Source of the DNA: Chitinibacter fontanus
GTDB taxonomy: Bacteria; Pseudomonadota; Gammaproteobacteria; Burkholderiales; Chitinibacteraceae
Assembly: GCF_013423785.1 (NCBI RefSeq)
Contig: NZ_CP058952.1
Span: 2,941,665 to 3,005,664, forward strand
Length of the DNA stretch: 64,000 nt
Direction of reading: 5' to 3'
Shown here in pieces: positions 1 through 64,000 of this stretch (positions within the stretch are counted from its first letter, which is position 1; each line of letters begins with the position of its first letter). The position numbers and the translations under genes are program-made. The notes beneath the pieces are model-generated. The model did not search any database and was not told where the DNA came from. It saw nothing but the letters and a program-made list of their open reading frames with translations.

Positions 1-194
1 TGCGATGCTGCACTTGCAGCAACCGCACTGGCAGCGGATGCCTTATCAATTGACTTAATCGCACTGGCTGCTTGACGTGGTGCAGGTCGCGCATTTGATT
101 CCAACTCAGCTTCTTGTTGCGAGTCGTGCCAGAAAGTGTAGGCCGTAGCAGCCAATGTAGCACCCAACAACCATTGCATCGGACGGGAGAGCAT
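1..194 (-). CDS. Secretion-operon protein, N-terminal part (cut by window edge)
   Basis: Only the first 64 codons are in the window. The protein starts MLSRPMQWLLGATLAATAYT, so a short N-terminal membrane segment is followed by a polar, Ala/Ser-rich stretch. The start codon overlaps the stop of the PilO-like gene upstream by one base (TAATG), so it is the next gene of the same operon. This position, after PilM/N/O-like genes, is where PilP- or GspC-like periplasmic linkers are usually found, and a single membrane anchor plus flexible linker would fit. No diagnostic domain is visible in the part present, so the role is an inference from position only. Confidence 0.6.
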   Translation of the reverse strand, partial: MLSRPMQWLLGATLAATAYTFWHDSQQEAELESNARPAPRQAASAIKSIDKASAASAVAASAAS

Positions 195-718
195 TAATGC
201 ACCTCCGTCAGATAGGATAGCTGGATCTGGATAGACAGATTATCGTCACCAATTGTTTGGCGCTGCATATTCACAGCTTCAACCCGCATACCGGGTGTTT
301 TTTCTAAAGCAGTGGTAAAGCGGCGAAACTGGATATAACGGCCAGTGGCCGGAAATTGCATGCTGTAGCGTTTCAGTTTTCCATCAGCTTCAAGCTGCGC
401 TTTATAGTCAACCTGATTGATCATAATTTGATGTTTCTGCGCGACATCATTGAGGTGACGTAAAAAGAACGTGAAAGTGTCATCATGGTTTAATTTCGGC
501 AGCTCAGCTTGAGTCGAGCTTGCTGCAGCCGGTTCGCGTAAATTGCGAAACTTGCGCTCCAGTTCGGCCTCGCGCTTGAGCAAGTCTGCCTGATAGGGTT
601 TCAAATCTTGCAAATAGATCATTAAAGCAAAGCCAAGCAGCGCTAAACCTGCCAAACCTAAAATGCCTGCGTATTGAGGAATTAAGCGCAGATACCAGAG
701 TAGTTGCGATTTGCTCAT
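194..718 (-). CDS. PilO/GspM-like inner-membrane assembly protein
   Basis: A 174-residue protein with a short cytoplasmic N-terminus, one membrane helix at about residues 18-37, then a charged coiled-coil stretch (about 40-62) and a small alpha/beta domain. This is the layout of PilO and GspM proteins, which sit in the inner-membrane platform of type IV pilus and type II secretion machines and pair with PilN/GspL. The start overlaps the stop of the preceding PilN-like gene by 4 bases (ATGA). Sequence identity in this family is always low, so the assignment rests on topology and on its place after gspE, the PilM-like and the PilN-like genes. Confidence 0.65.
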   Translation of the reverse strand: MSKSQLLWYLRLIPQYAGILGLAGLALLGFALMIYLQDLKPYQADLLKREAELERKFRNLREPAAASSTQAELPKLNHDDTFTFFLRHLNDVAQKHQIMINQVDYKAQLEADGKLKRYSMQFPATGRYIQFRRFTTALEKTPGMRVEAVNMQRQTIGDDNLSIQIQLSYLTEVH

Positions 719-1293
719 CGACTAGCTCCTGTTTCAGCGACTGTTACGGTAGATGCTTTGGTTTCTTCGGGGCGATTGTCGCGCCAATAAATTTCGATGG
801 CTGCTACAGCAGGTTTAAATGGATCGCCTACTTTTGTTGAATTACGTGCCAGTGATACTTGCTTCACAGAAGGGTGCTGAGTTAGTCGATCCACGAGTAG
901 CAGTACATCATTTAAAGATTTTGCCTCTAACTCTAATTTGATGTCGCGTTCCAGATTAGCCACTTCCATATGTGTGAAGGCAATCTCTGGCCGCCATACT
1001 TCTTCCAGTACAGCTAAACCCGCTTCGGCGCTGAATGTTTGAGCTCTAGCTACTTTTGCAACCTTGTCCGAAACTGGCGATGCTTTTTGCGCAGCAAGGC
1101 GTTTGGCCTCTAATTGCTTTATTCGCAGTGCAATTTCATCTTCACGAATCTCAATCTGTGCTTTATTTTCTTTCGCGACATCCAGTTGGGTCATGACCCA
1201 AAGTACCGCCACGATTCCAAGTACGGTTAGCAATAAACCTATCCAGGGCACTACGCTGGGGCGGCGATTAAAATCTAGCTGTAAGGTTTTCAT
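715..1293 (-). CDS. PilN-like inner-membrane assembly protein
   Basis: The start is placed at the ATG giving MKTLQLDFNRRP, which overlaps the upstream stop (ATGA at 1290-1293); a longer reading frame exists but would run back into the preceding gene. The product has 192 residues: a short N-terminal segment ending in the conserved-looking LDFNRRP, one membrane helix (about 17-35), a coiled coil (about 42-70) and a ferredoxin-like periplasmic domain. The LDFNRRP-type N-terminus resembles the NLLPWR-type peptide by which PilN docks on PilM. It would bridge the cytoplasmic PilM-like protein and the PilO-like protein. Function is inferred from topology and order. Confidence 0.65.
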   Translation of the reverse strand: MKTLQLDFNRRPSVVPWIGLLLTVLGIVAVLWVMTQLDVAKENKAQIEIREDEIALRIKQLEAKRLAAQKASPVSDKVAKVARAQTFSAEAGLAVLEEVWRPEIAFTHMEVANLERDIKLELEAKSLNDVLLLVDRLTQHPSVKQVSLARNSTKVGDPFKPAVAAIEIYWRDNRPEETKASTVTVAETGASR

Positions 1294-2081
1294 GCATGCA
1301 CCTCGCCAGCAATAAACTGTGGATGAGCCGCACCCAGCCATTCAAAATCAAAATCAGCGGATTTAATGCTAGATAAGGTAATGTCGGAAGAGGTGAGGTA
1401 AATGTGCTCTGGCAAAAATTGCCCAGACAGCACCGCAGCTTCACGTACTATGGCCGATAGCGAGCGGGTGGTTTCACCGGCTTCGAGCTGAATCGGCAAG
1501 GCAATTACGCCTTGCCAAGCATTTTCGCGATAAAAACCAACAATCGCATGTGAGGTTTCCACCACCATCAATGCATGTTCTGGATATTTCATTGCACGCC
1601 TATGCTGATTGGCTGCCGTGGTAAAAAGCGGCTCAACTTCAGCTAGTTTAAGTTTGCTGCTGCGGCAAAGTTCGGCAATGGTCTGGTATAAGCCTTCTTC
1701 GATTGCGGCAGCGACGCGTGGTTTGCCATAGTCACCCGCCGATACCCGTACTCGCCAATTGTCAGCGCTAACTCCATACTGCTGCGATAGCACAATACGG
1801 GCGTAATTTTCCCAATCAATGTCTTTATTTAAGGCATCCTGCCAAGGTAGGCAAGCATAGCGTACCCATGGTGAACCAAAGATCAATTTAATTTGATCCA
1901 TCCCCAAGTTGCCACGCGGTGTGTTGCTTAACAAATCTTGTAGTCGTGATACCAATACATCGGGCGATGGATCAATCGTGCCGCGACGGCGGCTGAGCAC
2001 CTCACCCGACAGTGATAAGCTACTCAAGCGGACGCGCTGCTTACCAAAGCAGGCGTGATGTTTAATCAACAAAGGTGACAC
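1290..2081 (-). CDS. PilM/GspL-like cytoplasmic assembly protein
   Basis: A protein of about 263 residues with no membrane helix, resembling PilM or the cytoplasmic half of GspL (actin-like fold). I chose the GTG at 2081 as start because AGGAA lies 7 bases upstream; this start overlaps the end of gspE by 20 bases. A more upstream GTG at 2111 is also open. It lacks the fused membrane segment of a full GspL; that part is supplied by the separate PilN-like gene that follows. The split PilM + PilN + PilO arrangement is typical of type IV pili, but here it follows gspG-gspF-gspE. Assignment by order and size; no hallmark motif is readable by eye. Confidence 0.6.
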   Translation of the reverse strand: MSPLLIKHHACFGKQRVRLSSLSLSGEVLSRRRGTIDPSPDVLVSRLQDLLSNTPRGNLGMDQIKLIFGSPWVRYACLPWQDALNKDIDWENYARIVLSQQYGVSADNWRVRVSAGDYGKPRVAAAIEEGLYQTIAELCRSSKLKLAEVEPLFTTAANQHRRAMKYPEHALMVVETSHAIVGFYRENAWQGVIALPIQLEAGETTRSLSAIVREAAVLSGQFLPEHIYLTSSDITLSSIKSADFDFEWLGAAHPQFIAGEVHA

Positions 2082-3720
2082 GGTTGATTTCCTGCAAGGT
2101 GGTTTCACCACGAGAAACCGCGTTCACCGCGATTTGTCGCATCGAGACAAAGCCTTTAGCCAAGGCGATTTTTTTCAGTTCAACAGCTGGTGCATGATTG
2201 GCAATCGCTTGCTTCATATCATCATCCAGTCGCAATACTTCAGCAATGGCTTTACGTCCTAGATAGCCTGTGTTGCGACACGCTGGGCAGCCTGTTCCTT
2301 TACGAAATTTCCAGCCTTTAACCAGTTCGCTAGTCAGACCTGAATTGAGCAGCAAGCTCTCTTCGGGTTGATCGTCGGCTACGCAATGCGGGCAGACTTT
2401 ACGAATCAAACGCTGTGCGACCACGCCGATTAGTGCATCGACAAAGCTATTGGGCTCTACGCCCATATGAATAAAGCGATCAATCACCGAAAAGGCATTA
2501 TTGGCGTGTACTGAGGTCAATACCAAGTGACCAGTCAAGGCTGCTTGCACGGCAATATTGGCGGTTTCGCCATCGCGAATCTCACCGACCAGAATTTTGT
2601 CCGGGTCATGGCGCAAAATCGAGCGCAAGCCACGCGCAAAAGTCAGGCCTTTTTTATCATTGACCGGAATCTGTAGCACGCCCGGCAACTGATATTCGAC
2701 CGGGTCTTCAATGGTGATGATTTTTTCTTCACCATTATTAATTTCTGAGAGCGTGGCATACAGCGTGGTGGATTTACCCGAGCCTGTTGGGCCAGTTACC
2801 AGTAGCAGTCCGTATGGCTCATGCGACAAGCCGCGAATGGCTGCCATTGTTTGCTCTTCATGGCCCAGTGTTTCTAAGCGTAGCTGCTTGAAGGTATCAC
2901 CACCGCCTTGCTTATCCAAAATCCGCAACACGGCGTCTTCGCCGTGGATCGACGGCATAATTGAGACGCGGAAGTCGATATCTCGGTTGTTCACCAACGC
3001 TTTAAAACGACCATCTTGTGGAATGCGATGTTCGGAAATATCCAGCTCGGCCAATACTTTCAAGCGGGAGATGATTTGCTCGGCTTTATCCGAGCCACTC
3101 GCGCCACCGGCGTGCAGCAGTACGCCGTCAATCCGGTATTTAATGGTCATTCCCGATGGCGTTGTTTCCATGTGGATATCGGAAGCTTTCGCCTTCAGTG
3201 CATCGTACAGCGTTGAATTGACCAGCTTAACAACAGGGTTGGCGTCTTGAGAGAGCGTCGAGAGCGAAATTTCAGTGACGCCATTGGTGCTGGCTTCCAG
3301 GTTTTCGCCTTCACCCAACTGCTCCATCGCACGGTGCGAGGTTTCGTATTCGTTAAAATAGTTTTGCAGTACTTCGTAATGCGCAAAAGCCGACCGAAAT
3401 GCGACAGTAATCCGCTGCTGTGCCCAGTTGCGAACCACAGGGCTGAACGGGTCTGACATCACCAGCAATGTGCCGTGGTATTGGCTCTCGGCTAGAAAGC
3501 ACTGATGAGCCGCAGCATCACCAAATGACAATAGGTCATAACGAGGCTTGAGTTGATATAACTCCTCCTGGGTAATGGCTGGAATGCCAAGGTATTCGCT
3601 GACTTCAGCGCAATACCCCTCGTCAGATAAGCCCAGAGATTGTTGTACCAACATTGGCAGCGGTTGTGTGCCGCCAGTGGTGCGTAAATGCTGAATAAGA
3701 TCCAGAGTGAGTTCGCTCAT
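2062..3720 (-). CDS. gspE: Type II secretion ATPase GspE
   Basis: A 552-residue hexameric traffic ATPase that powers pseudopilus assembly from the cytoplasmic face of the inner membrane. The N-terminal about 125 residues form a GspE/MshE-type N domain. The ATPase core shows Walker A GPTGSGKST (about 310-318), an Asp box (IEDPVEYQ, about 337) and Walker B ILVGEIRD (about 376-383). A four-cysteine zinc motif (C443, C446, C478, C481) is typical of GspE and PilB. The start overlaps the gspF stop by 4 bases. It lies directly downstream of gspG and gspF, so the system is more probably type II secretion than a pilus, although the same family serves both. Confidence 0.92.
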   Translation of the reverse strand: MSELTLDLIQHLRTTGGTQPLPMLVQQSLGLSDEGYCAEVSEYLGIPAITQEELYQLKPRYDLLSFGDAAAHQCFLAESQYHGTLLVMSDPFSPVVRNWAQQRITVAFRSAFAHYEVLQNYFNEYETSHRAMEQLGEGENLEASTNGVTEISLSTLSQDANPVVKLVNSTLYDALKAKASDIHMETTPSGMTIKYRIDGVLLHAGGASGSDKAEQIISRLKVLAELDISEHRIPQDGRFKALVNNRDIDFRVSIMPSIHGEDAVLRILDKQGGGDTFKQLRLETLGHEEQTMAAIRGLSHEPYGLLLVTGPTGSGKSTTLYATLSEINNGEEKIITIEDPVEYQLPGVLQIPVNDKKGLTFARGLRSILRHDPDKILVGEIRDGETANIAVQAALTGHLVLTSVHANNAFSVIDRFIHMGVEPNSFVDALIGVVAQRLIRKVCPHCVADDQPEESLLLNSGLTSELVKGWKFRKGTGCPACRNTGYLGRKAIAEVLRLDDDMKQAIANHAPAVELKKIALAKGFVSMRQIAVNAVSRGETTLQEINRVTFVD

Positions 3721-4895
3721 TGCATATTCCCAGCCAACTCAAAAATCGGCATATAGAGCAAAAATACAATGCCACCAATCAAAATACCGATTAATAGCAT
3801 CAAAATCGGCTCAAACAGCCGTGTGAACATCTCAATTGCACGGTCAAGCTCTTCATCGCAAAACTGCGCAGCTCGCTCGGCCATCGTGGCCAACTCGCCA
3901 CTTTGTTCGCCCACACGCAGTAGTCGCTCTGCTACGGGCGTCGTCAACCCATATTTAGGCAAGGTTGCAGAAACCTGTTGCCCCGATTTGATATCGACCA
4001 AAGCTTGTGACAAGGCTAAGCGCATTTGTGCCGGTAGCAATTGCGCCGCTAATTCCAGCGCTGCAACAATCGAAATCCCACCCGCCAACAATAAGCCCAA
4101 AGTACGATAGAAGCGGGTCAGTGAGAATAATCGGCGATAACTATCCAGCTTGGGGAGTTTCCAAAAAATCTCACGCAACATCGACTGTGCGGCATCTGTT
4201 TTTATCATGAGATAGCCGCCCACTAGGGTGGCAATGATGCTACCAAAGATTGCTTGCCCATGTTGATGAACCAAATCACCCCACCACAGCATTAATTGTG
4301 CTGCAAACGGTAAATTGCGCATTGATGCGTAAATTTGGCTAAATTTTGGAATTACATAAAACAGCAAAAACAACATAATGCTGCCACCAATCCCGATCAC
4401 AACCAGCGGATAGACTAGCGAAGCGACGATTTTTTTCTTCACTGCGGCCAATCGTGTCTCGTAATGGTGGTAGCGTTTAAGCGCATCGGCCAGGTGGCCC
4501 GTTTTTTCCGCCGATCCTACCGTTGCAATGTAGAGTGGGGGAAATAGATCAGGCATTTGCGCTAACACTTTGGACATCGGTAGCCCTTGATACAGGCCTT
4601 CGATCATACGAGTCAAAACAGTGCGGTTTTGATCTTGATCGCTTTTGTCTTTGAGTGTTTCCATGGCCTCGACTAAAGTCAGGCCAGCCTCCAGCAGGGC
4701 AATTAATTCCTGTGTGAAGAGTGAAACTTGGAATTCATTCTTGCCAAATGAAAACCCGAGCTTGCGCTCGGCCTCAAAACTGATGAGTTGTAGGCCTTTA
4801 CTATGTAGCTGGCTTCGTAATTCATCAGGATTGGCGGCGTCGAGCTCAAGCTCCTGCATCACTCCTGCAGCGAGGGCTTTGACTTTGTAGCGCAT
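3717..4895 (-). CDS. gspF: Type II secretion inner-membrane platform protein GspF
   Basis: A 392-residue protein made of two T2SSF repeats (about 70-190 and 275-390) with three hydrophobic membrane segments (about 167-187, 210-235, 366-388). The pattern TGHLADALKRY in repeat one and SGELATMAERA in repeat two are the paired conserved helices of the family. GspF sits in the inner membrane, contacts the GspE ATPase and feeds pseudopilin subunits into the growing pseudopilus. It lies 9 bases downstream of gspG and overlaps gspE by 4 bases, so the three are one transcription unit. Confidence 0.92.
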   Translation of the reverse strand: MRYKVKALAAGVMQELELDAANPDELRSQLHSKGLQLISFEAERKLGFSFGKNEFQVSLFTQELIALLEAGLTLVEAMETLKDKSDQDQNRTVLTRMIEGLYQGLPMSKVLAQMPDLFPPLYIATVGSAEKTGHLADALKRYHHYETRLAAVKKKIVASLVYPLVVIGIGGSIMLFLLFYVIPKFSQIYASMRNLPFAAQLMLWWGDLVHQHGQAIFGSIIATLVGGYLMIKTDAAQSMLREIFWKLPKLDSYRRLFSLTRFYRTLGLLLAGGISIVAALELAAQLLPAQMRLALSQALVDIKSGQQVSATLPKYGLTTPVAERLLRVGEQSGELATMAERAAQFCDEELDRAIEMFTRLFEPILMLLIGILIGGIVFLLYMPIFELAGNMQ

Positions 4896-4904
4896 GGTAG
4901 CTGC

Positions 4905-5339
4905 TTATTGCCAGTAGCTAACGTCAGCGTCTTCGCCTGTCCCGCCAGCCTTGCCGTCTAGGCCATAGGTTAGCAGGTCGTAATCGTGGCCATTTTCACC
5001 TGGCGTGCGGTATTCGTACGGTTTATCCCAAGGATCGTTCGGCACGTCTTTCATCAGGTAAGGGCCGTTCCATTTGTTCTCATCCGCAGGCTTTTTCACC
5101 AAGGCGTTGAGGCCTTGTTCGGTGCTCGGATAGCGACCGGTATCCAGACGGTAATGATCAAGTGCGTCGGCAATCGATTTCATTTGGCTAGCTGCCGTTT
5201 TGGTTTTGGCTTTTCCGACTTCTCCAAAGAGTTTCGGGCCAACATAACCTGCCAGCAATGCAATGATCAATAGCACCACCAGCAACTCAAGCAGGGTGAA
5301 GCCAGATTCGTTAGAGCGCGAAAAATGAAGCTTTTTCAT
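4905..5339 (-). CDS. gspG: Major pseudopilin GspG
   Basis: A 144-residue type II secretion major pseudopilin. The prepilin peptidase site is visible as ESG followed by FTLLELLVVLLIIALLAG, with cleavage after G13, methylation of the new Phe and Glu at +5. The C-terminal part carries the GspG signature: RYPSTEQGLNALV, a WNGPYL segment, DPWDKPY and the C-terminal LLTYGLDGKAGGTGEDAD calcium-binding loop. This loop separates GspG from type IV pilins and supports calling the operon a type II secretion system. It is the first gene of the operon; a weak ribosome site (GAGA) precedes the ATG. Confidence 0.95.
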   Translation of the reverse strand: MKKLHFSRSNESGFTLLELLVVLLIIALLAGYVGPKLFGEVGKAKTKTAASQMKSIADALDHYRLDTGRYPSTEQGLNALVKKPADENKWNGPYLMKDVPNDPWDKPYEYRTPGENGHDYDLLTYGLDGKAGGTGEDADVSYWQ

Positions 5340-5559
5340 GATAAATCTCGTGTAAATATCTTTATTGTCGAGACGTAGTTTGTTGCCATCCTCAAGCTGA
5401 CATCCTAACTGCCTATTAGTGGGGAAATCAAGGCTTTTTAATGGGGTGTGCAGCTGTGAAACCCTTTATTTGTGCGGGCTTGGTGATGCTGCTAGTGCGA
5501 TACATTAGCTTGTGTTTTTTGTTATTTTTCTGTGTTTTTATTGTCAGCATTTTTTCGAA

Positions 5560-5590
5560 TAAAAAAGCCCCCGAAATCGCTTCGGGGGCT
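5560..5590 (-). terminator. Rho-independent terminator of chitinase 1
   Basis: A perfect 10-bp stem (AGCCCCCGAA at 5566-5575 with TTCGGGGGCT at 5581-5590), a 5-base loop, and a run of six T on the minus strand. It lies 26 bases after the stop of the chitinase gene on the minus strand. The stem is almost the same as that of the second chitinase terminator. Confidence 0.93.
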
Positions 5591-5615
5591 GAAAGGTGGT
5601 GCTAACTAACTAATT

Positions 5616-7646
5616 TTATTGATTTACAGTAGCCATTGCGTTAACCAGCTCAGAACCTGCATCACCATCGGCAGACCAGCTAAATACGCCGCCTAGACCT
5701 TTCGCTTTAGCATATGCCGCTTTGTTCTGAATTACGGCAGGGGTGTCGTAAGTCCAGAAGTTGTTGCCGTCATATTTCCATGCATCACCGGTGGTGGCGT
5801 GTGTGCGAAGAGTGCCTGCTGCGTTTTTCAGAACTTTGTAGTCTTCAAAACCATTCTCGTAGGTGCCTTTCGCTGCGCCACTCGCTGATTGGTACAGTCC
5901 GTCACCGTTAGGGCCGGCAGCTACACCTGTCCAGCCGCGACCGTAGAACGGTACGCCAAGTTGTAGTTTGCTAGCTGGTACGCCAAGGCTTACGAGTGCA
6001 TTGATCGCATGGTCGGTGTAGAACGTCGCGTTGTTTCCACCTGCCGCAATATTTGGGCTGTTCGGATCTTTGTACAGATTCGCTTGGAAGTCAGTCTTAG
6101 TATCCCATGCGCCATGGTAGTCATAAGACATGATGTTCACCCAGTCCGTGTAAGCGTATGCAGCACCTGGATTTGTGTGATCGTATTTATCTTGACCTAC
6201 GCCAATTGCAGTTGTGAACAGGTATTTTTTACCTGTTTGTGCGGTCAGTGCATTCAACTGATCACGGAACTCTTTGAACAGCGCTACATGATTAGCTTTG
6301 TCGTTAACAGGATCAACAGTGTTGTAGCCGAAGCCTTGTACACCTGGGTATTCCCAGTCGATATCAATACCGTCAAACACGCCAGCTAAAGTGCCTGCGC
6401 CACCTGCATTTGAGCCTGAGTCATATTTCAGGTTGCCTTTGATGTATTGATCAATACATGAAGCAACCAGTGTTTTGCGCAATGAATCAGATGCTGATGC
6501 CGCTGAGAAGTATTTAGACCAAGACCAGCCGCCAATCGAAATCAAGACTTTCAGGTTTGGATTGAGTGCCTTGAGTTTTTTGAGCTGATTGAAGTTACCC
6601 TTCAGGCTGCCTACGCCATCAGCACCCCATGCATCAGCAACGCCATCAACTGAAGATGCAGCGTCAAAGCCTTTTTGGTATGAAGCCCACGCATCGCCAC
6701 CGTCGCCATTGCCTGACTCAGTGCGGGTGATGCTTGCATCGCATTTATAAGTGCCATCGGCTTGTTTGTAAATGTTGGCAAAAGAGTAATTGATGAAAGT
6801 GAGCTTGGCTGCTTGGCCGCTCGTTTGCATATTTTTCACGTAGAAGCCACGGCCGTAAATGCCCCACTCGGCGAAATACGTACCCACTTGTTTAGCACCA
6901 GTGTTTGGTGTGGTGCTAGGTGTAGCGGTAGGGATTGGGCTGGCAGTGACAACCGGAGTTACGGTTGGTGCTGCAGTTGGTGTTACAACTGGTGTAGCGG
7001 TTGGCGCTGCAGTTGCGGTTGCAACTGGTGTGGCAGTTGGTTTAGCTGTTGCTGTAGCTACCGGCGTTGCTGTTGGAGCCGCAGTTACCACTGGCGTTGC
7101 TGTTGGAGCTGCAGTTGGTGTTGCGCCGCTACCTGAGCAAGCACCTTGGTCAAGCCATGGTGATTCCCATGAGTTTGCTACTTGTTTTGGGGTATCACTT
7201 GCAGAAGCATACCATTGTGCTTTATAGGTGCGGCCATTGTAACTAACCACTGATCCTGCACTGTAATTAGTTGCAGTCCAAGCTTGTGCTGTGCAGCTGC
7301 CTGCTGCTGGAGTTGCAGTTGGTGCCGTTGTTGGTGCTGCTGTTGCAACTGGAGTCGCTGTTGGAGCTACGGTTGTAACTGGGGTTGCGGTTGGTGCAGC
7401 AGTTGCTGCTGGGGTTGGCGTTGCCGTGCCCGAACCAACTAGGGTCCACAGGGTTGGTGTGGTGTCAGGAGTCCAGCCTGCGCCTACATACGCCGTGTGT
7501 GTTACTAGCGCTTTGTAATCTAGATTCTTATAAGTAACTACGGTTCCGGCAGAGTAAGTACTGCCTTCTGTCCAAGCGGTAGCAGCAAAAGCTGATGCTG
7601 ATGCTACGGCAATTACTGCAGAAATTGCGGTTAAGCGTAAAGTCAT
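5616..7646 (-). CDS. Secreted family-18 chitinase with two N-terminal chitin-binding modules (chitinase 1)
   Basis: Endo- or exo-acting chitin hydrolase, 676 residues. Start chosen at 7646, where GAGAGG precedes the ATG; upstream codons in frame lack a signal peptide. Order: signal peptide (cleavage near AFA-ATA, residue 21), a CBM5/12 chitin-binding module (about 24-70), a Pro/Thr/Ala linker (72-116), a second CBM5/12 (about 119-170), a long Pro/Thr linker (173-249) and a GH18 barrel from about 250. The catalytic motif DGIDIDWE puts the acid Glu at about residue 432; SIGGWSWS and NIMSYDYHGAWD are further GH18 signatures. It lies beside the type II secretion operon, the usual export route for such enzymes, and is a close paralogue of the next gene. 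Confidence 0.95.
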   Translation of the reverse strand: MTLRLTAISAVIAVASASAFAATAWTEGSTYSAGTVVTYKNLDYKALVTHTAYVGAGWTPDTTPTLWTLVGSGTATPTPAATAAPTATPVTTVAPTATPVATAAPTTAPTATPAAGSCTAQAWTATNYSAGSVVSYNGRTYKAQWYASASDTPKQVANSWESPWLDQGACSGSGATPTAAPTATPVVTAAPTATPVATATAKPTATPVATATAAPTATPVVTPTAAPTVTPVVTASPIPTATPSTTPNTGAKQVGTYFAEWGIYGRGFYVKNMQTSGQAAKLTFINYSFANIYKQADGTYKCDASITRTESGNGDGGDAWASYQKGFDAASSVDGVADAWGADGVGSLKGNFNQLKKLKALNPNLKVLISIGGWSWSKYFSAASASDSLRKTLVASCIDQYIKGNLKYDSGSNAGGAGTLAGVFDGIDIDWEYPGVQGFGYNTVDPVNDKANHVALFKEFRDQLNALTAQTGKKYLFTTAIGVGQDKYDHTNPGAAYAYTDWVNIMSYDYHGAWDTKTDFQANLYKDPNSPNIAAGGNNATFYTDHAINALVSLGVPASKLQLGVPFYGRGWTGVAAGPNGDGLYQSASGAAKGTYENGFEDYKVLKNAAGTLRTHATTGDAWKYDGNNFWTYDTPAVIQNKAAYAKAKGLGGVFSWSADGDAGSELVNAMATVNQ
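6900..7130. repeat. Degenerate Pro/Thr linker repeat inside chitinase 1
   Basis: Codes for residues 173-249 as repeats of (P/A)TATPV(V/A)T(A). On the plus strand this reads as degenerate copies of GTTGGTGTTGC-like units and opens long false reading frames on both strands. A shorter linker of the same kind covers 7299-7433. Confidence 0.85.
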
Positions 7647-7795
7647 TTGAATCCTCTCATCCTTAAAGTAAGTGTCATTACTGCGGTCAACTGGCAAATT
7701 CTGGGTTGAATATTGCAGTGTTGACTTGATCACTACTATCGCTTGGTCGTAGTTTGCGCACGAACGAAGGCGGCTAGGTTGCAATCGGTGAGTGG

Positions 7796-7810
7796 GGTAT
7801 TTTTGATACC
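7796..7810. promoter_or_regulatory. Inverted repeat, candidate operator
   Basis: GGTAT at 7796-7800 and ATACC at 7806-7810 separated by 5 bases, in the predicted leader of chitinase 1. Related half-sites (ATACCAGT) recur upstream of both chitinases. The form resembles GntR-type operators (TGGTAT...ATACCA) reported for GlcNAc regulators of the NagQ type in other proteobacteria; that link is from memory and unproven here. Confidence 0.4.
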
Positions 7811-7872
7811 AGTCACTCGAACACATAAGCCATTCCAACTCTTCTGGTGTTCATGGTTTTGTGTTTGTGTAG

Positions 7873-7904
7873 GCTAATTTTGCAGACTACTAAATCAATG
7901 TCAA
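7873..7904 (-). promoter_or_regulatory. Predicted promoter of chitinase 1
   Basis: On the minus strand: TTGACA (7904-7899), then AAAATT (17-base spacer) or CAAAAT (16-base spacer) inside the block GCTAATTTTGCAGAC (plus-strand reading, 7873-7887). The same block, with an identical 11-base gap to TGTCAA, stands before chitinase 2. Conservation between paralogues is the main support. Confidence 0.6.
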
Positions 7905-8187
7905 TAGCGCGGTTTTGTGCTGGAAAGCTTGTGAAATAAGGGTATTTCTTTGTTTGTAAGGTTTTGTTGGCAATTAAAAAGTGTGAAAAATACCAGTTTC
8001 AGTTGAGAGGCCAGCCAATCGATGGACTGCTTTAGTGGAGACCATCGTATCTGTATGTGTAATGCCACTTCGCAGGTTTTGTGGGGCTTTTACAAGTGGT
8101 ATTTTTCGTTGGGGGGTAAAAAACCAGCCGATGCATTGTGGTGCGGGTGTTGTGGAATTTGAGGCAATAATGCCTGCATCAAATAAA

Positions 8188-8201
8188 GTGATTTAGATCA
8201 C
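8188..8201. promoter_or_regulatory. CRP-like palindrome
   Basis: GTGA-TTTAGA-TCAC, a near-perfect match to the CRP core GTGA-N6-TCAC. It lies about 320 bases upstream of the predicted chitinase 1 start point, which is far for direct activation. Catabolite control of chitinases is common, but use of this site is an inference. Confidence 0.4.
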
Positions 8202-8252
8202 AGATTTGTTGTCGTATTTGCTACTGATAGTTTTTTTGCAGTCGTTCGGCGT

Positions 8253-8285
8253 TAAAAAGCCCCCGAATCAATTGATTCGGGGGCT
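8253..8285 (-). terminator. Rho-independent terminator of chitinase 2
   Basis: A 28-base perfect palindrome (8258-8285) whose outer arm is AGCCCCCGAAT, followed on the minus strand by T5 (8258-8254). It lies 28 bases after the chitinase 2 stop. Being fully palindromic it may also stop transcription from the other side. Confidence 0.93.
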
Positions 8286-8313
8286 AGATGGATACCTGTT
8301 AAGGCGGTGCGAC

Positions 8314-10356
8314 TTATTTGTTAATGTAAGTCATTGCCTCAACCAACTCGCCAGTTGTAGTGTCGCCATCAGCTTCCCAGCTAAAGATGCCGCCCATGCC
8401 CATTGATTTGGCATAATCGGCTTTTAGCTTGATGTCGCGTGGTGTGTCATATGACCAGAAGGTCGAACCATCAAAGCGATAAGTTTGCTGTGTTACTGGG
8501 TGGATATATTCAGTACCAGGTGCATTTTTCAGCACTTTGTAGTCTTCAATACCCGCTTCGTAAGTACCTTTGGCTGCGCCAGTCGCTTTTTGGTACAGGC
8601 CATTGTTCACATTTGCTACGCCAGTCCAGCCGCGGCCGTAGAATGGAACGCCCATGTGCAGTTTAGCTGCAGGTACGCCGCGCGCGATCAAGTCTTTAAC
8701 CGCCGCATCGGTGTAGTACTTGCTCACTTTGCCTGTTTTTGGATCAACAGTGCGTGGGCTTGCTGGATCTTGATACAAGTTTGACTGGAAGTCGGTTGGA
8801 CCTTGTGCATCCCAGCCGCCGTTGTAGTCGTAGGACATGATGTTGATCCAGTCGAGGTATTTGCTGTACTCGGCAGGAGCTGTCGCAGCAATTTTCTCGT
8901 CGCCAGCGCCGATAGCAACGGTCAGCAAGTATTTCTTGCCGTTCGTGGCGCCCAACGCGTCAAGTTGTTTGCGGAACTCTTGCATCAACAATGTGTAATT
9001 GGCTTTGTCATTCACAGGGTCAACTGTGTTGGTGCCAATACCTTGTACGCCTGGATATTCCCAGTCGATATCGATACCGTCAAACACGCCTGCACCAGTG
9101 CCTGGGCCGCCCGCATTTGAAGCTGCGTCAAATGGCAGATTACCTTTAATCCATACGTCGATACATGAAGATACTAATGCTTGACGCAGAGCTGGCGTTG
9201 CAGAAGCTGCTGAGAAGTATTTAGACCAAGTCCAGCCGCCCAATGAAATCAGAGCTTTTAGATTTGGATTTTTTGCTTTCAGCTTTTTCAGCTGATTCAT
9301 ATTGCCTTTCAGATTAACTTGCTGGCCATCAGTGCCCCAGGCATCGGCAACGCCATCAACTGATTCATTGGCTGCAAAGCCTTTCTGGTAAACCGCCCAA
9401 GCATCACCGCCGTCTTGATTGCCAGTTTCAGCTTTATTGATGTTGGCTTGGCACTTGTATGTACCATCTGCTTGTTTGTAAACGTTAGCAAAAGAGTAGT
9501 TCAAGAAGGTCAGTTTGCTAGCTTGACCGCTGTCTTGCATGTTTTTCAGGTAGAACGCACGGCCGTAGATTGACCACTCTGCGAAGTAAGTACCAACTTG
9601 TTTCGCACCTGTGCTTGGCGGGTTTGTTGGTGAAGTCGTCGGCAGTGGTGAGGCGGTAACTACTGGCGTCGCAGTTGGTGTTGGGCTGGCTGTTACCACT
9701 GGTGTTGCGCTTGGTTTTGGAGTCGCAGTCACCGCTGGAGTATTGGTTGGTGTAGGCGTTGCGGTAACGACAGGTGTAGCCGTTGGTTTTGCAGTGACTA
9801 CTGGTGTTGCTGTTGGCGCAGTGGTTACAACTGGAGTTGCAGTAGGTGCAGGCGTAGCTTTGCCGTCACATGCCCCTAAATCTTGCCATACATCATTTGT
9901 GCCGGGCGCGTTGCCTTGAGTCCACCATTTGGCTTTGTAGTTGCGGCCATTGTAGCTAACCAGATTGCCGCCAACGTAAATTGCGCTGTCTAACCAAGCT
10001 GCATTTGTGCAGCTACCAGCTGCAGGGGTCGGTGTAGCGACTGCTGGCGTTGGAGTCGCTACTACTGGTGTAGCTGTTGGAGCTACTGGTGTTGGGGTGG
10101 CGGTAGCTGGTGTTGCAGTTGGAGCTACAGGCGTTGCAGTTGGTGTTACGCTGCCAGATTGTAGTTCCCATGGACCCCATTGTTCGGCGCCTGGTACATT
10201 GTTCTGTGTCCACCATTTTGCTTTGTAATCTTTACCTTGGTAGGTCACGATCTCGCCGCCAGTATAAACTGTGGCGCTATTCCATGCGGTGGCGGCGAAT
10301 GCTGCTGATGATGCAATAGCAACAACGGCAGAAATTGCAGTTAAACGGAAATTCAT
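8314..10356 (-). CDS. Secreted family-18 chitinase with two N-terminal chitin-binding modules (chitinase 2)
   Basis: A 680-residue chitinase with the same plan as chitinase 1. Start at 10356 with GAGAGG upstream. Signal peptide MNFRLTAISAVVAIASSAAF then A-ATAW; CBM5/12 modules at about 24-67 and 118-163, each with the YQGKDYKAKWWTQ-type aromatic platform; Pro/Thr linkers at 70-113 and 167-249; GH18 domain from about 250 with DGIDIDWE (acid Glu about 433), LGGWTWSKYF and NIMSYDYNGGWD. Catalytic domains of the two paralogues align almost without gaps, while the linkers and modules differ more, so this is a tandem duplication that has since diverged. The second enzyme has two WWTQ modules, suggesting tighter chitin binding; that is an inference. 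Confidence 0.95.
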   Translation of the reverse strand: MNFRLTAISAVVAIASSAAFAATAWNSATVYTGGEIVTYQGKDYKAKWWTQNNVPGAEQWGPWELQSGSVTPTATPVAPTATPATATPTPVAPTATPVVATPTPAVATPTPAAGSCTNAAWLDSAIYVGGNLVSYNGRNYKAKWWTQGNAPGTNDVWQDLGACDGKATPAPTATPVVTTAPTATPVVTAKPTATPVVTATPTPTNTPAVTATPKPSATPVVTASPTPTATPVVTASPLPTTSPTNPPSTGAKQVGTYFAEWSIYGRAFYLKNMQDSGQASKLTFLNYSFANVYKQADGTYKCQANINKAETGNQDGGDAWAVYQKGFAANESVDGVADAWGTDGQQVNLKGNMNQLKKLKAKNPNLKALISLGGWTWSKYFSAASATPALRQALVSSCIDVWIKGNLPFDAASNAGGPGTGAGVFDGIDIDWEYPGVQGIGTNTVDPVNDKANYTLLMQEFRKQLDALGATNGKKYLLTVAIGAGDEKIAATAPAEYSKYLDWINIMSYDYNGGWDAQGPTDFQSNLYQDPASPRTVDPKTGKVSKYYTDAAVKDLIARGVPAAKLHMGVPFYGRGWTGVANVNNGLYQKATGAAKGTYEAGIEDYKVLKNAPGTEYIHPVTQQTYRFDGSTFWSYDTPRDIKLKADYAKSMGMGGIFSWEADGDTTTGELVEAMTYINK
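9610..9858. repeat. Degenerate Pro/Thr linker repeat inside chitinase 2
   Basis: Codes for residues 167-249 as repeats of PTATPVVT(A). A second linker of the same kind lies at 10018-10149. The repeats produce spurious long frames on the plus strand. Confidence 0.85.
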
Positions 10357-10850
10357 TATTTTTCCTCTCATCCTTAGATTGGGTGCCGGTTTGGTGTGCG
10401 CTTGCAAACAAAAAGCCTGCTGGCTTAATGCGACTTACACATTGCTCTAATGGTGATGAACTCATTTTGTGATGTTCAGGCTGCCGTTGCAGGGTGTAAT
10501 TCCGGATCTGGTGTTTATAGGTAGTACCAGTGGCCGTAAGGAGTCGAGCTCTATACTGTGGGTAGTAGTGTTAGTTTCGATCACCTAGTGGACGCTAATT
10601 TTGCAGACAGGGTGTTTGGTGTCAATAGTGCTAGATCACAGCCGGGGCAAGCAAATTCAAGGTCTTTGCTGTTTTGTAAGCTGATGTTATTTCCATAAAA
10701 GAGCCGTTAATACCATTTTAATTAACCCATTGTTTTGCTGCTTGCCGCCAATTTAGAGTGAAGTGAGGATGTATCTGGCTTTGTTCTGGGTAAATACCAG
10801 TTGTCGATGGTGATATTGGGGATGAGAGAAGTAAATTGACACAGGGAATA
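10357..10850. other. Regulatory region upstream of chitinase 2
   Basis: About 490 bp without a gene. It holds the predicted promoter (10594-10625), a CRP-like half palindrome overlapping its upstream edge, and ATACC/TACCAG motifs near 10525, 10709 and 10795. Nothing with coding character is seen. Confidence 0.55.
10594..10640 (-). promoter_or_regulatory. Predicted promoter of chitinase 2 with CRP-like box
   Basis: The block GCTAATTTTGCAGAC (10594-10608), 11 bases, then TGTCAA (10620-10625) matches that of chitinase 1 exactly in sequence and spacing. Read on the minus strand it gives TTGACA and a -10 of the AAAATT/CAAAAT type. Directly upstream, TGTGATCTAG (minus strand, 10640-10631) is a perfect half of a CRP site, centred near -43 from the predicted start, a class II position. 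Confidence 0.55.
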
Positions 10851-10880
10851 AAAAACAAAGGCAGCCAATGGCTGCCTTTG
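10851..10880 (-). terminator. Terminator of sodB
   Basis: Perfect 11-bp stem CAAAGGCAGCC (10856-10866) / GGCTGCCTTTG (10870-10880), loop AAT, followed on the minus strand by a T run (10855-10850). It lies about 58 bases past the sodB stop. Confidence 0.93.
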
Positions 10881-10937
10881 TAAGTGGCGAGTGCGAGTTA
10901 AAATTATTTCACGCTACCCACGAAAAAACTGTCTGAA

Positions 10938-11531
10938 TTATGCTGCAAAGCGGTTTGCAACCACGTTCCAGTCAACCAGTTTCCAGAAGCCTTCCAGGTA
11001 ATTAGGGCGGCTGTTACGGTAGTCAATATAGTAAGCGTGCTCCCAAACGTCAGCGGTGAGCAGAGCTGTGTCGCTGGTGGTCAGTGGTGTGCCAGCTGCG
11101 CCTGTATTGACAATATCTAAGCTGCCATCAGCTTTTTTCACCAGCCAAGTCCAGCCTGAGCCAAAGTTACCAGCAGCAGAGGTATTAAATGCTTTTTTGA
11201 ACTCATCGAATGAGCCCCATTTTGCATTGATTGCATCTGCCAACGCACCGGCTGGAGCGCGGTCTTCACCGGCTGGGTTTGGCGCAAAGCCTAGCCAGAA
11301 GAAGGTGTGGTTCCAAGTTTGTGCTGCATTGTTGTACAGACCACCTGCGGGTGCAGTTTTAACGATTTCTTCGAGTGATTTGCTCTCGTTATCAGTGCCC
11401 TTGATCAGGTTGTTCAGGTTGGTGATATAGGTTTGGTGATGTTTGCCGTAGTGGAAAGACAAAGTTTCCGCTGACATAAATGGTGCCAATGCGTCTTGAG
11501 CGTAAGGTAGTTCTGGAAGTTTGTGTTCCAT
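10938..11531 (-). CDS. sodB: Superoxide dismutase, Fe-type
   Basis: A 197-residue cytoplasmic enzyme that dismutates superoxide to oxygen and peroxide. The start gives [24 protein letters not shown] lies 9 bases upstream. Metal ligands are visible: His in SFHYGKHH (about 27), His in NHTFFW (about 74), and Asp and His in [13 protein letters not shown]. The [11 protein letters not shown] and FGSGW patterns favour an iron enzyme over manganese or cambialistic forms, though metal use cannot be settled from sequence. It is a single-gene unit with its own terminator. Confidence 0.95.
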
Positions 11532-11620
11532 TTGGTTTTTCTCCGGTTGGGTGGTCATCATCTGAGATATTGCGCTGTGGCGACATTTTTCAAGAGGCAT
11601 TGTTCTGTTTGGTTGCCTTC

Positions 11621-11725
11621 GTGCGCTATGGTATCGTGAAAGCCCGCGCAAGGCAGCTGGCGCGTTACAAAAAAGAATTCTTCGCGGCCCCGCAATGCTG
11701 GTTTAGCGAATTACCTGAGTGGTGA
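11621..11725 (+). CDS. Possible short peptide or gene remnant before the CobD-like gene
   Basis: From a GTG at 11621 a 34-codon frame ends 3 bases before the next ATG, giving a basic peptide ([20 protein letters not shown] and WFSELPEW at the end). The composition looks protein-like rather than random and the spacing would allow translational coupling to the next gene. There is no good ribosome site and I recognise no family. It could be the tail of a lost gene or a leader peptide. Confidence 0.25.
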
Positions 11726-11728
11726 GTT

Positions 11729-12649
11729 ATGAGTATTTTATCTTTGATATTGGCTTTGGCGCTTGAGCAGCTGCGGCCGATTAGTAATCGCAATCCAATT
11801 TATTTATTGTTTGTGCGGATTGCCAATCAAATGGGTAATGGTCTGAATGCGGGTGAGTATCGTAATGGGGTATATGCCTGGCTGATCGCGGTGGTGCCTT
11901 TGCTGGCTGTTGCGGTGGGGGGGTATTGGTTTTTTGCCAAATTCAATTTTGTGGCGGCTATGTTCTGGAATGTGGCTGTACTGTATCTGCTCATGGGGTT
12001 TCGTCAGTTTAGCTATGCTTTTACGGGTATCTCGAAGGCTTTGCAATCCGATGATTTGCAAGGTGCGCGGCAGATGTTGGGCGATTGGACTGGGCAATCA
12101 ACCTCAGAATTGAGCGAGGCCGAAATCGCGCGGCTCACCATCGAGCAAGGTGTGGTTGATTCGCATCGCTATGTATTTGGCACAATTTTCTGGTTTGTGG
12201 CGCTGTCATGGTTTGCCGGTCCAGCGGGTGCTGTGTTGTACCGTGCGGCTAGTTTGTTGCAAGCCAAGTGGGGTGGGCATGGTGATGTATTTGGCCGATT
12301 TGCAGACACGGCCATGGACGCGCTTGATTTTATTCCTGTTCGTTTGGCTGCGATTAGTTTTGCTATTGTGGGTAATTTCGAAGATGCGGTGTATTGCTGG
12401 CGCGAGCAAGCGGCGCAATGGATGGATCAGGATTACGGTATTTTGCTCGCCTCAGCTGCGGGCGCTTTAGGCGTGCGCTTGGGCGAGGCGCTGCATCAGG
12501 ATCACACCGTGAAGTTTCGCCCTGAGCTGGGTGTGGGGGCGCAAGCCAGTACGGATGATCTGGTAAGTGCGGTGGCGCTAGTGTGGCGTGCCGCGATTCT
12601 TTGGTTGGCGGTTATTTTACTGTTTTCGATCGCGCAATGGTTGTCTTAA
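11729..12649 (+). CDS. CobD/CbiB-like (AmpE-type) membrane protein
   Basis: A 306-residue inner-membrane protein with four or five hydrophobic segments (about 50-72, 78-97, 150-175 and 280-305). It starts MSILSLILALALEQLRP, the typical opening of the CobD/CbiB family in betaproteobacteria. True CbiB makes adenosylcobinamide, but no cobalamin genes are near, and members of this type are usually annotated only as CobD/CbiB family or AmpE-like regulatory proteins. It lies 15 bases before the FAH-family gene and may share its transcript. The exact function is not known to me. Confidence 0.75.
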   Translation: MSILSLILALALEQLRPISNRNPIYLLFVRIANQMGNGLNAGEYRNGVYAWLIAVVPLLAVAVGGYWFFAKFNFVAAMFWNVAVLYLLMGFRQFSYAFTGISKALQSDDLQGARQMLGDWTGQSTSELSEAEIARLTIEQGVVDSHRYVFGTIFWFVALSWFAGPAGAVLYRAASLLQAKWGGHGDVFGRFADTAMDALDFIPVRLAAISFAIVGNFEDAVYCWREQAAQWMDQDYGILLASAAGALGVRLGEALHQDHTVKFRPELGVGAQASTDDLVSAVALVWRAAILWLAVILLFSIAQWLS

Positions 12650-12664
12650 TAGAGGTATTTGACT

Positions 12665-13321
12665 GTGGCTATTATTAATGTTGGTGCGCAGCAATATACC
12701 GTGAATAATATTTTTTGCGTTGCGCGTAATTATGTCGCGCATGCACAGGAAATGGGTTCGCACATTGCAGATGAACCCATGATTTTCATTAAGCCCAATT
12801 CGGCGGTGCTGCAAAGTGGACAAGCGATTGCGCTGCCCGCTTGGTCGAGCGAGGTGCATCATGAGCTGGAATTGGTGGCGCTGATTGGTCAGGGTGGTAA
12901 AGATATCGCTGAAGCTGATGCTTTGCGCCATGTGGCAGGATATGGCTTGGGTTTGGATTTAACGGCCCGTGATGTGCAGGCTGCGGCGAAAAAGGCGGGT
13001 AATCCTTGGACTCTGGCTAAGGGTTTTGATGGTGCAGCGGTATTAACGCAGTTTGTGGTGGCTGATGCGATTGATCCCACTCAGCAGCACTTTACTTTGC
13101 AGATTAACCAGCAGCTACGACAGTCGGCACAAACTCAGGATATGGCATTTCCGGTTGCTAAGCTGATCGCGTGGCTGTCGAGTAAATTTACCCTGCAGCC
13201 TGGTGATTTGATTTATACCGGCACGCCTGAAGGGGTGGGCCCTATCGTGGCGGGGGACGAGTTGTGCCTAGAGTGGCCAGGCGTTTTGTGTGAAAAATTC
13301 ACGGTTTGCGCAGCGTCGTAA
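12665..13321 (+). CDS. Fumarylacetoacetate hydrolase family protein (FAHD1-like)
   Basis: A protein of about 219 residues of the FAH C-terminal fold. I prefer the GTG at 12665 because AGAGG lies 9 bases upstream; a TTG at 12659 is only 3 bases from it. Family features: FCVARNYVAHAQEMG, the metal-ligand glutamates in HHELELVALIG, GYGLGLDLTARDVQ, WTLAKGFDG and LIYTGTPEGVGP. Proteins of this size act as acylpyruvate hydrolases or oxaloacetate decarboxylases with Mg or Mn in the cytoplasm. Nothing nearby points to an aromatic catabolic pathway, so a housekeeping oxaloacetate or acylpyruvate role is most likely. Confidence 0.88.
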   Translation: MAIINVGAQQYTVNNIFCVARNYVAHAQEMGSHIADEPMIFIKPNSAVLQSGQAIALPAWSSEVHHELELVALIGQGGKDIAEADALRHVAGYGLGLDLTARDVQAAAKKAGNPWTLAKGFDGAAVLTQFVVADAIDPTQQHFTLQINQQLRQSAQTQDMAFPVAKLIAWLSSKFTLQPGDLIYTGTPEGVGPIVAGDELCLEWPGVLCEKFTVCAAS

Positions 13322-13343
13322 GCTGATTTGCCGATCGATGATC

Positions 13344-13369
13344 AAACCGCCCTTTGTGGCGGTTTTTTT
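13344..13369 (+). terminator. Terminator after the FAH-family gene
   Basis: Stem AACCGCC (13345-13351) / GGCGGTT (13358-13364), 6-base loop, followed by a T run to 13369. Confidence 0.92.
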
Positions 13370-13472
13370 ATGGCGAAATATCTGCGCACCTATTGCATAC
13401 GGGCTTTAATAAAAAGTGGTACGCCAAAGTGTGGCGTTATTGGTTCGGTGAAATTTCATGGAGGGTGGCGAG

Positions 13473-14237
13473 ATGCCACTGATTGTTTCTAGTTGGTCGG
13501 CTTTTTGGTCTTCGGCCGAAGTTCATGCCAATTTGCTGATTGTTTGTACTTTACTCGGAGCGCTGGCGCTGGGCTTGTTACTTGGGTATGAGCGCAGCTA
13601 CCACGGGCGTGCCGCTGGGATGCGGACTTATGCTTTGGTTTGCATGGCAAGCTCGGCGGCGGTTATCGTCGCAGGTTTTCCCAATCAGTGGTATGGCGGT
13701 TATTTGTCCAATCAGCAGATCGCAGCTGCCGTATTGAGTGGCGATCCTACGCGTGTCATTCAGGGGGTATTAACTGGGGTGGGTTTTTTGTGCGCTGGTG
13801 TGATTATGAAGGAAGGGATGAATATCAGCGGCTTGACTACGGCGGCATCGATTTGGGTGGCATCGGTGATTGGCATTTTAATCGGTGTCGGGTTTTATTT
13901 GTCGGCGATCGTGCTGTCGGTGCTGTCAGCTAGCTTGATGATGTGGGGCGCTCGTTTGGAAGGCTATTTGCCTTCACGGCCAGCCATTGGCGTGCGTTTA
14001 CGCTTTCGCAATGGGCACCCGTCGTCCGAGCAGGTGCTTCGGAGTTTTGTGCATACCCATGGCTACGATTTGGCGAGTGGTACGGTCACCATCGATTTGC
14101 AGCAAGGGCGACAAGAATGGCATTTTGTCTGCGTAGCGCATGATAAACGCGCAGGCTCGCCATTGGGGCAGTTGGCGGAAGTGTTGGCTCGTTTGGATGG
14201 CTTGGAAGATTATCAGCTGACCCATGCTAGAAACTAG
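13473..14237 (+). CDS. MgtC/SapB family membrane protein
   Basis: A 254-residue protein. The ATG at 13458 is followed at once by GGAGGG (13460-13465), which is ideally placed for the ATG at 13473, so I start there. The N-terminal half has four membrane helices with the MgtC signatures GLLLGYERSYHGRAAGMRTY and GVGFLCAGVIMKEG...GLTTAASIWV; the C-terminal half is a soluble ACT-like domain. MgtC proteins help in adaptation to low magnesium and acid stress, in part by inhibiting the F-type ATPase; the role in environmental bacteria is less clear. No magnesium leader or partner transporter is seen here. Confidence 0.88.
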   Translation: MPLIVSSWSAFWSSAEVHANLLIVCTLLGALALGLLLGYERSYHGRAAGMRTYALVCMASSAAVIVAGFPNQWYGGYLSNQQIAAAVLSGDPTRVIQGVLTGVGFLCAGVIMKEGMNISGLTTAASIWVASVIGILIGVGFYLSAIVLSVLSASLMMWGARLEGYLPSRPAIGVRLRFRNGHPSSEQVLRSFVHTHGYDLASGTVTIDLQQGRQEWHFVCVAHDKRAGSPLGQLAEVLARLDGLEDYQLTHARN

Positions 14238-14240
14238 CAT

Positions 14241-14289
14241 GGGTATATGGTTGTAGGTCATATTGTGGCTGATTTTTTGGGATATACCT
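14241..14289. repeat. Dispersed ~50-bp GGGTAT...ATACCC element, copy A
   Basis: Arms GGTATAT (14242-14248) and ATATACC (14282-14288), 47 bp overall, between the convergent ends of the mgtC-like gene and tsaD. Read in reverse its inner part (GACCTACAACCATATACC) resembles copy C (GACCTCAACCATATACCC). Confidence 0.6.
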
Positions 14290-14297
14290 AGGTGATG

Positions 14298-15320
14298 TTA
14301 AGTGCGTTCCAAGCTGGCTAGGTCCCAGCGTGGCTGGATAGCAAATGAGCCCGCGCTTTGCTGAAATTTCAGGCGCTGCGCCCCAGCGTAGGCAATCATT
14401 GCGCCATTGTCGGTGCACAAGGCCATGGGGGGGTAAAAGACTTCCAGTTTTCGTTTCTTCGCGGCGTCGTTCAGCGCAGCGCGCAATTGGCGATTGGCGC
14501 CTACACCACCAGCGATGACTAGGCGTTGCATACCAGTTTGCTTGAGTGCCGCCAGTGATTTTTTGACCAATACTTCAACGATGGCTTCTTGAAAAGCAGC
14601 GCAAATGTCGGCGCGGGTGGCGTCGTCAAGCGGGGCTTCTTTGCTTTGCTGGGTAACTAAATTGAGTACGGCGGTTTTAAGTCCTGAGAAGCTCATATCC
14701 AGTGAGCCAGAGTGCAGCATGGGTCGCGGTAACGTGAATCGAGTCGCATCGCCCGTATCAGCCAATTTAGATAAGGCAGGCCCACCAGGGTATCCCAAAC
14801 CCAATAGTTTGGCTGATTTGTCGAATGCTTCGCCTGCCGCATCATCGACTGTTTCGCCAAGTAATTCATAGTGGCCAACGCCGTGAACTGCCATGAGTTG
14901 GGTGTGGCCGCCTGAAACCAGTAGCGCCACAAATGGAAATTGTGGTGCAGGATCGGCAAGGCAAGGGGAAAGCAAATGCCCCTCTAGATGATGAACCGCA
15001 ATGGTCGGTTTATTCAGGGCAAATGCCATGGCATTGGCAACCGAAGCGCCAACTAATAGAGCGCCAGCTAGGCCGGGGCCGGCAGTGTAGGCAATTGCAT
15101 CGATATCAGATAGTTGGCGCTGCGCTTCTGTTAGGCATGCTGTGGTCAGTGGGAGCACGCGACGAATATGGTCGCGCGAGGCAAGCTCGGGGACGACGCC
15201 GCCGTACTCACTATGCATGGCGATCTGGGTGTGTAATTGGTGTGCTAGTAAACCGAGCTCAGTGTCGTATAATGCGACCCCTGTTTCATCGCAAGATGAT
15301 TCAATCCCCAAAACCAACAT
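14298..15320 (-). CDS. tsaD: tRNA threonylcarbamoyladenosine transferase TsaD
   Basis: A 340-residue ASKHA-fold protein that, with TsaB and TsaE, transfers the threonylcarbamoyl group to A37 of ANN-decoding tRNAs. Start at 15320 gives [19 protein letters not shown], the standard N-terminus; the longer frame upstream overlaps the rpsU promoter. Metal-binding HHLEGH (iron), [24 protein letters not shown] and [13 protein letters not shown] are visible. It is transcribed divergently from rpsU, an arrangement kept in many proteobacteria. No terminator with a T run follows; the repeat copy A lies there. Confidence 0.97.
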
Positions 15321-15403
15321 GTGTTGCCAACCTAAAGAAGCCACAAAAACAATATGGTAGCTGGCGTGGGCGCAACAATAAAGCACAAGATGTTTTTCTG
15401 GCT

Positions 15404-15432
15404 TTGACAAGTGTGGAGAAATTGGGGATAAT
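15404..15432 (+). promoter_or_regulatory. Sigma-70 promoter of the rpsU operon
   Basis: TTGACA (15404-15409), a 17-base spacer, and GATAAT (15427-15432). The predicted start point is near 15439, giving a leader of about 57 nt before rpsU. It drives the macromolecular synthesis operon. Confidence 0.85.
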
Positions 15433-15495
15433 GCCACCCTTTACTAGTTTCTCTAGCCGTTTTTGGCTATAGCTTTTTATTACAGGACTCGATTA

Positions 15496-15708
15496 ATGCC
15501 TTCAGTTCGCGTTAAAGAAAACGAACCATTCGAAGTAGCAATGCGCCGCTTCAAGCGTTCTGTTGAAAAAACTGGCCTGCTCACCGAACTTCGTGCTCGC
15601 GAGTTCTACGAGAAGCCAACTGCTGAACGTAAACGTAAATTGGCTGCTGCTGTTAAGCGTCAACACAAACGTCTGCGTAGCCAGCAATTGCCAGCTAAAC
15701 TCTACTAA
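15496..15708 (+). CDS. rpsU: 30S ribosomal protein S21
   Basis: A 70-residue very basic protein that belongs to the 30S subunit and helps base pairing at initiation. [20 protein letters not shown] and the Arg/Lys-rich C-terminus ([19 protein letters not shown]) are typical. The start is the ATG at 15496 with AGGAC upstream; the longer in-frame extension is in the leader. First gene of the rpsU-dnaG-rpoD cluster; a terminator follows that may reduce read-through into the downstream genes. Confidence 0.97.
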
Positions 15709-15740
15709 GCTCATCCTTAGTAAAAGTTTGCAGCAATAAG

Positions 15741-15770
15741 CAAAAGGTCGCCATGTGCGACCTTTTGTTG
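15741..15770 (+). terminator. Terminator/attenuator after rpsU
   Basis: Perfect 11-bp stem CAAAAGGTCGC (15741-15751) / GCGACCTTTTG (15757-15767), loop CATGT, with T-rich sequence following. As in other rpsU-dnaG-rpoD operons it probably lets only part of the transcription continue. Confidence 0.88.
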
Positions 15771-15832
15771 TTTATGTCCCTTGTGTTTGCTAATGTTGCA
15801 CATCACTGATGTTCGCTAGATTGGAGTCAAAA

Positions 15833-16273
15833 ATGAGCTTGAAAGCGCGAATTACCGCTGATATGAAAACAGCAATGAAAGAAAAGCAGGCAGAGCGTTT
15901 GGGTACTATTCGTTTATTGTTAGCGGCGATGAAGCAGCGTGAAGTGGATGAGCGCATTGAGCTAAGTGATACCGATGTTGCCGCGATTGTTGAAAAAATG
16001 ATCAAGCAGCGCAAAGACAGTATTTCGCAATTTGAAGCTGCTCAGCGTCAAGATTTGGCTGATAAAGAAAAGGCAGAGCTTGAAGTGTTGATGGGCTATA
16101 TGCCGCAGCAGTTTTCGGCTGCAGAAATTACCGCATTTTTGGACGAAGCGATTGCGACGCATGGCAACGCTACCTCAAGCATGGGCAAAATCATGGCCGA
16201 TCTAAAGCCTAAACTGGCTGGTCGTGCCGATATGGCTGAAGTGAGTAAACTAATTAAAGCGCGTTTGGCCTGA
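15833..16273 (+). CDS. yqeY: GatB/YqeY family protein
   Basis: A 146-residue helical protein with the YqeY pattern: MSLKARITADMKTAMKEKQ, then RLGTIRLLLAAMKQREVDER, LEVLMGYMPQQ and MGKIMADLKPKLAGRADM. The start at 15833 has GGAG 6 bases upstream. The C-terminal half is like the tail domain of the GatB amidotransferase subunit and probably binds tRNA, but the cellular role is unknown. It commonly lies between rpsU and dnaG. The next gene starts 3 bases after its stop. Confidence 0.93.
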   Translation: MSLKARITADMKTAMKEKQAERLGTIRLLLAAMKQREVDERIELSDTDVAAIVEKMIKQRKDSISQFEAAQRQDLADKEKAELEVLMGYMPQQFSAAEITAFLDEAIATHGNATSSMGKIMADLKPKLAGRADMAEVSKLIKARLA

Positions 16274-16275
16274 GT

Positions 16276-16710
16276 ATGTCTGTTCGTGTTGCTCAGTTGG
16301 AAGATTTGCCAGCCTTCTTGCGCCTCATGCTTGAACTGAATCCAGAAGATCCAATTCTGGAGCCCATGCAGGTTGAGAGTATTTGGCGGCAACTGCTTGC
16401 GACTGCATTGGTGTTGGTAAAAGAGCTTGATGGCGTTTTGGTTGCGACCTGCACGTTAGTTCTTGTACCAAATTTGAGTAGGGGTGCGCGCTCGTACGGC
16501 TTGATTGAAAATGTGGTGACTTTAGTTGCTTACCGTGGTCAAGGGTATGGACGTGCCGTCTTGCAAGCGGCTTTGTCTGAAGCTTGGCGGCGCTCATGTT
16601 ATAAAGTGATGCTGTCAACCAGTGCGCGAACCGCCGGAGTCTTGGATTTTTATCGTCGTTGCGGTTTTAAAGATGGCGTTAAAGTGGGTTTCGTTGCGAT
16701 TCCGGATTAG
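16276..16710 (+). CDS. GNAT family acetyltransferase
   Basis: A 144-residue single-domain GNAT protein. The acetyl-CoA binding motif A is visible as VTLVAYRGQGYGRAVLQAAL (about 88-107), preceded by a YGLIENVV strand and followed by the motif B stretch YRRCGF. The substrate cannot be told; small proteins of this type acetylate antibiotics, amino acids, polyamines or protein N-termini. It sits between yqeY and dnaG with 3- and 4-base gaps and is therefore co-transcribed with the macromolecular synthesis operon. Confidence 0.88.
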   Translation: MSVRVAQLEDLPAFLRLMLELNPEDPILEPMQVESIWRQLLATALVLVKELDGVLVATCTLVLVPNLSRGARSYGLIENVVTLVAYRGQGYGRAVLQAALSEAWRRSCYKVMLSTSARTAGVLDFYRRCGFKDGVKVGFVAIPD

Positions 16711-16714
16711 ATAG

Positions 16715-18639
16715 ATGGCACGCATCCCAGAGGATTTCATTCAGGATTTGCTCAACCGCGTTGATATTATCGACGTGGTTGAACGCTATTTGCCGCTCAA
16801 AAAGGCGGGCCAGAATTACATGGCCTGCTGTCCGTTCCATAAAGAAAAATCCCCGTCATTTACTGTTAGCCAGACCAAGCAGTTTTACCATTGCTTTGGT
16901 TGCGGCGCACACGGCTCCGCCTTGAGTTTTGTGATGGAGCATCAGGCGCTGAGTTTTCCCGATGCCGTGCGCCAGTTGGCTGAATCAGTCGGCATGCAGG
17001 TGCCGGTGGAAGATAAGCCACAAACCGAAGAGCAAAAAAAAGCACCCGGCATCTACGATGTGCTTAAAACGGCGTTTGATTTTTATCGTGCTCAATTAAA
17101 GACCGCGCCACAGGCGATTGAATATTTCAAAAAACGCGGGGTGACGGGTAAAACTGCAGCACGTTTTGGTCTGGGTTTTGCGCCGGGTGGCGATGATTGG
17201 CAGCCGCTGAAGAGTGCATTTCCTGATTACGACTGGAATAAAGTCTTGGCCGATGCGGGCTTGGTGATTGATAAGGAGGAGTCCAAGCGTCGTTACGATC
17301 GTTTTCGTGATCGGGTGATGTTCCCAATTATGAATCAGCGCAGCCAGATTATCGGCTTTGGTGGTCGTGTAATGGGGCAGGGCGAGCCGAAATATCTCAA
17401 TTCACCCGAAACCCCTGTTTTTGAAAAGGGTCGCGAGCTGTACGGACTGCCACAAGCGCGTGCGGCCATTCGCGATCACGGTCGCGTGCTGGTTGCCGAA
17501 GGGTATATGGATGTGGTGATGTTGCATCAGCACGGCGTCGAATATGCGGTGGCCTCTTTGGGGACGGCTTGTACCCCGAGCACATTCGCAAGTTGCTCAA
17601 ATTGGCCGACGAAGTGGTGTTTGGCTTTGATGGTGATAAAGCTGGGCGCCGCGCTGCATGGCGGGCGCTGGAAAACAGCATGCCCGAAGTGCGTGATGGT
17701 AAAGAGTTGCGCTTTTTATTTTTGCCGGCCGAGCATGATCCTGACTCGTATGTGCAGCAATTTGGTAAGGCGCAATTTGAGCAATTGATTGCGCAAGATG
17801 CCTTACCTTTGTCGCAGTACCTGCTTAAAGAGTTGTCGGCTCAAGTTGATTTAACGATGGAAGAGGGGCGGGCAAAATTATTGCGTTTGACGCAGCCTTA
17901 TCTTGAACAACTGAGTCTTGCCCCCATTTTGAAATTAATGCTAAGTAAGCGTCTGGCTGAATTGTGTCAGTTGACGATGGATGAAATGAGTCTGCTTCTA
18001 AGTGGGGTATCTGCTGGTAAGTCAAGTAGTAATTACTCAGCAGGGCAATACGAGAGCGGGGCATCTTTCGAGTTTTCTGGGTATGCTGGTGGCGCAGAAG
18101 TTGCCTATGCTCGTCCTAAGCGGCAGTTTCAAACTAAGCAGTGGCAGCCGAAGAGTGGTGGCCAAGGTAAGCGCTGGCGTAATGACGAGCCGCAGCGAGT
18201 GCCCTTGCCACCGCGGCCGCGGCAAGATCCGCTATTAAGGGTTTTGCAGCTGGTGCTGTTTCGGCCTGCTTTGCTGCAGGCGTGTGAGCCCTTGGAGTTG
18301 GGGTGGGGGCAGCAAGGATTTATTGGTGGAGTGCGTATGGTATTACAGTATGCACGTGCGCATCCGGATGTTTCTGCCCCTGCTTTGCTTGAGCATTGGC
18401 GTGATGAGCCTTTGTACGAGCGCTTGCTGCAGGTGCAGGCCGAGTCACAAGGGATGTTTGATCGGTTTGAAGAGGCCGAGCTGCACGAAGAGTTACAAGA
18501 AACCCTACAAACTGCTGCGCAGACTCAGGATCGAAGTTCTACACTGGATCGCAAAGCCCAGTTGGAATATCGGGATGCAAATGGCGGTTTGACCGATGAC
18601 GAGCGCGAAGAGTATCTGGCTTTGTTGCTGCGTAAATAG
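16715..18639 (+). CDS. dnaG: DNA primase DnaG (apparent -1 frameshift at 17574-17577)
   Basis: Primase that lays RNA primers at the replication fork. Frame 1 gives the zinc domain (C39, H42, C60, C63: CCPFHKEKSPSF...YHCFGCGAHG) and the start of the TOPRIM core (VLVAEGYMDVVMLHQ). At about 17574 the reading frame is lost; the rest (PEHIRKLLKLADEVVFGFDGD...AAWRALE, then a C-terminal DnaB-binding domain) continues in the next frame to 18639. One extra C in the CCCC run 17574-17577 would restore a full protein of about 641 residues. As dnaG is essential, a sequencing error is the simplest explanation; programmed slippage is less likely. It lies upstream of rpoD. Confidence 0.9.
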
Positions 18640-18691
18640 TTTATGTTTTGCTTAAAATCGGCAATTTTTTTGCCAAACGGATCAGACCTTC

Positions 18692-18721
18692 GGGACAAGA
18701 GTGCCCTAGTTCTGGTATAAT
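18692..18721 (+). promoter_or_regulatory. Promoter of rpoD
   Basis: Perfect -10 TATAAT (18716-18721) with an extended TGG before it; the -35 (GGGACA, 18692-18697, 18-base spacer) is weak. It lies in the gap between dnaG and rpoD, 32 bases before the rpoD start, allowing rpoD expression apart from the operon promoter. Confidence 0.65.
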
Positions 18722-18753
18722 TTTCGGTTTTGCTAGACACACCAAGTAGAGTC

Positions 18754-20688
18754 ATGGCAGCAGATAAAAAATACGACAAAGAAAACCCTGAATTGAGCGG
18801 CAAATCAGAGCCAGAAAAGCTGGATCCTGAGGCGCGTAAGGCCAAGTTCAAAACGCTGATTGTGCTCGGTAAAGAGCGCGGCTACCTCACGTACGCAGAA
18901 ATCAACGACCACCTCCCTGAAGACATGTTGGATGCCGAGCAAATCGAAGGCATTATCAGCATGATTTCGAATATGGGCATTCAGGTCTACGATGAAGCGC
19001 CAGATGCCGAAGACTTGCTGATGTCTGACGCGCCAGCCGCCGTCGCCGACGAAGATGCCGCTGAAGAAGCCGAAGCTGCGCTGTCATCGGTTGATGCTGA
19101 GTTTGGCCGCACAACTGACCCGGTCCGCATGTATATGCGTGAAATGGGCACCGTTGAGCTGTTGACGCGCGAGGGCGAGATTGAAATCGCCAAACGCATT
19201 GAAGATGGCTTGCGTCACATGATTACCGCCATTTCTGCGTGCCCGACTACAATTGGTCAAATTATCGACTTGGTCGATCAGGGCTTGAACGACGAAATCC
19301 GCATCGATGATGTGATTGATGGATTTATCGATCCGAACGCCGTCGAGGAAGAAGAGCAAGAGCCAGATCTACCCGATCCAGACGCAATTGCTGATGAATC
19401 GGATGGCGACGAAGACGAAGATGAAGACGACGGTGGTGCTGCTGCCGCCAGTGCCAATCTTGAGTTACTGAAAACGCAAGCGCGCGAGTGTTTCGAGCGT
19501 GTGCGTGATCTGTACACCAAGATGCTGGCAGCTCTGGATAAAGACGGCACCAATAGTCCGAAATACCAAGAATACCAACAAGCAATTGCAGCGGAATTCC
19601 AAACAATTCGCTTCTCTGCGCGTCAAGTAGAGTCTTTGTGTGATGTGATGCGTGGCATGGTCGATGATATTCGAACCCATGAGCGCCAGATCATGGACTT
19701 GTGTACTCGCCGCGTGGGTATGCCGCGTGAGCACTTTATCAAAGTGTTCCCTGGTCGTGAAACTGATCTGACTTGGGTGCCAGAAGAAATTGCTGCCGAG
19801 CATAGCTATTCCGGCGTGATGTATCGCTACAAACACGCGATCATGGAAAAGCAGCAAAAGTTGAACGAGCTGCAAGACGATTCGCGCATCAGTATTAAAG
19901 AATTGAAAGAAATTTCGCGTCAAATGAGTACCGGTGAAGCGAAAGCGCGCCGTGCGAAACGTGAGATGATCGAGGCTAACTTGCGTCTCGTGATTTCGAT
20001 TGCCAAAAAATACACCAACCGCGGTTTGCAATTCCTTGATTTGATTCAGGAAGGCAATATCGGCTTGATGAAAGCAGTGGATAAATTCGAATATCGTCGT
20101 GGCTATAAGTTTTCAACTTATGCCACTTGGTGGATCCGTCAGGCGATTACCCGCTCGATTGCCGACCAAGCGCGCACGATTCGTATCCCGGTGCATATGA
20201 TCGAAACGATCAACAAAATGAACCGTATCCAACGACAAATCCTGCAAGAAACTGGTTTGGAAGCGACGCCGGAAGAATTGGCTGAACGCATGGAAATGCC
20301 GGAAGACAAAATCCGCAAGATTTTGAAAATCGCCAAAGAACCGATTTCGATGGAAACACCGATTGGCGATGATGATGATTCGCACCTCGGTGATTTTATC
20401 GAAGACCAGAATAATATGGCGCCAGCAGATGCGGCCGTATATGCGGGTCTACGTGAAGCCACTAAGGAAGTGCTCGACACACTAACGCCACGCGAAGCTA
20501 AAGTACTGCGTATGCGTTTCGGTATTGATATGAGCACCGATCACACGCTGGAAGAGGTTGGTAAGCAGTTTGATGTGACGCGTGAGCGTATTCGTCAGAT
20601 TGAAGCCAAGGCACTGCGTAAGCTGCGTCACCCAACGCGTTCAGAAAGATTGAAATCTTTCATTGAAAATGCGGCCAGTGAGCAGTAA
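18754..20688 (+). CDS. rpoD: RNA polymerase sigma factor RpoD (sigma-70)
   Basis: The primary sigma factor, 644 residues. The ATG at 18754 gives [13 protein letters not shown]; a TTG further up is not preferred. Region 1.1 (about 25-85), region 1.2 with [11 protein letters not shown], an acidic non-conserved insert ([10 protein letters not shown] around 210), then regions 2-4: [48 protein letters not shown] (region 2.4, -10 recognition), and region 4.2 [20 protein letters not shown] (-35 recognition). It is last of the rpsU-yqeY-GNAT-dnaG-rpoD cluster and has its own promoter. Confidence 0.97.
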
Positions 20689-20736
20689 AATAGCGCCTCT
20701 TTCGAATTTGCTTAGGCCAGATTCGATACAGATTAC

Positions 20737-20813
20737 GGGCCCATAGCTCAGTTGGTTAGAGCAGAGGACTCATAATCCTTTGGTCCACGGTTCAAGTCCG
20801 TGTGGGCCCACCA
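20737..20813 (+). tRNA. tRNA with CAT anticodon, probably tRNA-Ile2
   Basis: A 77-base cloverleaf: acceptor GGGCCCA/TGGGCCC, D stem GCTC/GAGC, anticodon stem GAGGA/TCCTT with loop CTCATAA, T stem CACGG/CCGTG with loop TTCAAGT, discriminator A and encoded CCA. The CAT anticodon belongs to initiator or elongator tRNA-Met or to tRNA-Ile2 (lysidine-modified). It lacks the initiator mismatch. The TTGGTC and TTCAAGTCC stretches resemble E. coli ileX, which also lies close to rpoD, so Ile2 is favoured over elongator Met. Confidence 0.93.
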
Positions 20814-20817
20814 TTCA

Positions 20818-20850
20818 AAAGCACTTAGCGGAGACGCTAAGTGCTTTTTT
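20818..20850 (+). terminator. Terminator of the tRNA / rpoD transcript
   Basis: Perfect 13-bp stem AAAGCACTTAGCG (20818-20830) / CGCTAAGTGCTTT (20835-20847), loop GAGA, T run to 20850. It lies 4 bases after the tRNA CCA end. Confidence 0.95.
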
Positions 20851-21017
20851 GTTTGAGACATCCTCCTCTGACATACTTTAGTCATTACAACAATCAAAAC
20901 AGCGCTAATGCGGTTAGCGCGATATTTGTCATCCGAGCAGCCAATTACTAAGCAAAATCACTGAGTTGTCATTGAGTCGTGCGTATAATTTCGGAATCTG
21001 ACAGTGATAGACATGGA

Positions 21018-21728
21018 ATGAAAAAGAATCCCGCCAAATGGCAACAAATTAGTACTGTACTTTCGGATGAAATTGCGCGAAAGCAGTTAACAGGGCAGCT
21101 ACCGATCGAGCCCTTGCTTGCAGAGCGATTTATGGTTAATCGCCATACGGTGCGGCGAGCGTTGCAAGAGCTTGAGTTACTGGGCTTAGTGCGTATTGAG
21201 CAAGGCCGCGGCACCTTTGTGCAGGAAGATTTGATTGCGTACCGAATGGGGCATCGTGCTCGCTTCTCGCATAGTTTGGCTGCACAAAGTTTGGTTGGGC
21301 AGACCAAAATCCTCAAACATGCCTTTGAAATAGCTAGCGAGGAAGTCTGCAAAATGCTGGCGATTCCGCTAGGGAGCGAGGTGCTGCGGATCGACGCACA
21401 CGATTATGCCGAAGGGCAGGTTGTGGGGGTCACTACCGAATTTTTGCCGTTGCCACGTTTTGTACATTTTGCCGAACTACTTGAACAGTATGGCGTGATG
21501 TCTGAAGCGCTGCGCGCATCAGGGATTGTTGGAATGTCACGCAAAATGTCGAGAATCACGGCACGCTTGCCACGGCCTGAAGTCGCAGCACAATTGGCTC
21601 AGCCAAAAACGCAGCCTATTTTATATGTGGAAAGCGTTTATCAAGATGGCGAAGGACAAATTCTGGAATATGGCATTACCCGTTTTGCAGCTAATGCCAT
21701 TCAACTAGTGCTTGAGCCAGAAATTTAA
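21018..21728 (+). CDS. phnF: GntR/HutC-type regulator, PhnF-like
   Basis: A 236-residue regulator. The N-terminal winged helix (about 10-75) contains LAERFMVNRHTVRRALQELE and IEQGRGTFV; the C-terminal UTRA effector domain spans about 90-230. The ATG at 21018 is preceded by a poor ribosome site; a TATAAT at 20984-20989 may be its -10. Size and N-terminal fold match PhnF, the repressor of phosphonate genes. It is convergent with the AEP catabolic operon. The two palindromes with CTAGA cores before phnW (25177) and phnS (29771) are its likely operators; HutC-type regulators favour TCTAGA-like cores. No such palindrome is seen before phnF itself. Confidence 0.8.
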   Translation: MKKNPAKWQQISTVLSDEIARKQLTGQLPIEPLLAERFMVNRHTVRRALQELELLGLVRIEQGRGTFVQEDLIAYRMGHRARFSHSLAAQSLVGQTKILKHAFEIASEEVCKMLAIPLGSEVLRIDAHDYAEGQVVGVTTEFLPLPRFVHFAELLEQYGVMSEALRASGIVGMSRKMSRITARLPRPEVAAQLAQPKTQPILYVESVYQDGEGQILEYGITRFAANAIQLVLEPEI

Positions 21729-21732
21729 AAAG

Positions 21733-21779
21733 GGTATATCCATCCAGCTATCAAAAATATTGGCCTAGGTGGATATACC
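21733..21779. repeat. Dispersed ~50-bp GGGTAT...ATACCC element, copy B
   Basis: Perfect 10-bp arms GGTATATCCA (21733-21742) and TGGATATACC (21770-21779), with an inner part containing CAGCTATCAAAAATATTGG and CCTAGG. It lies between the convergent phnF and the FAD oxidoreductase gene and may form a long hairpin at both 3' ends. Confidence 0.7.
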
Positions 21780-21786
21780 AAATCAA

Positions 21787-23205
21787 TTAATGGTGATCAG
21801 ATTTGCCCGCTGCTGCGGCAAAACGCGCCAACCACTGATCCCACCAGCGAGGCGAACGTTCGGCATCTTCCGCATTTTCTTTCCGGCGAATCGCGTTGCG
21901 TACCATGATAGAGCCAAGCCAGCGGATCGGCTCAGGCGGGAAATGCCCCAACGGCCCGCTGACCAAGGCACACGTGCGCCAGCCCTCGGCTTCCTCGCGC
22001 ACCATGCTGGCCAAAATCTGCCCGCCCAAATAGCAGGTGCTGACGCCATTGCCGGAATAACCAAAGCCGTAAACGATATTGGGCTGTTGATCCAGCTGGC
22101 CAAAAAATGGTAAGCCTGTCACCGAGCGATCGGATGCTCCGCTCCACGATGCGGCGATAGGCACGTCGGCCAGTTGAGGGAAAAAGCGCCGGATGGCTTG
22201 CCGTAACATCGGTACGTATTGGCTGGCTTGATCAAAACTCGCCAGCATACGTCCGGCAAAGGCAAAGGTATTGCCGCCCTTACCCAGCATTAAGCGGCCA
22301 TCGCGGGTGCGGCGATAATAATGGACAAAAATCCGCGAATCACACACCGCCGCACCGTGGTTTAAGCCCTGTTGCGCCAATTGTTCGGGGCAAGGCTCGG
22401 TAATCACCATATCGGACGACACCAGCGCGATGCTGCGCGCAAACTGGCGAAACTGGCTGGCCATCCACGCATTCAGCGCCAGTACGACTTTGGTGGCTCG
22501 CACCGAACCAGCAGGCGTACGCAGCAGCGCAGGCTGACCATAATCTATGCCAAGCATTGGGGTATTTTCATAAATCCGTACGCCCATCTGCTCGGCAACC
22601 CGCGCTAAGCCGCGCACCAGCAGCGCTGGTTGTACACTGCCAGCGATTGGCGAAAACTCGCCCGCCAGATGCGCATTGGAACCGGTTTTGGCTTTGAGTT
22701 CATCCGCTGCTAAGCTGCGCCAACTATTGATGCGCTGCGCATCCAGCTCAGCAAGCACGGCATCCATCGCGCCCAATTGGGCCTGATTCGTTGCGGTATA
22801 CACCGCGCCATCGAGTTCCAACTCGGCATCGAGCTGATGCGTTCGGCAAAAATCGGCCATCGCCAATACCGCCGCTTCCGACCCTTTGACGATGCGCACC
22901 GCTTCTGCCTCGCCAAATAGCCGCCGTAAAGTCAGGTATTTCGGTGCCAAGGTCAGCACACAACCGCCATTGCGCCCCGACGCGCCGCTGCCGCACAGGT
23001 TTTTTTCCAGAATGACAACATCCAACTCAGGCTGCGCCTGTTTCAGCTGAATCGCGGTCCACAGCCCGGTGTAACCGCCGCCAACAATGCACACATCGGC
23101 GGTAATTGATTCGGCCAGTGGCGCTCGATTCAGCGGCGCGTGGTCTTGCTCCCGCTTCAGTGCTTGCGCCATCCAGTACGGCTGAAACTCGTCGCACACA
23201 CTCAT
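21787..23205 (-). CDS. FAD-dependent oxidoreductase of the AEP operon
   Basis: A 472-residue DAO-family amine oxidase/dehydrogenase. The Rossmann motif [18 protein letters not shown] (about 38-55) binds FAD, and [19 protein letters not shown] is the second flavin contact typical of PuuB/OrdL-like enzymes. The C-terminus carries [13 protein letters not shown]. It overlaps phnX by 4 bases and is the last gene of the phnW-phnX operon. Oxidoreductases of this type in AEP clusters are thought to oxidise AEP or N-alkylated AEP to phosphonoacetaldehyde, the phnX substrate. That role is inferred from context; the sequence alone supports only an amine-oxidising flavoprotein. Confidence 0.82.
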
Positions 23206-24038
23206 GGTCGTTCACCACGTGCCAAGCGTGCCCCGATATCGGCAATCACCGGCATTAAATTAGCGATGCTATCAATCACATAATGCGCACCGGCTTGCGC
23301 GAGTTTCTCATTCGCCACACTGCGGCGCTGCGCCTGTTGTTCGGCGTCCAGCGCATCCCATTCATCTTGCGTTAGCCCGACTTCATTGCCGCTGATGGCC
23401 AGCCCGACCGTCCACATGCCTGCGTTCAAACCTTCGGCAATGCCGGGTACGGTGTCATCTACTTTAACGCAAGCGGCCACTTGGCCGATGCCCAGCTCAA
23501 TCACATTGGCCAGCGCCATCCATGGCCCGGGGCGTGCGCCCGCCGCTAAATCGTCGGCCGCGACGATATGATCTGGGCTAAAACCTGCTTGCGCGGCGAG
23601 TGGCGTCAACTGCGCCATTACCGCGCGTGGGTAGCCAGTGCAGCTACCGATTTTGAGGCCCTGCGCGCGAAGCTGCGCGATGGTGTCGATCGCACCGCGA
23701 ATCGGCTGTGAAAAATGGCCTACTTGTTCGATCTGCAATGGCATAAACAGCGCATAGATGCGATCAACATCGGCATCGCTCATTGTGCTGCCAAATTTGG
23801 CCTGCCAACGCGCCGACACCGACGGGATTTGCCCAACCGCTTTGATGTGATCCCATTTAGCCATCCCCATCGGCGCGCGCGCCTCGGCCAAGCTGATTTC
23901 TACGCCAATCTGGCTAAAGGCCTGAACCAAGACTTGCGTTGGCGCGAACGAGCCAAAATCAAGTACGGTACCAGCCCAATCGAAAATCACCGCCTCCAGT
24001 GGGCCGCATTTTTGGGGATGTTGTGGCTTAATTTGCAT
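23202..24038 (-). CDS. phnX: Phosphonoacetaldehyde hydrolase (phosphonatase)
   Basis: A 278-residue HAD-superfamily enzyme that cleaves the C-P bond of phosphonoacetaldehyde to acetaldehyde and phosphate. The nucleophile Asp is in [16 protein letters not shown] (D20) and the Schiff-base Lys in [12 protein letters not shown] (K61), the two residues that define phosphonatase. [10 protein letters not shown] and [13 protein letters not shown] are the other HAD motifs. I chose the ATG at 24038 (AGGATAA upstream; usual N-terminal length); a GTG/ATG pair at 24068/24065 overlapping the phnW stop is possible. Follows phnW, which makes its substrate from AEP. Confidence 0.95.
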
Positions 24039-24064
24039 GGTATTTATCCTGTTTAAAGAGTTCA

Positions 24065-25165
24065 TCACAACCAGCCGTGCTGGTTGAGCACATCAACAAT
24101 CGCGTGTGCGGCTTGCTCTAAAGCGGCGGACTCAATCGCGCCAATGCAGCCAACACGGAAGGTTTCTACTTCGGTGAGTTTGCCCGGATACAGCAAAAAG
24201 CCGCGTTCGCGCATCGCTTGATAAAACGTCGCAAAACGGTAGTCCGGATGCGCTGGCGCATAGAAAGTCATGATGATCGGCGCTTGTAGCTCAGGCTGTA
24301 AAAACAGCCGCAACCCAGCTGCCTGCAAGCGGGTAATCAACACTTCGGCATTGGCTTGGTAGCGCGCCAAGCGTACGGGGCGGCCGCCTTCGGCCAAGTA
24401 CTGATCCAGCGCAGCGCGCAGGGCGGCGACCACATGCGTTGGCGGCGTGAAGCGCCATTGGCCGGTGCGCTGCAGATAGTCATATTGATCGGCCAAATCC
24501 AGCGCCAGCGAATTTGAATTGCCTTTGGCCAGCGCAATCGCTGCACGCTGCGCGATGACAAAACCCATGCCCGGCACGCCTTCCAGACATTTGCCCGAAG
24601 CGGCAATCACTGCAGCTATCGGCTGGCGTTGCAGATCAATATCAAGCGCACCAAACGATGACATCGCATCGACAATCAAAGCCCGCCCCTGCGCAGCCAC
24701 AGCTTGCGCAATCGCATCGAGCGGGTTTAGCAAACCGGTCGCCGTTTCGCAATGAATCACGCCGACATGACTGATGCTGTCGTCAGAGCTCAGCGCTGAG
24801 CGCACGGCAATCGGGTCGACGGGCGTGCCATCGGGCCAGCGCAATACGCTGACTTTTCGCCCCATCGTGCTAACAATTTTGGCCATGCGCTCGCCGTAGG
24901 CGCCATTGGCCAATACCAGCATATGCCCGTCGCGGGGCAACAAGGTGCCAATCGCCGCTTCAACGGCAAAGGTGCCCGAGCCTTGCAACGGAATGCAGCA
25001 ATGGCTGTCGCCACCATTGGCAATCGCCAATAGATCAGCGCAAACACTGGCGGTCAGCGCATTAAAATCACCATCCCACGAGCCCCAGTCTTTCAGCATT
25101 GCGGTGCGGGTAGCCAGACTCGTCGTCAGCGGGCCGGGCGTTAGTAATAGTGGAGCTTGTAACAT
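24065..25165 (-). CDS. phnW: 2-aminoethylphosphonate:pyruvate aminotransferase
   Basis: A 366-residue PLP enzyme of fold type I that moves the amino group of AEP to pyruvate, giving phosphonoacetaldehyde and alanine. The start at 25165 has GAGG 5-6 bases upstream. [11 protein letters not shown] at the N-terminus, [24 protein letters not shown] and the PLP lysine in [15 protein letters not shown] (about K192) are the PhnW signatures; RVGCIG near the C-terminus contacts the phosphonate in the family. First gene of phnW-phnX-FAD oxidoreductase. A palindrome lies 12 bases upstream and a hairpin with T run sits between it and the transporter genes. Confidence 0.95.
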
Positions 25166-25176
25166 ATCAACCTCAT

Positions 25177-25196
25177 ACATCTAGATGAATTTTTGA
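25177..25196. promoter_or_regulatory. Candidate PhnF operator before phnW
   Basis: The palindrome CATCTAGATG (25178-25187) followed by AATTTTTGA. Eighteen of 20 bases (25177-25196) match a site upstream of phnS (29771-29790). Position just before the phnW ribosome site would let a bound repressor block transcription. Confidence 0.65.
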
Positions 25197-25200
25197 CTCC

Positions 25201-25223
25201 TTAAAAAGCGCATTGCTGCGCTT
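25201..25223 (-). terminator. Hairpin with T run between transporter operon and phnW
   Basis: Minus-strand stem AAGCGCA/TGCGCTT (25223-25217 with 25212-25206), loop of 4, followed by TTTTT (25207-25203 region). It probably ends the phnS-to-permease transcript before phnW; alternatively it attenuates read-through. Confidence 0.6.
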
Positions 25224-25228
25224 GATAA

Positions 25229-25278
25229 GGGGTATTGCTATCTGAAAGCTATATTTATTTGACCTCAACCATATACCC
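25229..25278. repeat. Dispersed ~50-bp GGGTAT...ATACCC element, copy C
   Basis: Left end GGGGTAT (25229-25235), right end ATATACCC (25271-25278), inner part with AAGCTATATTTATTTGACCT. It lies between the permease gene and phnW. Arms are less perfect than in copies B and E. Confidence 0.6.
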
Positions 25279-25287
25279 AGTAGGGTA

Positions 25288-26973
25288 TCAACTACGCCAA
25301 CGCTGGCTATTACGCTGCAATAGCCAGCTCAATACCGCAAAGAGCGCACAGGCAAGCGCTGAGCTGGCGACAATTAAGCTGGCCATCGCTGCGGCCGCCG
25401 CGGTATCCCCGGCGTCGTCCATATTCAGCACCGAGACCGACGCCAGCATCGTATCGGGGGTATAAATAAACACCACGGCCGACACCGTCGTCATCGTGCC
25501 AACAAAGAAATAGCGCGCAATATCGAGCACTGCGGGCAAGCACACCGGCAAAGTTACGCGCCAAGCGGTGAGCCAGAACGGTACTTTGAGCGAAGCGGCC
25601 ACCGCCTCAAACTCGCGATCTAGCTGCTTGAGCGCGGTGACGGCGGTTAAATGCGCGGTGGTATAAAAGTGTGCAATCGAGCACAGCACCAAGATCGCCA
25701 GCGTGCCGTACACACCGTGCAGTGGGTTGGACGGATGGTTAAAGAAAAATACATAGCCCAAGCCCAAAACCAAACCGGGCACCGCCATCGGTAACATCGC
25801 CAACAAATGCAAAGCCTGTCGCCACGGCTGAGCCGCCGCCACTTTTTCGCTTAACCACGCGCCGACAAACACCAACATCGTGCCAAAGACCGCAGTGGCA
25901 AATGACATCTTCAAACTGTTATAAAACGCCACCCAGCCGCCGCCATCGACGTCGTCAAAGTTGAAGTGATTCAGCGAGAATTGCATTTGATACGGCCACA
26001 GCTTGATAAATGCCGCAGCAACCGCCACCCCAAGAATCGCCAGCAAGGCACCGCTCACCAAGGTGCAAAACAGCAAGGCGATGCCATCGCGCAGCGGCTG
26101 GCGCTGCACCACTAACGGCTGTGCGCGCGCGCCGAGCATGGCCTGCTGTTTGCGTTGTGCCAAATGGTCGAGCACAAATGACAGCAGAGCGGGGACCAAC
26201 AGCAGCACGCCAATCACCGCGCCACGGCTAAAGTTTTGCTGGCCAATTACCTGCTTGTAGGCTTCCAGCGCCAGCACATTAAATTGCCCGCCGATTACTT
26301 TGGCCGCGCCAAAATCAATCACCACCAGCGTAAACACCACCACCGCAGCCGAGAGCAGGCCGTAGCGCACGCTAGGCAAGGTCACCGTTAACCATTGGCG
26401 GATTTTGCCCGCGCCCAAGACCGACGCCGCTTCATACAGCCGTGCATCGGCCACTCGCAAAGCGGTGAGCAAAATCATCAAGGCATGCGGAAAGGTGTAA
26501 AACACCTGCGCCAGCACAATGCCCCAAAAGCCATAAATACTGCCGTTGGGAAACCAAGCTTTCAAAATGCCCTGATTACCAAACAAATACACCAGTGCAA
26601 TACCGGGTAATAAGGATGGCGCGAGCAGTGGCAACAAGGCCAGCATCCGCATTAGCCCTTTGCCCGGCATCGCAGTGCGGCACAAGGCAGCGGCATATAG
26701 GTAGGCCAGCGGCAATACAATCAGCGTCGTCATCAAGGCGAGTTGCACGCTGTTGAGTGTACTTTGCCACATACCGGGCACAGCTAAACTGATGGCAATA
26801 CTCTGCCAGCCCCATTGCTGCGTCGCCGGATCAATAAAGGCTTGGCTTAAGATTGCGACCAGCGGGCCAAGCAGCATCAGCCCCAATGCCAGTACACACA
26901 GGCCTGCTAAGCCCCAGGCCACAATTTCGCTGCGTGCGCGTTGCTGAACTGCGTAAAGAATTGCCGCAGTCAT
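25288..26973 (-). CDS. AEP ABC transporter permease (fused double permease)
   Basis: A 561-residue inner-membrane protein with about 12 helices, built from two binding-protein-dependent permease halves (about 15-280 and 300-555). The EAA loops that contact the ATPase are seen as LYEAASVLGAGKIRQWLTVT in half one and FEAVAASLKVPFWLTAWRVT in half two. Fused permeases of this kind occur in the iron(III)/AEP type of transporter (PhnU/PhnV). Start overlaps the ATPase stop by 4 bases. Neighbours phnS, the ATPase and phnW/phnX support AEP as substrate. Confidence 0.88.
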   Translation of the reverse strand: MTAAILYAVQQRARSEIVAWGLAGLCVLALGLMLLGPLVAILSQAFIDPATQQWGWQSIAISLAVPGMWQSTLNSVQLALMTTLIVLPLAYLYAAALCRTAMPGKGLMRMLALLPLLAPSLLPGIALVYLFGNQGILKAWFPNGSIYGFWGIVLAQVFYTFPHALMILLTALRVADARLYEAASVLGAGKIRQWLTVTLPSVRYGLLSAAVVVFTLVVIDFGAAKVIGGQFNVLALEAYKQVIGQQNFSRGAVIGVLLLVPALLSFVLDHLAQRKQQAMLGARAQPLVVQRQPLRDGIALLFCTLVSGALLAILGVAVAAAFIKLWPYQMQFSLNHFNFDDVDGGGWVAFYNSLKMSFATAVFGTMLVFVGAWLSEKVAAAQPWRQALHLLAMLPMAVPGLVLGLGYVFFFNHPSNPLHGVYGTLAILVLCSIAHFYTTAHLTAVTALKQLDREFEAVAASLKVPFWLTAWRVTLPVCLPAVLDIARYFFVGTMTTVSAVVFIYTPDTMLASVSVLNMDDAGDTAAAAAMASLIVASSALACALFAVLSWLLQRNSQRWRS

Positions 26974-28064
26974 AGCGCAGCTCCATTGGTAAAGCTGCGC
27001 AAGCGCCCGGGGGGAATCCGCACCGGAATCAACTGGCCATCATCAATACGCAAATTGGCCATTTCCCTATGCGTAGCGACGATTTGCAATTCAACGCCAC
27101 CCCACTGCGCCACTGCGACGCGCAGTCGGTAGATGCTGCCGATCAATTCGCGGTGCAGCAGTTTGCCCAGCGCGGTGTGCGATTCGGCCGCCCACGTTGG
27201 TAGCAGCTCGATGTCTTCGGGGCGGATAAATAATTCGCACGGCTTGCCCACGGGTAAATTTTGTTCCGGCGAAGTGAGTAGCTCGGCCTGACCTAAAGTG
27301 ACCGAACGAGGGCCATTGGCGGTGGCGTTAAGCCAATTGCAATGGCCAACAAAGTCGGCGACAAAGCGGCTGGCGGGTTGCTGGTAGATTTGCTCGGGCG
27401 TACCGATTTGCTCTATCACGCCGTGATTCATGACGACGATACGATCGGCCATTGTTAGCGCTTCGTCTTGATCGTGCGTCACCATAATGGTCGTCACGTT
27501 CAGCCTTTGCTGCAATGCTTTGATTTCAAAGCGCAGATGTTCACGCACTTGGGCGTCGAGTGCAGATAAAGGCTCGTCCAGCAATAACAGGCTTGGCGAG
27601 GTGGCCAGCGCACGCGCCAAGGCGACGCGTTGCTGCTGGCCACCGGAGAGTTGCGCAGGATATTTGCGATCAAGCCCCGGCAGGCCGATTAATTCGAGCA
27701 ACTCGTCAACGCGGCGTTGTTTGTCTTCCTGTCGGCCTTTCAAGCCATAAGCAATGTTGTCGCGAATATTTAGATTGGGAAACAGCGCGTACGACTGAAA
27801 CACAATGCCATAGTCGCGCTGCGCAGGGCTAGCGCGCGTAATATCGCGGCCAGTTTGCAGGATCTGCCCCTGCTCGCAACGCTCAAGTCCGGCAATCATC
27901 CGCAGCAACGTGGTTTTGCCGCAACCCGAAGGGCCGAGCAGGCAGACAAATTCACCTTTGTTAACGCTAAGATCGATATTTTTAAGCGCAGTGAAAGCGC
28001 CAAATTGTTTGCTAATGCCGCTTAAAGCTAGCTCAGGCACAGCAAGTATTGGTTCGCGCATCAT
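26970..28064 (-). CDS. phnT: AEP ABC transporter ATP-binding protein
   Basis: A 364-residue ABC ATPase of the MalK/PotA class: Walker [13 protein letters not shown]-loop in [11 protein letters not shown], signature [16 protein letters not shown], Walker [15 protein letters not shown]-loop MVTHDQDEA, and a C-terminal TOBE domain (about 275-355). The start is the ATG at 28064 with GAGG 7 bases upstream, overlapping the stop of the HD gene; a TTG upstream is less likely. It energises the permease encoded next. PhnT is the best name from context; similar ATPases serve iron or polyamine uptake. Confidence 0.88.
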
Positions 28065-28621
28065 GCCACCACCTCGCTTTGGCAAACGCTAGCCGCGATG
28101 GCCAGATAATGGGCGAGAGGCTTGGTCGGCAAATCGGGAATTTTGGCCTGATCATCGCAACGGCGCAGAAACACGGCATCGTCGGCAAAATGGTTGCTAG
28201 CAAAACGCTGAACTTCAGCCTTGCTCATCACACCACCTTGCAAAATCAGCGATTTTTGCGATGCAGGCGATAAGGTGGTGTGATAGGCCGGATCAATGGC
28301 GCTTAAATAGCGCTTGGCTTCAACATGCAGCGCAATCGGTGCTAACACGCGCTGGCCAAATAAAGGCTTGAGCGCAGCAATCGCTACCGATTCATGCCGA
28401 TCGTCAATACCAGCATCCACATCGTCATTTTGTTGGCCGGCGAGGATATGGCCAATATCGTGCAGAAGCGCGGCGGTGATCAAATAAGGTGATGCATGGG
28501 CCTGCTCGGCAAAATGAGCGCTTTGTAAAGCATGCGCTAACTGGCTGACGGCTTCACCGCCATATAAAGTCTGCCCTGCACCGCAATATAAGTCGGCAAT
28601 ATCATTCAGAGTGAATTTCAT
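28061..28621 (-). CDS. PhnZ-like HD-domain diiron oxygenase
   Basis: A 186-residue HD-domain protein. Residues line up with the PhnZ pattern as I recall it: Tyr and Glu three apart (Y20, E23), His (H30), HD (H54, D55), His (H76) and His (H99), with further Asp residues near the end (CDDQAKIPD). PhnZ is a mixed-valent diiron oxygenase that cleaves (R)-1-hydroxy-2-aminoethylphosphonate to glycine and phosphate. Proteins of this type occur often in phosphonate operons. The partner hydroxylase PhnY is not in this window, so it may act on hydroxy-AEP taken from outside. It sits between phnS and phnT genes in the transporter operon. Confidence 0.82.
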   Translation of the reverse strand: MKFTLNDIADLYCGAGQTLYGGEAVSQLAHALQSAHFAEQAHASPYLITAALLHDIGHILAGQQNDDVDAGIDDRHESVAIAALKPLFGQRVLAPIALHVEAKRYLSAIDPAYHTTLSPASQKSLILQGGVMSKAEVQRFASNHFADDAVFLRRCDDQAKIPDLPTKPLAHYLAIAASVCQSEVVA

Positions 28622-28681
28622 ATAACACCACAACCGCCCACGCCCAAAAGCGTGTGCGGTATTGTTTGAAAATGCGTACGC

Positions 28682-29701
28682 TTATTTTTTCGGCTCAGAT
28701 TTGCTGTCGTAACGCTTGGTCCATTCAGCCAAAATCTTGTCACGATTGCTCGCTGACCAACGCAGATCTTGTTTGATCAAACGTTTTTCGTAATCAGCTG
28801 GAATGTGCGCGTTGGGTTTAGCCACACCGGGCATGGCCACGATGGCGAAGTTTTTCTCATACAGCTCGTTCGCTGATTTTGAAGCTGACCAATCTGCCAG
28901 TTTTTTCGCGGCATCGAGGTTTTTGGTACCCTTCATGATTGAAGTGGCTTCCAGATCCCAACCCAAACCTTCTTTCGGGAAGACCAGATCGATGGGCGCA
29001 CCACCGTCTTTAAGCTTGGCAGCGCGGTATTCAAATGAAATACCGATGGGGAATTCGCCTGCAGCAGCTTGTTTACAAGGTTTAGAGCCGGAATGCGTGT
29101 ATTGCGCGATGTTTTCGTGCAATTTATCCATATACGCCCAGCCATCTTTTTCACCAAAGATCTGCAACCATGCGCTCACATCAAAGTAGCCTGTACCACT
29201 GGAAGCCGGATTTGGCATGACGATCTTGCCTTTGTATTCTGGCTTGAGCAGATCCTTCCAGCTTTCAGGCTTTTTCAAGCCCAGTTTGGCTGCTTCAACG
29301 GTGTTAAAGCACACCGTTGCACCCCAGACGTCCATGCCCACCCAAGCAGGTGGATTGCTGTCATCAACGTATTGCTTGCTCAGTTTTTCTACGCCTTTTG
29401 GCGCATACGCGTGCAACATGCCTTCTTTTTCAAATACCAATAGTGAAGACGCAGCTAAGCCCATCACAACATCGGCTTGCGGATTGCTTTTTTCAGCGAG
29501 CAATTTAGCCGTGATAATGCCGGTTGAATCGCGTACCCATTTCAATTTAATGCCGGGGTTTTCTTCTTCAAACTTGGCTTGATAAGCCTTCAGTTGATCG
29601 GCTTCGAGCGCCGTGTACACCGTTAAAGTGGTGTCGGCCAAAGTCATGCCAGAAACAAATAGTGTGGCGAGTGCAACAGAGAGTCGGGTAAGCGTTTTCA
29701 T
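28682..29701 (-). CDS. phnS: AEP ABC transporter substrate-binding protein
   Basis: A 339-residue periplasmic binding protein with a signal peptide (cleavage after about SGMTLA, residue 22) and the iron(III)/AEP-type family-1 fold: TLTVYTALEADQLKAY, AKLLAEKSNPQADVVMG, IVMPNPASSGTGY and ISFEYRAAKL. It is the first gene of the transporter operon. The AEP assignment rests on the phnW/phnX/PhnZ neighbours; the fold is also used by ferric-iron binding proteins. The region upstream holds CATAAT (minus strand, 29745-29740) as possible -10 and the palindrome at 29771-29790. Confidence 0.9.
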   Translation of the reverse strand: MKTLTRLSVALATLFVSGMTLADTTLTVYTALEADQLKAYQAKFEEENPGIKLKWVRDSTGIITAKLLAEKSNPQADVVMGLAASSLLVFEKEGMLHAYAPKGVEKLSKQYVDDSNPPAWVGMDVWGATVCFNTVEAAKLGLKKPESWKDLLKPEYKGKIVMPNPASSGTGYFDVSAWLQIFGEKDGWAYMDKLHENIAQYTHSGSKPCKQAAAGEFPIGISFEYRAAKLKDGGAPIDLVFPKEGLGWDLEATSIMKGTKNLDAAKKLADWSASKSANELYEKNFAIVAMPGVAKPNAHIPADYEKRLIKQDLRWSASNRDKILAEWTKRYDSKSEPKK

Positions 29702-29770
29702 TGCGCAACTTTCCTTTAGGTGAGGATTTAAGTGCGCTGATTATGCCCAGCCCTTCGTTACAGCGACATT

Positions 29771-29790
29771 ACGTCTAGACGAATTTTTGA
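29771..29790. promoter_or_regulatory. Candidate PhnF operator before phnS
   Basis: The palindrome CGTCTAGACG (29772-29781) followed by AATTTTTGA. It matches the site before phnW (25177-25196) at 18 of 20 bases; the two differences are on the two arms of the palindrome and keep the symmetry, which argues for a protein-binding site. Confidence 0.7.
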
Positions 29791-29918
29791 TGAGGGTGAA
29801 AATGCATAGTTTGAATGCTCATTTTCAATCAACCGGCCTTGAATTTTTGCAAAAACTGGTTGTTCTGCAACTTGCGGTTTATGCTGGTATATCAAAACGC
29901 AAATTTAGAGGTGCTGAA

Positions 29919-31535
29919 ATGACAATTAAACTCAAGGCGTGGTTGTTATCCGCGTTTGTGATGCTTGCGCTGATTGGGGTGATGGTTGTTGGCTTATCCA
30001 CCATGAAAACGGCGGCTAATGAAGATAATAAAGCGCGTATTGGACAGCTGTTGCGCAGTACTTATCTGAATATTGTCGAGCTGGAAAAAATGGCTGCGAG
30101 TGGCAAGCTAACTGAAGAGCAGGCCAAGGCGATTGCAACCCAGCTGTTGCGTGAAAATAAATACCACAAATCTGAATATGTATATGTCGTCGACGACAAG
30201 CTTAATTTTGTTTCTACGCCACTAGATCCGCAGCTTCATGGCACCAGTTTTAACGATTTCAAAGATGCTCAAGGCAAAAGTGTTGGCTCACTGGCTGTAG
30301 AAGCCTTGCAAAAATCAGGTGGTGCGCTAACCGAGTATTGGTGGAATTCGCGCCGTGATAACACGGTGGTTGATCTCTTATCTGTGGCAATCCAAACCCC
30401 GCGCTGGCACTGGATTGTGGGAAATGGCGTTAGTTTTGCCGAAGCGGATGAGCGTTTTTGGAGTAATGCCCGTTGGCAGGTGCTGATCTGTATCGTGATT
30501 TCAGCCATCGTCGCCGTGATTTTGTTATCAACTGTGCGCAAGTTGTTACTCCAGTTGGGGGGCGAGCCCGATTATGCTGCTGAAGTTGCGGTTGCCATTT
30601 CTAAAGGTGATTTAGGTCATAAAGTCGAGGGGCAATTCCGGGCAGAGAGCCTGCTTGGCGCAGTTTCAAGTATGCAAACCAGTTTGCGTGAAATGATTCA
30701 GGGTATTCAGCGTGGGGCAGAAGAGCTTAAATCGGCTTCGAACGGTTTGACCAAGCAAATGGATTCCATTACCCAAGCTTCACGTCAATCATCCGACGCC
30801 ACGCAATCGAGTGCTGCAGCAATTGAAGAAATGGCCGTGAGTATTGACCATATTTCCCAAAGTGCACGCGATACTGAAGCGAACTCTTCCAATTCATCTC
30901 AGTTGGCGGTGGAAGGGGAGGGTTTGGTTACCAAAGCGGCGCAGGAAATTCAATTGGTGGCATCGCAAATTTCTGCGGCATCTGAATTGATTAGCGGTTT
31001 GGTTGAGCGTTCGCGCGAAATTGATAGCATCGCTGGGGTGATTAAAGAAATTGCTGATCAAACCAATTTGTTGGCACTGAATGCGGCGATTGAAGCGGCC
31101 CGAGCTGGTGAACAAGGGCGCGGATTTGCCGTGGTTGCTGATGAGGTTCGCAAATTGGCGGAACGGACTTCGGAAGCAACCGGCCAAATTACCCGCATGG
31201 TTCATGCTGTGCAGACAGATACATTGTCTGTTGTTGCCAGCATGGATGAAGCAAAACCACAGGTGGCACGCAGTGTGCAGATGGCCGATCGTGGTGCCAA
31301 TATGCTGCGTGAAATCAGTAGCGGTGCTTCTGAAACGCTGATTAAAATTCGTGAAGTGGCAAATGCAACTTCTGAGCAAAGCCAGGCTAGTAGTAGCTTG
31401 GCCGCCAATGTAGAGCGAATTACGCATATGGTGGAAGAGTCGGCTGAATCAGTACGTGCTGCCAATGAGAATGTGCGCTCCTTGGAACAATTGGCCAGTG
31501 ATCTGCGTTCGGCTGTTGCACGCTTTAAGTTGTAA
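29919..31535 (+). CDS. Methyl-accepting chemotaxis protein with a Cache sensor
   Basis: A 538-residue chemoreceptor. The start at 29919 has GAGG 7 bases upstream; the longer frame lacks one. Order: TM1 (about 7-27), a single-Cache periplasmic domain (about 30-180, with [18 protein letters not shown] and HWIVGNGV), TM2 (about 185-206), HAMP, then the cytoplasmic signalling helices with the hairpin tip [20 protein letters not shown] and [15 protein letters not shown]. Single-Cache receptors usually sense small organic acids; the ligand here is unknown. It lies beside the phosphonate locus and starts 129 bases past the candidate operator, so a link to AEP sensing is possible but only by position. 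Confidence 0.93.
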
Positions 31536-31581
31536 GCTAGCTTGAACTTGCTGCGCCGAGTGAATGCAGCTTAGGAGTTTA

Positions 31582-31618
31582 AAAAGCCTTTATCGATGTC
31601 TTCGGTAAAGGCTTTTTT
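31582..31618 (+). terminator. Terminator after the chemoreceptor gene
   Basis: Stem AAAGCCTTTA (31583-31592) / TAAAGGCTTT (31606-31615), loop of 13 that can pair a little further, and T6 ending near 31618. Confidence 0.9.
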
Positions 31619-31655
31619 GTTATGAAAGCCCTGTTTCTAACGTTCCAATAAATAA

Positions 31656-31684
31656 TTGCAAATGATAATGATTATTGTTAATAT
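31656..31684 (+). promoter_or_regulatory. Fur box and promoter of the haem locus
   Basis: TTGCAA (31656-31661), 17-base spacer, TAATAT (31679-31684). The Fur box GCAAATGATAATGATTATT (31658-31676) matches the 19-bp consensus at 15 positions and lies over the spacer, so iron-loaded Fur would block the promoter. Confidence 0.8.
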
Positions 31685-31690
31685 TGTGGC

Positions 31691-31861
31691 ATGAAGATTC
31701 AAACTGCTCTAAATTCCAGCGCAACAGCGCCAATAAAAACGCTTGCCGTAGTGCAAAGTCAACAATTGCTGGGTGGTCAGCGTCAGATTGTGATTGAGCA
31801 TTACGGTGAGCGTTACGTGCTGCGCGAAACCAGTCAGGGAAAGTTGATACTGACAAAATAA
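31691..31861 (+). CDS. hemP: Hemin uptake protein HemP
   Basis: A 56-residue protein, short enough to be missed by length filters. The C-terminal half LLGGQRQIVIEHYGERYVL and RETSQGKLILTK is the HemP/HmuP signature. HemP proteins accompany haem receptor operons and in some species help their expression in low iron. The ATG lies only 7 bases after the predicted -10 hexamer and has no ribosome site, so the mRNA may be leaderless or the true promoter may lie elsewhere. It is first in the haem locus, 127 bases before the receptor gene. Confidence 0.9.
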   Translation: MKIQTALNSSATAPIKTLAVVQSQQLLGGQRQIVIEHYGERYVLRETSQGKLILTK

Positions 31862-31988
31862 AATTGGCTCAATAAGCCATTCAAATTACCAGCAAGCCAG
31901 CCAGTCCCGCTTATTGAGCGAGGTAGCCAGCCGCAGCGTATTCCAAGCCATTGGCATGGATGCGATCGACATGACTACAAGGACTGCC

Positions 31989-34139
31989 ATGAAAACCCTA
32001 CCCCATTATCTTGCACTGACGCTACTGGCGAGCGCGCTGCAAAATCTGCATGCCGCCGAATCATCAATCGCTGATACTTTGTTGCCTGCAACGGTGGTAA
32101 CTGCCACACGCAAAGAAGCACAAATATCCAGCCTGCCTCCATCTGTGAGTGCAGTTACGCAAGAACAGCTGCAGCAACAATTCATAGCCGATTACAGCGA
32201 TTTGAGTAAAGGTGAGCCTGATCTGAGTATTAGCCGTCATCCGCGCTATGGTTTATCCAGTGTAAATATTCGTGGACTGGAAGGTAATCGGGTATTGATG
32301 ATGGTGGATGGCATCCGTCTGGCCGATAGTTTTGCCTTCGGCCCTTACCAGAATAATGGGCGCGATACGGTTGATTTTGCCAGCTTGCAATCAATTGAAA
32401 TTGTGCGTGGGCCTGCATCATCACTGTATGGATCCGATGCATTGGGTGGAGTCGTTGGTTTACGTACGCTAGAGCCTGCCGAGCTACTCAAGGGGCGTGG
32501 CCCGTTTACGGCTCAGCTAGGCATGGATTACGACAGCAGTGACGCCAGTGTGGGCGCGCGGGCTAGTCTGGCTGGCATGGCGGGGGAAGACAGCTTCTGG
32601 CTACTCCAGTTGGCAGGCCGTGAAGGTAGCGAGCTAGATAACCGGGGCGAATATGATAGTAAAAACAATCTGTGCACCACACCTAATCCACAAGATATTA
32701 GTAGCCGCAGTGCGCTAGTCAAATTCCGTACACTGCTTGATGGCGGGCATACTTTGGGGCTTACGGCCGATTATTTTCGGCGAAACACGGATACCGAACT
32801 GTATAGCGATTTAGGCGACCCAATGTTGCCAACCGTGCGCTCAAGTCGCGCCGAAGATCAAACCGAGCGCTGGCGCGTCTCGGGTGAATATGATTTTGCG
32901 GCACAAAATGCCAGTTCTTGGCTCGATAGCGCCAGTGTACGTCTATACGCACAACAACAAGATACTGCGCAAACTACATTACAGCGGCGTACGACTGCCA
33001 GTAACTGGAGTCGTGTTTCCGAGTATTCACAAGACCTGCTAGGCATGAATGCCCAAGCTGGTAAGCGCTGGCAAACCGGGTTGTTTGAACAAAATGTACT
33101 TGCCGGCTTGGAACTCAGTCGCACCGACCTGACGCAGTATCGAACCGGCACACCACTGAATAGCACCTTGGAAGTGCGAGATGTTCCTTTAACCACCACG
33201 ACCCAGTGGGGTTTATTTATTCAGGATGAAATGGCGTTGGCTGGCACTGGATTAACGCTAACACCAGCTCTGCGTTACGACAATTACGACTTACAGCCAA
33301 ACAATGATTCCGCTTTTTTAAAACAGGGTGGCAAATCGGTGAGTCTTAGCGATGGCAAGCTCTCACCCAAATTGGTTCTGAGTTGGAAAGCCAGCGATAC
33401 AGCTAGTTTCTTTGCGCAATACAGCCAGGGGTTTCGCGCCCCCAGTCCTATGGAACTCAATGGCAGTTATGTCTCGCCCATGGGTTACGCGGCAGTGGCA
33501 AATCCAGACTTAAAACCAGAAACCAGCGCTGGGTTTGAAGTGGGTACTCGGCTCGGTAGTGAGCAGCTGGGGCTGAGCTTGAGTGCATTTGATAACCACT
33601 ACAAAAATTTTATTGAGCAAGTCACCTTAATTTGCCCGGCAAATCCAGCGTGTTTGCCTAGAACCAGCTTGATTTACCAATCGCAAAACGTGGCGAATGT
33701 TGAGATTTATGGTGCCGAGTTGCGTGCGCATTGGTCGTTGATAGCCGGCTGGCGTACTTGGGCCAATCTGGCATGGGCGCGCGGTAGTAATAGCGATACG
33801 GGTGCGGCGCTCGATAGTGTTGCACCGCTCAAAGGGCAATGGGGGCTGAGCTACACCGATAACAATTGGGGTGGCGCATTACTGCTTTCAGCCGCAGCTA
33901 GCCATGAGCGGGTTTCACAGCAAACCTATTTTAAGACGCCAGGGTACGGAGTGCTCGACCTGACAACATGGTGGGAGCCTCGCAAAGATTGGCGCGTGAA
34001 TGCCGGGATTTTTAATCTGGCAAACAAAAAATACTGGCTGGCCAGTGATGTGGTCGGGGTGAGCAGCAGTAGCAAAGTGCTCGATCGCTATAGCCAGCCC
34101 GGCATTAACGCTCGGGTGAGCCTGAACTGGAAATATTAA
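31989..34139 (+). CDS. TonB-dependent haem/haemoglobin receptor
   Basis: A 716-residue outer-membrane receptor. The start at 31989 has AAGGA 6 bases upstream; signal peptide to about LHAAES. The N-terminal plug (about 40-150) shows VVTATRKEAQISSLPPSVSA, a TonB-box region, and RGLEGNRVLMMVDGIRL and EIVRGPASSLYGSDALGG. The 22-strand barrel follows, with the haem-receptor motifs FRAP (FRAPSPMELNGSY) and NPDL (ANPDLKPETSAGFEVG), and a final strand ending in INARVSLNWKY with a terminal aromatic. Of HmuR/HemR type; the host protein source is unknown. The Fur box upstream and hmuS-hmuTUV downstream fit haem iron uptake. Confidence 0.93.
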   Translation: MKTLPHYLALTLLASALQNLHAAESSIADTLLPATVVTATRKEAQISSLPPSVSAVTQEQLQQQFIADYSDLSKGEPDLSISRHPRYGLSSVNIRGLEGNRVLMMVDGIRLADSFAFGPYQNNGRDTVDFASLQSIEIVRGPASSLYGSDALGGVVGLRTLEPAELLKGRGPFTAQLGMDYDSSDASVGARASLAGMAGEDSFWLLQLAGREGSELDNRGEYDSKNNLCTTPNPQDISSRSALVKFRTLLDGGHTLGLTADYFRRNTDTELYSDLGDPMLPTVRSSRAEDQTERWRVSGEYDFAAQNASSWLDSASVRLYAQQQDTAQTTLQRRTTASNWSRVSEYSQDLLGMNAQAGKRWQTGLFEQNVLAGLELSRTDLTQYRTGTPLNSTLEVRDVPLTTTTQWGLFIQDEMALAGTGLTLTPALRYDNYDLQPNNDSAFLKQGGKSVSLSDGKLSPKLVLSWKASDTASFFAQYSQGFRAPSPMELNGSYVSPMGYAAVANPDLKPETSAGFEVGTRLGSEQLGLSLSAFDNHYKNFIEQVTLICPANPACLPRTSLIYQSQNVANVEIYGAELRAHWSLIAGWRTWANLAWARGSNSDTGAALDSVAPLKGQWGLSYTDNNWGGALLLSAAASHERVSQQTYFKTPGYGVLDLTTWWEPRKDWRVNAGIFNLANKKYWLASDVVGVSSSSKVLDRYSQPGINARVSLNWKY

Positions 34140-34194
34140 TTTGCCATCTGCCCGCCGGTACGGGCGGGTGTACCCATATGCTAAGGAGCACACA

Positions 34195-35241
34195 ATGAAT
34201 GCGATCAATTTTACTGAGCAGCAACACACTTTGCAGGCGGCCTATGCCGCCTTACGAGAGCAGGCCCCGCAATTGCGTGCGCGTGAAATAGCCCGTCGCC
34301 TAAATGTGAGCGAAGCAGAGCTGGTGGCTGCGCAGTGTGGCGTTAAGAGCGTAGCGCTGCAAGGTACACCACAGCACTTATTTCGTGGTTTGCCAGCTTT
34401 TGGTCGTGTCATGGTTCTGACGCGCAATGATTGGTGCGTGCATGAACGGCATGGTTACTATGAACAGGTCGAGGCAGAAAAAGCGATTGGGCTGGTGCTA
34501 GGTAAGGATATCGACCTGCGTCTGTTTTTTAATTATTGGCACAGTGCATTTGCAGTCGAAGAAGGCGATCGGCGCAGTATTCAGTTTTTTGCCGCTGATG
34601 GGGTTGCTGTTCACAAGGTATATCTCACAGCGTCAAGTAATCAAAGCCATTGGGAGCAATACCTGGCAGAAAATCGTGCCGATGGGATCAAGCCGCTGAT
34701 CGTTAACCCATACCCGCCCGAGTCAGCCGATCGGCATACTGCTGATCCGCAAGCGTTGCGCGCGGATTGGTTGGCGTTAACGGATACGCACGGGTTTTTT
34801 CCAATGTTAAAACGCAACAAGCTGCAACGTTTGGGGGCGCTGGAAGCTGCTGGTGCTGATCTGGCTCAGCAAGTGGCATCAGGGGCGGTAGAAATCATGC
34901 TTGAAAGTGCCGTGGCCCAGCAATTACCGATGATGTGCTTCGTCGGCAGTCGAGGTGTTGTGCAGATTCATTCCGGCCCAATTCAGAAATTACTGCGCAC
35001 TGGCCCGTGGTTTAACGTACTTGATCCCGATTTCAATTTGCATCTTGACACGACGGCAGTGGCAAGTAGCTGGGTGGTTAATAAACCAACGAGCGATGGT
35101 TGGGTTACCTCCTTGGAGCTGTACGCAGCAAATGATGAATTGATTGTGCAGTTTTTCGGCGTACGCAAACCGGGGCAGCCGGAAGACAAAGCTTGGCGAG
35201 CCCTGATGTGCAGTTTGTGTGCTAGGCCATTGGCACAGTAA
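34195..35241 (+). CDS. hmuS: Haem-degrading/haem-trafficking protein HmuS (HemS family)
   Basis: A 348-residue cytoplasmic protein of the HemS/ChuS family with two repeated halves (about 30-165 and 200-345). The start at 34195 has AAGGAG 7 bases upstream. Family patterns are RNDWCVHERHGYYEQV in the first half and GSRGVVQIHSGPIQKLLRTG, WFNVLDPDFNLHLD in the second; His in VQIHSG and Arg residues near it bind haem in relatives. It receives haem brought in by HmuTUV and either stores it or opens the ring to free iron. Lies between the receptor and hmuT. Confidence 0.93.
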   Translation: MNAINFTEQQHTLQAAYAALREQAPQLRAREIARRLNVSEAELVAAQCGVKSVALQGTPQHLFRGLPAFGRVMVLTRNDWCVHERHGYYEQVEAEKAIGLVLGKDIDLRLFFNYWHSAFAVEEGDRRSIQFFAADGVAVHKVYLTASSNQSHWEQYLAENRADGIKPLIVNPYPPESADRHTADPQALRADWLALTDTHGFFPMLKRNKLQRLGALEAAGADLAQQVASGAVEIMLESAVAQQLPMMCFVGSRGVVQIHSGPIQKLLRTGPWFNVLDPDFNLHLDTTAVASSWVVNKPTSDGWVTSLELYAANDELIVQFFGVRKPGQPEDKAWRALMCSLCARPLAQ

Positions 35242-35310
35242 TTAGCTCTTGTTTCCAAAGAGCAGTGGGCGTTGTGCCCACTGCAGTAGATTTTGAAAGA
35301 TGGAATAACA

Positions 35311-36174
35311 GTGAAAATACTTCGTTTTTTGCCAGCGCTGGGTTTGTTGCTGGCCTGCTGGGCAAGTGCTGCCGCGCCTGAGCGCGTGGTTGTATTGGGC
35401 GGTGCCTTAACCGAGATTGTGTATTCGTTTGGTGCGCAAAACCGCCTTGTCGGGGTTGATCAATCCAGTGTTTATCCAGCCGCAGCTACGCGTTTACCCA
35501 AAGTAGGGTACTACCGCAGTTTTTCAGTTGAGGGAGTCTTATCGCTGAAGCCCGATCTTATTTTGGCCAGTGATCAAGCCGGCCCGCCCGAAGCTTTGGC
35601 GCAATTGCGCCGCATGGGTAAGCGTGTGGTGATCTTGCCCAGTGCTGCCAATCTGACGGCTCTGGAGCAGCGTATATACGGGGTAGCGGGAGCCTTGCAA
35701 TTGCGTGAAGATGGCCGCAGCAAAGTAGCGCAACTGCGCTCCCAGTTGGCCCAATTGCGCCAGCATAAGCCTGCTGCGCCGCAAGCCAGTGCATTGGTGC
35801 TGTTTAGCCGTGGCGGAACACCGGAAGGCGCAGGACGTGATACGGCGGCTGATAGCACATTACAGCTGGCAGGCTTTCGCAATGTTCTAGCGCGGCAAGT
35901 TGGTTATAAGCCGCTGTCGCTAGAAGGGATTGCTCAGCTGCAACCGCAATATTTAGTGACCACCAGTATGTCATTAACGGCTTTAGGCGGGATGGAGAAG
36001 CTGCTGGCATTGCCTGGTGTTGCGCAAACACCAGCAGTCCGACAGGGCAATGTGCTGGTGCTGGATGATCTACTATTGCTCGGTTTTGGACCTCGCCTAC
36101 CCGAAGCGATTACTCAGTTGCAGCACATGCCCAGCAAAGCGAGCGGAGAGCCGCAGCAAGGGCAGGCTAAATGA
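35311..36174 (+). CDS. hmuT: Periplasmic haem-binding protein HmuT
   Basis: A 287-residue class III binding protein. I chose the GTG at 35311 (GGAATAACA upstream), which gives a clear signal peptide VKILRFLPALGLLLACWASA. PERVVVLGGALTEIVYSFGA, VGVDQSSVYPAAATRLPKVG, and GYYRSFSVEGVLSLKPDLIL are typical; the Tyr in VGYYR is the haem ligand in relatives. A Gln-rich spacer helix lies at about 145-160. It overlaps hmuU by 4 bases. Confidence 0.93.
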   Translation: MKILRFLPALGLLLACWASAAAPERVVVLGGALTEIVYSFGAQNRLVGVDQSSVYPAAATRLPKVGYYRSFSVEGVLSLKPDLILASDQAGPPEALAQLRRMGKRVVILPSAANLTALEQRIYGVAGALQLREDGRSKVAQLRSQLAQLRQHKPAAPQASALVLFSRGGTPEGAGRDTAADSTLQLAGFRNVLARQVGYKPLSLEGIAQLQPQYLVTTSMSLTALGGMEKLLALPGVAQTPAVRQGNVLVLDDLLLLGFGPRLPEAITQLQHMPSKASGEPQQGQAK

Positions 36175-37208
36175 GCGCCGCTGTACTAACCAAGCCACAC
36201 TCTGAGCGCCATACACGCTCGCCAGCGGGTGTCACCCTATTACTGGCATTCTGTTTGCTGTTATTGCTGATGCTCTCTTTGGTAAAAGGGGCGGTTAGTA
36301 TTCCTCTGCAGGCCTTGCCAAATATGGTTTGGGGAGATATACCCGCTGAGCAAGTTGAGCTAACTATGTGGCAATCGTTATTGATCGAGGTGCGTTTACC
36401 ACGCGCCCTGTTTGCGGCACTGGCAGGCGGGGTGTTGGCGCTAACAGGGGTATTGGCACAGGCTTTGTTTCGCAATCCACTGGCGGAGCCCGCCTTAGTG
36501 GGAATGGTTTCTGGCGGCGCATTGGGGGCTGTCAGCATTATCGTTTTGGGTGGTGGCAGCTTTTTATTGCTAGCACCCGCTGCATTTATTGGTAGCCTGA
36601 TCACCACCGTGTGCGCCTACCATTTGGGACGTCGTTATCCGGGGGTAGCAGGGCTATTGCTGGCTGGCGTGGCGATTAATGCCATTTGTTTTAGCCTGAT
36701 TGGCCTGTTTACTTATTGGGCCGATGAGACGCAACTGCGCACGCTGACGTTCTGGAATATGGGTTCACTGGCTGGTGCACGCTGGTCACTGCTGGCCTGG
36801 TTAACGCCGTGGTTACTGGCAGGCTCTTTGCTGGCCTTGCGCTACTGGCGTGGCCTGAATGCCTTATTACTCGGAGAGCGTGAAGCATTGCATCTGGGGT
36901 TTCCAATTAAGGCGCTGCGACGACAATTGATCGTGTTAATGGCTTTGCTAGTGGGCCCTTTGGTGGCGGCAACAGGCGGCATTGGATTTATCGGTTTAGT
37001 GGTACCGCATTTGTTGCGGATGATTTTAGGAGCTGATCACCGACATCTGTTGCCTGCTGCCATGCTGGGGGGCGCTTGCGCTCTAGTAGCCGCCGATTGG
37101 TTGGCGCGCATCGTCGTGATGCCTGCGGAATTGCCGATTGGTATTGTTACCAGCCTGATCGGTGGGCCGTTTTTCCTGTATTTACTAATTAAAGGGCGGC
37201 CAGCATGA
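36171..37208 (+). CDS. hmuU: Haem ABC transporter permease HmuU
   Basis: A 345-residue FecCD-family permease with about ten membrane helices. VRLPRALFAALAGGVLALTG and the cytoplasmic helix after GREALHLG-like ERE ALHLGFPIKALRR contact the HmuV ATPase; FIGLVVPHLLRMILGADHR is the family signature near the C-terminus. Overlaps hmuT and hmuV by 4 bases at each side, so HmuTUV are translationally coupled. Confidence 0.94.
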   Translation: MSAAVLTKPHSERHTRSPAGVTLLLAFCLLLLLMLSLVKGAVSIPLQALPNMVWGDIPAEQVELTMWQSLLIEVRLPRALFAALAGGVLALTGVLAQALFRNPLAEPALVGMVSGGALGAVSIIVLGGGSFLLLAPAAFIGSLITTVCAYHLGRRYPGVAGLLLAGVAINAICFSLIGLFTYWADETQLRTLTFWNMGSLAGARWSLLAWLTPWLLAGSLLALRYWRGLNALLLGEREALHLGFPIKALRRQLIVLMALLVGPLVAATGGIGFIGLVVPHLLRMILGADHRHLLPAAMLGGACALVAADWLARIVVMPAELPIGIVTSLIGGPFFLYLLIKGRPA

Positions 37209-38008
37209 GCGGCGTATCATCAGCTTTGATGCTGGATAAGGTTTCGGTACGGCGTAACGCGCAGCTGATTCTTGATCAAATCAGTTGCCGACTGCAAGCG
37301 GGCGAAGTATTGGGTATTTTAGGGGCGAATGGGGCGGGTAAGTCGACTTTACTGAAGATACTTGCGAGCGAAATTCGCGCTGATGCTGGGCAAGTAACGC
37401 TCGATGGTCTGGGTATTACTCATTTATCGGGTGCGGCATTAGCACGCCGGCGCGCCGTACTGCCACAACAGGCTGGTTTGGCATTTAATTTAACTGTGCG
37501 TGAAGTGGTGGCGATGGGGGCATACCCATTTCCAGAATTATCTGGCTCTCAAGTGAACAGCGTAATTTCGCTTGCACTGCAACGTGCTGAGGTCGTGCAT
37601 TTAGCTGAACGTGCCTATCCCGAATTATCGGGTGGTGAGCAGCAGCGTGTGCATTTTGCGCGCGTGTTGGTGCAGGTATTAAGTGCGCCTCAGCCGGGGC
37701 AGACGCGCTATTTATTGCTGGATGAGCCGACGGCCAGTTTAGACCCGCGCCATCAGCATGGTTTGTTGGCCGCTGTTGCCACCTTGGCGAGGCAAGAGAA
37801 TATCGGGGTGGCCGTGGTGCTGCACGACGTCAATTTGGCTGCGCGTTGGTGTACCCGTATAGCGCTGTTAGCCTCAGGGCGATTGATTGCTGACGGCATA
37901 CCTGCCGATGTATTGCAGAGCGACAATCTGCGGCAAACCTATCAGTTGGAGGCGCAAGTGATTTCTCACCCCCATCAGCCGGATATGCCACTGGTTTTGT
38001 TTTGCTAA
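37205..38008 (+). CDS. hmuV: Haem ABC transporter ATPase HmuV
   Basis: A 267-residue ABC ATPase of the BtuD/FecE class: Walker A GILGANGAGKSTLLK, Q-loop RRAVLPQQAGLAFN, signature ELSGGEQQRVHFARVL, Walker B YLLLDEPTASLD, switch His in VVLHDVNLAARWC. The insert VLSAPQPGQTR before Walker B is typical of HmuV. It powers haem import through HmuU. Confidence 0.95.
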   Translation: MSGVSSALMLDKVSVRRNAQLILDQISCRLQAGEVLGILGANGAGKSTLLKILASEIRADAGQVTLDGLGITHLSGAALARRRAVLPQQAGLAFNLTVREVVAMGAYPFPELSGSQVNSVISLALQRAEVVHLAERAYPELSGGEQQRVHFARVLVQVLSAPQPGQTRYLLLDEPTASLDPRHQHGLLAAVATLARQENIGVAVVLHDVNLAARWCTRIALLASGRLIADGIPADVLQSDNLRQTYQLEAQVISHPHQPDMPLVLFC

Positions 38009-38032
38009 ACCGGATATTGCTTGGAGCTAAAA

Positions 38033-38800
38033 ATGCAACGATTAGTAATGCTCTTGCTCGCTGGTTTAGTCAGCGCGTGCAGTAGTGTGTCTAGTGCACC
38101 TAGCCATTTTGTGCTGCTGGGCGAAGTCCATGATAATGCCGTCGGGCACGCTCGTCGGTTGGCCGATTTGCAGACTAAAGTGGCCGCAGGGTGGCGCCCG
38201 GCGATCGCGATGGAACAATTTGATTCTGAATATCAGCCGCAGCTAAGTGCCGCACAACAGCGCTGTGGTGTTGATGTGCAATGTATTATTGATGCAGCGA
38301 GCGGCAGTCCCCGCTGGAATTGGTCGTATTACATGCCACTATTGGCCCTAGCTCAGCAATACCAATTGCCACTACTGGCGGCCAATCTTTCGCGCACTCA
38401 GGCCAGCAAAATTGTTAAAAATGGTTTCGCCGCAGGTTTAAGCCCTGAGATCATGGCGCGTTATGAGCTGAATGCCATCCCAAGCGCCATACTTGAGCTA
38501 CAAATTGTTGCGGTGCGCAGCGGACACTGCAATCAATTGCCAGAAAATATATTGCCCGGTATGGCTAGGGCGCAGATTGCCCGCGATGTCATCATGGCCG
38601 AAGTCATGCAGCAAGCGCGCCGCGATGTGGTGCTGATCGCCGGTAATGGCCATGTGCGGCGCGATATTGGCGTGCCATATTGGCTGGCGGCACATCAGGT
38701 ATTGAGTACTGGCTATCTAGAACAGGCTGTGGAAGTCGCACATTTTGACTATGCCGTACTAATCCCAAGCCCAAGTCGGGCAGCAGTTTGCCCCCCGTAA
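38033..38800 (+). CDS. ChaN-like haem-binding lipoprotein
   Basis: A 255-residue lipoprotein: the lipobox LVSAC (Cys about 16) follows a short hydrophobic signal. The start at 38033 has GGAG 7 bases upstream. HFVLLGEVHDNAVGHARRL and AIAMEQFD are the opening motifs of the ChaN family (haem-regulated protein; EreA/TiKi-like fold), and VLIAGNGHVRRDIGVPYWL the closing one. ChaN of Campylobacter binds two haems as a dimer. Its place right after hmuV, 24 bases away, supports a role in haem handling at the membrane. Confidence 0.88.
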   Translation: MQRLVMLLLAGLVSACSSVSSAPSHFVLLGEVHDNAVGHARRLADLQTKVAAGWRPAIAMEQFDSEYQPQLSAAQQRCGVDVQCIIDAASGSPRWNWSYYMPLLALAQQYQLPLLAANLSRTQASKIVKNGFAAGLSPEIMARYELNAIPSAILELQIVAVRSGHCNQLPENILPGMARAQIARDVIMAEVMQQARRDVVLIAGNGHVRRDIGVPYWLAAHQVLSTGYLEQAVEVAHFDYAVLIPSPSRAAVCPP

Positions 38801-38859
38801 TCTGTGTCACATCAGCGTGCTTATCCAGCCTATGTATTTGAGCTGCGCATGATCCGTAG

Positions 38860-39391
38860 TTAGATTAAGTCCAGTGAGGCGATCCAGTTGCATATCCCTT
38901 CCTGAGCCGAAAGCGCAATGCACTGGGCGCCAAACTGACGTGCAGAAGCTGGAATATTTGGGTCGATCATCACGATGCGTGGCAGACGTTGCATTGAACG
39001 AATAATAAAAATCGGATCAACCACATTCAGGCTAGTACCAACAACCACAAAAATATCGTCTTCAGTTAATGAGTTGGCAATCTGATAGAGTGTTTCATAT
39101 TCGGGTGCGGGTTCGCCAAAAAACACAATACCAGGTTTGCTTAACTGGTTGCCACAGGCCGGGCAGGGCTCATCAGTAAAGTCTCGCTCGGCGATATGCC
39201 AATAATGTAGACATTGCGTACACGACATTTGATCAATTTGTCCGTGTAAATGCAGCACATCCTGCGTACCAGCGCTTTCGTGGAGCAGATCAATATTCGT
39301 TGTGATGACTTTAACAGGCGTTTTTTGCTGTAGCTGTGTAATTGCGTGATAGCCTGCATGCGGCAGGGCCGCACGATATTGTGCCTTGCGC
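38860..39391 (-). pseudogene. Sir2-family NAD-dependent deacylase, C-terminal remnant
   Basis: What remains is about 177 codons of a sirtuin: VITTNIDLLHESAG (the TQNID motif), the catalytic HGQ in VLHLHGQIDQ, the zinc cysteines C-T-Q-C and C-P-A-C, KPGIVFFGEP, and VVVGTSLNVVDP. The N-terminal NAD-binding part with GAGxSxxSGIPxFR is absent. The frame runs into the left end of the IS at 39392. On the other side of the IS (40446-40428) an ATG starts MNHYLY, a plausible sirtuin N-terminus. So the gene was hit by the IS and lost about 60-80 codons. It cannot make an active deacylase. Confidence 0.88.
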
Positions 39392-40427
39392 GGCTTTGTT
39401 GCACAAACCAGCGGCTTCACGCCGCTGGTAGAATCGTTTTATGAGCAAACCCGCACCTAACAAGTACAAAACCACCAACTGGCCAAGTTATAACGCTGCT
39501 TTGAAATCACGTGGTGCGTTGATGGTTTGGCTCGATCCGACGCTGAAATGGGCTGCTGAGCCCACTGGCAAACGTGGCCGAAAACCTACGTTCAGCGACG
39601 CGGCCATTCAGTTCTGCCTCACCATCAAATGCCTATTCAACCTCGCGTTGCGCCAAACCACCGGCATGGTGGAAAGCCTGCTTCGACTCGCCAACTTAGA
39701 TTGGATCGTCCCCGATTCGAGCACGATCTCTCGTCGACAAAAAACACTCAAAGTCATTATTCCTGCCCGTCAAAGCCAAGGTGGTTTGCATTTATTGGTC
39801 GATAGCACGGGCATCAAAATGCTCAGTGAAGGCGAATGGAAAACCAAGAAGCATGGTGCTGAATATCGTCGGCAATGGCGCAAAGTTCACCTCGGTATTG
39901 ATGCCGAAACCCTTGAAATTCGTGCCATTGAGGTCACTGACAATAAAACAGGTGATGCGCCCATGTTGCTGGAACTGATGAATCAGATTCCCGAGTCAGA
40001 ACAGATTGCGGCGATTTACGGTGATGGCGCCTACGACACCAAAGAGTGCCACAATGCTATTGCGGCTCGTGGTGCGGCTGCGATCATCCCGACTCGCAAG
40101 AACGCTCAGTTTCGGAAAGAAAATACGGCGGGTGCACGATCTCGCAATGCGATTTTGCGTGCGACCAAATATTTGGGTAGAGCCATCTGGAAAAAGTGGT
40201 CAGGCTATCACCGGCGTAGCTTGGTAGAAACCAAAATGCGCTGCTTTAAACTATTGGGGGAGCGAGTGATGGCACGGGACTTTGATCGTCAGGTGGCGGA
40301 GTTACAAGTGCGGACAGCGATTTTAAATCGCTTCACGCAACTGGGCACGCCGACAACGGTGCGTGTGGGATAAATCCGTCTGGGGTTTGGGGAAGCTCAC
40401 ACTCAAATCGATTTATGCAACAAAGCC
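39392..40427 (+). mobile_element. IS5-family insertion sequence, 1,036 bp
   Basis: Terminal inverted repeats GGCTTTGTTGCACAAA (39392-39407) and TTTATGCAACAAAGCC (40412-40427) differ at one of 16 positions. One intact transposase lies inside. Flanking bases (GCGC left, GATA right) show no target duplication, which, with the missing sirtuin sequence, points to a deletion next to the element after insertion or to recombination between two copies. Confidence 0.92.
39441..40373 (+). CDS. IS5-family transposase
   Basis: A 310-residue DDE transposase. The N-terminal part is a DUF4372/IS5-type helix-turn-helix region (TNWPSYNAALKSRGALMVWL); catalytic positions are DSTGIK (first Asp, about 118), YGDGAYD (second Asp, about 196) and the Glu in the RRSLVETKMRCFKLLGER stretch (about 263), the Y(2)R(3)E(6)K-like signature of the family. 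The frame is intact with no stop, so the element may still be active. It is the only transposase in the window. Confidence 0.93.
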   Translation: MSKPAPNKYKTTNWPSYNAALKSRGALMVWLDPTLKWAAEPTGKRGRKPTFSDAAIQFCLTIKCLFNLALRQTTGMVESLLRLANLDWIVPDSSTISRRQKTLKVIIPARQSQGGLHLLVDSTGIKMLSEGEWKTKKHGAEYRRQWRKVHLGIDAETLEIRAIEVTDNKTGDAPMLLELMNQIPESEQIAAIYGDGAYDTKECHNAIAARGAAAIIPTRKNAQFRKENTAGARSRNAILRATKYLGRAIWKKWSGYHRRSLVETKMRCFKLLGERVMARDFDRQVAELQVRTAILNRFTQLGTPTTVRVG

Positions 40428-40446
40428 GATATAGGTAATGATTCAT
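40428..40446 (-). pseudogene. Remnant of the sirtuin gene start
   Basis: Minus-strand ATG at 40446 followed by codons for MNHYLY, then the right IS end. A TATA-rich stretch lies just upstream (40455-40470). Interpreted as the 5' end of the disrupted Sir2-family gene because it is in the right place and orientation; too short to prove. Confidence 0.4.
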
Positions 40447-40504
40447 TTTTTAGTCTTTATATAATTTCCGCTATTGGCCGACTGCCGACTCAGACATCGT
40501 TGTC

Positions 40505-40840
40505 TCACCGCGGTACAAACAGAAAAGCGGCGCAGAATAGGGCGCAGCAGCTGATAGCGAAGGCGCCGAGCAGTTGGGTGGCGATAAAGAAATAGCGCCA
40601 AGTACGGTTGTCAATGCGCCGCCAGCCGCCGGTGCGCTGGGCATACCAGATGCCAGCCATAAAGCCGCCCATCGCTTCATAGTCGTTCATAAAGACGTCG
40701 ATGCGCGGTGGTAGGGCATCACTGTAGTTCTCTTTGAGGTAGCTATATAGCGTCGAGGCACAAAGGGCGTATAGCCCGCCGCCCAATAGGCTGCCCAAGA
40801 TCAGAAAGGGTAGGCCAAAGCTGAAAAACCAGTTATTCAT
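40505..40840 (-). CDS. Hypothetical small membrane protein
   Basis: A 111-residue protein with membrane segments at about 4-30 and 84-108 and a polar middle with ENYSDALPPRIDVFMNDYEA and YAQRTGGWRRIDNRTWRY. GGAG lies 8 bases before the ATG at 40840, so translation is likely. I do not recognise the family. It lies between the IS and recR in the same direction as recR, but about 110 bases downstream of it, and may be a separate unit. Confidence 0.6.
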   Translation of the reverse strand: MNNWFFSFGLPFLILGSLLGGGLYALCASTLYSYLKENYSDALPPRIDVFMNDYEAMGGFMAGIWYAQRTGGWRRIDNRTWRYFFIATQLLGAFAISCCALFCAAFLFVPR

Positions 40841-40949
40841 CGCGAGTACTCCAGTCTGATGGGGTATTTACTACGGCAAAAAACGATTGTAGCGCGACTG
40901 TATAGATAGTGGGGTTTGTAGCTTGTGCTTGGTGTAAGTTGTGGTGAGT

Positions 40950-41546
40950 TTACAAACCGCGCCGTTCAATCAGCGCCTGCGCCAGCGTGCCCGGGTCGAC
41001 GTGTTCCAGCTCGCCGCCAACGGGTAGGCCGCGGGCAATGCGGCTGACTTTCAGCCCGCGGGCGCGCAGCATTTCGGCCAGATAATGTGCAGTGGCTTCG
41101 CCTTCGGTGGTGAAATTGGTGGCCAACACTACCTCTTCGACAATGCCATCGCTGGCGCGTTGCAGTAATTGATTGAGTGCGATGTCTTTCGGGCCTATGC
41201 CATCGAGTGGCGAGAGGCGGCCCATTAGCACAAAGTACAGCCCTTCAAAACTGCGCGTGTGTTCAATCGACATCAGATCGGTCGGCATTTCAACGACGCA
41301 AAGTAAGGCGTGATTGCGTTGCTCATCCGAGCAAATATCGCAGACGTCGGCTTCGGTAAAAGTATTGCAGTGGCGGCAATGTTTCAGCGTGCCCAGCGCT
41401 TCAACCAAAGATTGCGCCAAGCGACCCGCACCATCCTGATCGCGTTGCACCAGATGGAACGCCATCCGCGTCGCTGATTTGGGGCCAACGCCGGGTAAGA
41501 CGCGCAAGGCTTCGATCAGATTATGTAGCGAACGTGGCGTGCTCAT
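40950..41546 (-). CDS. recR: Recombination protein RecR
   Basis: A 198-residue DNA-binding protein of the RecFOR pathway that helps load RecA at gaps. Helix-hairpin-helix [17 protein letters not shown] (about 17-33), a zinc finger C-x2-C...C-x2-C ([16 protein letters not shown], about 57-72) and the TOPRIM domain ([16 protein letters not shown]...[19 protein letters not shown]). The dnaX-ebfC-recR order is widely conserved. Here recR is separated from ebfC by about 190 bases holding a structured element. Confidence 0.97.
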
Positions 41547-41619
41547 GAGGTATTGCCTTGGAGGGGAATTCAGGTTTGGTCTGCATGCGGATACTGGGTG
41601 ATGTATCTATACAGCTTTC

Positions 41620-41730
41620 CGAGTGGCGAGCCCACGCAGAGTGTAGGAGGACGGAGCGCAGAAACCGGAGTGGACTGACGTCCATGAGGATTTCGAGCAC
41701 CGCCCGACTGCAGCATGCGTAGGGCGTAGA
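41620..41730. repeat. Structured intergenic element (REP-like) between ebfC and recR
   Basis: Three stem-loops in about 110 bases: GTGG...CCAC (41623-41635), TGGAC-TGAC-GTCCA (41671-41684), and CGCCC...GGGCG (41701-41726). The core AAACCGGAGTGGACTGACGT then CCATGAGGATTTCGAGC resembles, from memory, an interspersed extragenic element found in many beta- and gammaproteobacteria. It is not coding. Identity needs a genome-wide comparison. Confidence 0.5.
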
Positions 41731-41738
41731 CCTCGGAA

Positions 41739-42068
41739 TTAGAAGGGTAGCTTCATGCCCGGTGGCAACGGCAGCCCCGCTGTCAGTGCGCCCATTTTCT
41801 CTTGGCTAGTCGCTTCGGCTTTACGCAGCGCGTCGTTAAATGCCGCCGCAATCAGGTCTTCGAGCATGTCTTTGTCGTCCGACAGCAGGCTGTCGTCGAT
41901 CGCGACGCGTTTCACCACATTGGCGCAGGTCATGGTGATTTTCACCATGCCAGCACCCGATTGACCTTCTACTTCGACATTGGCCAGCTCGTCTTGGGCT
42001 TTTTTCATGTTTTCTTGCATTTGCTGAGCTTGCTTCATCAAGCCGCCCAAACCGCCTTTATTGAACAT
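41739..42068 (-). CDS. ebfC: Nucleoid-associated protein, YbaB/EbfC family
   Basis: A 109-residue DNA-binding dimer. [20 protein letters not shown] opens the protein, followed by the family pattern [20 protein letters not shown], and ends [11 protein letters not shown]. It binds DNA as a tweezer-like dimer and affects nucleoid structure. It follows dnaX by 33 bases and belongs to the dnaX-ebfC-recR operon. Confidence 0.96.
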
Positions 42069-42101
42069 AGTGCTTCCTCTTTCGGGTGAATAAGTGGCCG
42101 C

Positions 42102-43988
42102 TTACAAGGGCTTGATCGACGCTGCGTCGATGCTGCCGCCCATATCGCGTACCAAGGTTTGAATGAATGGATCGTTCTGAATCGCCGCCACCGCGACTTC
42201 TTGTCGGGCGGCATTTTCGCGTACCAGCATAATCGCAGGGGTCTCGCCTGCGATTGTGCCGATATTGACGTTAACTGTGATGTCACGCCCAAAGTGTTCC
42301 GACAAGGCGCTGCGCAATTTATCCTGATAATCACGTGTGGCCACTGCACGATGCTCTTCGGCGACTTGCAAATCGAAATGTATATCGCTGTAGCCCAATA
42401 ATTCTGCGTTCTGCGCCAACATACCTGCCGCGCCGAGCTTAAGCTGTACCACCAAGCCACGCCAGTCGCCATTGAATGGCACGACGGCTTTGCTGTCACG
42501 GGTTGGTGACGAGTCGGGTGCGGATTCAATCACTGATGCTGGTTCGGCAGCGTAATCAGTGGCGGGTGTATTCGCCTGATAAATCGCCTCCGCCGCCTCG
42601 CTGTGCCACGGTGGTGGTTCTAAATCATCGTAAGCCGGTGCTGATTCTGCTTTTGGTGCGGTTGTTTGAACAGGCGCGCTTGCTGGCAAGCTGGGAGCCG
42701 CCGCCTGTTCAGGCTTTCCAAGTGGCGTTGCTCCTGCTGGAGCGGCAGTCTGGGCTGGCGTGGCTGGTGAGGCATTCTCAGTTATGTGTGCTGGCTTGGC
42801 TGGAGACACTGCTTCGGTAGCCTGCGCCGGCATCGCCGGAGTCACAGTTTCAATGATTTGCACCGGCTTGGCCGGCGAGCCTGTTCCAACTATTTGCTCC
42901 GGCTTTGCCGGAGCAAAGGCCAGCATCCTGAGCAGCGTCATCGTAAAGCCCGCGTATTCATCGGGTGCGAGCGGCAAATCGCGGCGGCCGTGCAGTGCGA
43001 TTTGGTAATACAGTTGCGTGTCTTCTGGGCTAAGTGCTTGTGCTGCGGCGACAATCTGGCCGCGTTGTGGCAAATCATCGGCCAGCGCATTCGGTACGGC
43101 TTGGGTCAGTGCGACTTGGTGCAAGACATTTGCTAGCTCATGTAAAGCCGCTTCATACGACAGGCCACGCAAAGCAATTGCGTCCGCCGTTTGTAGCAGG
43201 CGCGGGCCATCGTGCGCGGCCAGCGCGTCGAGTAAATCGAACAAATAGCTTTGATCGACCGCGCCGAGCATGGCGCGCACTCCTGATTCTTCCACCTGAC
43301 CTGCGCCGTGCGCAATCGCTTGATCCAGCAAAGATAGCGCATCGCGCATTGAGCCATTAGCCGCGTGCCCAAGTAGATTGAGCGCCAGTGGCTCAAATTG
43401 TACTTGCTCGGCTTCCAGTACTTTGTGCAAATGACCTGTAACTTGTTGTGGTGTCATTTGCCGTAATGAAAACTGCAGGCAACGGCTCAGTACCGTGATC
43501 GGTACTTTTTGCGGATCAGTCGTGGCGAGGATAAATTTCACATGGCTTGGCGGCTCTTCCAGTGTTTTCAGCATCGCATTGAATGCTGATTTGGACAGCA
43601 TGTGCACCTCGTCGATGATGTACACTTTGAACCGGCCAGCGGTAGGTGAATATTGCGCGTTGTCCAAGACTTCGCGAATATTATCAATACCGGTGTTGGA
43701 TGCCGCGTCGATCTCGAGCAGATCAACAAAGCGCCCCGCATCGATTTGCGTACATGCAGAGCAAACGCCGCACGGCTCGGCTGTAATGCCGGTTTCGCAA
43801 TTGAGCGCCTTGGCCATAATGCGCGCGATGGTGGTTTTACCCACACCGCGAGTGCCAGTGAGCAGGTAAGCATGGTGAAGACGTTCGCTGGCAAACGCAT
43901 TTGCCAATGCTTTAATCACATGCTCTTGCCCAACGAGTTGGGCGAATGTTTTAGGGCGCCATTTGCGCGCGAGAACTTGATAGGCCAT
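42102..43988 (-). CDS. dnaX: DNA polymerase III subunit tau (DnaX)
   Basis: A 628-residue clamp-loader ATPase. AAA+ domain: Walker A GTRGVGKTTIARI (about 46-58), zinc cysteines C64, C73, C76, C79, Walker B IIDEVHML, sensor ATTDPQKVP, and arginine-finger SRCLQFSLR. Domain III ends near 355. A Pro/Ala-rich linker follows with five degenerate copies of a 12-residue unit (PAKPVQIIETVT-like, about 359-418), then the tau C-terminal domains that hold DnaB and the polymerase core. I see no A-AAA-AAG slippery site, so the short gamma form is probably not made by frameshift. First gene of dnaX-ebfC-recR. Confidence 0.96.
   Translation of the reverse strand: MAYQVLARKWRPKTFAQLVGQEHVIKALANAFASERLHHAYLLTGTRGVGKTTIARIMAKALNCETGITAEPCGVCSACTQIDAGRFVDLLEIDAASNTGIDNIREVLDNAQYSPTAGRFKVYIIDEVHMLSKSAFNAMLKTLEEPPSHVKFILATTDPQKVPITVLSRCLQFSLRQMTPQQVTGHLHKVLEAEQVQFEPLALNLLGHAANGSMRDALSLLDQAIAHGAGQVEESGVRAMLGAVDQSYLFDLLDALAAHDGPRLLQTADAIALRGLSYEAALHELANVLHQVALTQAVPNALADDLPQRGQIVAAAQALSPEDTQLYYQIALHGRRDLPLAPDEYAGFTMTLLRMLAFAPAKPEQIVGTGSPAKPVQIIETVTPAMPAQATEAVSPAKPAHITENASPATPAQTAAPAGATPLGKPEQAAAPSLPASAPVQTTAPKAESAPAYDDLEPPPWHSEAAEAIYQANTPATDYAAEPASVIESAPDSSPTRDSKAVVPFNGDWRGLVVQLKLGAAGMLAQNAELLGYSDIHFDLQVAEEHRAVATRDYQDKLRSALSEHFGRDITVNVNIGTIAGETPAIMLVRENAARQEVAVAAIQNDPFIQTLVRDMGGSIDAASIKPL
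42735..42911. repeat. Tandem 36-bp repeats inside dnaX linker
   Basis: About five degenerate copies of a 12-codon unit (PAKPEQIVGTGS, PAKPVQIIETVT, PAMPAQATEAVS, PAKPAHITENAS, PATPAQTAAPAG). Copy number may vary between strains. Confidence 0.8.
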
Positions 43989-44050
43989 GGCGCGATTCTA
44001 TCAGATTCGCAATTTCTCTGAGTGTGTGTACCCGATTTTAGGTGATAAAG

Positions 44051-44290
44051 ATGGATGAACAACTCATACCCAGCGCCACACTGGCAACGGAAACGCAAAA
44101 CAGCAATATCAATGCGATTGACGACCCCGAGCCACAAGCGCCGATCGAGCCCCCGCTAGAGGCCTGTTGTACCAGTGGCTGTGTGCCGTGTATTTTTGAC
44201 GACTACGCCGAACAATTAAATGCATATCGTGTGGCGCATATGGCCTGGAAGGCGCGCCAAGTTGCAAAGTCCAACCCTGTTGATGAGTGA
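44051..44290 (+). CDS. Oxidoreductase-like domain protein, small and Cys-rich
   Basis: A 79-residue protein. The core PIEPPLEACCTSGCVPCIFD followed by DYAEQLNAY matches the short oxidoreductase-like (OXLD1-type) domain found in bacteria and mitochondria: PEPP, CC-x-SGC-x2-C, then D-x-Y. The cysteines may hold a metal or a redox centre; the function is unknown. The ATG at 44051 (AGGTGAT upstream) is preferred to a GTG 9 bases earlier. Divergent from dnaX and followed closely by the dacB-like gene. Confidence 0.8.
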   Translation: MDEQLIPSATLATETQNSNINAIDDPEPQAPIEPPLEACCTSGCVPCIFDDYAEQLNAYRVAHMAWKARQVAKSNPVDE

Positions 44291-44300
44291 TTTGCGAGCC

Positions 44301-45722
44301 ATGAATTTCAAAAACTATCCGATTAAAACCCTGTGTTGTTTATTGCTGATGTCGAGTGTTGTACACGCGGACTTACCTGCGAAAGTTGCGCAGAGCTTGA
44401 AAGGCGCTGGTATTCCTAGCGAGGCGATCAGTGTCGCGATTGTGCCACTCGAAGAAAAAACAGGCGCGCAATATCATCTGGCTGACCAGCCGCGTAACCC
44501 TGCTTCCACAATGAAACTGGTTACCACTTGGGCCGGTCTGCATCAATTGGGGCCGCAATGGCAATGGCAGACTGATTTATTGGCGACTGCCGCGCCAGTT
44601 AAAGGGGTACTGAATGGGCCGCTCTATCTACGGGGTAAGGGGGATCCAAAACTAACACTGGAGCGGATGTGGCTCTGGGTACGGGATTTAAAGGCGGCGG
44701 GCGTTGAGGATATTCGCGGCCCCTTGGTGCTTGACGGCTCGTACTTCAAGCGAAATGATAAGGTCACAGAATACGATGATGATGGCGATACTGAACGTGC
44801 ATTTATGGTTGAGCCCGATGCGCTGATGAGTAATTTCCGCACCCAACGCATTAGTTTTGATTCAACTGGCGAGCGCGTTATTTTGCGTGCCGAGCCGCCG
44901 CTAAATCAGGTACGTGTGAGTAATCAACTGGCCTTGAGCGACGCAGGCAATTGTGCAACTTGGGCTAAGCGGGTGCAGCAGCGGCTAGGCCAAGTCAATG
45001 GTGCAGAGTTTTTGCTGCAATACGTCGGTGAAATGCCTGCGGGTTGTAAAGCAGAACGCTATGTACCGGTATTGAATGCACGCACATATACATCAGCTTT
45101 GTTTTGGTATCTGTGGTATCAAATTGGCGGTCAAGGTTCTGGTCGTACTGAAGATGGTGTCACACCGGACAACGCTACCATTCTCGCCAGCACACGCTCG
45201 CCTGATCTGGTGAGCAATATTCGCGACATCAATAAATTCAGTAATAACCTAATGGCACGCCAGCTCTATCTGACCTTAGGTGCGGAACAAGGTAAAACGG
45301 CGGCCAATACCGACGAAGCGGGTTTTGAGGCGATTCAAAATGGCTTGCGTGCTGCGGGCTTTAACTGGTCAGAGCTGGTGATGGAAAACGGCTCAGGGTT
45401 ATCACGAAAAGAGCAAATTAGTGCGCGACACTTGGCCGATTTGCTCGCCCATGCTTGGCGTAGCCCGTATGCAGCCGAATATATCAGTTCGCTACCCTTG
45501 GTGGGGCTAGACGGTACGATGAAAAAACGGCTTACCGACCCCGCTATGGCTGGGATGGCACACATAAAAACCGGCTCGCTACGTGATGTACGCGCAGTGG
45601 CGGGGTATGTGAAAGATCGCAAAGGCAAAAACTGGGTGGTGGTAGGGTTGGTTAATCATCCAGATGCAGCCAAAGCGCTGCCAGCGTTGGATAGTTTGAT
45701 CCGTAGCGTGGCCGAGAAATAA
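44301..45722 (+). CDS. dacB: D-alanyl-D-alanine carboxypeptidase/endopeptidase (PBP4, DacB)
   Basis: A 473-residue periplasmic penicillin-binding protein of family S13 that trims and cuts peptidoglycan cross-links. Signal peptide MNFKNYPIKTLCCLLLMSSV then VHA. Active-site motifs: SxxK in NPASTMKLV (Ser about 69), SxN in KFSNNLMAR and KTG in AHIKTGSLRD. A large insert between SxxK and SxN is typical of PBP4. The ATG at 44301 is used; an in-frame ATG at 44283 overlaps the upstream stop and is also possible. Ends just before repeat copy D. Confidence 0.93.
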   Translation: MNFKNYPIKTLCCLLLMSSVVHADLPAKVAQSLKGAGIPSEAISVAIVPLEEKTGAQYHLADQPRNPASTMKLVTTWAGLHQLGPQWQWQTDLLATAAPVKGVLNGPLYLRGKGDPKLTLERMWLWVRDLKAAGVEDIRGPLVLDGSYFKRNDKVTEYDDDGDTERAFMVEPDALMSNFRTQRISFDSTGERVILRAEPPLNQVRVSNQLALSDAGNCATWAKRVQQRLGQVNGAEFLLQYVGEMPAGCKAERYVPVLNARTYTSALFWYLWYQIGGQGSGRTEDGVTPDNATILASTRSPDLVSNIRDINKFSNNLMARQLYLTLGAEQGKTAANTDEAGFEAIQNGLRAAGFNWSELVMENGSGLSRKEQISARHLADLLAHAWRSPYAAEYISSLPLVGLDGTMKKRLTDPAMAGMAHIKTGSLRDVRAVAGYVKDRKGKNWVVVGLVNHPDAAKALPALDSLIRSVAEK

Positions 45723-45732
45723 ACAAGGTATG

Positions 45733-45781
45733 GGTATTGCTCTGTAGCTAAATTCCAAACTGACCTAGCGGGCAATACCCC
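45733..45781. repeat. Dispersed ~50-bp GGGTAT...ATACCC element, copy D
   Basis: Perfect arms GGGTATTGC (45733-45741) and GCAATACCC (45773-45781), flanked by CAAGG and CTTG that extend the pairing. Inner part TAGCTAAATTCCAAACTGAC then CTAGC resembles copies B and C. Lies between dacB and guaA. Confidence 0.7.
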
Positions 45782-45840
45782 TTGTTTGATCTACGCACTT
45801 CAACCGCAGAGACACTGCCGCTCGCCTCAGTCGCAATAGC

Positions 45841-45865
45841 GCGGTAAAATGTCGCGTTTTACCGC
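45841..45865 (+). promoter_or_regulatory. Hairpin overlapping a possible guaA promoter
   Basis: Perfect 9-bp stem GCGGTAAAA (45841-45849) / TTTTACCGC (45857-45865), loop TGTCGCG. TAAAAT (45845-45850) could be the -10 of guaA. The palindrome lies 22 bases before the start codon and could be an operator or an mRNA hairpin. No known purine-repressor motif is recognised. Confidence 0.4.
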
Positions 45866-45887
45866 CAACCCACTGGATTAATACGGT

Positions 45888-47462
45888 ATGGATAAGATTC
45901 TGATTCTTGATTTCGGCTCGCAAGTGACGCAGCTGATCGCCCGCCGCGTTCGTGAAGCGCATGTTTACTGTGAACTGCACTCGTTTGACGTGTCGCTCGA
46001 CTTCATCAAAGAATTTAACCCTAAGGGCATTATCTTGTCCGGCGGCCCAAACTCGGTGTACGAGTCGGATTACCAAGCTGACCCAGCCTTGTTTGAGTTG
46101 GGCATCCCCGTTATGGGGATTTGCTACGGCATGCAATGGATGGCGCAAAGTTTGGGCGGCAAAGTTGAAGCCGGTAAAGTGCGCGAATTTGGCTTTGCCG
46201 AAATCGAAGTGAACAACAACAATCCATTGTTCAAAGGCCTGTCTGACCGCGTTCACGGCGACAAAGTGTGCCTTGAAGTGTGGATGAGCCACGGCGACAA
46301 AGTGACTGCCATGCCCGCAGGTTTTGAAGTGATCGCTAGCAACGCATCTTGTCCGATCGCAGCAATGGCCGATACCACGCGTAATTTCTACGCCGTGCAA
46401 TATCACCCGGAAGTAACGCACACGATCAAAGGTCGCGAAATGATTAATCATTTCGTGCTCGATATTTGCGGCTCAGCGCCAAGCTGGACCATGCCAAACT
46501 ACATTGACCAAGCCGTGGCCAAAATCCGCGAACAAGTCGGTAGCGATGAAGTGATTCTGGGCTTGTCGGGTGGTGTAGATTCATCGGTGGCTGCCGCGCT
46601 GATTCACCGCGCGATTGGCGATCAGTTGACTTGCGTGTTTGTCGATAATGGCTTGCTGCGTCTGAATGAAGGCAAGCAAGTGATGGAAACCTTCGCCGAG
46701 CATTTGGGCGTGCGTGTGATCCACGTTGATGCCACCGAGCAGTTTATGGGCCACTTGTCTGGCGTGACGGATCCGGAAGCAAAACGCAAAATCATCGGCC
46801 GCGAATTCGTAGAAGTATTCCAAGCCGAATCAGCCAAATTGCCACAAGCCAAATGGTTGGCCCAAGGCACGATTTATCCTGATGTAATTGAGTCTGCTGG
46901 CGCCAAAACCGGCAAAGCGCATGCAATCAAGAGCCACCACAATGTTGGCGGCTTGCCAGAAACAATGAAATTGAGCCTGCTTGAACCGCTGCGCGAACTG
47001 TTCAAAGACGAAGTGCGTGAATTGGGTGTGGCACTGGGCTTGGCTCCGCAACTGGTTTATCGTCATCCATTCCCAGGCCCAGGCCTTGGCGTGCGTATCC
47101 TTGGCGAAGTGAAAAAAGACTACGCGGACTTGCTGCGTTTGGCCGATGCGATCTTTATCGAAGAGTTGCGCGCTGCAGTCGATGAAAAGAGCGGCAAAAC
47201 TTGGTACGAGCTGACCAGCCAAGCCTTTGTCGTGTTCTTGCCAGTGAAATCAGTGGGCGTCATGGGTGATGGCCGTACGTATGATTATGTGGTTGCACTG
47301 CGAGCTGTAGTAACTAGCGACTTCATGACTGCTAAATGGGCTGAGTTGCCGTACGATCTGCTCGGCAAAGTATCCAACCGCATTATTAACGAAGTCCGTG
47401 GTATCAACCGCGTGGTTTATGATGTGTCAGGAAAACCACCTGCAACGATTGAGTGGGAATAA
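45888..47462 (+). CDS. guaA: GMP synthase (glutamine-hydrolysing)
   Basis: A 524-residue enzyme that turns XMP to GMP using glutamine and ATP. Glutamine amidotransferase domain (about 1-195): nucleophile Cys in [11 protein letters not shown] (C79), His and Glu in [12 protein letters not shown] pyrophosphatase domain: P-loop [16 protein letters not shown] (about 224-239); dimerisation domain: [20 protein letters not shown] and the C-terminal [20 protein letters not shown] with PPATIEWE. guaB is not next to it. Confidence 0.97.
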
Positions 47463-47498
47463 TTGTCACTCGGACAAATCTGAGGTTTGAAGGTTAAA

Positions 47499-47526
47499 AA
47501 TAAGCCCGCATTGACGCGGGCTTATT
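47499..47526. terminator. Bidirectional terminator between guaA and the DUF4434 gene
   Basis: Perfect stem AATAAGCCCGC (47499-47509) / GCGGGCTTATT (47516-47526), loop of 6. T-rich on the right for guaA and A-rich on the left, so it can serve both convergent transcripts. Confidence 0.9.
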
Positions 47527-47539
47527 TGTTTGTGCAACT

Positions 47540-48487
47540 CTAATTAGGATCGCAAAGTGGTTGTGAATCACGTATCAGAATTGGTGCTAATTGGTTGAGT
47601 GAAAATATAGTTGATGCCACATTCCCTGTAGCATCGCACCACAATGCTTGTCGCTCGCGCAAATTTTGTTCGGAGATCGGGCAAAAACTACTGTTAGTGT
47701 CTTGTTTGGTTTCCTGAAATGCTTCAACGACACCATGCCATTTTTTGGGGGGAAGTGTTGCTGCGATGGCTTTTAAATAGGCGGCAATATCGGGCGGGTT
47801 ACTTCGGATGACACCGCTACCATCCTGAATTAGCCAGATCACATTACTTGCTTGCTGAATTTTGAGTAAAAAATCAGCATAAACTTTGGGTTTCATGAAT
47901 CCACCAAAGAAGGTCGAAATATAGACTGGCTTACCGGGGGTCAGTCGGTTCAGAGCTTGCACATTCGCTTGTAAATGCGCCGCGAGTATCTGTTGTCGAT
48001 GAGGTGTTTGCCAGTTTAAATCGTCAATTTCAGCAGGTAAATACCAACCTTTGATCTGATTACCAAACTGCGAATAGACTTTGGATGCTTCGGATAAATT
48101 ATCCAGCATCAAGCGGTTTAAGTAAGGCTCTAATTGCTCATCGCTCAGATGTAATTGGCCAAAAAACTCTGGGTCAGCGTATAAACCGAAAATTAAATGC
48201 CGCCGAATCACACGACCAGGCAGGCCATTTTTCAGCCATCTTGCTCCCGTTGAGCCCCATAAATGGTGTGGCCCGTATCTGCTCCATTGCAAAATGACCG
48301 TATCAATATTATGTTTTTTTAGCCGCGATTGAATGTAGGACAGTTGCTCAGAAGTGAGTTTCTGATGGCTGAGCAATGGTTGGTAAAAAATCATATGCGC
48401 ATTTTGCTGCTCGCAACTTGCGTAAGCGATTCGGTTTGTACCCGCTAATAGCAGCATTAATACACTGAGCAGCCAGTTAATTTTCAT
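47540..48487 (-). CDS. DUF4434-like secreted protein of the nfr-type operon
   Basis: A 315-residue protein with an N-terminal signal peptide (MKINWLLSVLMLLLAGTNRI then AYA-S). The body looks like a TIM-barrel glycoside-hydrolase relative of the DUF4434 type: MIFYQPLLSHQ, NIDTVILQWSRYG, IKGWYLPAEIDDLNW, KPVYISTFFGGF, VIWLIQDGSG. The Glu in YLPAEIDD and Asp in QDGSG stand where barrel catalytic acids are found, but activity is unproven. The start overlaps the nfrA-like stop (ATGA). As in E. coli nfrBA with ybcH, a periplasmic protein ends the operon; it may trim or modify the exported polysaccharide. Confidence 0.75.
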   Translation of the reverse strand: MKINWLLSVLMLLLAGTNRIAYASCEQQNAHMIFYQPLLSHQKLTSEQLSYIQSRLKKHNIDTVILQWSRYGPHHLWGSTGARWLKNGLPGRVIRRHLIFGLYADPEFFGQLHLSDEQLEPYLNRLMLDNLSEASKVYSQFGNQIKGWYLPAEIDDLNWQTPHRQQILAAHLQANVQALNRLTPGKPVYISTFFGGFMKPKVYADFLLKIQQASNVIWLIQDGSGVIRSNPPDIAAYLKAIAATLPPKKWHGVVEAFQETKQDTNSSFCPISEQNLRERQALWCDATGNVASTIFSLNQLAPILIRDSQPLCDPN

Positions 48488-51000
48488 CAATGCACCAATT
48501 GCCAATTGAACATAATGCTGTGCCGCTCCTTGGTATTGCCCCCAATTACTTGCCGTACTTCCAAGCTCAATCGTTGATTCCAATCTGGCGCACGCCACTG
48601 ATCGCCACCATGCCAAAGATTTAAGGCTACGCCGAGTCCGATATCCCAGCGACTGACGGTGGTATCTTCGTCGTTGGCATTATTCATGGTGAATATCGTA
48701 TTTAAATAAGGCTCTAGCGTGGTTTTACTTCCTAATTCAGGTGTTTTATAGTGGCGTCCAGCTTCTGCCTTTGTTGTGAAATAATAGTTTCTATCACGCA
48801 CTAACCATGCATAGTCACCGTAGATATTCAGCATAGTCCAAGCATTATCGACTGCGTTCCAATCCGTGCCTATCGAGTGCGATCCAGACAAGCGGAGCAT
48901 CACATCGTCGTTGAGTTTGCCATATTCATGATGCAGCCATTCAACCGATCCAAGCAGATTGTAGTCTTTCGATAAACGCTGACTGAGCCCCAAGCCTGTC
49001 ATCCAACCTTGCCGCAGTGGTTTGAGAGAATAATCTTCGAGGCCTGTTGTCACCCGTCCGAAAACGTAAGTTGGGTGGGCATTATCCCAGATGGGGTCCA
49101 ATCGATAAGCCGCTGATGCGGTGAGCTGGCTGTTGTACTGGGCATACTGTACCGGGCTTGTCATGATTTGGCTGGTTGGCTGGTTATCTAAGCGCCATTG
49201 TCCACCCAAAATAAAATTCCACCGATCTTCATGAGTCTGTACCCCACGCTGCCAGCCAAATTCTCGCTCAGCCGCAGTGTCTGTGTCGTAACTCAGCCGT
49301 TCTGCAATCGTAGCTGCGGAATCAATCGATTGCCGCCAATATTGGGCCGCTACTGTTCGCTGACCATCATCGGATGCTAATTGCGCCAAATCTGGTAATA
49401 GTTCTTTGCGCGCGGGTTCAAGTTGATAGGCCGTGTTTAACGCCCCTAATGCGGGTGCGATTTGCTTAGATTGTTGTAGCCAATAGCCATATTCAGCTTG
49501 AAATTGCGCATTATTAGGGGAAAGTTGAGCTGCTTTAGCAAGCGCTGCGCCTTGTTCTGCGGTTTGATTTAAGTGGCGATAGGCTTGCGCCAGTTCATAC
49601 CAGCTATCCGCCTGCTCATTTTCAGCCAGAGCTTGTTGATAGGCGGCGCTGGCTCCCGACCAGTTCTGCTGCTGCATTAATTTCCGTGCATGGCTGAGCG
49701 GCACTTCACCTGGTGGTAATGCTGCCGCGTAACGGGCAAGTAGCGCCGGGCTGTAGGGTAATTCAGGGTGAGCGAGCGCCAGCCCGGCTATATGTTTGGC
49801 CAATGCAGGGTTTGGTGCACGCTGATTAACTTGATCATACAGTTCCAGTGCATCTTCTAGCTCACCGGCAGCTAGCCGCGCATCTGCTTCTTCACGCACC
49901 CAGTCCAGAGGCACTGGCTTGCCTAATTCGCGTGCGATCTTTTGAGCTGATACATAATATTGTGCGGCGAGCGCTGGATCATTTTCTTGCTGGGCGCAAT
50001 AAGCCGCGGCAAGCTGGCTATGACTACTCGTGGTTTTTGCATTGCTAGATACACTAACCAGCTTGAGTAACTCGGCACAATGTTTACCAGACAAGTGATT
50101 GGCAAGCTGTTGCTCAATTGCGGGGGTATACAATTGTGCATCTTGTAGCGCTTGTACTGAAAGTTCTAGCTCCTGGTAGCGCGCCTGCCGAATGAAACTA
50201 GCAAACAGGGCGGATAATTCGGCTTGTCGTTCGGCCTCTGAAAGCTCGCGGTAGGGGAATTCAGGCGATTTTGGGGGTGATACAGCGGTCTGATCGCTAG
50301 CTTTCTTTACCGCAACTTTATTTTTTGTCTGTGTACTTGATGATGTTTTTTTCTGTTTTGCTGATGAGATAGGCGGAGCAATCTCCGCGACGGCTACGGT
50401 CGGCACATCTTCAGTAGCAGTGGGTTCTTCCGCCAGTTGTTGCTGCCAGTTTTGTAAATCACTAGCCGCTATCGGCACCTGCTTGGCTTGCAATAAACGT
50501 ATTGCCTGTTGTGCTTCGGTTTTGCGTTGCTCATGGAGTAGGGACGTCACCCAGGCACGTGCGCCGCGCTGTTGCTGGGTAGCCGTCAGCCCGCTGCGGG
50601 CAAGGGCCGCACTCGCATATGCTGGCACTATCGTCCAATTTTGCTGCAAATATGCCGCATAAGCCTGCAAATACGGCCCAAGCGCATCATTAGGGCGCAG
50701 ATGCGTCCATTGCACGCCCTGCTGGTCGAGGCAGGTGGCATCACCCAAACGACTACAAATTTGTGACAGCAGAATGCGTGCTTCACGCGCTTTAGGGTCG
50801 ATGCGCACTACTTCTTCCACCAGCGGGCGCGCGCCAGCCAGATCATTTTTGCGATATAGCTCATAGGCTTTATTCAGGCGCGGATAGGTCCGAAAATTAC
50901 GCCACTCATCGCCCAGCCAGCTAGCCTGGGCCGGGGTGGCCAAACCGGCTAGCAGCAGGCTGCTGAGCAAAACCGGTACGACAAAAATTGGTTTTTTCAT
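48487..51000 (-). CDS. nfrA: NfrA-like outer-membrane polysaccharide export protein
   Basis: An 837-residue protein. The start at 51000 gives a clean signal peptide (MKKPIFVVPVLLSSLLLAGL, cleavage after AQA); ATGs at 51012 and 51018 inside the nfrB end are alternatives. The first two thirds hold TPR-like repeats (for example NKAYELYRKNDLAGARPLVE and SWYELAQAYRHLNQTAEQGA) with a charged Lys/Ser linker near 215-250; the last about 230 residues match the NfrA C-terminal domain and look like a beta-barrel (alternating FGRVTTGLEDYSLKPLRQGW, ending IMFNWQLVH). NfrA is the phage N4 receptor and exports the N4 receptor glycan in E. coli. Here it is one of wecB-nfrB-nfrA-DUF4434. Confidence 0.85.
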   Translation of the reverse strand: MKKPIFVVPVLLSSLLLAGLATPAQASWLGDEWRNFRTYPRLNKAYELYRKNDLAGARPLVEEVVRIDPKAREARILLSQICSRLGDATCLDQQGVQWTHLRPNDALGPYLQAYAAYLQQNWTIVPAYASAALARSGLTATQQQRGARAWVTSLLHEQRKTEAQQAIRLLQAKQVPIAASDLQNWQQQLAEEPTATEDVPTVAVAEIAPPISSAKQKKTSSSTQTKNKVAVKKASDQTAVSPPKSPEFPYRELSEAERQAELSALFASFIRQARYQELELSVQALQDAQLYTPAIEQQLANHLSGKHCAELLKLVSVSSNAKTTSSHSQLAAAYCAQQENDPALAAQYYVSAQKIARELGKPVPLDWVREEADARLAAGELEDALELYDQVNQRAPNPALAKHIAGLALAHPELPYSPALLARYAAALPPGEVPLSHARKLMQQQNWSGASAAYQQALAENEQADSWYELAQAYRHLNQTAEQGAALAKAAQLSPNNAQFQAEYGYWLQQSKQIAPALGALNTAYQLEPARKELLPDLAQLASDDGQRTVAAQYWRQSIDSAATIAERLSYDTDTAAEREFGWQRGVQTHEDRWNFILGGQWRLDNQPTSQIMTSPVQYAQYNSQLTASAAYRLDPIWDNAHPTYVFGRVTTGLEDYSLKPLRQGWMTGLGLSQRLSKDYNLLGSVEWLHHEYGKLNDDVMLRLSGSHSIGTDWNAVDNAWTMLNIYGDYAWLVRDRNYYFTTKAEAGRHYKTPELGSKTTLEPYLNTIFTMNNANDEDTTVSRWDIGLGVALNLWHGGDQWRAPDWNQRLSLEVRQVIGGNTKERHSIMFNWQLVH

Positions 51001-51004
51001 TGGC

Positions 51005-52453
51005 TTAATCATCCGCATGCAGATCGGGGAAGTCGTGGCTGGTTTTATCCCATTTCACCGCGCTACCCGTTTTGCGACTATTGCGCACTTGGAAAAAGGC
51101 GCGGAAAAATGCCCCGATATTGACCACATTGCCCACCAGCAGGCGCGGCACCGATTGCACCGCCTGCCACCAGCCAAAATAGCGGCGGGTGAAAATAAAG
51201 CGCTGCAGAACGCGATTGCACATAAACAAAAAGTTGATCGCCACCAGCGCCCACAGCCAGCTCTCGCGCGGGATCAAATCTGGGAAAGTCCACCAGCCGG
51301 GGTCTATTTCATGGTGTACCCAGGCCTGAAAGACCGAGAATACAATCAAGTAACCCATAAGTAATGAGGGGAAGGCCAGTACGCTTTTGCGATCGCGCAT
51401 CAGCATATACCGCATCAGGGGTTTACCTTGCCAGCCCAGGTTCTTCCAGCCTTGGAAGACAATACCCACGATCCAGCGCGATTTCTGCCGGATGGCCTGC
51501 CACAGATGATTGGGGAAATATTCCTGCACGCAAATCATGCGATGCACGCCTTTGCGGCCAAACCAAGCCGGTGGCTCGCCCTTAAACTGCACATCGTAGT
51601 GCAGCATCATTTCACGCGCGCCCACCGCGTGCAGGCGAAAGCCGATTTCATAGTCTTCGGTCAGCGTGCCGGTATCGAATACCACGCCGCCGTTGATTTG
51701 CTCCAAGAGGCTAATGGCTTTGCGGCTAAACGCGGTGCCCACGCCGGCGCTCGGTACCTGACCGGTCAGCATTTGCCGCACCAAGATGTCCTTGCCGTGC
51801 CACTCAGCAAATTCATCGACATAGTGATTGCCCACCACACTGGTCCAGCGCCGTGCCAGCGGCATTACCGGCAGTTGCACCAGATCAAACTGCGGCACCA
51901 GCCGGTTGAAGGCGCGTAGCTCCAGCGGGTGAATAATGTCTTCGGCATCGTGATAAGCCAAGCAGCTGAAATGAATGCCCTCGCGCGCTTCCATCTCGGT
52001 GATAAACGCAATGATGTTGTTCAGACAATCGGCCTTGGTGGTCGGGCCGGGGTCGCGAGTGACTACCTTGTGCACATTCGGGTAGCGCGCGGCGACCTTA
52101 TCAACTTCGGCTTGGGTCTCGGGGTCGTTCGGGTAAGTGCCGACAAAAATGTGGTAATTGTCGTAATCAAAAGTGCGCGCAGCATAATCGGCCATGCGCT
52201 GGATCACCGGCGCCTCTTGCCACGCCGGGATCATAATCGCAATTGGTTGTTGCGCATCCTGATACAACTCATCGGCATACTCTGGCAGGTATATGCTGCG
52301 ACGCCAGTTTTTACGGTGCTTTAAAAGCCATACCCAGTAGCGAACATCAATCAGAAAGTCATCAATCGAGCTGATAAAGATGGTAACAATCCCCACCCGC
52401 AGCAAAATCGCCAGCACAAACCAGTAGGTGGCAAAAAAATCGAGCCAGCTCAT
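51005..52453 (-). CDS. nfrB: NfrB-like membrane glycosyltransferase
   Basis: A 482-residue family-2 glycosyltransferase with membrane helices at the N-terminus (about 8-32) and C-terminus (about 350-375, 400-420). Motifs: IAIMIPAWQEAPVIQRMADY, DxD in AYHDAEDIIHP, TED in TGTLTEDYEIGFRL and QxxRW in RQKSRWIVGIVFQG, the processive polysaccharide synthase set. E. coli NfrB is longer because of a C-terminal MshEN-type domain linked to cyclic di-GMP; that part is absent here. With WecB supplying UDP-ManNAc it would polymerise and export a ManNAc-containing glycan. Overlaps wecB by 4 bases. Confidence 0.88.
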   Translation of the reverse strand: MSWLDFFATYWFVLAILLRVGIVTIFISSIDDFLIDVRYWVWLLKHRKNWRRSIYLPEYADELYQDAQQPIAIMIPAWQEAPVIQRMADYAARTFDYDNYHIFVGTYPNDPETQAEVDKVAARYPNVHKVVTRDPGPTTKADCLNNIIAFITEMEAREGIHFSCLAYHDAEDIIHPLELRAFNRLVPQFDLVQLPVMPLARRWTSVVGNHYVDEFAEWHGKDILVRQMLTGQVPSAGVGTAFSRKAISLLEQINGGVVFDTGTLTEDYEIGFRLHAVGAREMMLHYDVQFKGEPPAWFGRKGVHRMICVQEYFPNHLWQAIRQKSRWIVGIVFQGWKNLGWQGKPLMRYMLMRDRKSVLAFPSLLMGYLIVFSVFQAWVHHEIDPGWWTFPDLIPRESWLWALVAINFLFMCNRVLQRFIFTRRYFGWWQAVQSVPRLLVGNVVNIGAFFRAFFQVRNSRKTGSAVKWDKTSHDFPDLHADD

Positions 52454-53589
52454 CGTGCGGCGCTCCAGGCTTTAATCAAGGCCACAATCTGCTGCGCCGC
52501 ATCGCCACTGCCATATGGATTTTTTGCTTGCGCCATCGCGGCATAGGCGGCGGGTTGTTCTAGCAATTCGCTCACCGCCTGCACGATGGTGGCCGTTTGC
52601 GTGCCGACCAATTTGGCGGTGCCGGCCGCAACCGCTTCGGGCCGCTCGGTGGTATCGCGCATCACCAGCACCGGTTTTCCGAACGCGGGCGCTTCTTCCT
52701 GAATGCCGCCACTGTCGGTCAGAATGATGTGCGCTTGTTTAAGCAGATACACAAAGGGCAAATAATCTTGCGGCGCAATCAGATGAATATTGGGGACCTC
52801 GGCCAGCCAGCGCTGCACTGGCGCCTGCACATTCGGGTTCAGATGCACCGGATACACGATCTGCAAATCATCACGCTGGGCCAGCTGCGCTAACGCGGCA
52901 CAAATCTGCTCAAAACCCTCGCCAAAGTTTTCCCGCCGATGGCCCGTTACCAGCAGCAGTTTTTTACTGGGATCAAGAAACGGAAATTGGCTCGCCAGCT
53001 CAGCCGCCAAGGCTGGCTCACGGTCAATGCGCTGGCTGATGCTGAGTAGCGCATCAATTACGGTATTGCCGGTAATGTGAATCTCGCCCTGCCGATGGCT
53101 GCTGCGGGTTAGATTTTCGGCGGCCTGCGGCGTGGGGGCAAAATGCAGTGCAGCAAATAACCCGACCACCGTACGATTCATTTCTTCAGGCCACGGCGCA
53201 TCCAGCTGCCAGGTGCGCAAGCCTGCCTCGACGTGGCCAACCGGAATCTGCCGGTAAAACCCAGCCAGCCCAGCAGCCAAGGTGGTGCTGGTATCGCCAT
53301 GCACTAGAATCAGATCGGGCTGGGCTTGCGCCAACACGTCATCCACGCCTTGCAAGGCGCGGGCTTGCAGCTGCGCCAGTTGCTGGCCGGGGGTCATTAA
53401 ATCCAGATCATAATCGGCCTGCAGATCAAACAGCTGCAGCACCTGATCAAGCATTTCTCGATGTTGGGCAGTGACACACACCAAGCTCTCGATGGCAGGA
53501 TCGGCTGCCAGCGCATGCACCAATGGGGCCATTTTGATCGCTTCTGGCCGGGTGCCGAAGACCGATAAAACCTTAATTTTCCCAGTCAT
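52450..53589 (-). CDS. wecB: UDP-N-acetylglucosamine 2-epimerase (non-hydrolysing)
   Basis: A 379-residue enzyme that interconverts UDP-GlcNAc and UDP-ManNAc. VLSVFGTRPEAIKMAPLVHA opens the Rossmann-like domain; VTAQHREMLDQVLQLF, VHGDTSTTLAAGLAGFY, VGHVEAGLRT, PEEMNR, VTGHRRENFG, and LTDSGGIQEEAPAFGKPVLV followed by MRDTTERPEA are the family signatures with the substrate-binding His, Glu and Arg residues. The start at 53589 (GTCATC region) is preferred to in-frame codons upstream. First gene of the operon; it feeds the NfrB-like synthase. Confidence 0.95.
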   Translation of the reverse strand: MTGKIKVLSVFGTRPEAIKMAPLVHALAADPAIESLVCVTAQHREMLDQVLQLFDLQADYDLDLMTPGQQLAQLQARALQGVDDVLAQAQPDLILVHGDTSTTLAAGLAGFYRQIPVGHVEAGLRTWQLDAPWPEEMNRTVVGLFAALHFAPTPQAAENLTRSSHRQGEIHITGNTVIDALLSISQRIDREPALAAELASQFPFLDPSKKLLLVTGHRRENFGEGFEQICAALAQLAQRDDLQIVYPVHLNPNVQAPVQRWLAEVPNIHLIAPQDYLPFVYLLKQAHIILTDSGGIQEEAPAFGKPVLVMRDTTERPEAVAAGTAKLVGTQTATIVQAVSELLEQPAAYAAMAQAKNPYGSGDAAQQIVALIKAWSAAR

Positions 53590-53804
53590 CTTTCTATACC
53601 CTTTCTTTTTGATTTCGAAATTATTGCGATTTGAGCGGGCAGTGGCAAGACGAAATATTCCACTTTGCATAAAATTCACATTCAAATGTCATGGTCTGAT
53701 ATGGGCTGAAAGCAGGGTAGAGCAGTGCACTTAGGGAGGAAAGCAATTGCATTTGTGCCGAGCGCTGGCATTATGGCGTGATAGTTCATTACGTGAGTTT
53801 CTCC

Positions 53805-55292
53805 ATGCAATATCCAGCCTATGCGAGTTTATCGAGTACCTTTCGCCGTATTTACCGGTTTGAACATCTGTTGGCGTTAGCGGGCTGGGATCAGGCGGCG
53901 ATGATGCCAGATGGCGGTAACGACGCGCGGGGTGCTGCGATGGCAGAGTTGGGCGTGTTGATCCATCAAACACTGACTGATCCAGCCTTGGCGGAGGTAA
54001 TTGCTGCCGCGAAGCAAGAAGAATTAGGCTCTGACGAGCAGGCCAGCTTGCGCGAAATGATCCGCCAATGGGAACACGCCAATTTACTGCCCGCGAGTTT
54101 GGTCGAAGCCAAAACCTTGGCTGGTTCGCACTGCTCGCACGAATGGCGCACGCAACGCGCGAATAATGACTGGGATGGCTTTTTGGCTAATTTCCGCGAA
54201 GTAGTGCGCTTGGCGCGCGAAGAGGCGCAACTGTTAAGCCAGCACAGTGGTTTATCTCCGTACGAATCATTGATGAATAAATATGAGCCGGGCATGACGT
54301 GTGCCGAGCTTGATCGCATCTTTGGTGATGTGAAGCAGTGGCTGCCCGATTTAATCCAGCAGGCGATGCGCAAGCAGGCGGCAGAAAGTGTGGTTGCCGC
54401 CCAAGCCCCGTTTGCGATTGCGGCGCAACGCGAGCTGGGCTTGGCGGTAATGGATAAATTGGGTTTTGACTTTAACGCGGGTCGCCTTGATGTTTCGCAT
54501 CACCCATTCTGCGGCGGTGTGCCGGAAGATGTGCGGATTACCACGCGCTACACCGAGGACGATTTCACCCAAAGTATGATGGGCATCGTGCATGAAACCG
54601 GCCACGCGCGTTACGAGCAAAATCTGCCGCGCGACACCGTGCATTTGCCGGTAGGGCGGGCACGCTCGATGGCGGTTCATGAAAGCCAGAGCCTATCGTT
54701 TGAAATGCAATTGGGCCGCAGCCCGGCGTTTTTGGCGCTGATCCAGCCTTTGGTTTGTCAACATCTGGGCGAACAAGCCGCCTTTAGTGTCGAGAATCTG
54801 GCCAAAATCTATACTCGCGTCAAACCGGACTTCATCCGTGTCGATGCCGACGAACTGACGTACCCTGCACATGTGATTTTGCGCTATGAAATCGAGCGCG
54901 CACTGATTGATGGCGAGATTGAACCAGATGATATTCCTGCGTTGTGGGATGAAAAAATGCAGGTCTATCTGGGCGTTGATACCCGTGGTAATTTCAAAAA
55001 TGGCTGCCTGCAGGATATTCACTGGACTGACGGCAGCTTTGGCTACTTCCCAAGCTATACGCTGGGCGCCATGTATGCGGCGCAATATTTTGCCACGATC
55101 CGCCAGTTGCACCCCGACTTAGATCAGCGTATTGCGGTCGGCGATTTAGCGCCGATTTTTGATTGGCTAAAAGCCAATATCTGGACACAAGCCAGCCGCT
55201 GGGAAACCGCCGAGCTGATCGAGCGCGCCACGGGTGAGCCGTTAAATCCTGCCCATTTCCGTGCACATTTGACGCAACGCTACCTAGCATAA
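53805..55292 (+). CDS. Metallocarboxypeptidase, family M32
   Basis: A 495-residue cytoplasmic carboxypeptidase of the Thermus (Taq) type that removes C-terminal residues from peptides. The zinc site is HETGH (about 264-268) with a downstream Glu in AVHESQSLSFEMQLGR. N-terminal RRIYRFEHLLALAGWDQAAM matches the DxRxT/helical cap region, and DVRITTRY and GTFGYFPSYTLG-like SFGYFPSYTLGAMYAAQ are other signatures. The ATG at 53805 is chosen to match family length. Divergent from wecB; 215 bases lie between them, where I see no clear promoter hexamers. Confidence 0.95.
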   Translation: MQYPAYASLSSTFRRIYRFEHLLALAGWDQAAMMPDGGNDARGAAMAELGVLIHQTLTDPALAEVIAAAKQEELGSDEQASLREMIRQWEHANLLPASLVEAKTLAGSHCSHEWRTQRANNDWDGFLANFREVVRLAREEAQLLSQHSGLSPYESLMNKYEPGMTCAELDRIFGDVKQWLPDLIQQAMRKQAAESVVAAQAPFAIAAQRELGLAVMDKLGFDFNAGRLDVSHHPFCGGVPEDVRITTRYTEDDFTQSMMGIVHETGHARYEQNLPRDTVHLPVGRARSMAVHESQSLSFEMQLGRSPAFLALIQPLVCQHLGEQAAFSVENLAKIYTRVKPDFIRVDADELTYPAHVILRYEIERALIDGEIEPDDIPALWDEKMQVYLGVDTRGNFKNGCLQDIHWTDGSFGYFPSYTLGAMYAAQYFATIRQLHPDLDQRIAVGDLAPIFDWLKANIWTQASRWETAELIERATGEPLNPAHFRAHLTQRYLA

Positions 55293-55303
55293 TGCAATCG
55301 AGT

Positions 55304-55356
55304 CTGGGTATATGAATAAAGGGCTTTTATGTCGAGCTTTGCGTGAATATACCCAG
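55304..55356. repeat. Dispersed ~50-bp GGGTAT...ATACCC element, copy E
   Basis: Perfect 10-bp arms CTGGGTATAT (55304-55313) and ATATACCCAG (55347-55356), 33-base interior. It follows the M32 peptidase stop by 11 bases and precedes the exonuclease gene. Confidence 0.7.
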
Positions 55357-55428
55357 CAGCTGTTCTGCGTATGCAGATCACGCGTATACTGCGCGGCTGC
55401 TTTTGAAATTTGAACCCAAGACTATTGC

Positions 55429-56061
55429 ATGCGTCACTACCCACCAAGTAAAGAGCAAGCGGCCTTATTTCCTCCCTTTGCGGGTTTGGAGTTGTCGGCC
55501 ATTGTGGTTCCACAAACCGCAGCCGAGTTAGCTGTTGCGCGTGCAGATTTATTAGCACAGCGGTTTGTCGGTTTTGATACCGAATCAAAGCCCGTTTTTC
55601 GCGTCGGTGAGGTGCCAAGTGGGCCACATGTGGTGCAACTAGCAACCATGCAGCGCGGCTACATCTTCCAGCTGAGCAATGCAGCAGCATGCGCAACAGT
55701 GGGTGAACTGCTGAGTAATCAGGATTTGGTTAAGGTGGGGTTCGGCCTGCAATCGGATCGCGCCGATATACGCCGTAATTTAGGGGTGGAGTTGGCGGCC
55801 GTATTTGATCTGGATGTGATTTTTCGCCGCCACGGCTACAGTGCAACTTTGGGTGCAAAAAGCGCGGTTGCATTGATTTTGCGTCAGCGCTTCAGTAAAT
55901 CAAAACGCGTCAGTACCTCGAACTGGGCCAGTGCCAAACTGCAGGATAATCAATTGCTGTATGCCGCAAACGACGCGTATGCGGCCATTCAAATTTTTAA
56001 TGCTCTCAAGCTGAGCACCGCCGAATTACGCCAATATGGTTTATGGCGCGATCCTGCTTAA
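55429..56061 (+). CDS. 3'-5' exonuclease, RNase D-like (DEDDy)
   Basis: A 210-residue single-domain exonuclease. The DEDDy residues are visible: VGFDTESKP (Asp, Glu), DLDV in VFDLDVIFRR (Asp) and YAANDAYAAIQIF (Tyr and Asp of the last motif). The protein lacks the HRDC domains of full RNase D, so it resembles the short ribonuclease D-like/Werner-type exonucleases. Substrate (RNA or DNA) cannot be told. The stop overlaps the end of the convergent small gene by 4 bases. Confidence 0.9.
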   Translation: MRHYPPSKEQAALFPPFAGLELSAIVVPQTAAELAVARADLLAQRFVGFDTESKPVFRVGEVPSGPHVVQLATMQRGYIFQLSNAAACATVGELLSNQDLVKVGFGLQSDRADIRRNLGVELAAVFDLDVIFRRHGYSATLGAKSAVALILRQRFSKSKRVSTSNWASAKLQDNQLLYAANDAYAAIQIFNALKLSTAELRQYGLWRDPA

Positions 56062-56333
56062 AACCGCACTGAACGCGCCCAACTTTTCAGTACCAGCCTT
56101 GCTAGCGCGTCATCTGCAAGGTGAGCCAAATCATGCGGCAGCAGGTCTGGCTGATAGCGCTCAATCTCGGTAGCACACCATGCGCGCTGCTCGGCATTCA
56201 TCGGGGCGAGGGCGTGTTTGGGGCTGGCAAAATGGCGCATGGCAATTTCCTCGTCGCTGCAATCGCACGGTGCGCAGGTTTTTTGCCCATGACAGCTGAG
56301 CTGAAGGTCGGAGAAGCAGTTTGGCATCCACAA
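56058..56333 (-). CDS. Hypothetical small cysteine-rich protein
   Basis: A 91-residue frame with a cluster of Cys and His in the N-terminal third (CHGQKTCAPCDCSDEEIAMR) and a helical remainder (LAHLADDALARLVLKSWARS). The Cys pattern suggests a metal site. The family is not known to me. It is convergent with the exonuclease gene, overlapping by 4 bases. An internal ATG (MRHFASPKH) could be a shorter start, but that would drop the Cys cluster. Confidence 0.55.
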   Translation of the reverse strand: MWMPNCFSDLQLSCHGQKTCAPCDCSDEEIAMRHFASPKHALAPMNAEQRAWCATEIERYQPDLLPHDLAHLADDALARLVLKSWARSVRF

Positions 56334-56442
56334 ATTATGCCCGGAGTGTTGTCGCGGGTAACGATCTAGATCAAGCTTGCTTACCTGTCAGGAGTCCGCC
56401 AAGTGCTAGAATAGCCCTGATCCCATCCTACTGCGTCTTGCC

Positions 56443-57723
56443 ATGTCGCCCAATCATTCATCATTGCACTATTACCGCACTATTTTGCATGACTTATTGC
56501 TGTGGCTACCGCTGGCCTCGCTTGTTGGGGTTTTAGGGGGAAGCGCTGCTGCAGGTTTTCTGTGGGCGCTAGTTTGGGTTACGGACATCCGCGTGGCGCA
56601 TCCACAGCTGATCTGGGGTTTGCCGATTGCGGGCTTTGTGGTTGGTTGGCTGTACTTGCGCTTTGGCAAAGAGGTTGAGGCGGGTAACAATCTGTTGATC
56701 GACGAGATCCACAATCCCAAAGCAGTAATTCCGCTGCGAATGGCTCCGCTGGTGTTGTTTGGTACGCTGGTTTCGCATTTATTCGGCGCTTCGGTTGGCC
56801 GCGAAGGTACGGCGGTGCAGATGGGCGGAGCGCTGGCAGACCAGCTCACGCTGATCACACGGCGTAATCAGAACGATCGGCGTGTCTTGCTGATGGCTGG
56901 GATTAGCGCGGGTTTTGCTGGCGTGTTTGGCACACCGATGGCGGGCGCAGTGTTTGGCGTGGAAGTGCTGGCATTGGGCATGATGCGCAATAACGCGCTG
57001 CTGCCGTGTCTGATCGCCGCGTTTGTCGCTGATTTTACCGTCAGCGTGCTGGGTGGATTTTTGGGTGTGCACCACACGCATTACAGCGTAGGTGCTGTGC
57101 CTGAATTTAGTTTGTGGCTGGGTTTGCTGGTGCTGATTGCGGGTGCCATTTTTGGCGGAGCCGGTAAATTATTTGCCGATAGTACGCATTGGCTGGGTAA
57201 GCAGTTCAAACGCATTCGCTATGCGCCACTGCGGCCAGTACTAGGTGGGAGTATCTTGGCGCTGGTGGTGATGGGCTTTGGTGCCGAGCGCTACATTGGT
57301 CTTGGTATCCCAGTTATTGTCGAGGCATTTACCCAGCCTCTGAGCTGGGCTGATGCGCCGTTGAAACTGCTGTTTACGGTGTTTTCCTTGGGCGCAGGTT
57401 TTAAGGGCGGCGAAGTGACTCCGCTGTTCTTCATCGGCGCAACGCTGGGTAATGCACTGGCGCCCGTTTTGGATCTGCCATTTCCCTTACTCGCCGGGCT
57501 GGGATTTGTCGCCGTATTTGCCGGCGCCACCAATACCCCGCTGGCGTGCACCTTGATGGCTATCGAGCTATTCGGCGCACCGATTGCACCTTTTGCGCTA
57601 CTGGCCTGCACGATGGCGCACTTGTGCTCGGGTTATAGCGGCATTTACAAAGCCCAGCGCATGGGCTCAGGCAAGGGCAGGCCGATAGCCGCTGAGCAAG
57701 CAAAATCACGGCTTGGTTCTTAG
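56443..57723 (+). CDS. CLC-family anion transporter, fluoride (CLC-F) type
   Basis: A 426-residue membrane protein with the CLC inverted-repeat fold. The first signature is changed: where chloride transporters have GSGIP this has GNNLIIDE-like AGNNLLIDEIHNP, and the second reads GREGTAVQMG with the gating Glu but Thr in place of Pro. These variants, and the short C-terminus without CBS domains, mark the CLC-F fluoride/proton antiporters. GAGFKGGEVTPLFFIGATLG and AGATNTPLACTLMAIELFG are the later core motifs. It would expel fluoride. No fluoride riboswitch is seen in the 109 bases upstream. Usually annotated as voltage-gated chloride channel. Confidence 0.85.
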   Translation: MSPNHSSLHYYRTILHDLLLWLPLASLVGVLGGSAAAGFLWALVWVTDIRVAHPQLIWGLPIAGFVVGWLYLRFGKEVEAGNNLLIDEIHNPKAVIPLRMAPLVLFGTLVSHLFGASVGREGTAVQMGGALADQLTLITRRNQNDRRVLLMAGISAGFAGVFGTPMAGAVFGVEVLALGMMRNNALLPCLIAAFVADFTVSVLGGFLGVHHTHYSVGAVPEFSLWLGLLVLIAGAIFGGAGKLFADSTHWLGKQFKRIRYAPLRPVLGGSILALVVMGFGAERYIGLGIPVIVEAFTQPLSWADAPLKLLFTVFSLGAGFKGGEVTPLFFIGATLGNALAPVLDLPFPLLAGLGFVAVFAGATNTPLACTLMAIELFGAPIAPFALLACTMAHLCSGYSGIYKAQRMGSGKGRPIAAEQAKSRLGS

Positions 57724-57744
57724 GCTCCACGTTGATTAACAGGC

Positions 57745-57763
57745 TAAATTGTTCGGCAATTTA
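57745..57763. terminator. Weak hairpin between convergent CLC and TSUP genes
   Basis: TAAATTG (57745-57751) / CAATTTA (57757-57763) with loop TTCGG; the right arm contains the TSUP stop codon. AT-rich and without a T run, so at most a weak terminator. Confidence 0.35.
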
Positions 57764-58519
57764 AACCAGCCATTGTTGATAAATTAGTTTCGCTAGTAGC
57801 ACCACCGCCAAAGCCAGAAACAACCGCCTTATCCAAGTGTTCCCGCCCCGTAAAGCTAACTGGCTGCCCACTTGCGCGCCTGCGATATTGGCAATCGCCA
57901 TCGGAATGGCATAACTAAAAAGCACCAATTTAGCCGGAATAAAAAAGACCAAAGCGGCAGCGTTGGTCGTCACATTGACGACTTTGGCGCAGGTGGTTGC
58001 ACGCAGAAAATCAAAGTGAAAAAAACGGACAAATAGAAAAACCAGAAACGAACCGGTACCGGGGCCGAAAAAACCATCATAAAAACCGATGAGCGCGCCC
58101 AAGAGCATCCCCATGGCGACATCTTTCCGGCTTAACTCCCTGTTGGCATCCACATGGCCCAGAGTCGGTCGCCGCCAAGTGTAAATCAGCATAATGGCCA
58201 GCAGCGCGATAATCAGCGGGCGAATCAAATCACTGGGTAATAAGTCGGTGATGCGTGCGCCAATCAGCGAGCCGATGAACGCGGTGGCTGCCGTCGGCAA
58301 GATCACTTTCCAGGGTATACGAATGCGACGAAGGTAATTAAAGGCAGCTGAGGTGGTACCCCATATTGAAGCAAATTTATTACTGCCCAGCAGCGCACTA
58401 GGTGCTTCGTGCGGCAGCATGGCAAACAGGCCCGGAATCTGGATCAATCCACCACCCCCAACTGCGGCATCAACGAGCCCAGCGATAAACGCAATCGGGA
58501 TTAGGTATAGATATTCCAC
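57761..58519 (-). CDS. TSUP (TauE/SafE) family membrane transporter
   Basis: A 252-residue protein with about eight membrane helices. The repeat motifs FIAGLVDAAVGGGGLIQIPG in the first half and GFYDGFFGPGTGSFLVFLFV in the second are diagnostic of TSUP proteins, which move sulfite, sulfoacetate, taurine-related or other organic sulfur anions. The substrate is unknown. It starts 9 bases after the emrB stop and is probably part of the tetR-emrA-emrB transcript; an efflux role for the product of sulfonate metabolism is possible but not shown. Confidence 0.88.
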   Translation of the reverse strand: MEYLYLIPIAFIAGLVDAAVGGGGLIQIPGLFAMLPHEAPSALLGSNKFASIWGTTSAAFNYLRRIRIPWKVILPTAATAFIGSLIGARITDLLPSDLIRPLIIALLAIMLIYTWRRPTLGHVDANRELSRKDVAMGMLLGALIGFYDGFFGPGTGSFLVFLFVRFFHFDFLRATTCAKVVNVTTNAAALVFFIPAKLVLFSYAIPMAIANIAGAQVGSQLALRGGNTWIRRLFLALAVVLLAKLIYQQWLV

Positions 58520-58528
58520 GCCGCATTC

Positions 58529-60109
58529 CTAATGCAAAGCATCTGCCGAGGCCTTAACCTTGGTTTTCTTCATAAATGCCAAGAGCGGCAATACAGAAAT
58601 CATCGCAAAACCAAACAGCATAAACAGATGTTCGTAGGCGAGCATCAGAGCTTGTTTATTCACAATTTGCATCATCAAGGCATTCGCGGCCTGCTCGGCC
58701 GCAGCCGCTGGCGTGCCGCTGCCCAGCAGCATGTTTTTTAGTCCCGCCAAACGCTCCATCGCCGTGTCGCTGCCCAGATTTTCCAGTAACACATCGGTAT
58801 TGATGTGCGCGAATTTGGTCGCAAATGTCGCCGACAAAGCAATACCGACGCTACCGCCGAGCTGGCGCGTCAGGTTGTAAAGCCCGGTTGCGCTGCCGAT
58901 CTGGCTCGGTGCCAAATTGGCCATCGACAGACTATTGAGCGGCATGAAAATCATCCCCAAGCCAATGCCGCGCACAATCAGCGGCAGCATAAAATCGCTG
59001 ATGCCCGATTGTGTGGTGAAGTGATGATGCATCCACATCGAATACAAAAAGATACTCGCGCCCAGCGTAATCAACAGCCGTGGCGGCATGCCGCGATCGA
59101 CTAATTTAGCCGAAATCGGCATCGTTAAGCCCGAGGCCAACGCTGACGGCAGAATCAGCAGACCCGTTTGCCACGCCGTGTAGCCCATCAGCGTTTGAGC
59201 GTAGACCGGAAAAATAAACACGGTAGAAAACAGCGATGCGCCGAGCAAAAAGGTAATCGCCAGCCCCGCCGAAAATTGCCCGTCTTTGCACACGCGCAGA
59301 TCAACCAGCGGGTGGTCGTGCTCCAGTTGGCGAATGATAAACGCACCAATCGCACCAATGCTGAGCACCGTGTAGGTGACGATTTCCCACGAATCAAACC
59401 ATTCCAGTTTTTCGCCGCGTTCAAGCAATAATTGCAGCGCGCCAATGCCGCTGGCCATCAGCAACAGGCCAAAAAAGTCGATGTGTGTCACCGCCTTTCG
59501 CAACTTGGAATCGGGTACATACAGCAGCGTGAGCAGCAGCGCGGCCAAGCCCAGTGGCAGATTAATGTAGAAAATCCACGGCCAACTGTATTGATCGGTT
59601 AGCCAGCCGCCAACGGTCGGCCCCAGCATCGGCCCGAGCATAATGCCCATGCCGAAAATCGCCATTGCCGTGCCCATTTCTTTGGCGGGGAATACTTCAA
59701 ACAGCGTCATTTGCGCGGTTGCAATCAGCCCGCCGCCGCCCAAGCCTTGCACAATGCGCCAGAACACCATTTCCGGCAGCGACGTGGAATTGCCGCAGGC
59801 AATCGACGCGACTATAAACAGCGCAATCGATAGCACCAGATAATTGCGGCGGCCAAATAAATTGCCTAAAAAGCCCGAAATTGGCAGCACGATGACATTG
59901 GCCACGACATAGCCAATCGACACCCAGGTAATTTCATCCAGCGTCGCACCCAAGCTACCCATCATGTGCGGGATCGCGACATTGACAATGCTGGTATCGA
60001 GCAACTCGAGCACGCAAGCGAGCGTCACCGTCATTGCAATAATGTAGCGATGCTGGTGGATGCTCGTGTCGTCAGTCGAGCGCGATAGGGAAGGGAGGAT
60101 GGATTTCAT
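58529..60109 (-). CDS. emrB: Multidrug efflux MFS permease, EmrB type (DHA2)
   Basis: A 526-residue proton-driven exporter with 14 membrane helices. Motif C-like GMGIMLGPMLGPTVGGWLTD (about 115-134), motif A GFLGNLFGRRNYLVLS, and motif D1 LDTSIVNVAIPHMMGSLG at helix 1 define the DHA2/EmrB group. It overlaps emrA by 4 bases. With EmrA and an outer-membrane TolC-type channel (not in the window) it forms a tripartite pump for hydrophobic compounds. Confidence 0.93.
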   Translation of the reverse strand: MKSILPSLSRSTDDTSIHQHRYIIAMTVTLACVLELLDTSIVNVAIPHMMGSLGATLDEITWVSIGYVVANVIVLPISGFLGNLFGRRNYLVLSIALFIVASIACGNSTSLPEMVFWRIVQGLGGGGLIATAQMTLFEVFPAKEMGTAMAIFGMGIMLGPMLGPTVGGWLTDQYSWPWIFYINLPLGLAALLLTLLYVPDSKLRKAVTHIDFFGLLLMASGIGALQLLLERGEKLEWFDSWEIVTYTVLSIGAIGAFIIRQLEHDHPLVDLRVCKDGQFSAGLAITFLLGASLFSTVFIFPVYAQTLMGYTAWQTGLLILPSALASGLTMPISAKLVDRGMPPRLLITLGASIFLYSMWMHHHFTTQSGISDFMLPLIVRGIGLGMIFMPLNSLSMANLAPSQIGSATGLYNLTRQLGGSVGIALSATFATKFAHINTDVLLENLGSDTAMERLAGLKNMLLGSGTPAAAAEQAANALMMQIVNKQALMLAYEHLFMLFGFAMISVLPLLAFMKKTKVKASADALH

Positions 60110-61209
60110 TTCAATTCAACAGTCACATCCACCGACATGCCCGGGCGAATATTGGCGTTCGCTGGCAGCGGATCGAGCTTGATTTTGACCGGTACGCGCT
60201 GCACGACTTTGGTGAAATTGCCCGTCGCATTGTCGGGCGGCAACAAGGTAAAGCGGGCACCCGTTGCACCGCTAAATGAATCAACCACGCCACTGATTTT
60301 CAAATCGCTATTAGCATCAAGCTTGATGTCGGCTTTCTGCCCCGGGCGAATTTTGCTGATTTCGGTTTCTTTGAAATTGGCCACCACCCATAGATCGCCA
60401 TCTTGCACCATATACATCAGCGTTTGCCCAGCTTGAATCATTTGGCCTTCGCCGACGTTTTTCTTGCTGATAATGCCGGCCGTAGGCGCTTTGACTTGCG
60501 TATCGATGAGCTGATTTTTAGCCAAGGCCAATTGCGCTTCGGCGGCCAGTGTTTTGGCTTCGGCCGATTTGAGCCCTGCGCTTGAAACGGCCACTTGCTG
60601 GCGCGCCGCATTACTTTGTTCGGCGCTGGCGTGTTGCTGTGCGGTTAGCGTTTGTACTTTGGCTTCCGCCACATCCAGTGCGGTTTGCGCCGCGTCGAGT
60701 TGGGACTGGCTGACCATTTTTTGTGCGGCGAGTTCTTTGGCGCGCTGCAAATCATTGCGCGCTTTGCTGGCATTGGCGCGCGCTTCGGCAATCGCCAATT
60801 GGGCTGCTTGGCCTTGCGCGGCGGCCGCCGCGGCATTGGCGCTGGCGGCGCTGATTTGCGCTAAAGCTTGCCCTGATTGGCCGCTTTGCCCTGACACGCT
60901 TTGTGCATTACGCCAATCAGCTTCGGCTAACGCCACGCGCACGATGTAATCGCGCGGGTCGATTTCAACCAGCGTGCTACCGGGGGCAACGTGATGGTTG
61001 TCTTCAACTTTAACTGATTTGACATAACCGCCCACACGCGCCGAAATCGGCACAATATGCGCTTCAACTTGGGCGTTGTCGGTGCTGACATGCCCGCTTG
61101 ACCACCAGATGCGGTAGCCTATCGTGGCGGCGGCAAGGCCTAAAATTAATACCAAAATTAAGCGGCCTTTGGCCTGTTTTTTGGGCGTGTTTTCGATCAC
61201 TTCACTCAT
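60106..61209 (-). CDS. emrA: Membrane fusion protein, EmrA type
   Basis: A 367-residue HlyD-family periplasmic adaptor. One N-terminal membrane helix (about 17-37), biotinyl-lipoyl half at GGYVKSVKVEDNHHVAPGST (about 70-90), a long Ala/Gln-rich coiled-coil hairpin (about 100-225), the second lipoyl half IDTQVKAPTAGIISKKNVGE, and a barrel domain with WVVANFKETEISKIRPGQ. It links EmrB to the outer membrane. Overlaps tetR by 4 bases upstream and emrB downstream. Confidence 0.93.
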   Translation of the reverse strand: MSEVIENTPKKQAKGRLILVLILGLAAATIGYRIWWSSGHVSTDNAQVEAHIVPISARVGGYVKSVKVEDNHHVAPGSTLVEIDPRDYIVRVALAEADWRNAQSVSGQSGQSGQALAQISAASANAAAAAAQGQAAQLAIAEARANASKARNDLQRAKELAAQKMVSQSQLDAAQTALDVAEAKVQTLTAQQHASAEQSNAARQQVAVSSAGLKSAEAKTLAAEAQLALAKNQLIDTQVKAPTAGIISKKNVGEGQMIQAGQTLMYMVQDGDLWVVANFKETEISKIRPGQKADIKLDANSDLKISGVVDSFSGATGARFTLLPPDNATGNFTKVVQRVPVKIKLDPLPANANIRPGMSVDVTVELK

Positions 61210-61841
61210 TCTTTACTCTCCGCTGTAGCTCTGAGGCCGCGCAATAAAACGTCAATTTGAATTTCGGCATAGGTCATCAAATCGAGCGGCTGCGCGTCCA
61301 GATGACCGTAAGTGTGGCGATAGATATTGGCGAGAAAAATCGGTGCGATAATAATGCGGGGCATATGCTCCAAATCCATTTCTCTGAATTCTTTGATGGC
61401 AATACCCTCGGCTAGTATCTGCCGAATGACGCGATGCATCGGCTGCACAACTTCGTCGTTATAAAAGGCGGCCAGCTCGGGGAAATTACCGGCTTCGGCA
61501 ATCATTAATTTTGAAATACTGCCATTACAGTCATTCAAGGCTTGCGCCATGCCGCGCAGTACATGCGCCAAACAATCGGCGCGACTGCCATTAAATTGCG
61601 TTACGGCCTCTTTCATCCGTGCCAAATTGGGCAAAACCCGATCCTGCACCACGGCTTTGAATAGTGCTTCCTTGCTCGGGAAATACAGATACACCGTGCC
61701 CTTGGTGACGCCCGCTGCGGTGGCGACCTCATCGATTTTGGTCGCGGAAAAGCCTTTTTGATGAAATAGCTGCAAGGCGGCTTCAATAATTTCGCTGGGG
61801 CGGGCTTCTTTGCGGCGTAAATTGCGCGGTGCTTCGGCCAT
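61206..61841 (-). CDS. TetR-family repressor of the emr operon
   Basis: A 211-residue regulator. The N-terminal helix-turn-helix (about 15-62) reads EIIEAALQLFHQKGFSATKI then DEVATAAGVTKGTVYLYFPS, with KEALFKAVV. The C-terminal ligand domain (TetR_C of the AcrR/CerR type) has DMEHMPRIIIAPIFLANIYR-like sequence. It leads the tetR-emrA-emrB-TSUP transcript and a perfect palindrome lies 12 bases before its start, so autorepression with induction by pump substrates is likely. Confidence 0.9.
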   Translation of the reverse strand: MAEAPRNLRRKEARPSEIIEAALQLFHQKGFSATKIDEVATAAGVTKGTVYLYFPSKEALFKAVVQDRVLPNLARMKEAVTQFNGSRADCLAHVLRGMAQALNDCNGSISKLMIAEAGNFPELAAFYNDEVVQPMHRVIRQILAEGIAIKEFREMDLEHMPRIIIAPIFLANIYRHTYGHLDAQPLDLMTYAEIQIDVLLRGLRATAESKE

Positions 61842-61853
61842 ACACTGGACTCT

Positions 61854-61881
61854 TTAAATAACTGACTGGTTAGTTATTTAA
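61854..61881. promoter_or_regulatory. TetR operator palindrome before the emr operon
   Basis: Perfect 10-bp arms TTAAATAACT (61854-61863) and AGTTATTTAA (61872-61881) with an 8-base centre GACTGGTT; the inner ACTGACTGGTTAGT is a typical TetR-type core. Its position directly before the regulator start fits autoregulation. Confidence 0.8.
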
Positions 61882-61934
61882 TCGCGAGGCAGAAAACTTG
61901 TCAATTGATGTGTGAGATAAAGCGAGCAGAAACG

Positions 61935-61964
61935 ATTAGCGGTAGTACTAAGACTACCGCTAAT
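61935..61964 (-). terminator. Hairpin after the erythromycin-esterase-like gene
   Basis: Perfect 12-bp stem ATTAGCGGTAGT (61935-61946) / ACTACCGCTAAT (61953-61964), loop ACTAAG. No clear T run on the minus strand (CGTTTCTG follows), so termination is probable by position, 56 bases after the stop, but not certain. Confidence 0.55.
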
Positions 61965-62019
61965 TGAGCCGATACCTACGCTGATAAATGTCAGCGACAT
62001 TCATTAAGTGGGCGTATTT

Positions 62020-63444
62020 CTATGGCATGGGCACGGTTGGATAATTGCCTTTCACCGCAGGAACCGCGAGCGGATAGACAAACAATCCATTGATATTATC
62101 GCCCAGCAGGTAACCGTTGCTATTTGGATCAGCCAAGATTTGGGCTTTAATACCCGCATCGTTAGGCTGGCTAATAAATGCTTGAGTTAACCCTAATTTC
62201 TCCAGAGAAAGCTGCACATAGTCTTTGAGCCCTTGAACAGCAAAGGTGCCTGTCCCTTCAAACTGACTCACTTTGCCTGCCAGTGGCGTGTGTTTGACGG
62301 CATAAAAATTCCTCCCAAGTGCTTCTGCAACATAGGCTCCAGCACTGATTGGCCTAGTGACGTCACTGCCGTCATTTTTACAGGTACTTGGATAAGAAGT
62401 CTTGCCGTCGGCCTTGATCAAATCATCAAAGTCGCACTTTAACATCCGATTGTTGGCGCCGTGGCCTGTATTGGACCACATGATGATTTTCTTATTGGGG
62501 TACAGTTGCTGGATTACCCACAAAGCGTTTGCCCCCATCACTGGTTCGCGCGGATCGCCAAACAGTGGTTTGTTTTGTGCCAGCATTGTTTGTCGCTGCG
62601 CGGCGGCTACTAAGCCTTTAACTTGTAAGCACCACCAGCTGGCTGTTTCGCGCTGGCTTGGCCCCATGGCTGGATCGCTGCAAATTTCATTCTGAATTTG
62701 CGCGGCCACAGCATAAAAAGTGGCTTTGTTTTGTTGGCCCGATGTTAGTGCGGCAGCTTGTTGGCCCATGGTGGCAAAATCCGCCCAATTCGCTTGCTGT
62801 GGAATAGTGGAATGGCGGCTATCAAGGAAGGTTTTTAGCGCAGGGATGATTTCGTTAATCGATACATCGCCCCCTGCCGGTTCATCAAAGCCCGCCAGAA
62901 TCAAAGGGCGGCTTGCTGTTTTTTGTTGGTCGATATATTGGAATACTTTACGGGCCGCCTCATCCTTGGAATACATGAAGAAAATTCGCCCGGGAGCCAA
63001 TGCCGTGACTGAGGCATTTTGAGTTGTTGCTGCACGCCAAACCGCTTCAACGTCAAACAGGGCACTTTCAATCAATAAAACATCAAAGCCTTTCTTTTGA
63101 TGCAAATATTGTACTTCGCGATTCATTAATTCAAACGAAGTAGCATCGCCATGCGTATCTTCGGTGAGCGACACCACGCGTGCATCGCCTATGGCATCAC
63201 CAAAAGCCTTCAGATCGGCAAAATCATCATTGGCTTGAGCAACTGTATTTTGAAAGGGGGCTGCCGAAGCTTGCACCCAGTTGTAGACGCTGCGCGGAAT
63301 TGATACCGCCACTGTGTAGCCATTGAAAGGGAAAGTGGCTTTGATTGAATCATCGGCCGCACTGGTATTCGTTGTGCTGCCACCGCCGCCCCCACAGCCA
63401 TTTAGTGCCGCAACTAGACTGAGCGTCATTATTTTTTTGAACAT
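62020..63444 (-). CDS. Erythromycin-esterase-like lipoprotein
   Basis: A 474-residue protein with a lipoprotein signal (lipobox LNGC, Cys about 17) and a GGGGG spacer, so it is probably anchored in the outer membrane or the periplasmic face. The body resembles the erythromycin esterase (EreA) family: [20 protein letters not shown] holds the Glu/His motif that in EreA reads GEx[23 protein letters not shown] the next, and [16 protein letters not shown] the later His. The first Gly and catalytic-loop context differ (TEDTHG), so macrolide hydrolysis should not be assumed. Related proteins are widespread with unknown substrates. It is a single gene between the emr operon and cobA. Confidence 0.78.
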
Positions 63445-63736
63445 TGCACTGACTCCATCCTTTTTATGAGTGGAAATTGTAAGCTTTATGTTTTTAAGTT
63501 TGAACGCAATTTATGTTTTTGTGGTGTTTGTGTGTAATTGTGGTGTAAATAAAAATTACTATCGATTATCTATCGATTGATTGGGCTTGCTTGCCAGCAA
63601 ACTATACGTATCTGGCTGTGGGCCAGAGTAAATCGCAGCGCCGTAGCCGGCACATCGAATCGCAACATGGACTCAAATAAGTTAAAGCTGAACTGGCAAA
63701 CACTGTGCTGAGTTTGCCGCGTAGCTTGAGCATATG

Positions 63737-64000
63737 CTACAGCTGTCGCCAGTTTAGTTGCTCGTGCAGTTTCACCACGTCGCCAATAATCAGCAAGGCG
63801 GGCGGTTTAATTTGCGCTGCGCTGATTTGCTCGGCCAGATTGCTCAAATTGGCGATCACAACGCGCTGCTGTGGGGTTGTTGCCCGTTCAATAATCGCGA
63901 CAGGGGTATCGGCAGATCGACCATGCGCAATCAGCTGCTCAGCAATATACCCAGCTTGCGCAACGCCCATATAGACGACCACTGTTTCACTCGGGTTAAC
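63737..64000 (-). CDS. cobA: Uroporphyrinogen-III C-methyltransferase, C-terminal part (cut by window edge)
   Basis: The last 87 codons of a tetrapyrrole methylase. The visible part NPSETVVVYMGVAQAGYIAE holds the conserved VVYMG motif of the SAM-binding half, and the end IKPPALLIIGDVVKLHEQLN is the standard C-terminus of CobA/SUMT (P-A-x-x-IIGDVVxL). SUMT makes precorrin-2 for sirohaem. The N-terminus lies beyond the window. It could also be the CysG methylase domain, since the N-terminal part is unseen. Confidence 0.88.
   Translation of the reverse strand, partial: VNPSETVVVYMGVAQAGYIAEQLIAHGRSADTPVAIIERATTPQQRVVIANLSNLAEQISAAQIKPPALLIIGDVVKLHEQLNWRQL

Follow-up and report, generated by a model that had tools for sequence, protein, structure and literature searches.

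The window, a 64-kb stretch of a host genome that consists of one 3.63-Mb contig, contains a four-gene operon, wecB-nfrB-nfrA-ybcH, on the minus strand at positions 47540-53589, flanked by plus-strand genes named from the domain scan as those for GMP synthase and an M32 carboxypeptidase. The leading gene, wecB (52450-53589, 379 aa from the ATG at 53589), encodes a non-hydrolysing UDP-GlcNAc 2-epimerase predicted to supply UDP-ManNAc, and is followed by nfrB (51005-52453, 482 aa), a short form of a predicted inner-membrane processive family-2 glycosyltransferase, by nfrA (48487-51018), specifying a TPR protein with a C-terminal outer-membrane barrel that is the predicted export pore, and by ybcH (47540-48487), whose DUF4434 product is modelled as a secreted or membrane-anchored TIM barrel and is a predicted glycoside hydrolase. 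Sequence and domain scans confirm, on this strand and at this place, the overlap-coupled wecB, nfrB, nfrA and DUF4434 genes reported by an earlier, sequence-only reading, with one correction: the ATGA overlap by which that reading tied the DUF4434 gene to the operon in fact joins wecB to nfrB (4 nt, 52450-52453), and nfrA and ybcH share a 1-nt TGATG stop/start overlap at 48487. The third junction, read like the others from the sequence, is a 14-nt nfrB/nfrA overlap (51005-51018) if nfrA starts at its first ATG, 51018, shrinks to 8 nt from the ATG at 51012, and is absent from the ATG at 51000, the Met from which the signal peptide, neatest by eye, likely begins. Nine of the 11 short-nfrB loci discussed below keep the order wecB-nfrB-nfrA-ybcH, with wecB upstream of nfrB on the same strand, and all 11 keep nfrB-nfrA-ybcH; wecB was not seen at two Campylobacteraceae short-nfrB loci within the stretch examined. 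A promoter scan gives one 10/12-match site before wecB, to which we attach no weight because shuffled versions of the region give more matches than the region itself (mean 6.9 versus 4); a GC-rich hairpin with a T run is visible by eye at about 47527-47496, and is absent from the promoter scan's list. The four genes are best read as an Nfr-type exopolysaccharide synthase-secretion operon, which is a known kind.

The operon WecB scores 498.5 bits on TIGR00236, above the cut-off of 210.15, and 398.4 bits on PF02350. For NfrB, NfrA and YbcH the window proteins hit the NCBIfam equivalogs of the E. coli proteins, in every case below the cut-off: NfrB reaches 575.2 bits on NF008411, the model for c-di-GMP-activated NfrB (cut-off 1170), over model positions 2-477 of 723, where E. 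coli NfrB (locus L118) scores 1326; NfrA reaches 74.4 of 1223 bits on PRK09782; and YbcH 169 of 344 bits on PRK09936. In Pfam, NfrA passes PF13283 (NfrA_C) with 76.1 bits against a cut-off of 25, with TPR matches that stay below their cut-offs (TPR_16, 31.9 bits, just under 32.7), and YbcH passes PF14488 with 93 bits against 30. By sequence, the gene earlier called DUF4434-like corresponds to E. coli ybcH.

Domain searches bear out the earlier statement that this NfrB has no C-terminal MshEN-type domain. Pfam returns glycosyltransferase-2 matches (PF13641/PF13632) and no MshEN (PF05157) at E ≤ 0.1, and NCBIfam no NF053729 c-di-GMP motif at E ≤ 1, while the same scans find both in E. coli NfrB (L118), the control. 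The window protein terminates nine residues past the WDKT-H motif, at the place where the c-di-GMP part starts in long forms, and this end is conserved, lying 9-14 residues after WDKT-H in 11 of 107 NfrB loci, a set made up of the window, 26 loci from the family and order, and the top 80 among at least 584 relatives. The remainder comprise 5 intermediate forms and 91 that are long or lack the trimming motif; the 107 are not all independent, because L072 and L044 represent one genome stretch twice. MshEN is absent from the five short NfrBs scanned with Pfam (E ≤ 0.1) and NF053729 from the seven scanned with NCBIfam (E ≤ 1), two sets that both include the window and together cover all 11; the remaining four were scanned for NF053729 at E ≤ 1e-20 only and have 12-14 residues left for a 53-residue motif. 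Two intermediate forms, L054 and L065, retain that 53-residue motif in the same scan that finds none in the seven short ones. HDAED, TED and Q..RW motifs are present in the window NfrB, their key residues invariant in an alignment with other NfrBs, and motifs of the HD[AS]ED, TED and Q..RW type are kept in 11 of 11 short NfrBs; with these processive family-2 motifs the window protein is, by sequence, a member of the wider NfrB glycosyltransferase family.

A sequencing error or frameshift behind the short NfrB was rejected, the same end recurring in 8 of 43 family genomes. NF011305 (PRK14716.1-3), on which the window NfrB scores 444.4 bits against a cut-off of 409, was considered as a marker of the short form and dropped, since all ten NfrBs scanned, long ones included, pass it. 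One "intermediate" NfrB, L100, is an E. coli nfrB split into frames of 550 and 185 aa; that of E. coli L118 is intact.

The sequence-only reading had staked its claim on there being no separate MshEN partner, and none is found among the four operon genes or in the window; a hidden c-di-GMP partner in the operon was likewise rejected, none of the four genes matching. The 64-kb window holds no MshEN, c-di-GMP-motif or PilZ match and none of the genome's 46 GGDEF matches, the nearest of which lies about 22 kb from the operon. With all of these absent from the window, direct allosteric c-di-GMP control as in E. coli, where the MshEN part of NfrB binds the nucleotide (PMC8669469), is unlikely on sequence, and we infer that control differs from that of the E. 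coli system. That c-di-GMP still controls the short system by an indirect route, through an unlinked PilZ- or MshEN-like receptor, a docking diguanylate cyclase or transcription, is a minority possibility that we take seriously: elsewhere the genome has, besides its 46 GGDEF matches, 5 PilZ, 2 MshEN and 2 c-di-GMP-motif matches, one of these motifs, the sole one within 100 kb, is in a tyrosine kinase of EpsG type from a different exopolysaccharide cluster, and E. coli NfrB contacts the cyclase DgcJ (PMC8669469). Against it stand the distance of the nearest GGDEF match and the absence of a GGDEF text pattern, a crude test, among the neighbours in eight family short loci of ~18 kb each. The EpsG-type kinase, encoded some 20 kb ahead of the window (L139:7778-8641; genome 2921 kb), carries its c-di-GMP motif at the N-terminus.

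In two other short loci (L033:13448-15067; L038) ybcH is followed by a 539-aa gene whose product, judged by eye, resembles a response regulator with TPRs and may be a regulator. A GGDEF text pattern in an 815-aa gene downstream in L059 proved false, Pfam assigning the protein to DUF2334, a deacetylase-like family. The Campylobacteraceae short-nfrB loci (L059:13140-15587, L064:336-2486) have a neighbour that combines a beta-sandwich domain with DUF2334 and might serve polymer modification; L059 also has a CotH gene.

The AlphaFold2 model of the window YbcH (pLDDT 88.1, pTM 0.86) shows eight strands alternating with helices, with a hairpin after the seventh, that is, a (beta/alpha)8 barrel. The "barrel-like secreted protein" of the sequence-only reading thus holds up as a TIM barrel and not as an outer-membrane barrel, which is NfrA (PF13283). 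Numbered from the ATG at 48487, and with strand numbers that we assigned, Glu153 lies in strand 145-154 near the end of beta-4 and Glu255 ends beta-7 (strand 250-255). Across 93 homologues (E < 1e-10, 231-419 aa), Glu153 is present in 93 and Glu255 in 92, and Gln36, Gln67, Trp68 and Tyr149 are invariant. A model of E. coli YbcH (pLDDT 95.4), whose input alignment shares part of its rows with that of the window, has Glu144 (strand 138-146) and Glu245 (strand 241-245) in the same places. Retaining glycosidases of clan GH-A carry their catalytic glutamates at the ends of beta-4 and beta-7.

The best structural match of both models is 4h41, with Z 21.6 (rmsd 3.6 over 260 residues) for the window and 20.4 for E. 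coli. The next matches, many of them tied, include the C-terminal domain of PgaB (Z 15.4 and 16.4), PslG for the window model (Z 14.3), and beta-mannosidases and mannanases, most of the next rows being glycosidases or chitinase-like. Beta-mannosidase or mannanase titles account for 17 of the 50 matches listed for the E. coli model and 4 of 50 for the window model, a weak hint at a manno-configured substrate, weak because rows within 1 Z are ties. The Foldseek list also contains methanobactin-synthesis proteins, aldolases and acyl-transferring synthases; TIM barrels match widely, and a shared fold shows no function. By sequence, YbcH has no relative of solved structure (best E 0.6).

DUF4434 occurs in 17 of 19 nfrB-bearing and 0 of 24 nfrB-less family genomes (Fisher p 4e-10, a guide only because the genomes are related), and by coordinates at the nfr locus in 16 of the 17; the Pfam threshold used here misses a weak YbcH-like neighbour of L048 (G054), which a custom profile labelled. 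The literature searched does not use the label DUF4434 in any paper, and the titles and abstract openings of its YbcH and NfrB (since 2022) papers do not describe YbcH as a glycoside hydrolase. The barrel models, the conserved Glu pair and the glycosidase fold matches together point to YbcH as the putative glycoside hydrolase of the Nfr pathway itself, with Glu153 and Glu255 as candidate catalytic residues. YbcH might instead be a non-catalytic, carbohydrate-binding periplasmic scaffold, as proposed for E. coli, where it is called a putative scaffold and is dispensable for phage N4 (PMC8669469); we think this rather unlikely in view of two near-invariant glutamates at clan GH-A positions and the four further residues kept in 93 of 93 homologues. 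The E. coli phenotype implies that hydrolysis, if YbcH performs it, is not needed for N4.

Short and long NfrBs occur side by side in the Chitinibacteraceae, where 19 of 43 genomes have NfrB at E ≤ 1e-60, eight of them short (open frames of 488-516 aa) and 11 long (717-793 aa); the short form is found in two genera, the window's own (2 of 6 genomes) and one other (6 of 7). At the level of the order, 13 of 300 genomes match NfrB, the window's being uniquely that short (next 568-580 aa), and in a class sample 7 of 369 genomes match at E ≤ 1e-60, with open frames of 516-749 aa apart from the window's. Outside the family, the named-genome scan, taken as the top 80 of at least 584 relatives, yields short NfrBs from one Variovorax and two Campylobacteraceae records; L098, also from Campylobacteraceae, is long, with a tail of 204 residues. 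The order also contains a second kind of NfrB cluster, in which a 733-830-aa gene directly precedes nfrB (L047-L049, L054-L056); a BcsB homologue has been described in an Achromobacter cluster (PMC8669472).

An NfrB tree was built from 71 of the 107 loci, 33 being left out by choice (mostly near relatives, with a few incomplete or split) and 3 for want of the trimming motif; the long Campylobacteraceae NfrB, L098, lies outside it. All 11 short forms fall on one side of a branch with SH-aLRT 96, at which the program warns that long branches meet, and nine stay together at 100 once L065, two long rows and both short Campylobacteraceae rows are dropped. In a WecB tree of 52 rows, thinned in a similar way to the NfrB tree, an AU test rejects a clade uniting WecB of the nine short operons with WecB of seven long family operons (p 1.4e-32); the short group there also takes in L047, a locus with a long nfrB, and the recruitment of wecB may have been independent of nfrB. 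The NfrB grouping and the WecB rejection suggest that the short operon is probably a separate type, old or transferred, a reading compatible with either loss of the domain from NfrB or its absence there.

Read as a recent event, the earlier term "shortened" is doubtful, the form being common to two family genera, one Variovorax and two Campylobacteraceae records. A recent truncation, by which the long NfrB usual in the family was deprived of its C-terminus and a partly working synthase remained, would suit the presence of long forms in the same family and the AU test, which does not reject a clade of the nine short with eight long family NfrBs (p 0.126); we nevertheless judge it improbable, as the short forms are 77-96% identical across two genera and 70% to the one from a Variovorax, against 40-49% to long forms, as they retain every active-site motif, and as the WecB test speaks against a shared short/long clade, an argument tempered by the possible separate recruitment of wecB and by the placement of L047.

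The host genome encodes two PF02350 proteins, of which the second (L138:8637-11915) scores 229.8 bits on the WecB model, also above the 210.15 cut-off, and adjoins a sugar-nucleotide reductase (NF047837, above cut-off) and an FnlA-like dehydratase (689.9 bits, below the cut-off of 730); its lower WecB score and these neighbours suggest that it serves another pathway. It is clustered with FnlA-like and WbcJ-like genes, presumably an N-acetylfucosamine route. Acceptor and linkage are not readable from sequence, and the operon could in principle make another polymer, for example one that is GlcNAc-based or mixed, which we regard as a slim prospect given the 4-nt coupling of wecB to nfrB and E. 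coli genetics that point to UDP-ManNAc (PMC8669472, PMC8669469).

We propose that WecB would convert UDP-GlcNAc to UDP-ManNAc, that NfrB would polymerise UDP-ManNAc across the inner membrane, that NfrA, with its TPRs and outer-membrane barrel, would export the chain, and that YbcH would cut or trim it in the periplasm. PgaB, PslG and BcsZ are the corresponding cutting or trimming enzymes of other synthase-dependent exopolysaccharide pathways. Because this NfrB would belong to a lineage without MshEN, c-di-GMP could not switch the synthase through that domain, and output would most likely be set by gene expression and UDP-ManNAc supply. Taken as a whole, an Nfr-type ManNAc-polymer operon with YbcH as its hydrolase and a synthase not itself switched by c-di-GMP is a reading in which we have reasonably good confidence. 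The earlier observation is confirmed and its interpretation survives in part; what emerges is an operon variant without a built-in c-di-GMP switch, and a testable function for the fourth gene. A bolder extension, to which we give even chances, is that YbcH/DUF4434 founds a new family of retaining endo-glycosidases for the ManNAc-based Nfr glycan, in E. coli too, alongside an old NfrB lineage that polymerises without direct c-di-GMP activation.

By analogy, the operon probably makes and exports a surface polymer akin to the E. coli one gripped by phage N4. A synthase of this kind, with no c-di-GMP domain, offers a natural test of that domain's role and could be easier to handle in vitro; should YbcH cut the polymer, the enzyme would become a reagent for releasing the sugar and identifying it, and a so far uncharacterised protein of E. 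coli would gain a function.

Several known systems bear comparison. Cellulose (BcsA/B/C/Z) and PNAG (PgaA-D) are made by a family-2 synthase with a TPR-barrel pore, and these pathways, like that of Psl (PslG), have a dedicated glycoside hydrolase. In fold, the YbcH models resemble PslG and the C-terminal domain of PgaB; Pfam finds nothing BcsB- or PgaD-like among the four genes. The best fold match, 4h41, is BT_0435, deposited as a putative alpha-L-fucosidase, and by sequence the window YbcH belongs above the Pfam cut-off to DUF4434. Closest is the E. coli NfrB-NfrA-YbcH system with WecB, for which a ManNAc-based glycan, NGR (N4 glycan receptor), has been proposed (PMC8669472), and whose glycan is described as uncharacterised in structure and role in the cited sections of PMC8669469 and PMC8669472. 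The E. coli operon is nfrBA-ybcH, with ybcH as third gene and a 14-nt nfrB/nfrA overlap, and the system needs WecB and not WecC (PMC8669469). The same four proteins, the nfrB-nfrA-ybcH order and the glycosyltransferase motifs recur here, as may the 14-nt overlap (from the first ATG), with 46% identity to the L118 NfrB over the shared part and 32% for YbcH; the window differs in having wecB inside the operon and an NfrB without the MshEN/c-di-GMP part. MshEN is reported in 1,705 of 1,841 NfrB homologs (PMC8669469), so 136 lack it. Neither the DUF4434 gene in the operon nor the linked wecB is new, because the former is E. coli ybcH and the latter is described, for organisms without another WecB pathway, in PMC8669469. 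Pseudomonas nfr operons share the wecB-nfrB-nfrA-ybcH order, their linked wecB being noted in the same source, and differ in having a long NfrB and, often, a gene with a GGDEF text pattern after ybcH.
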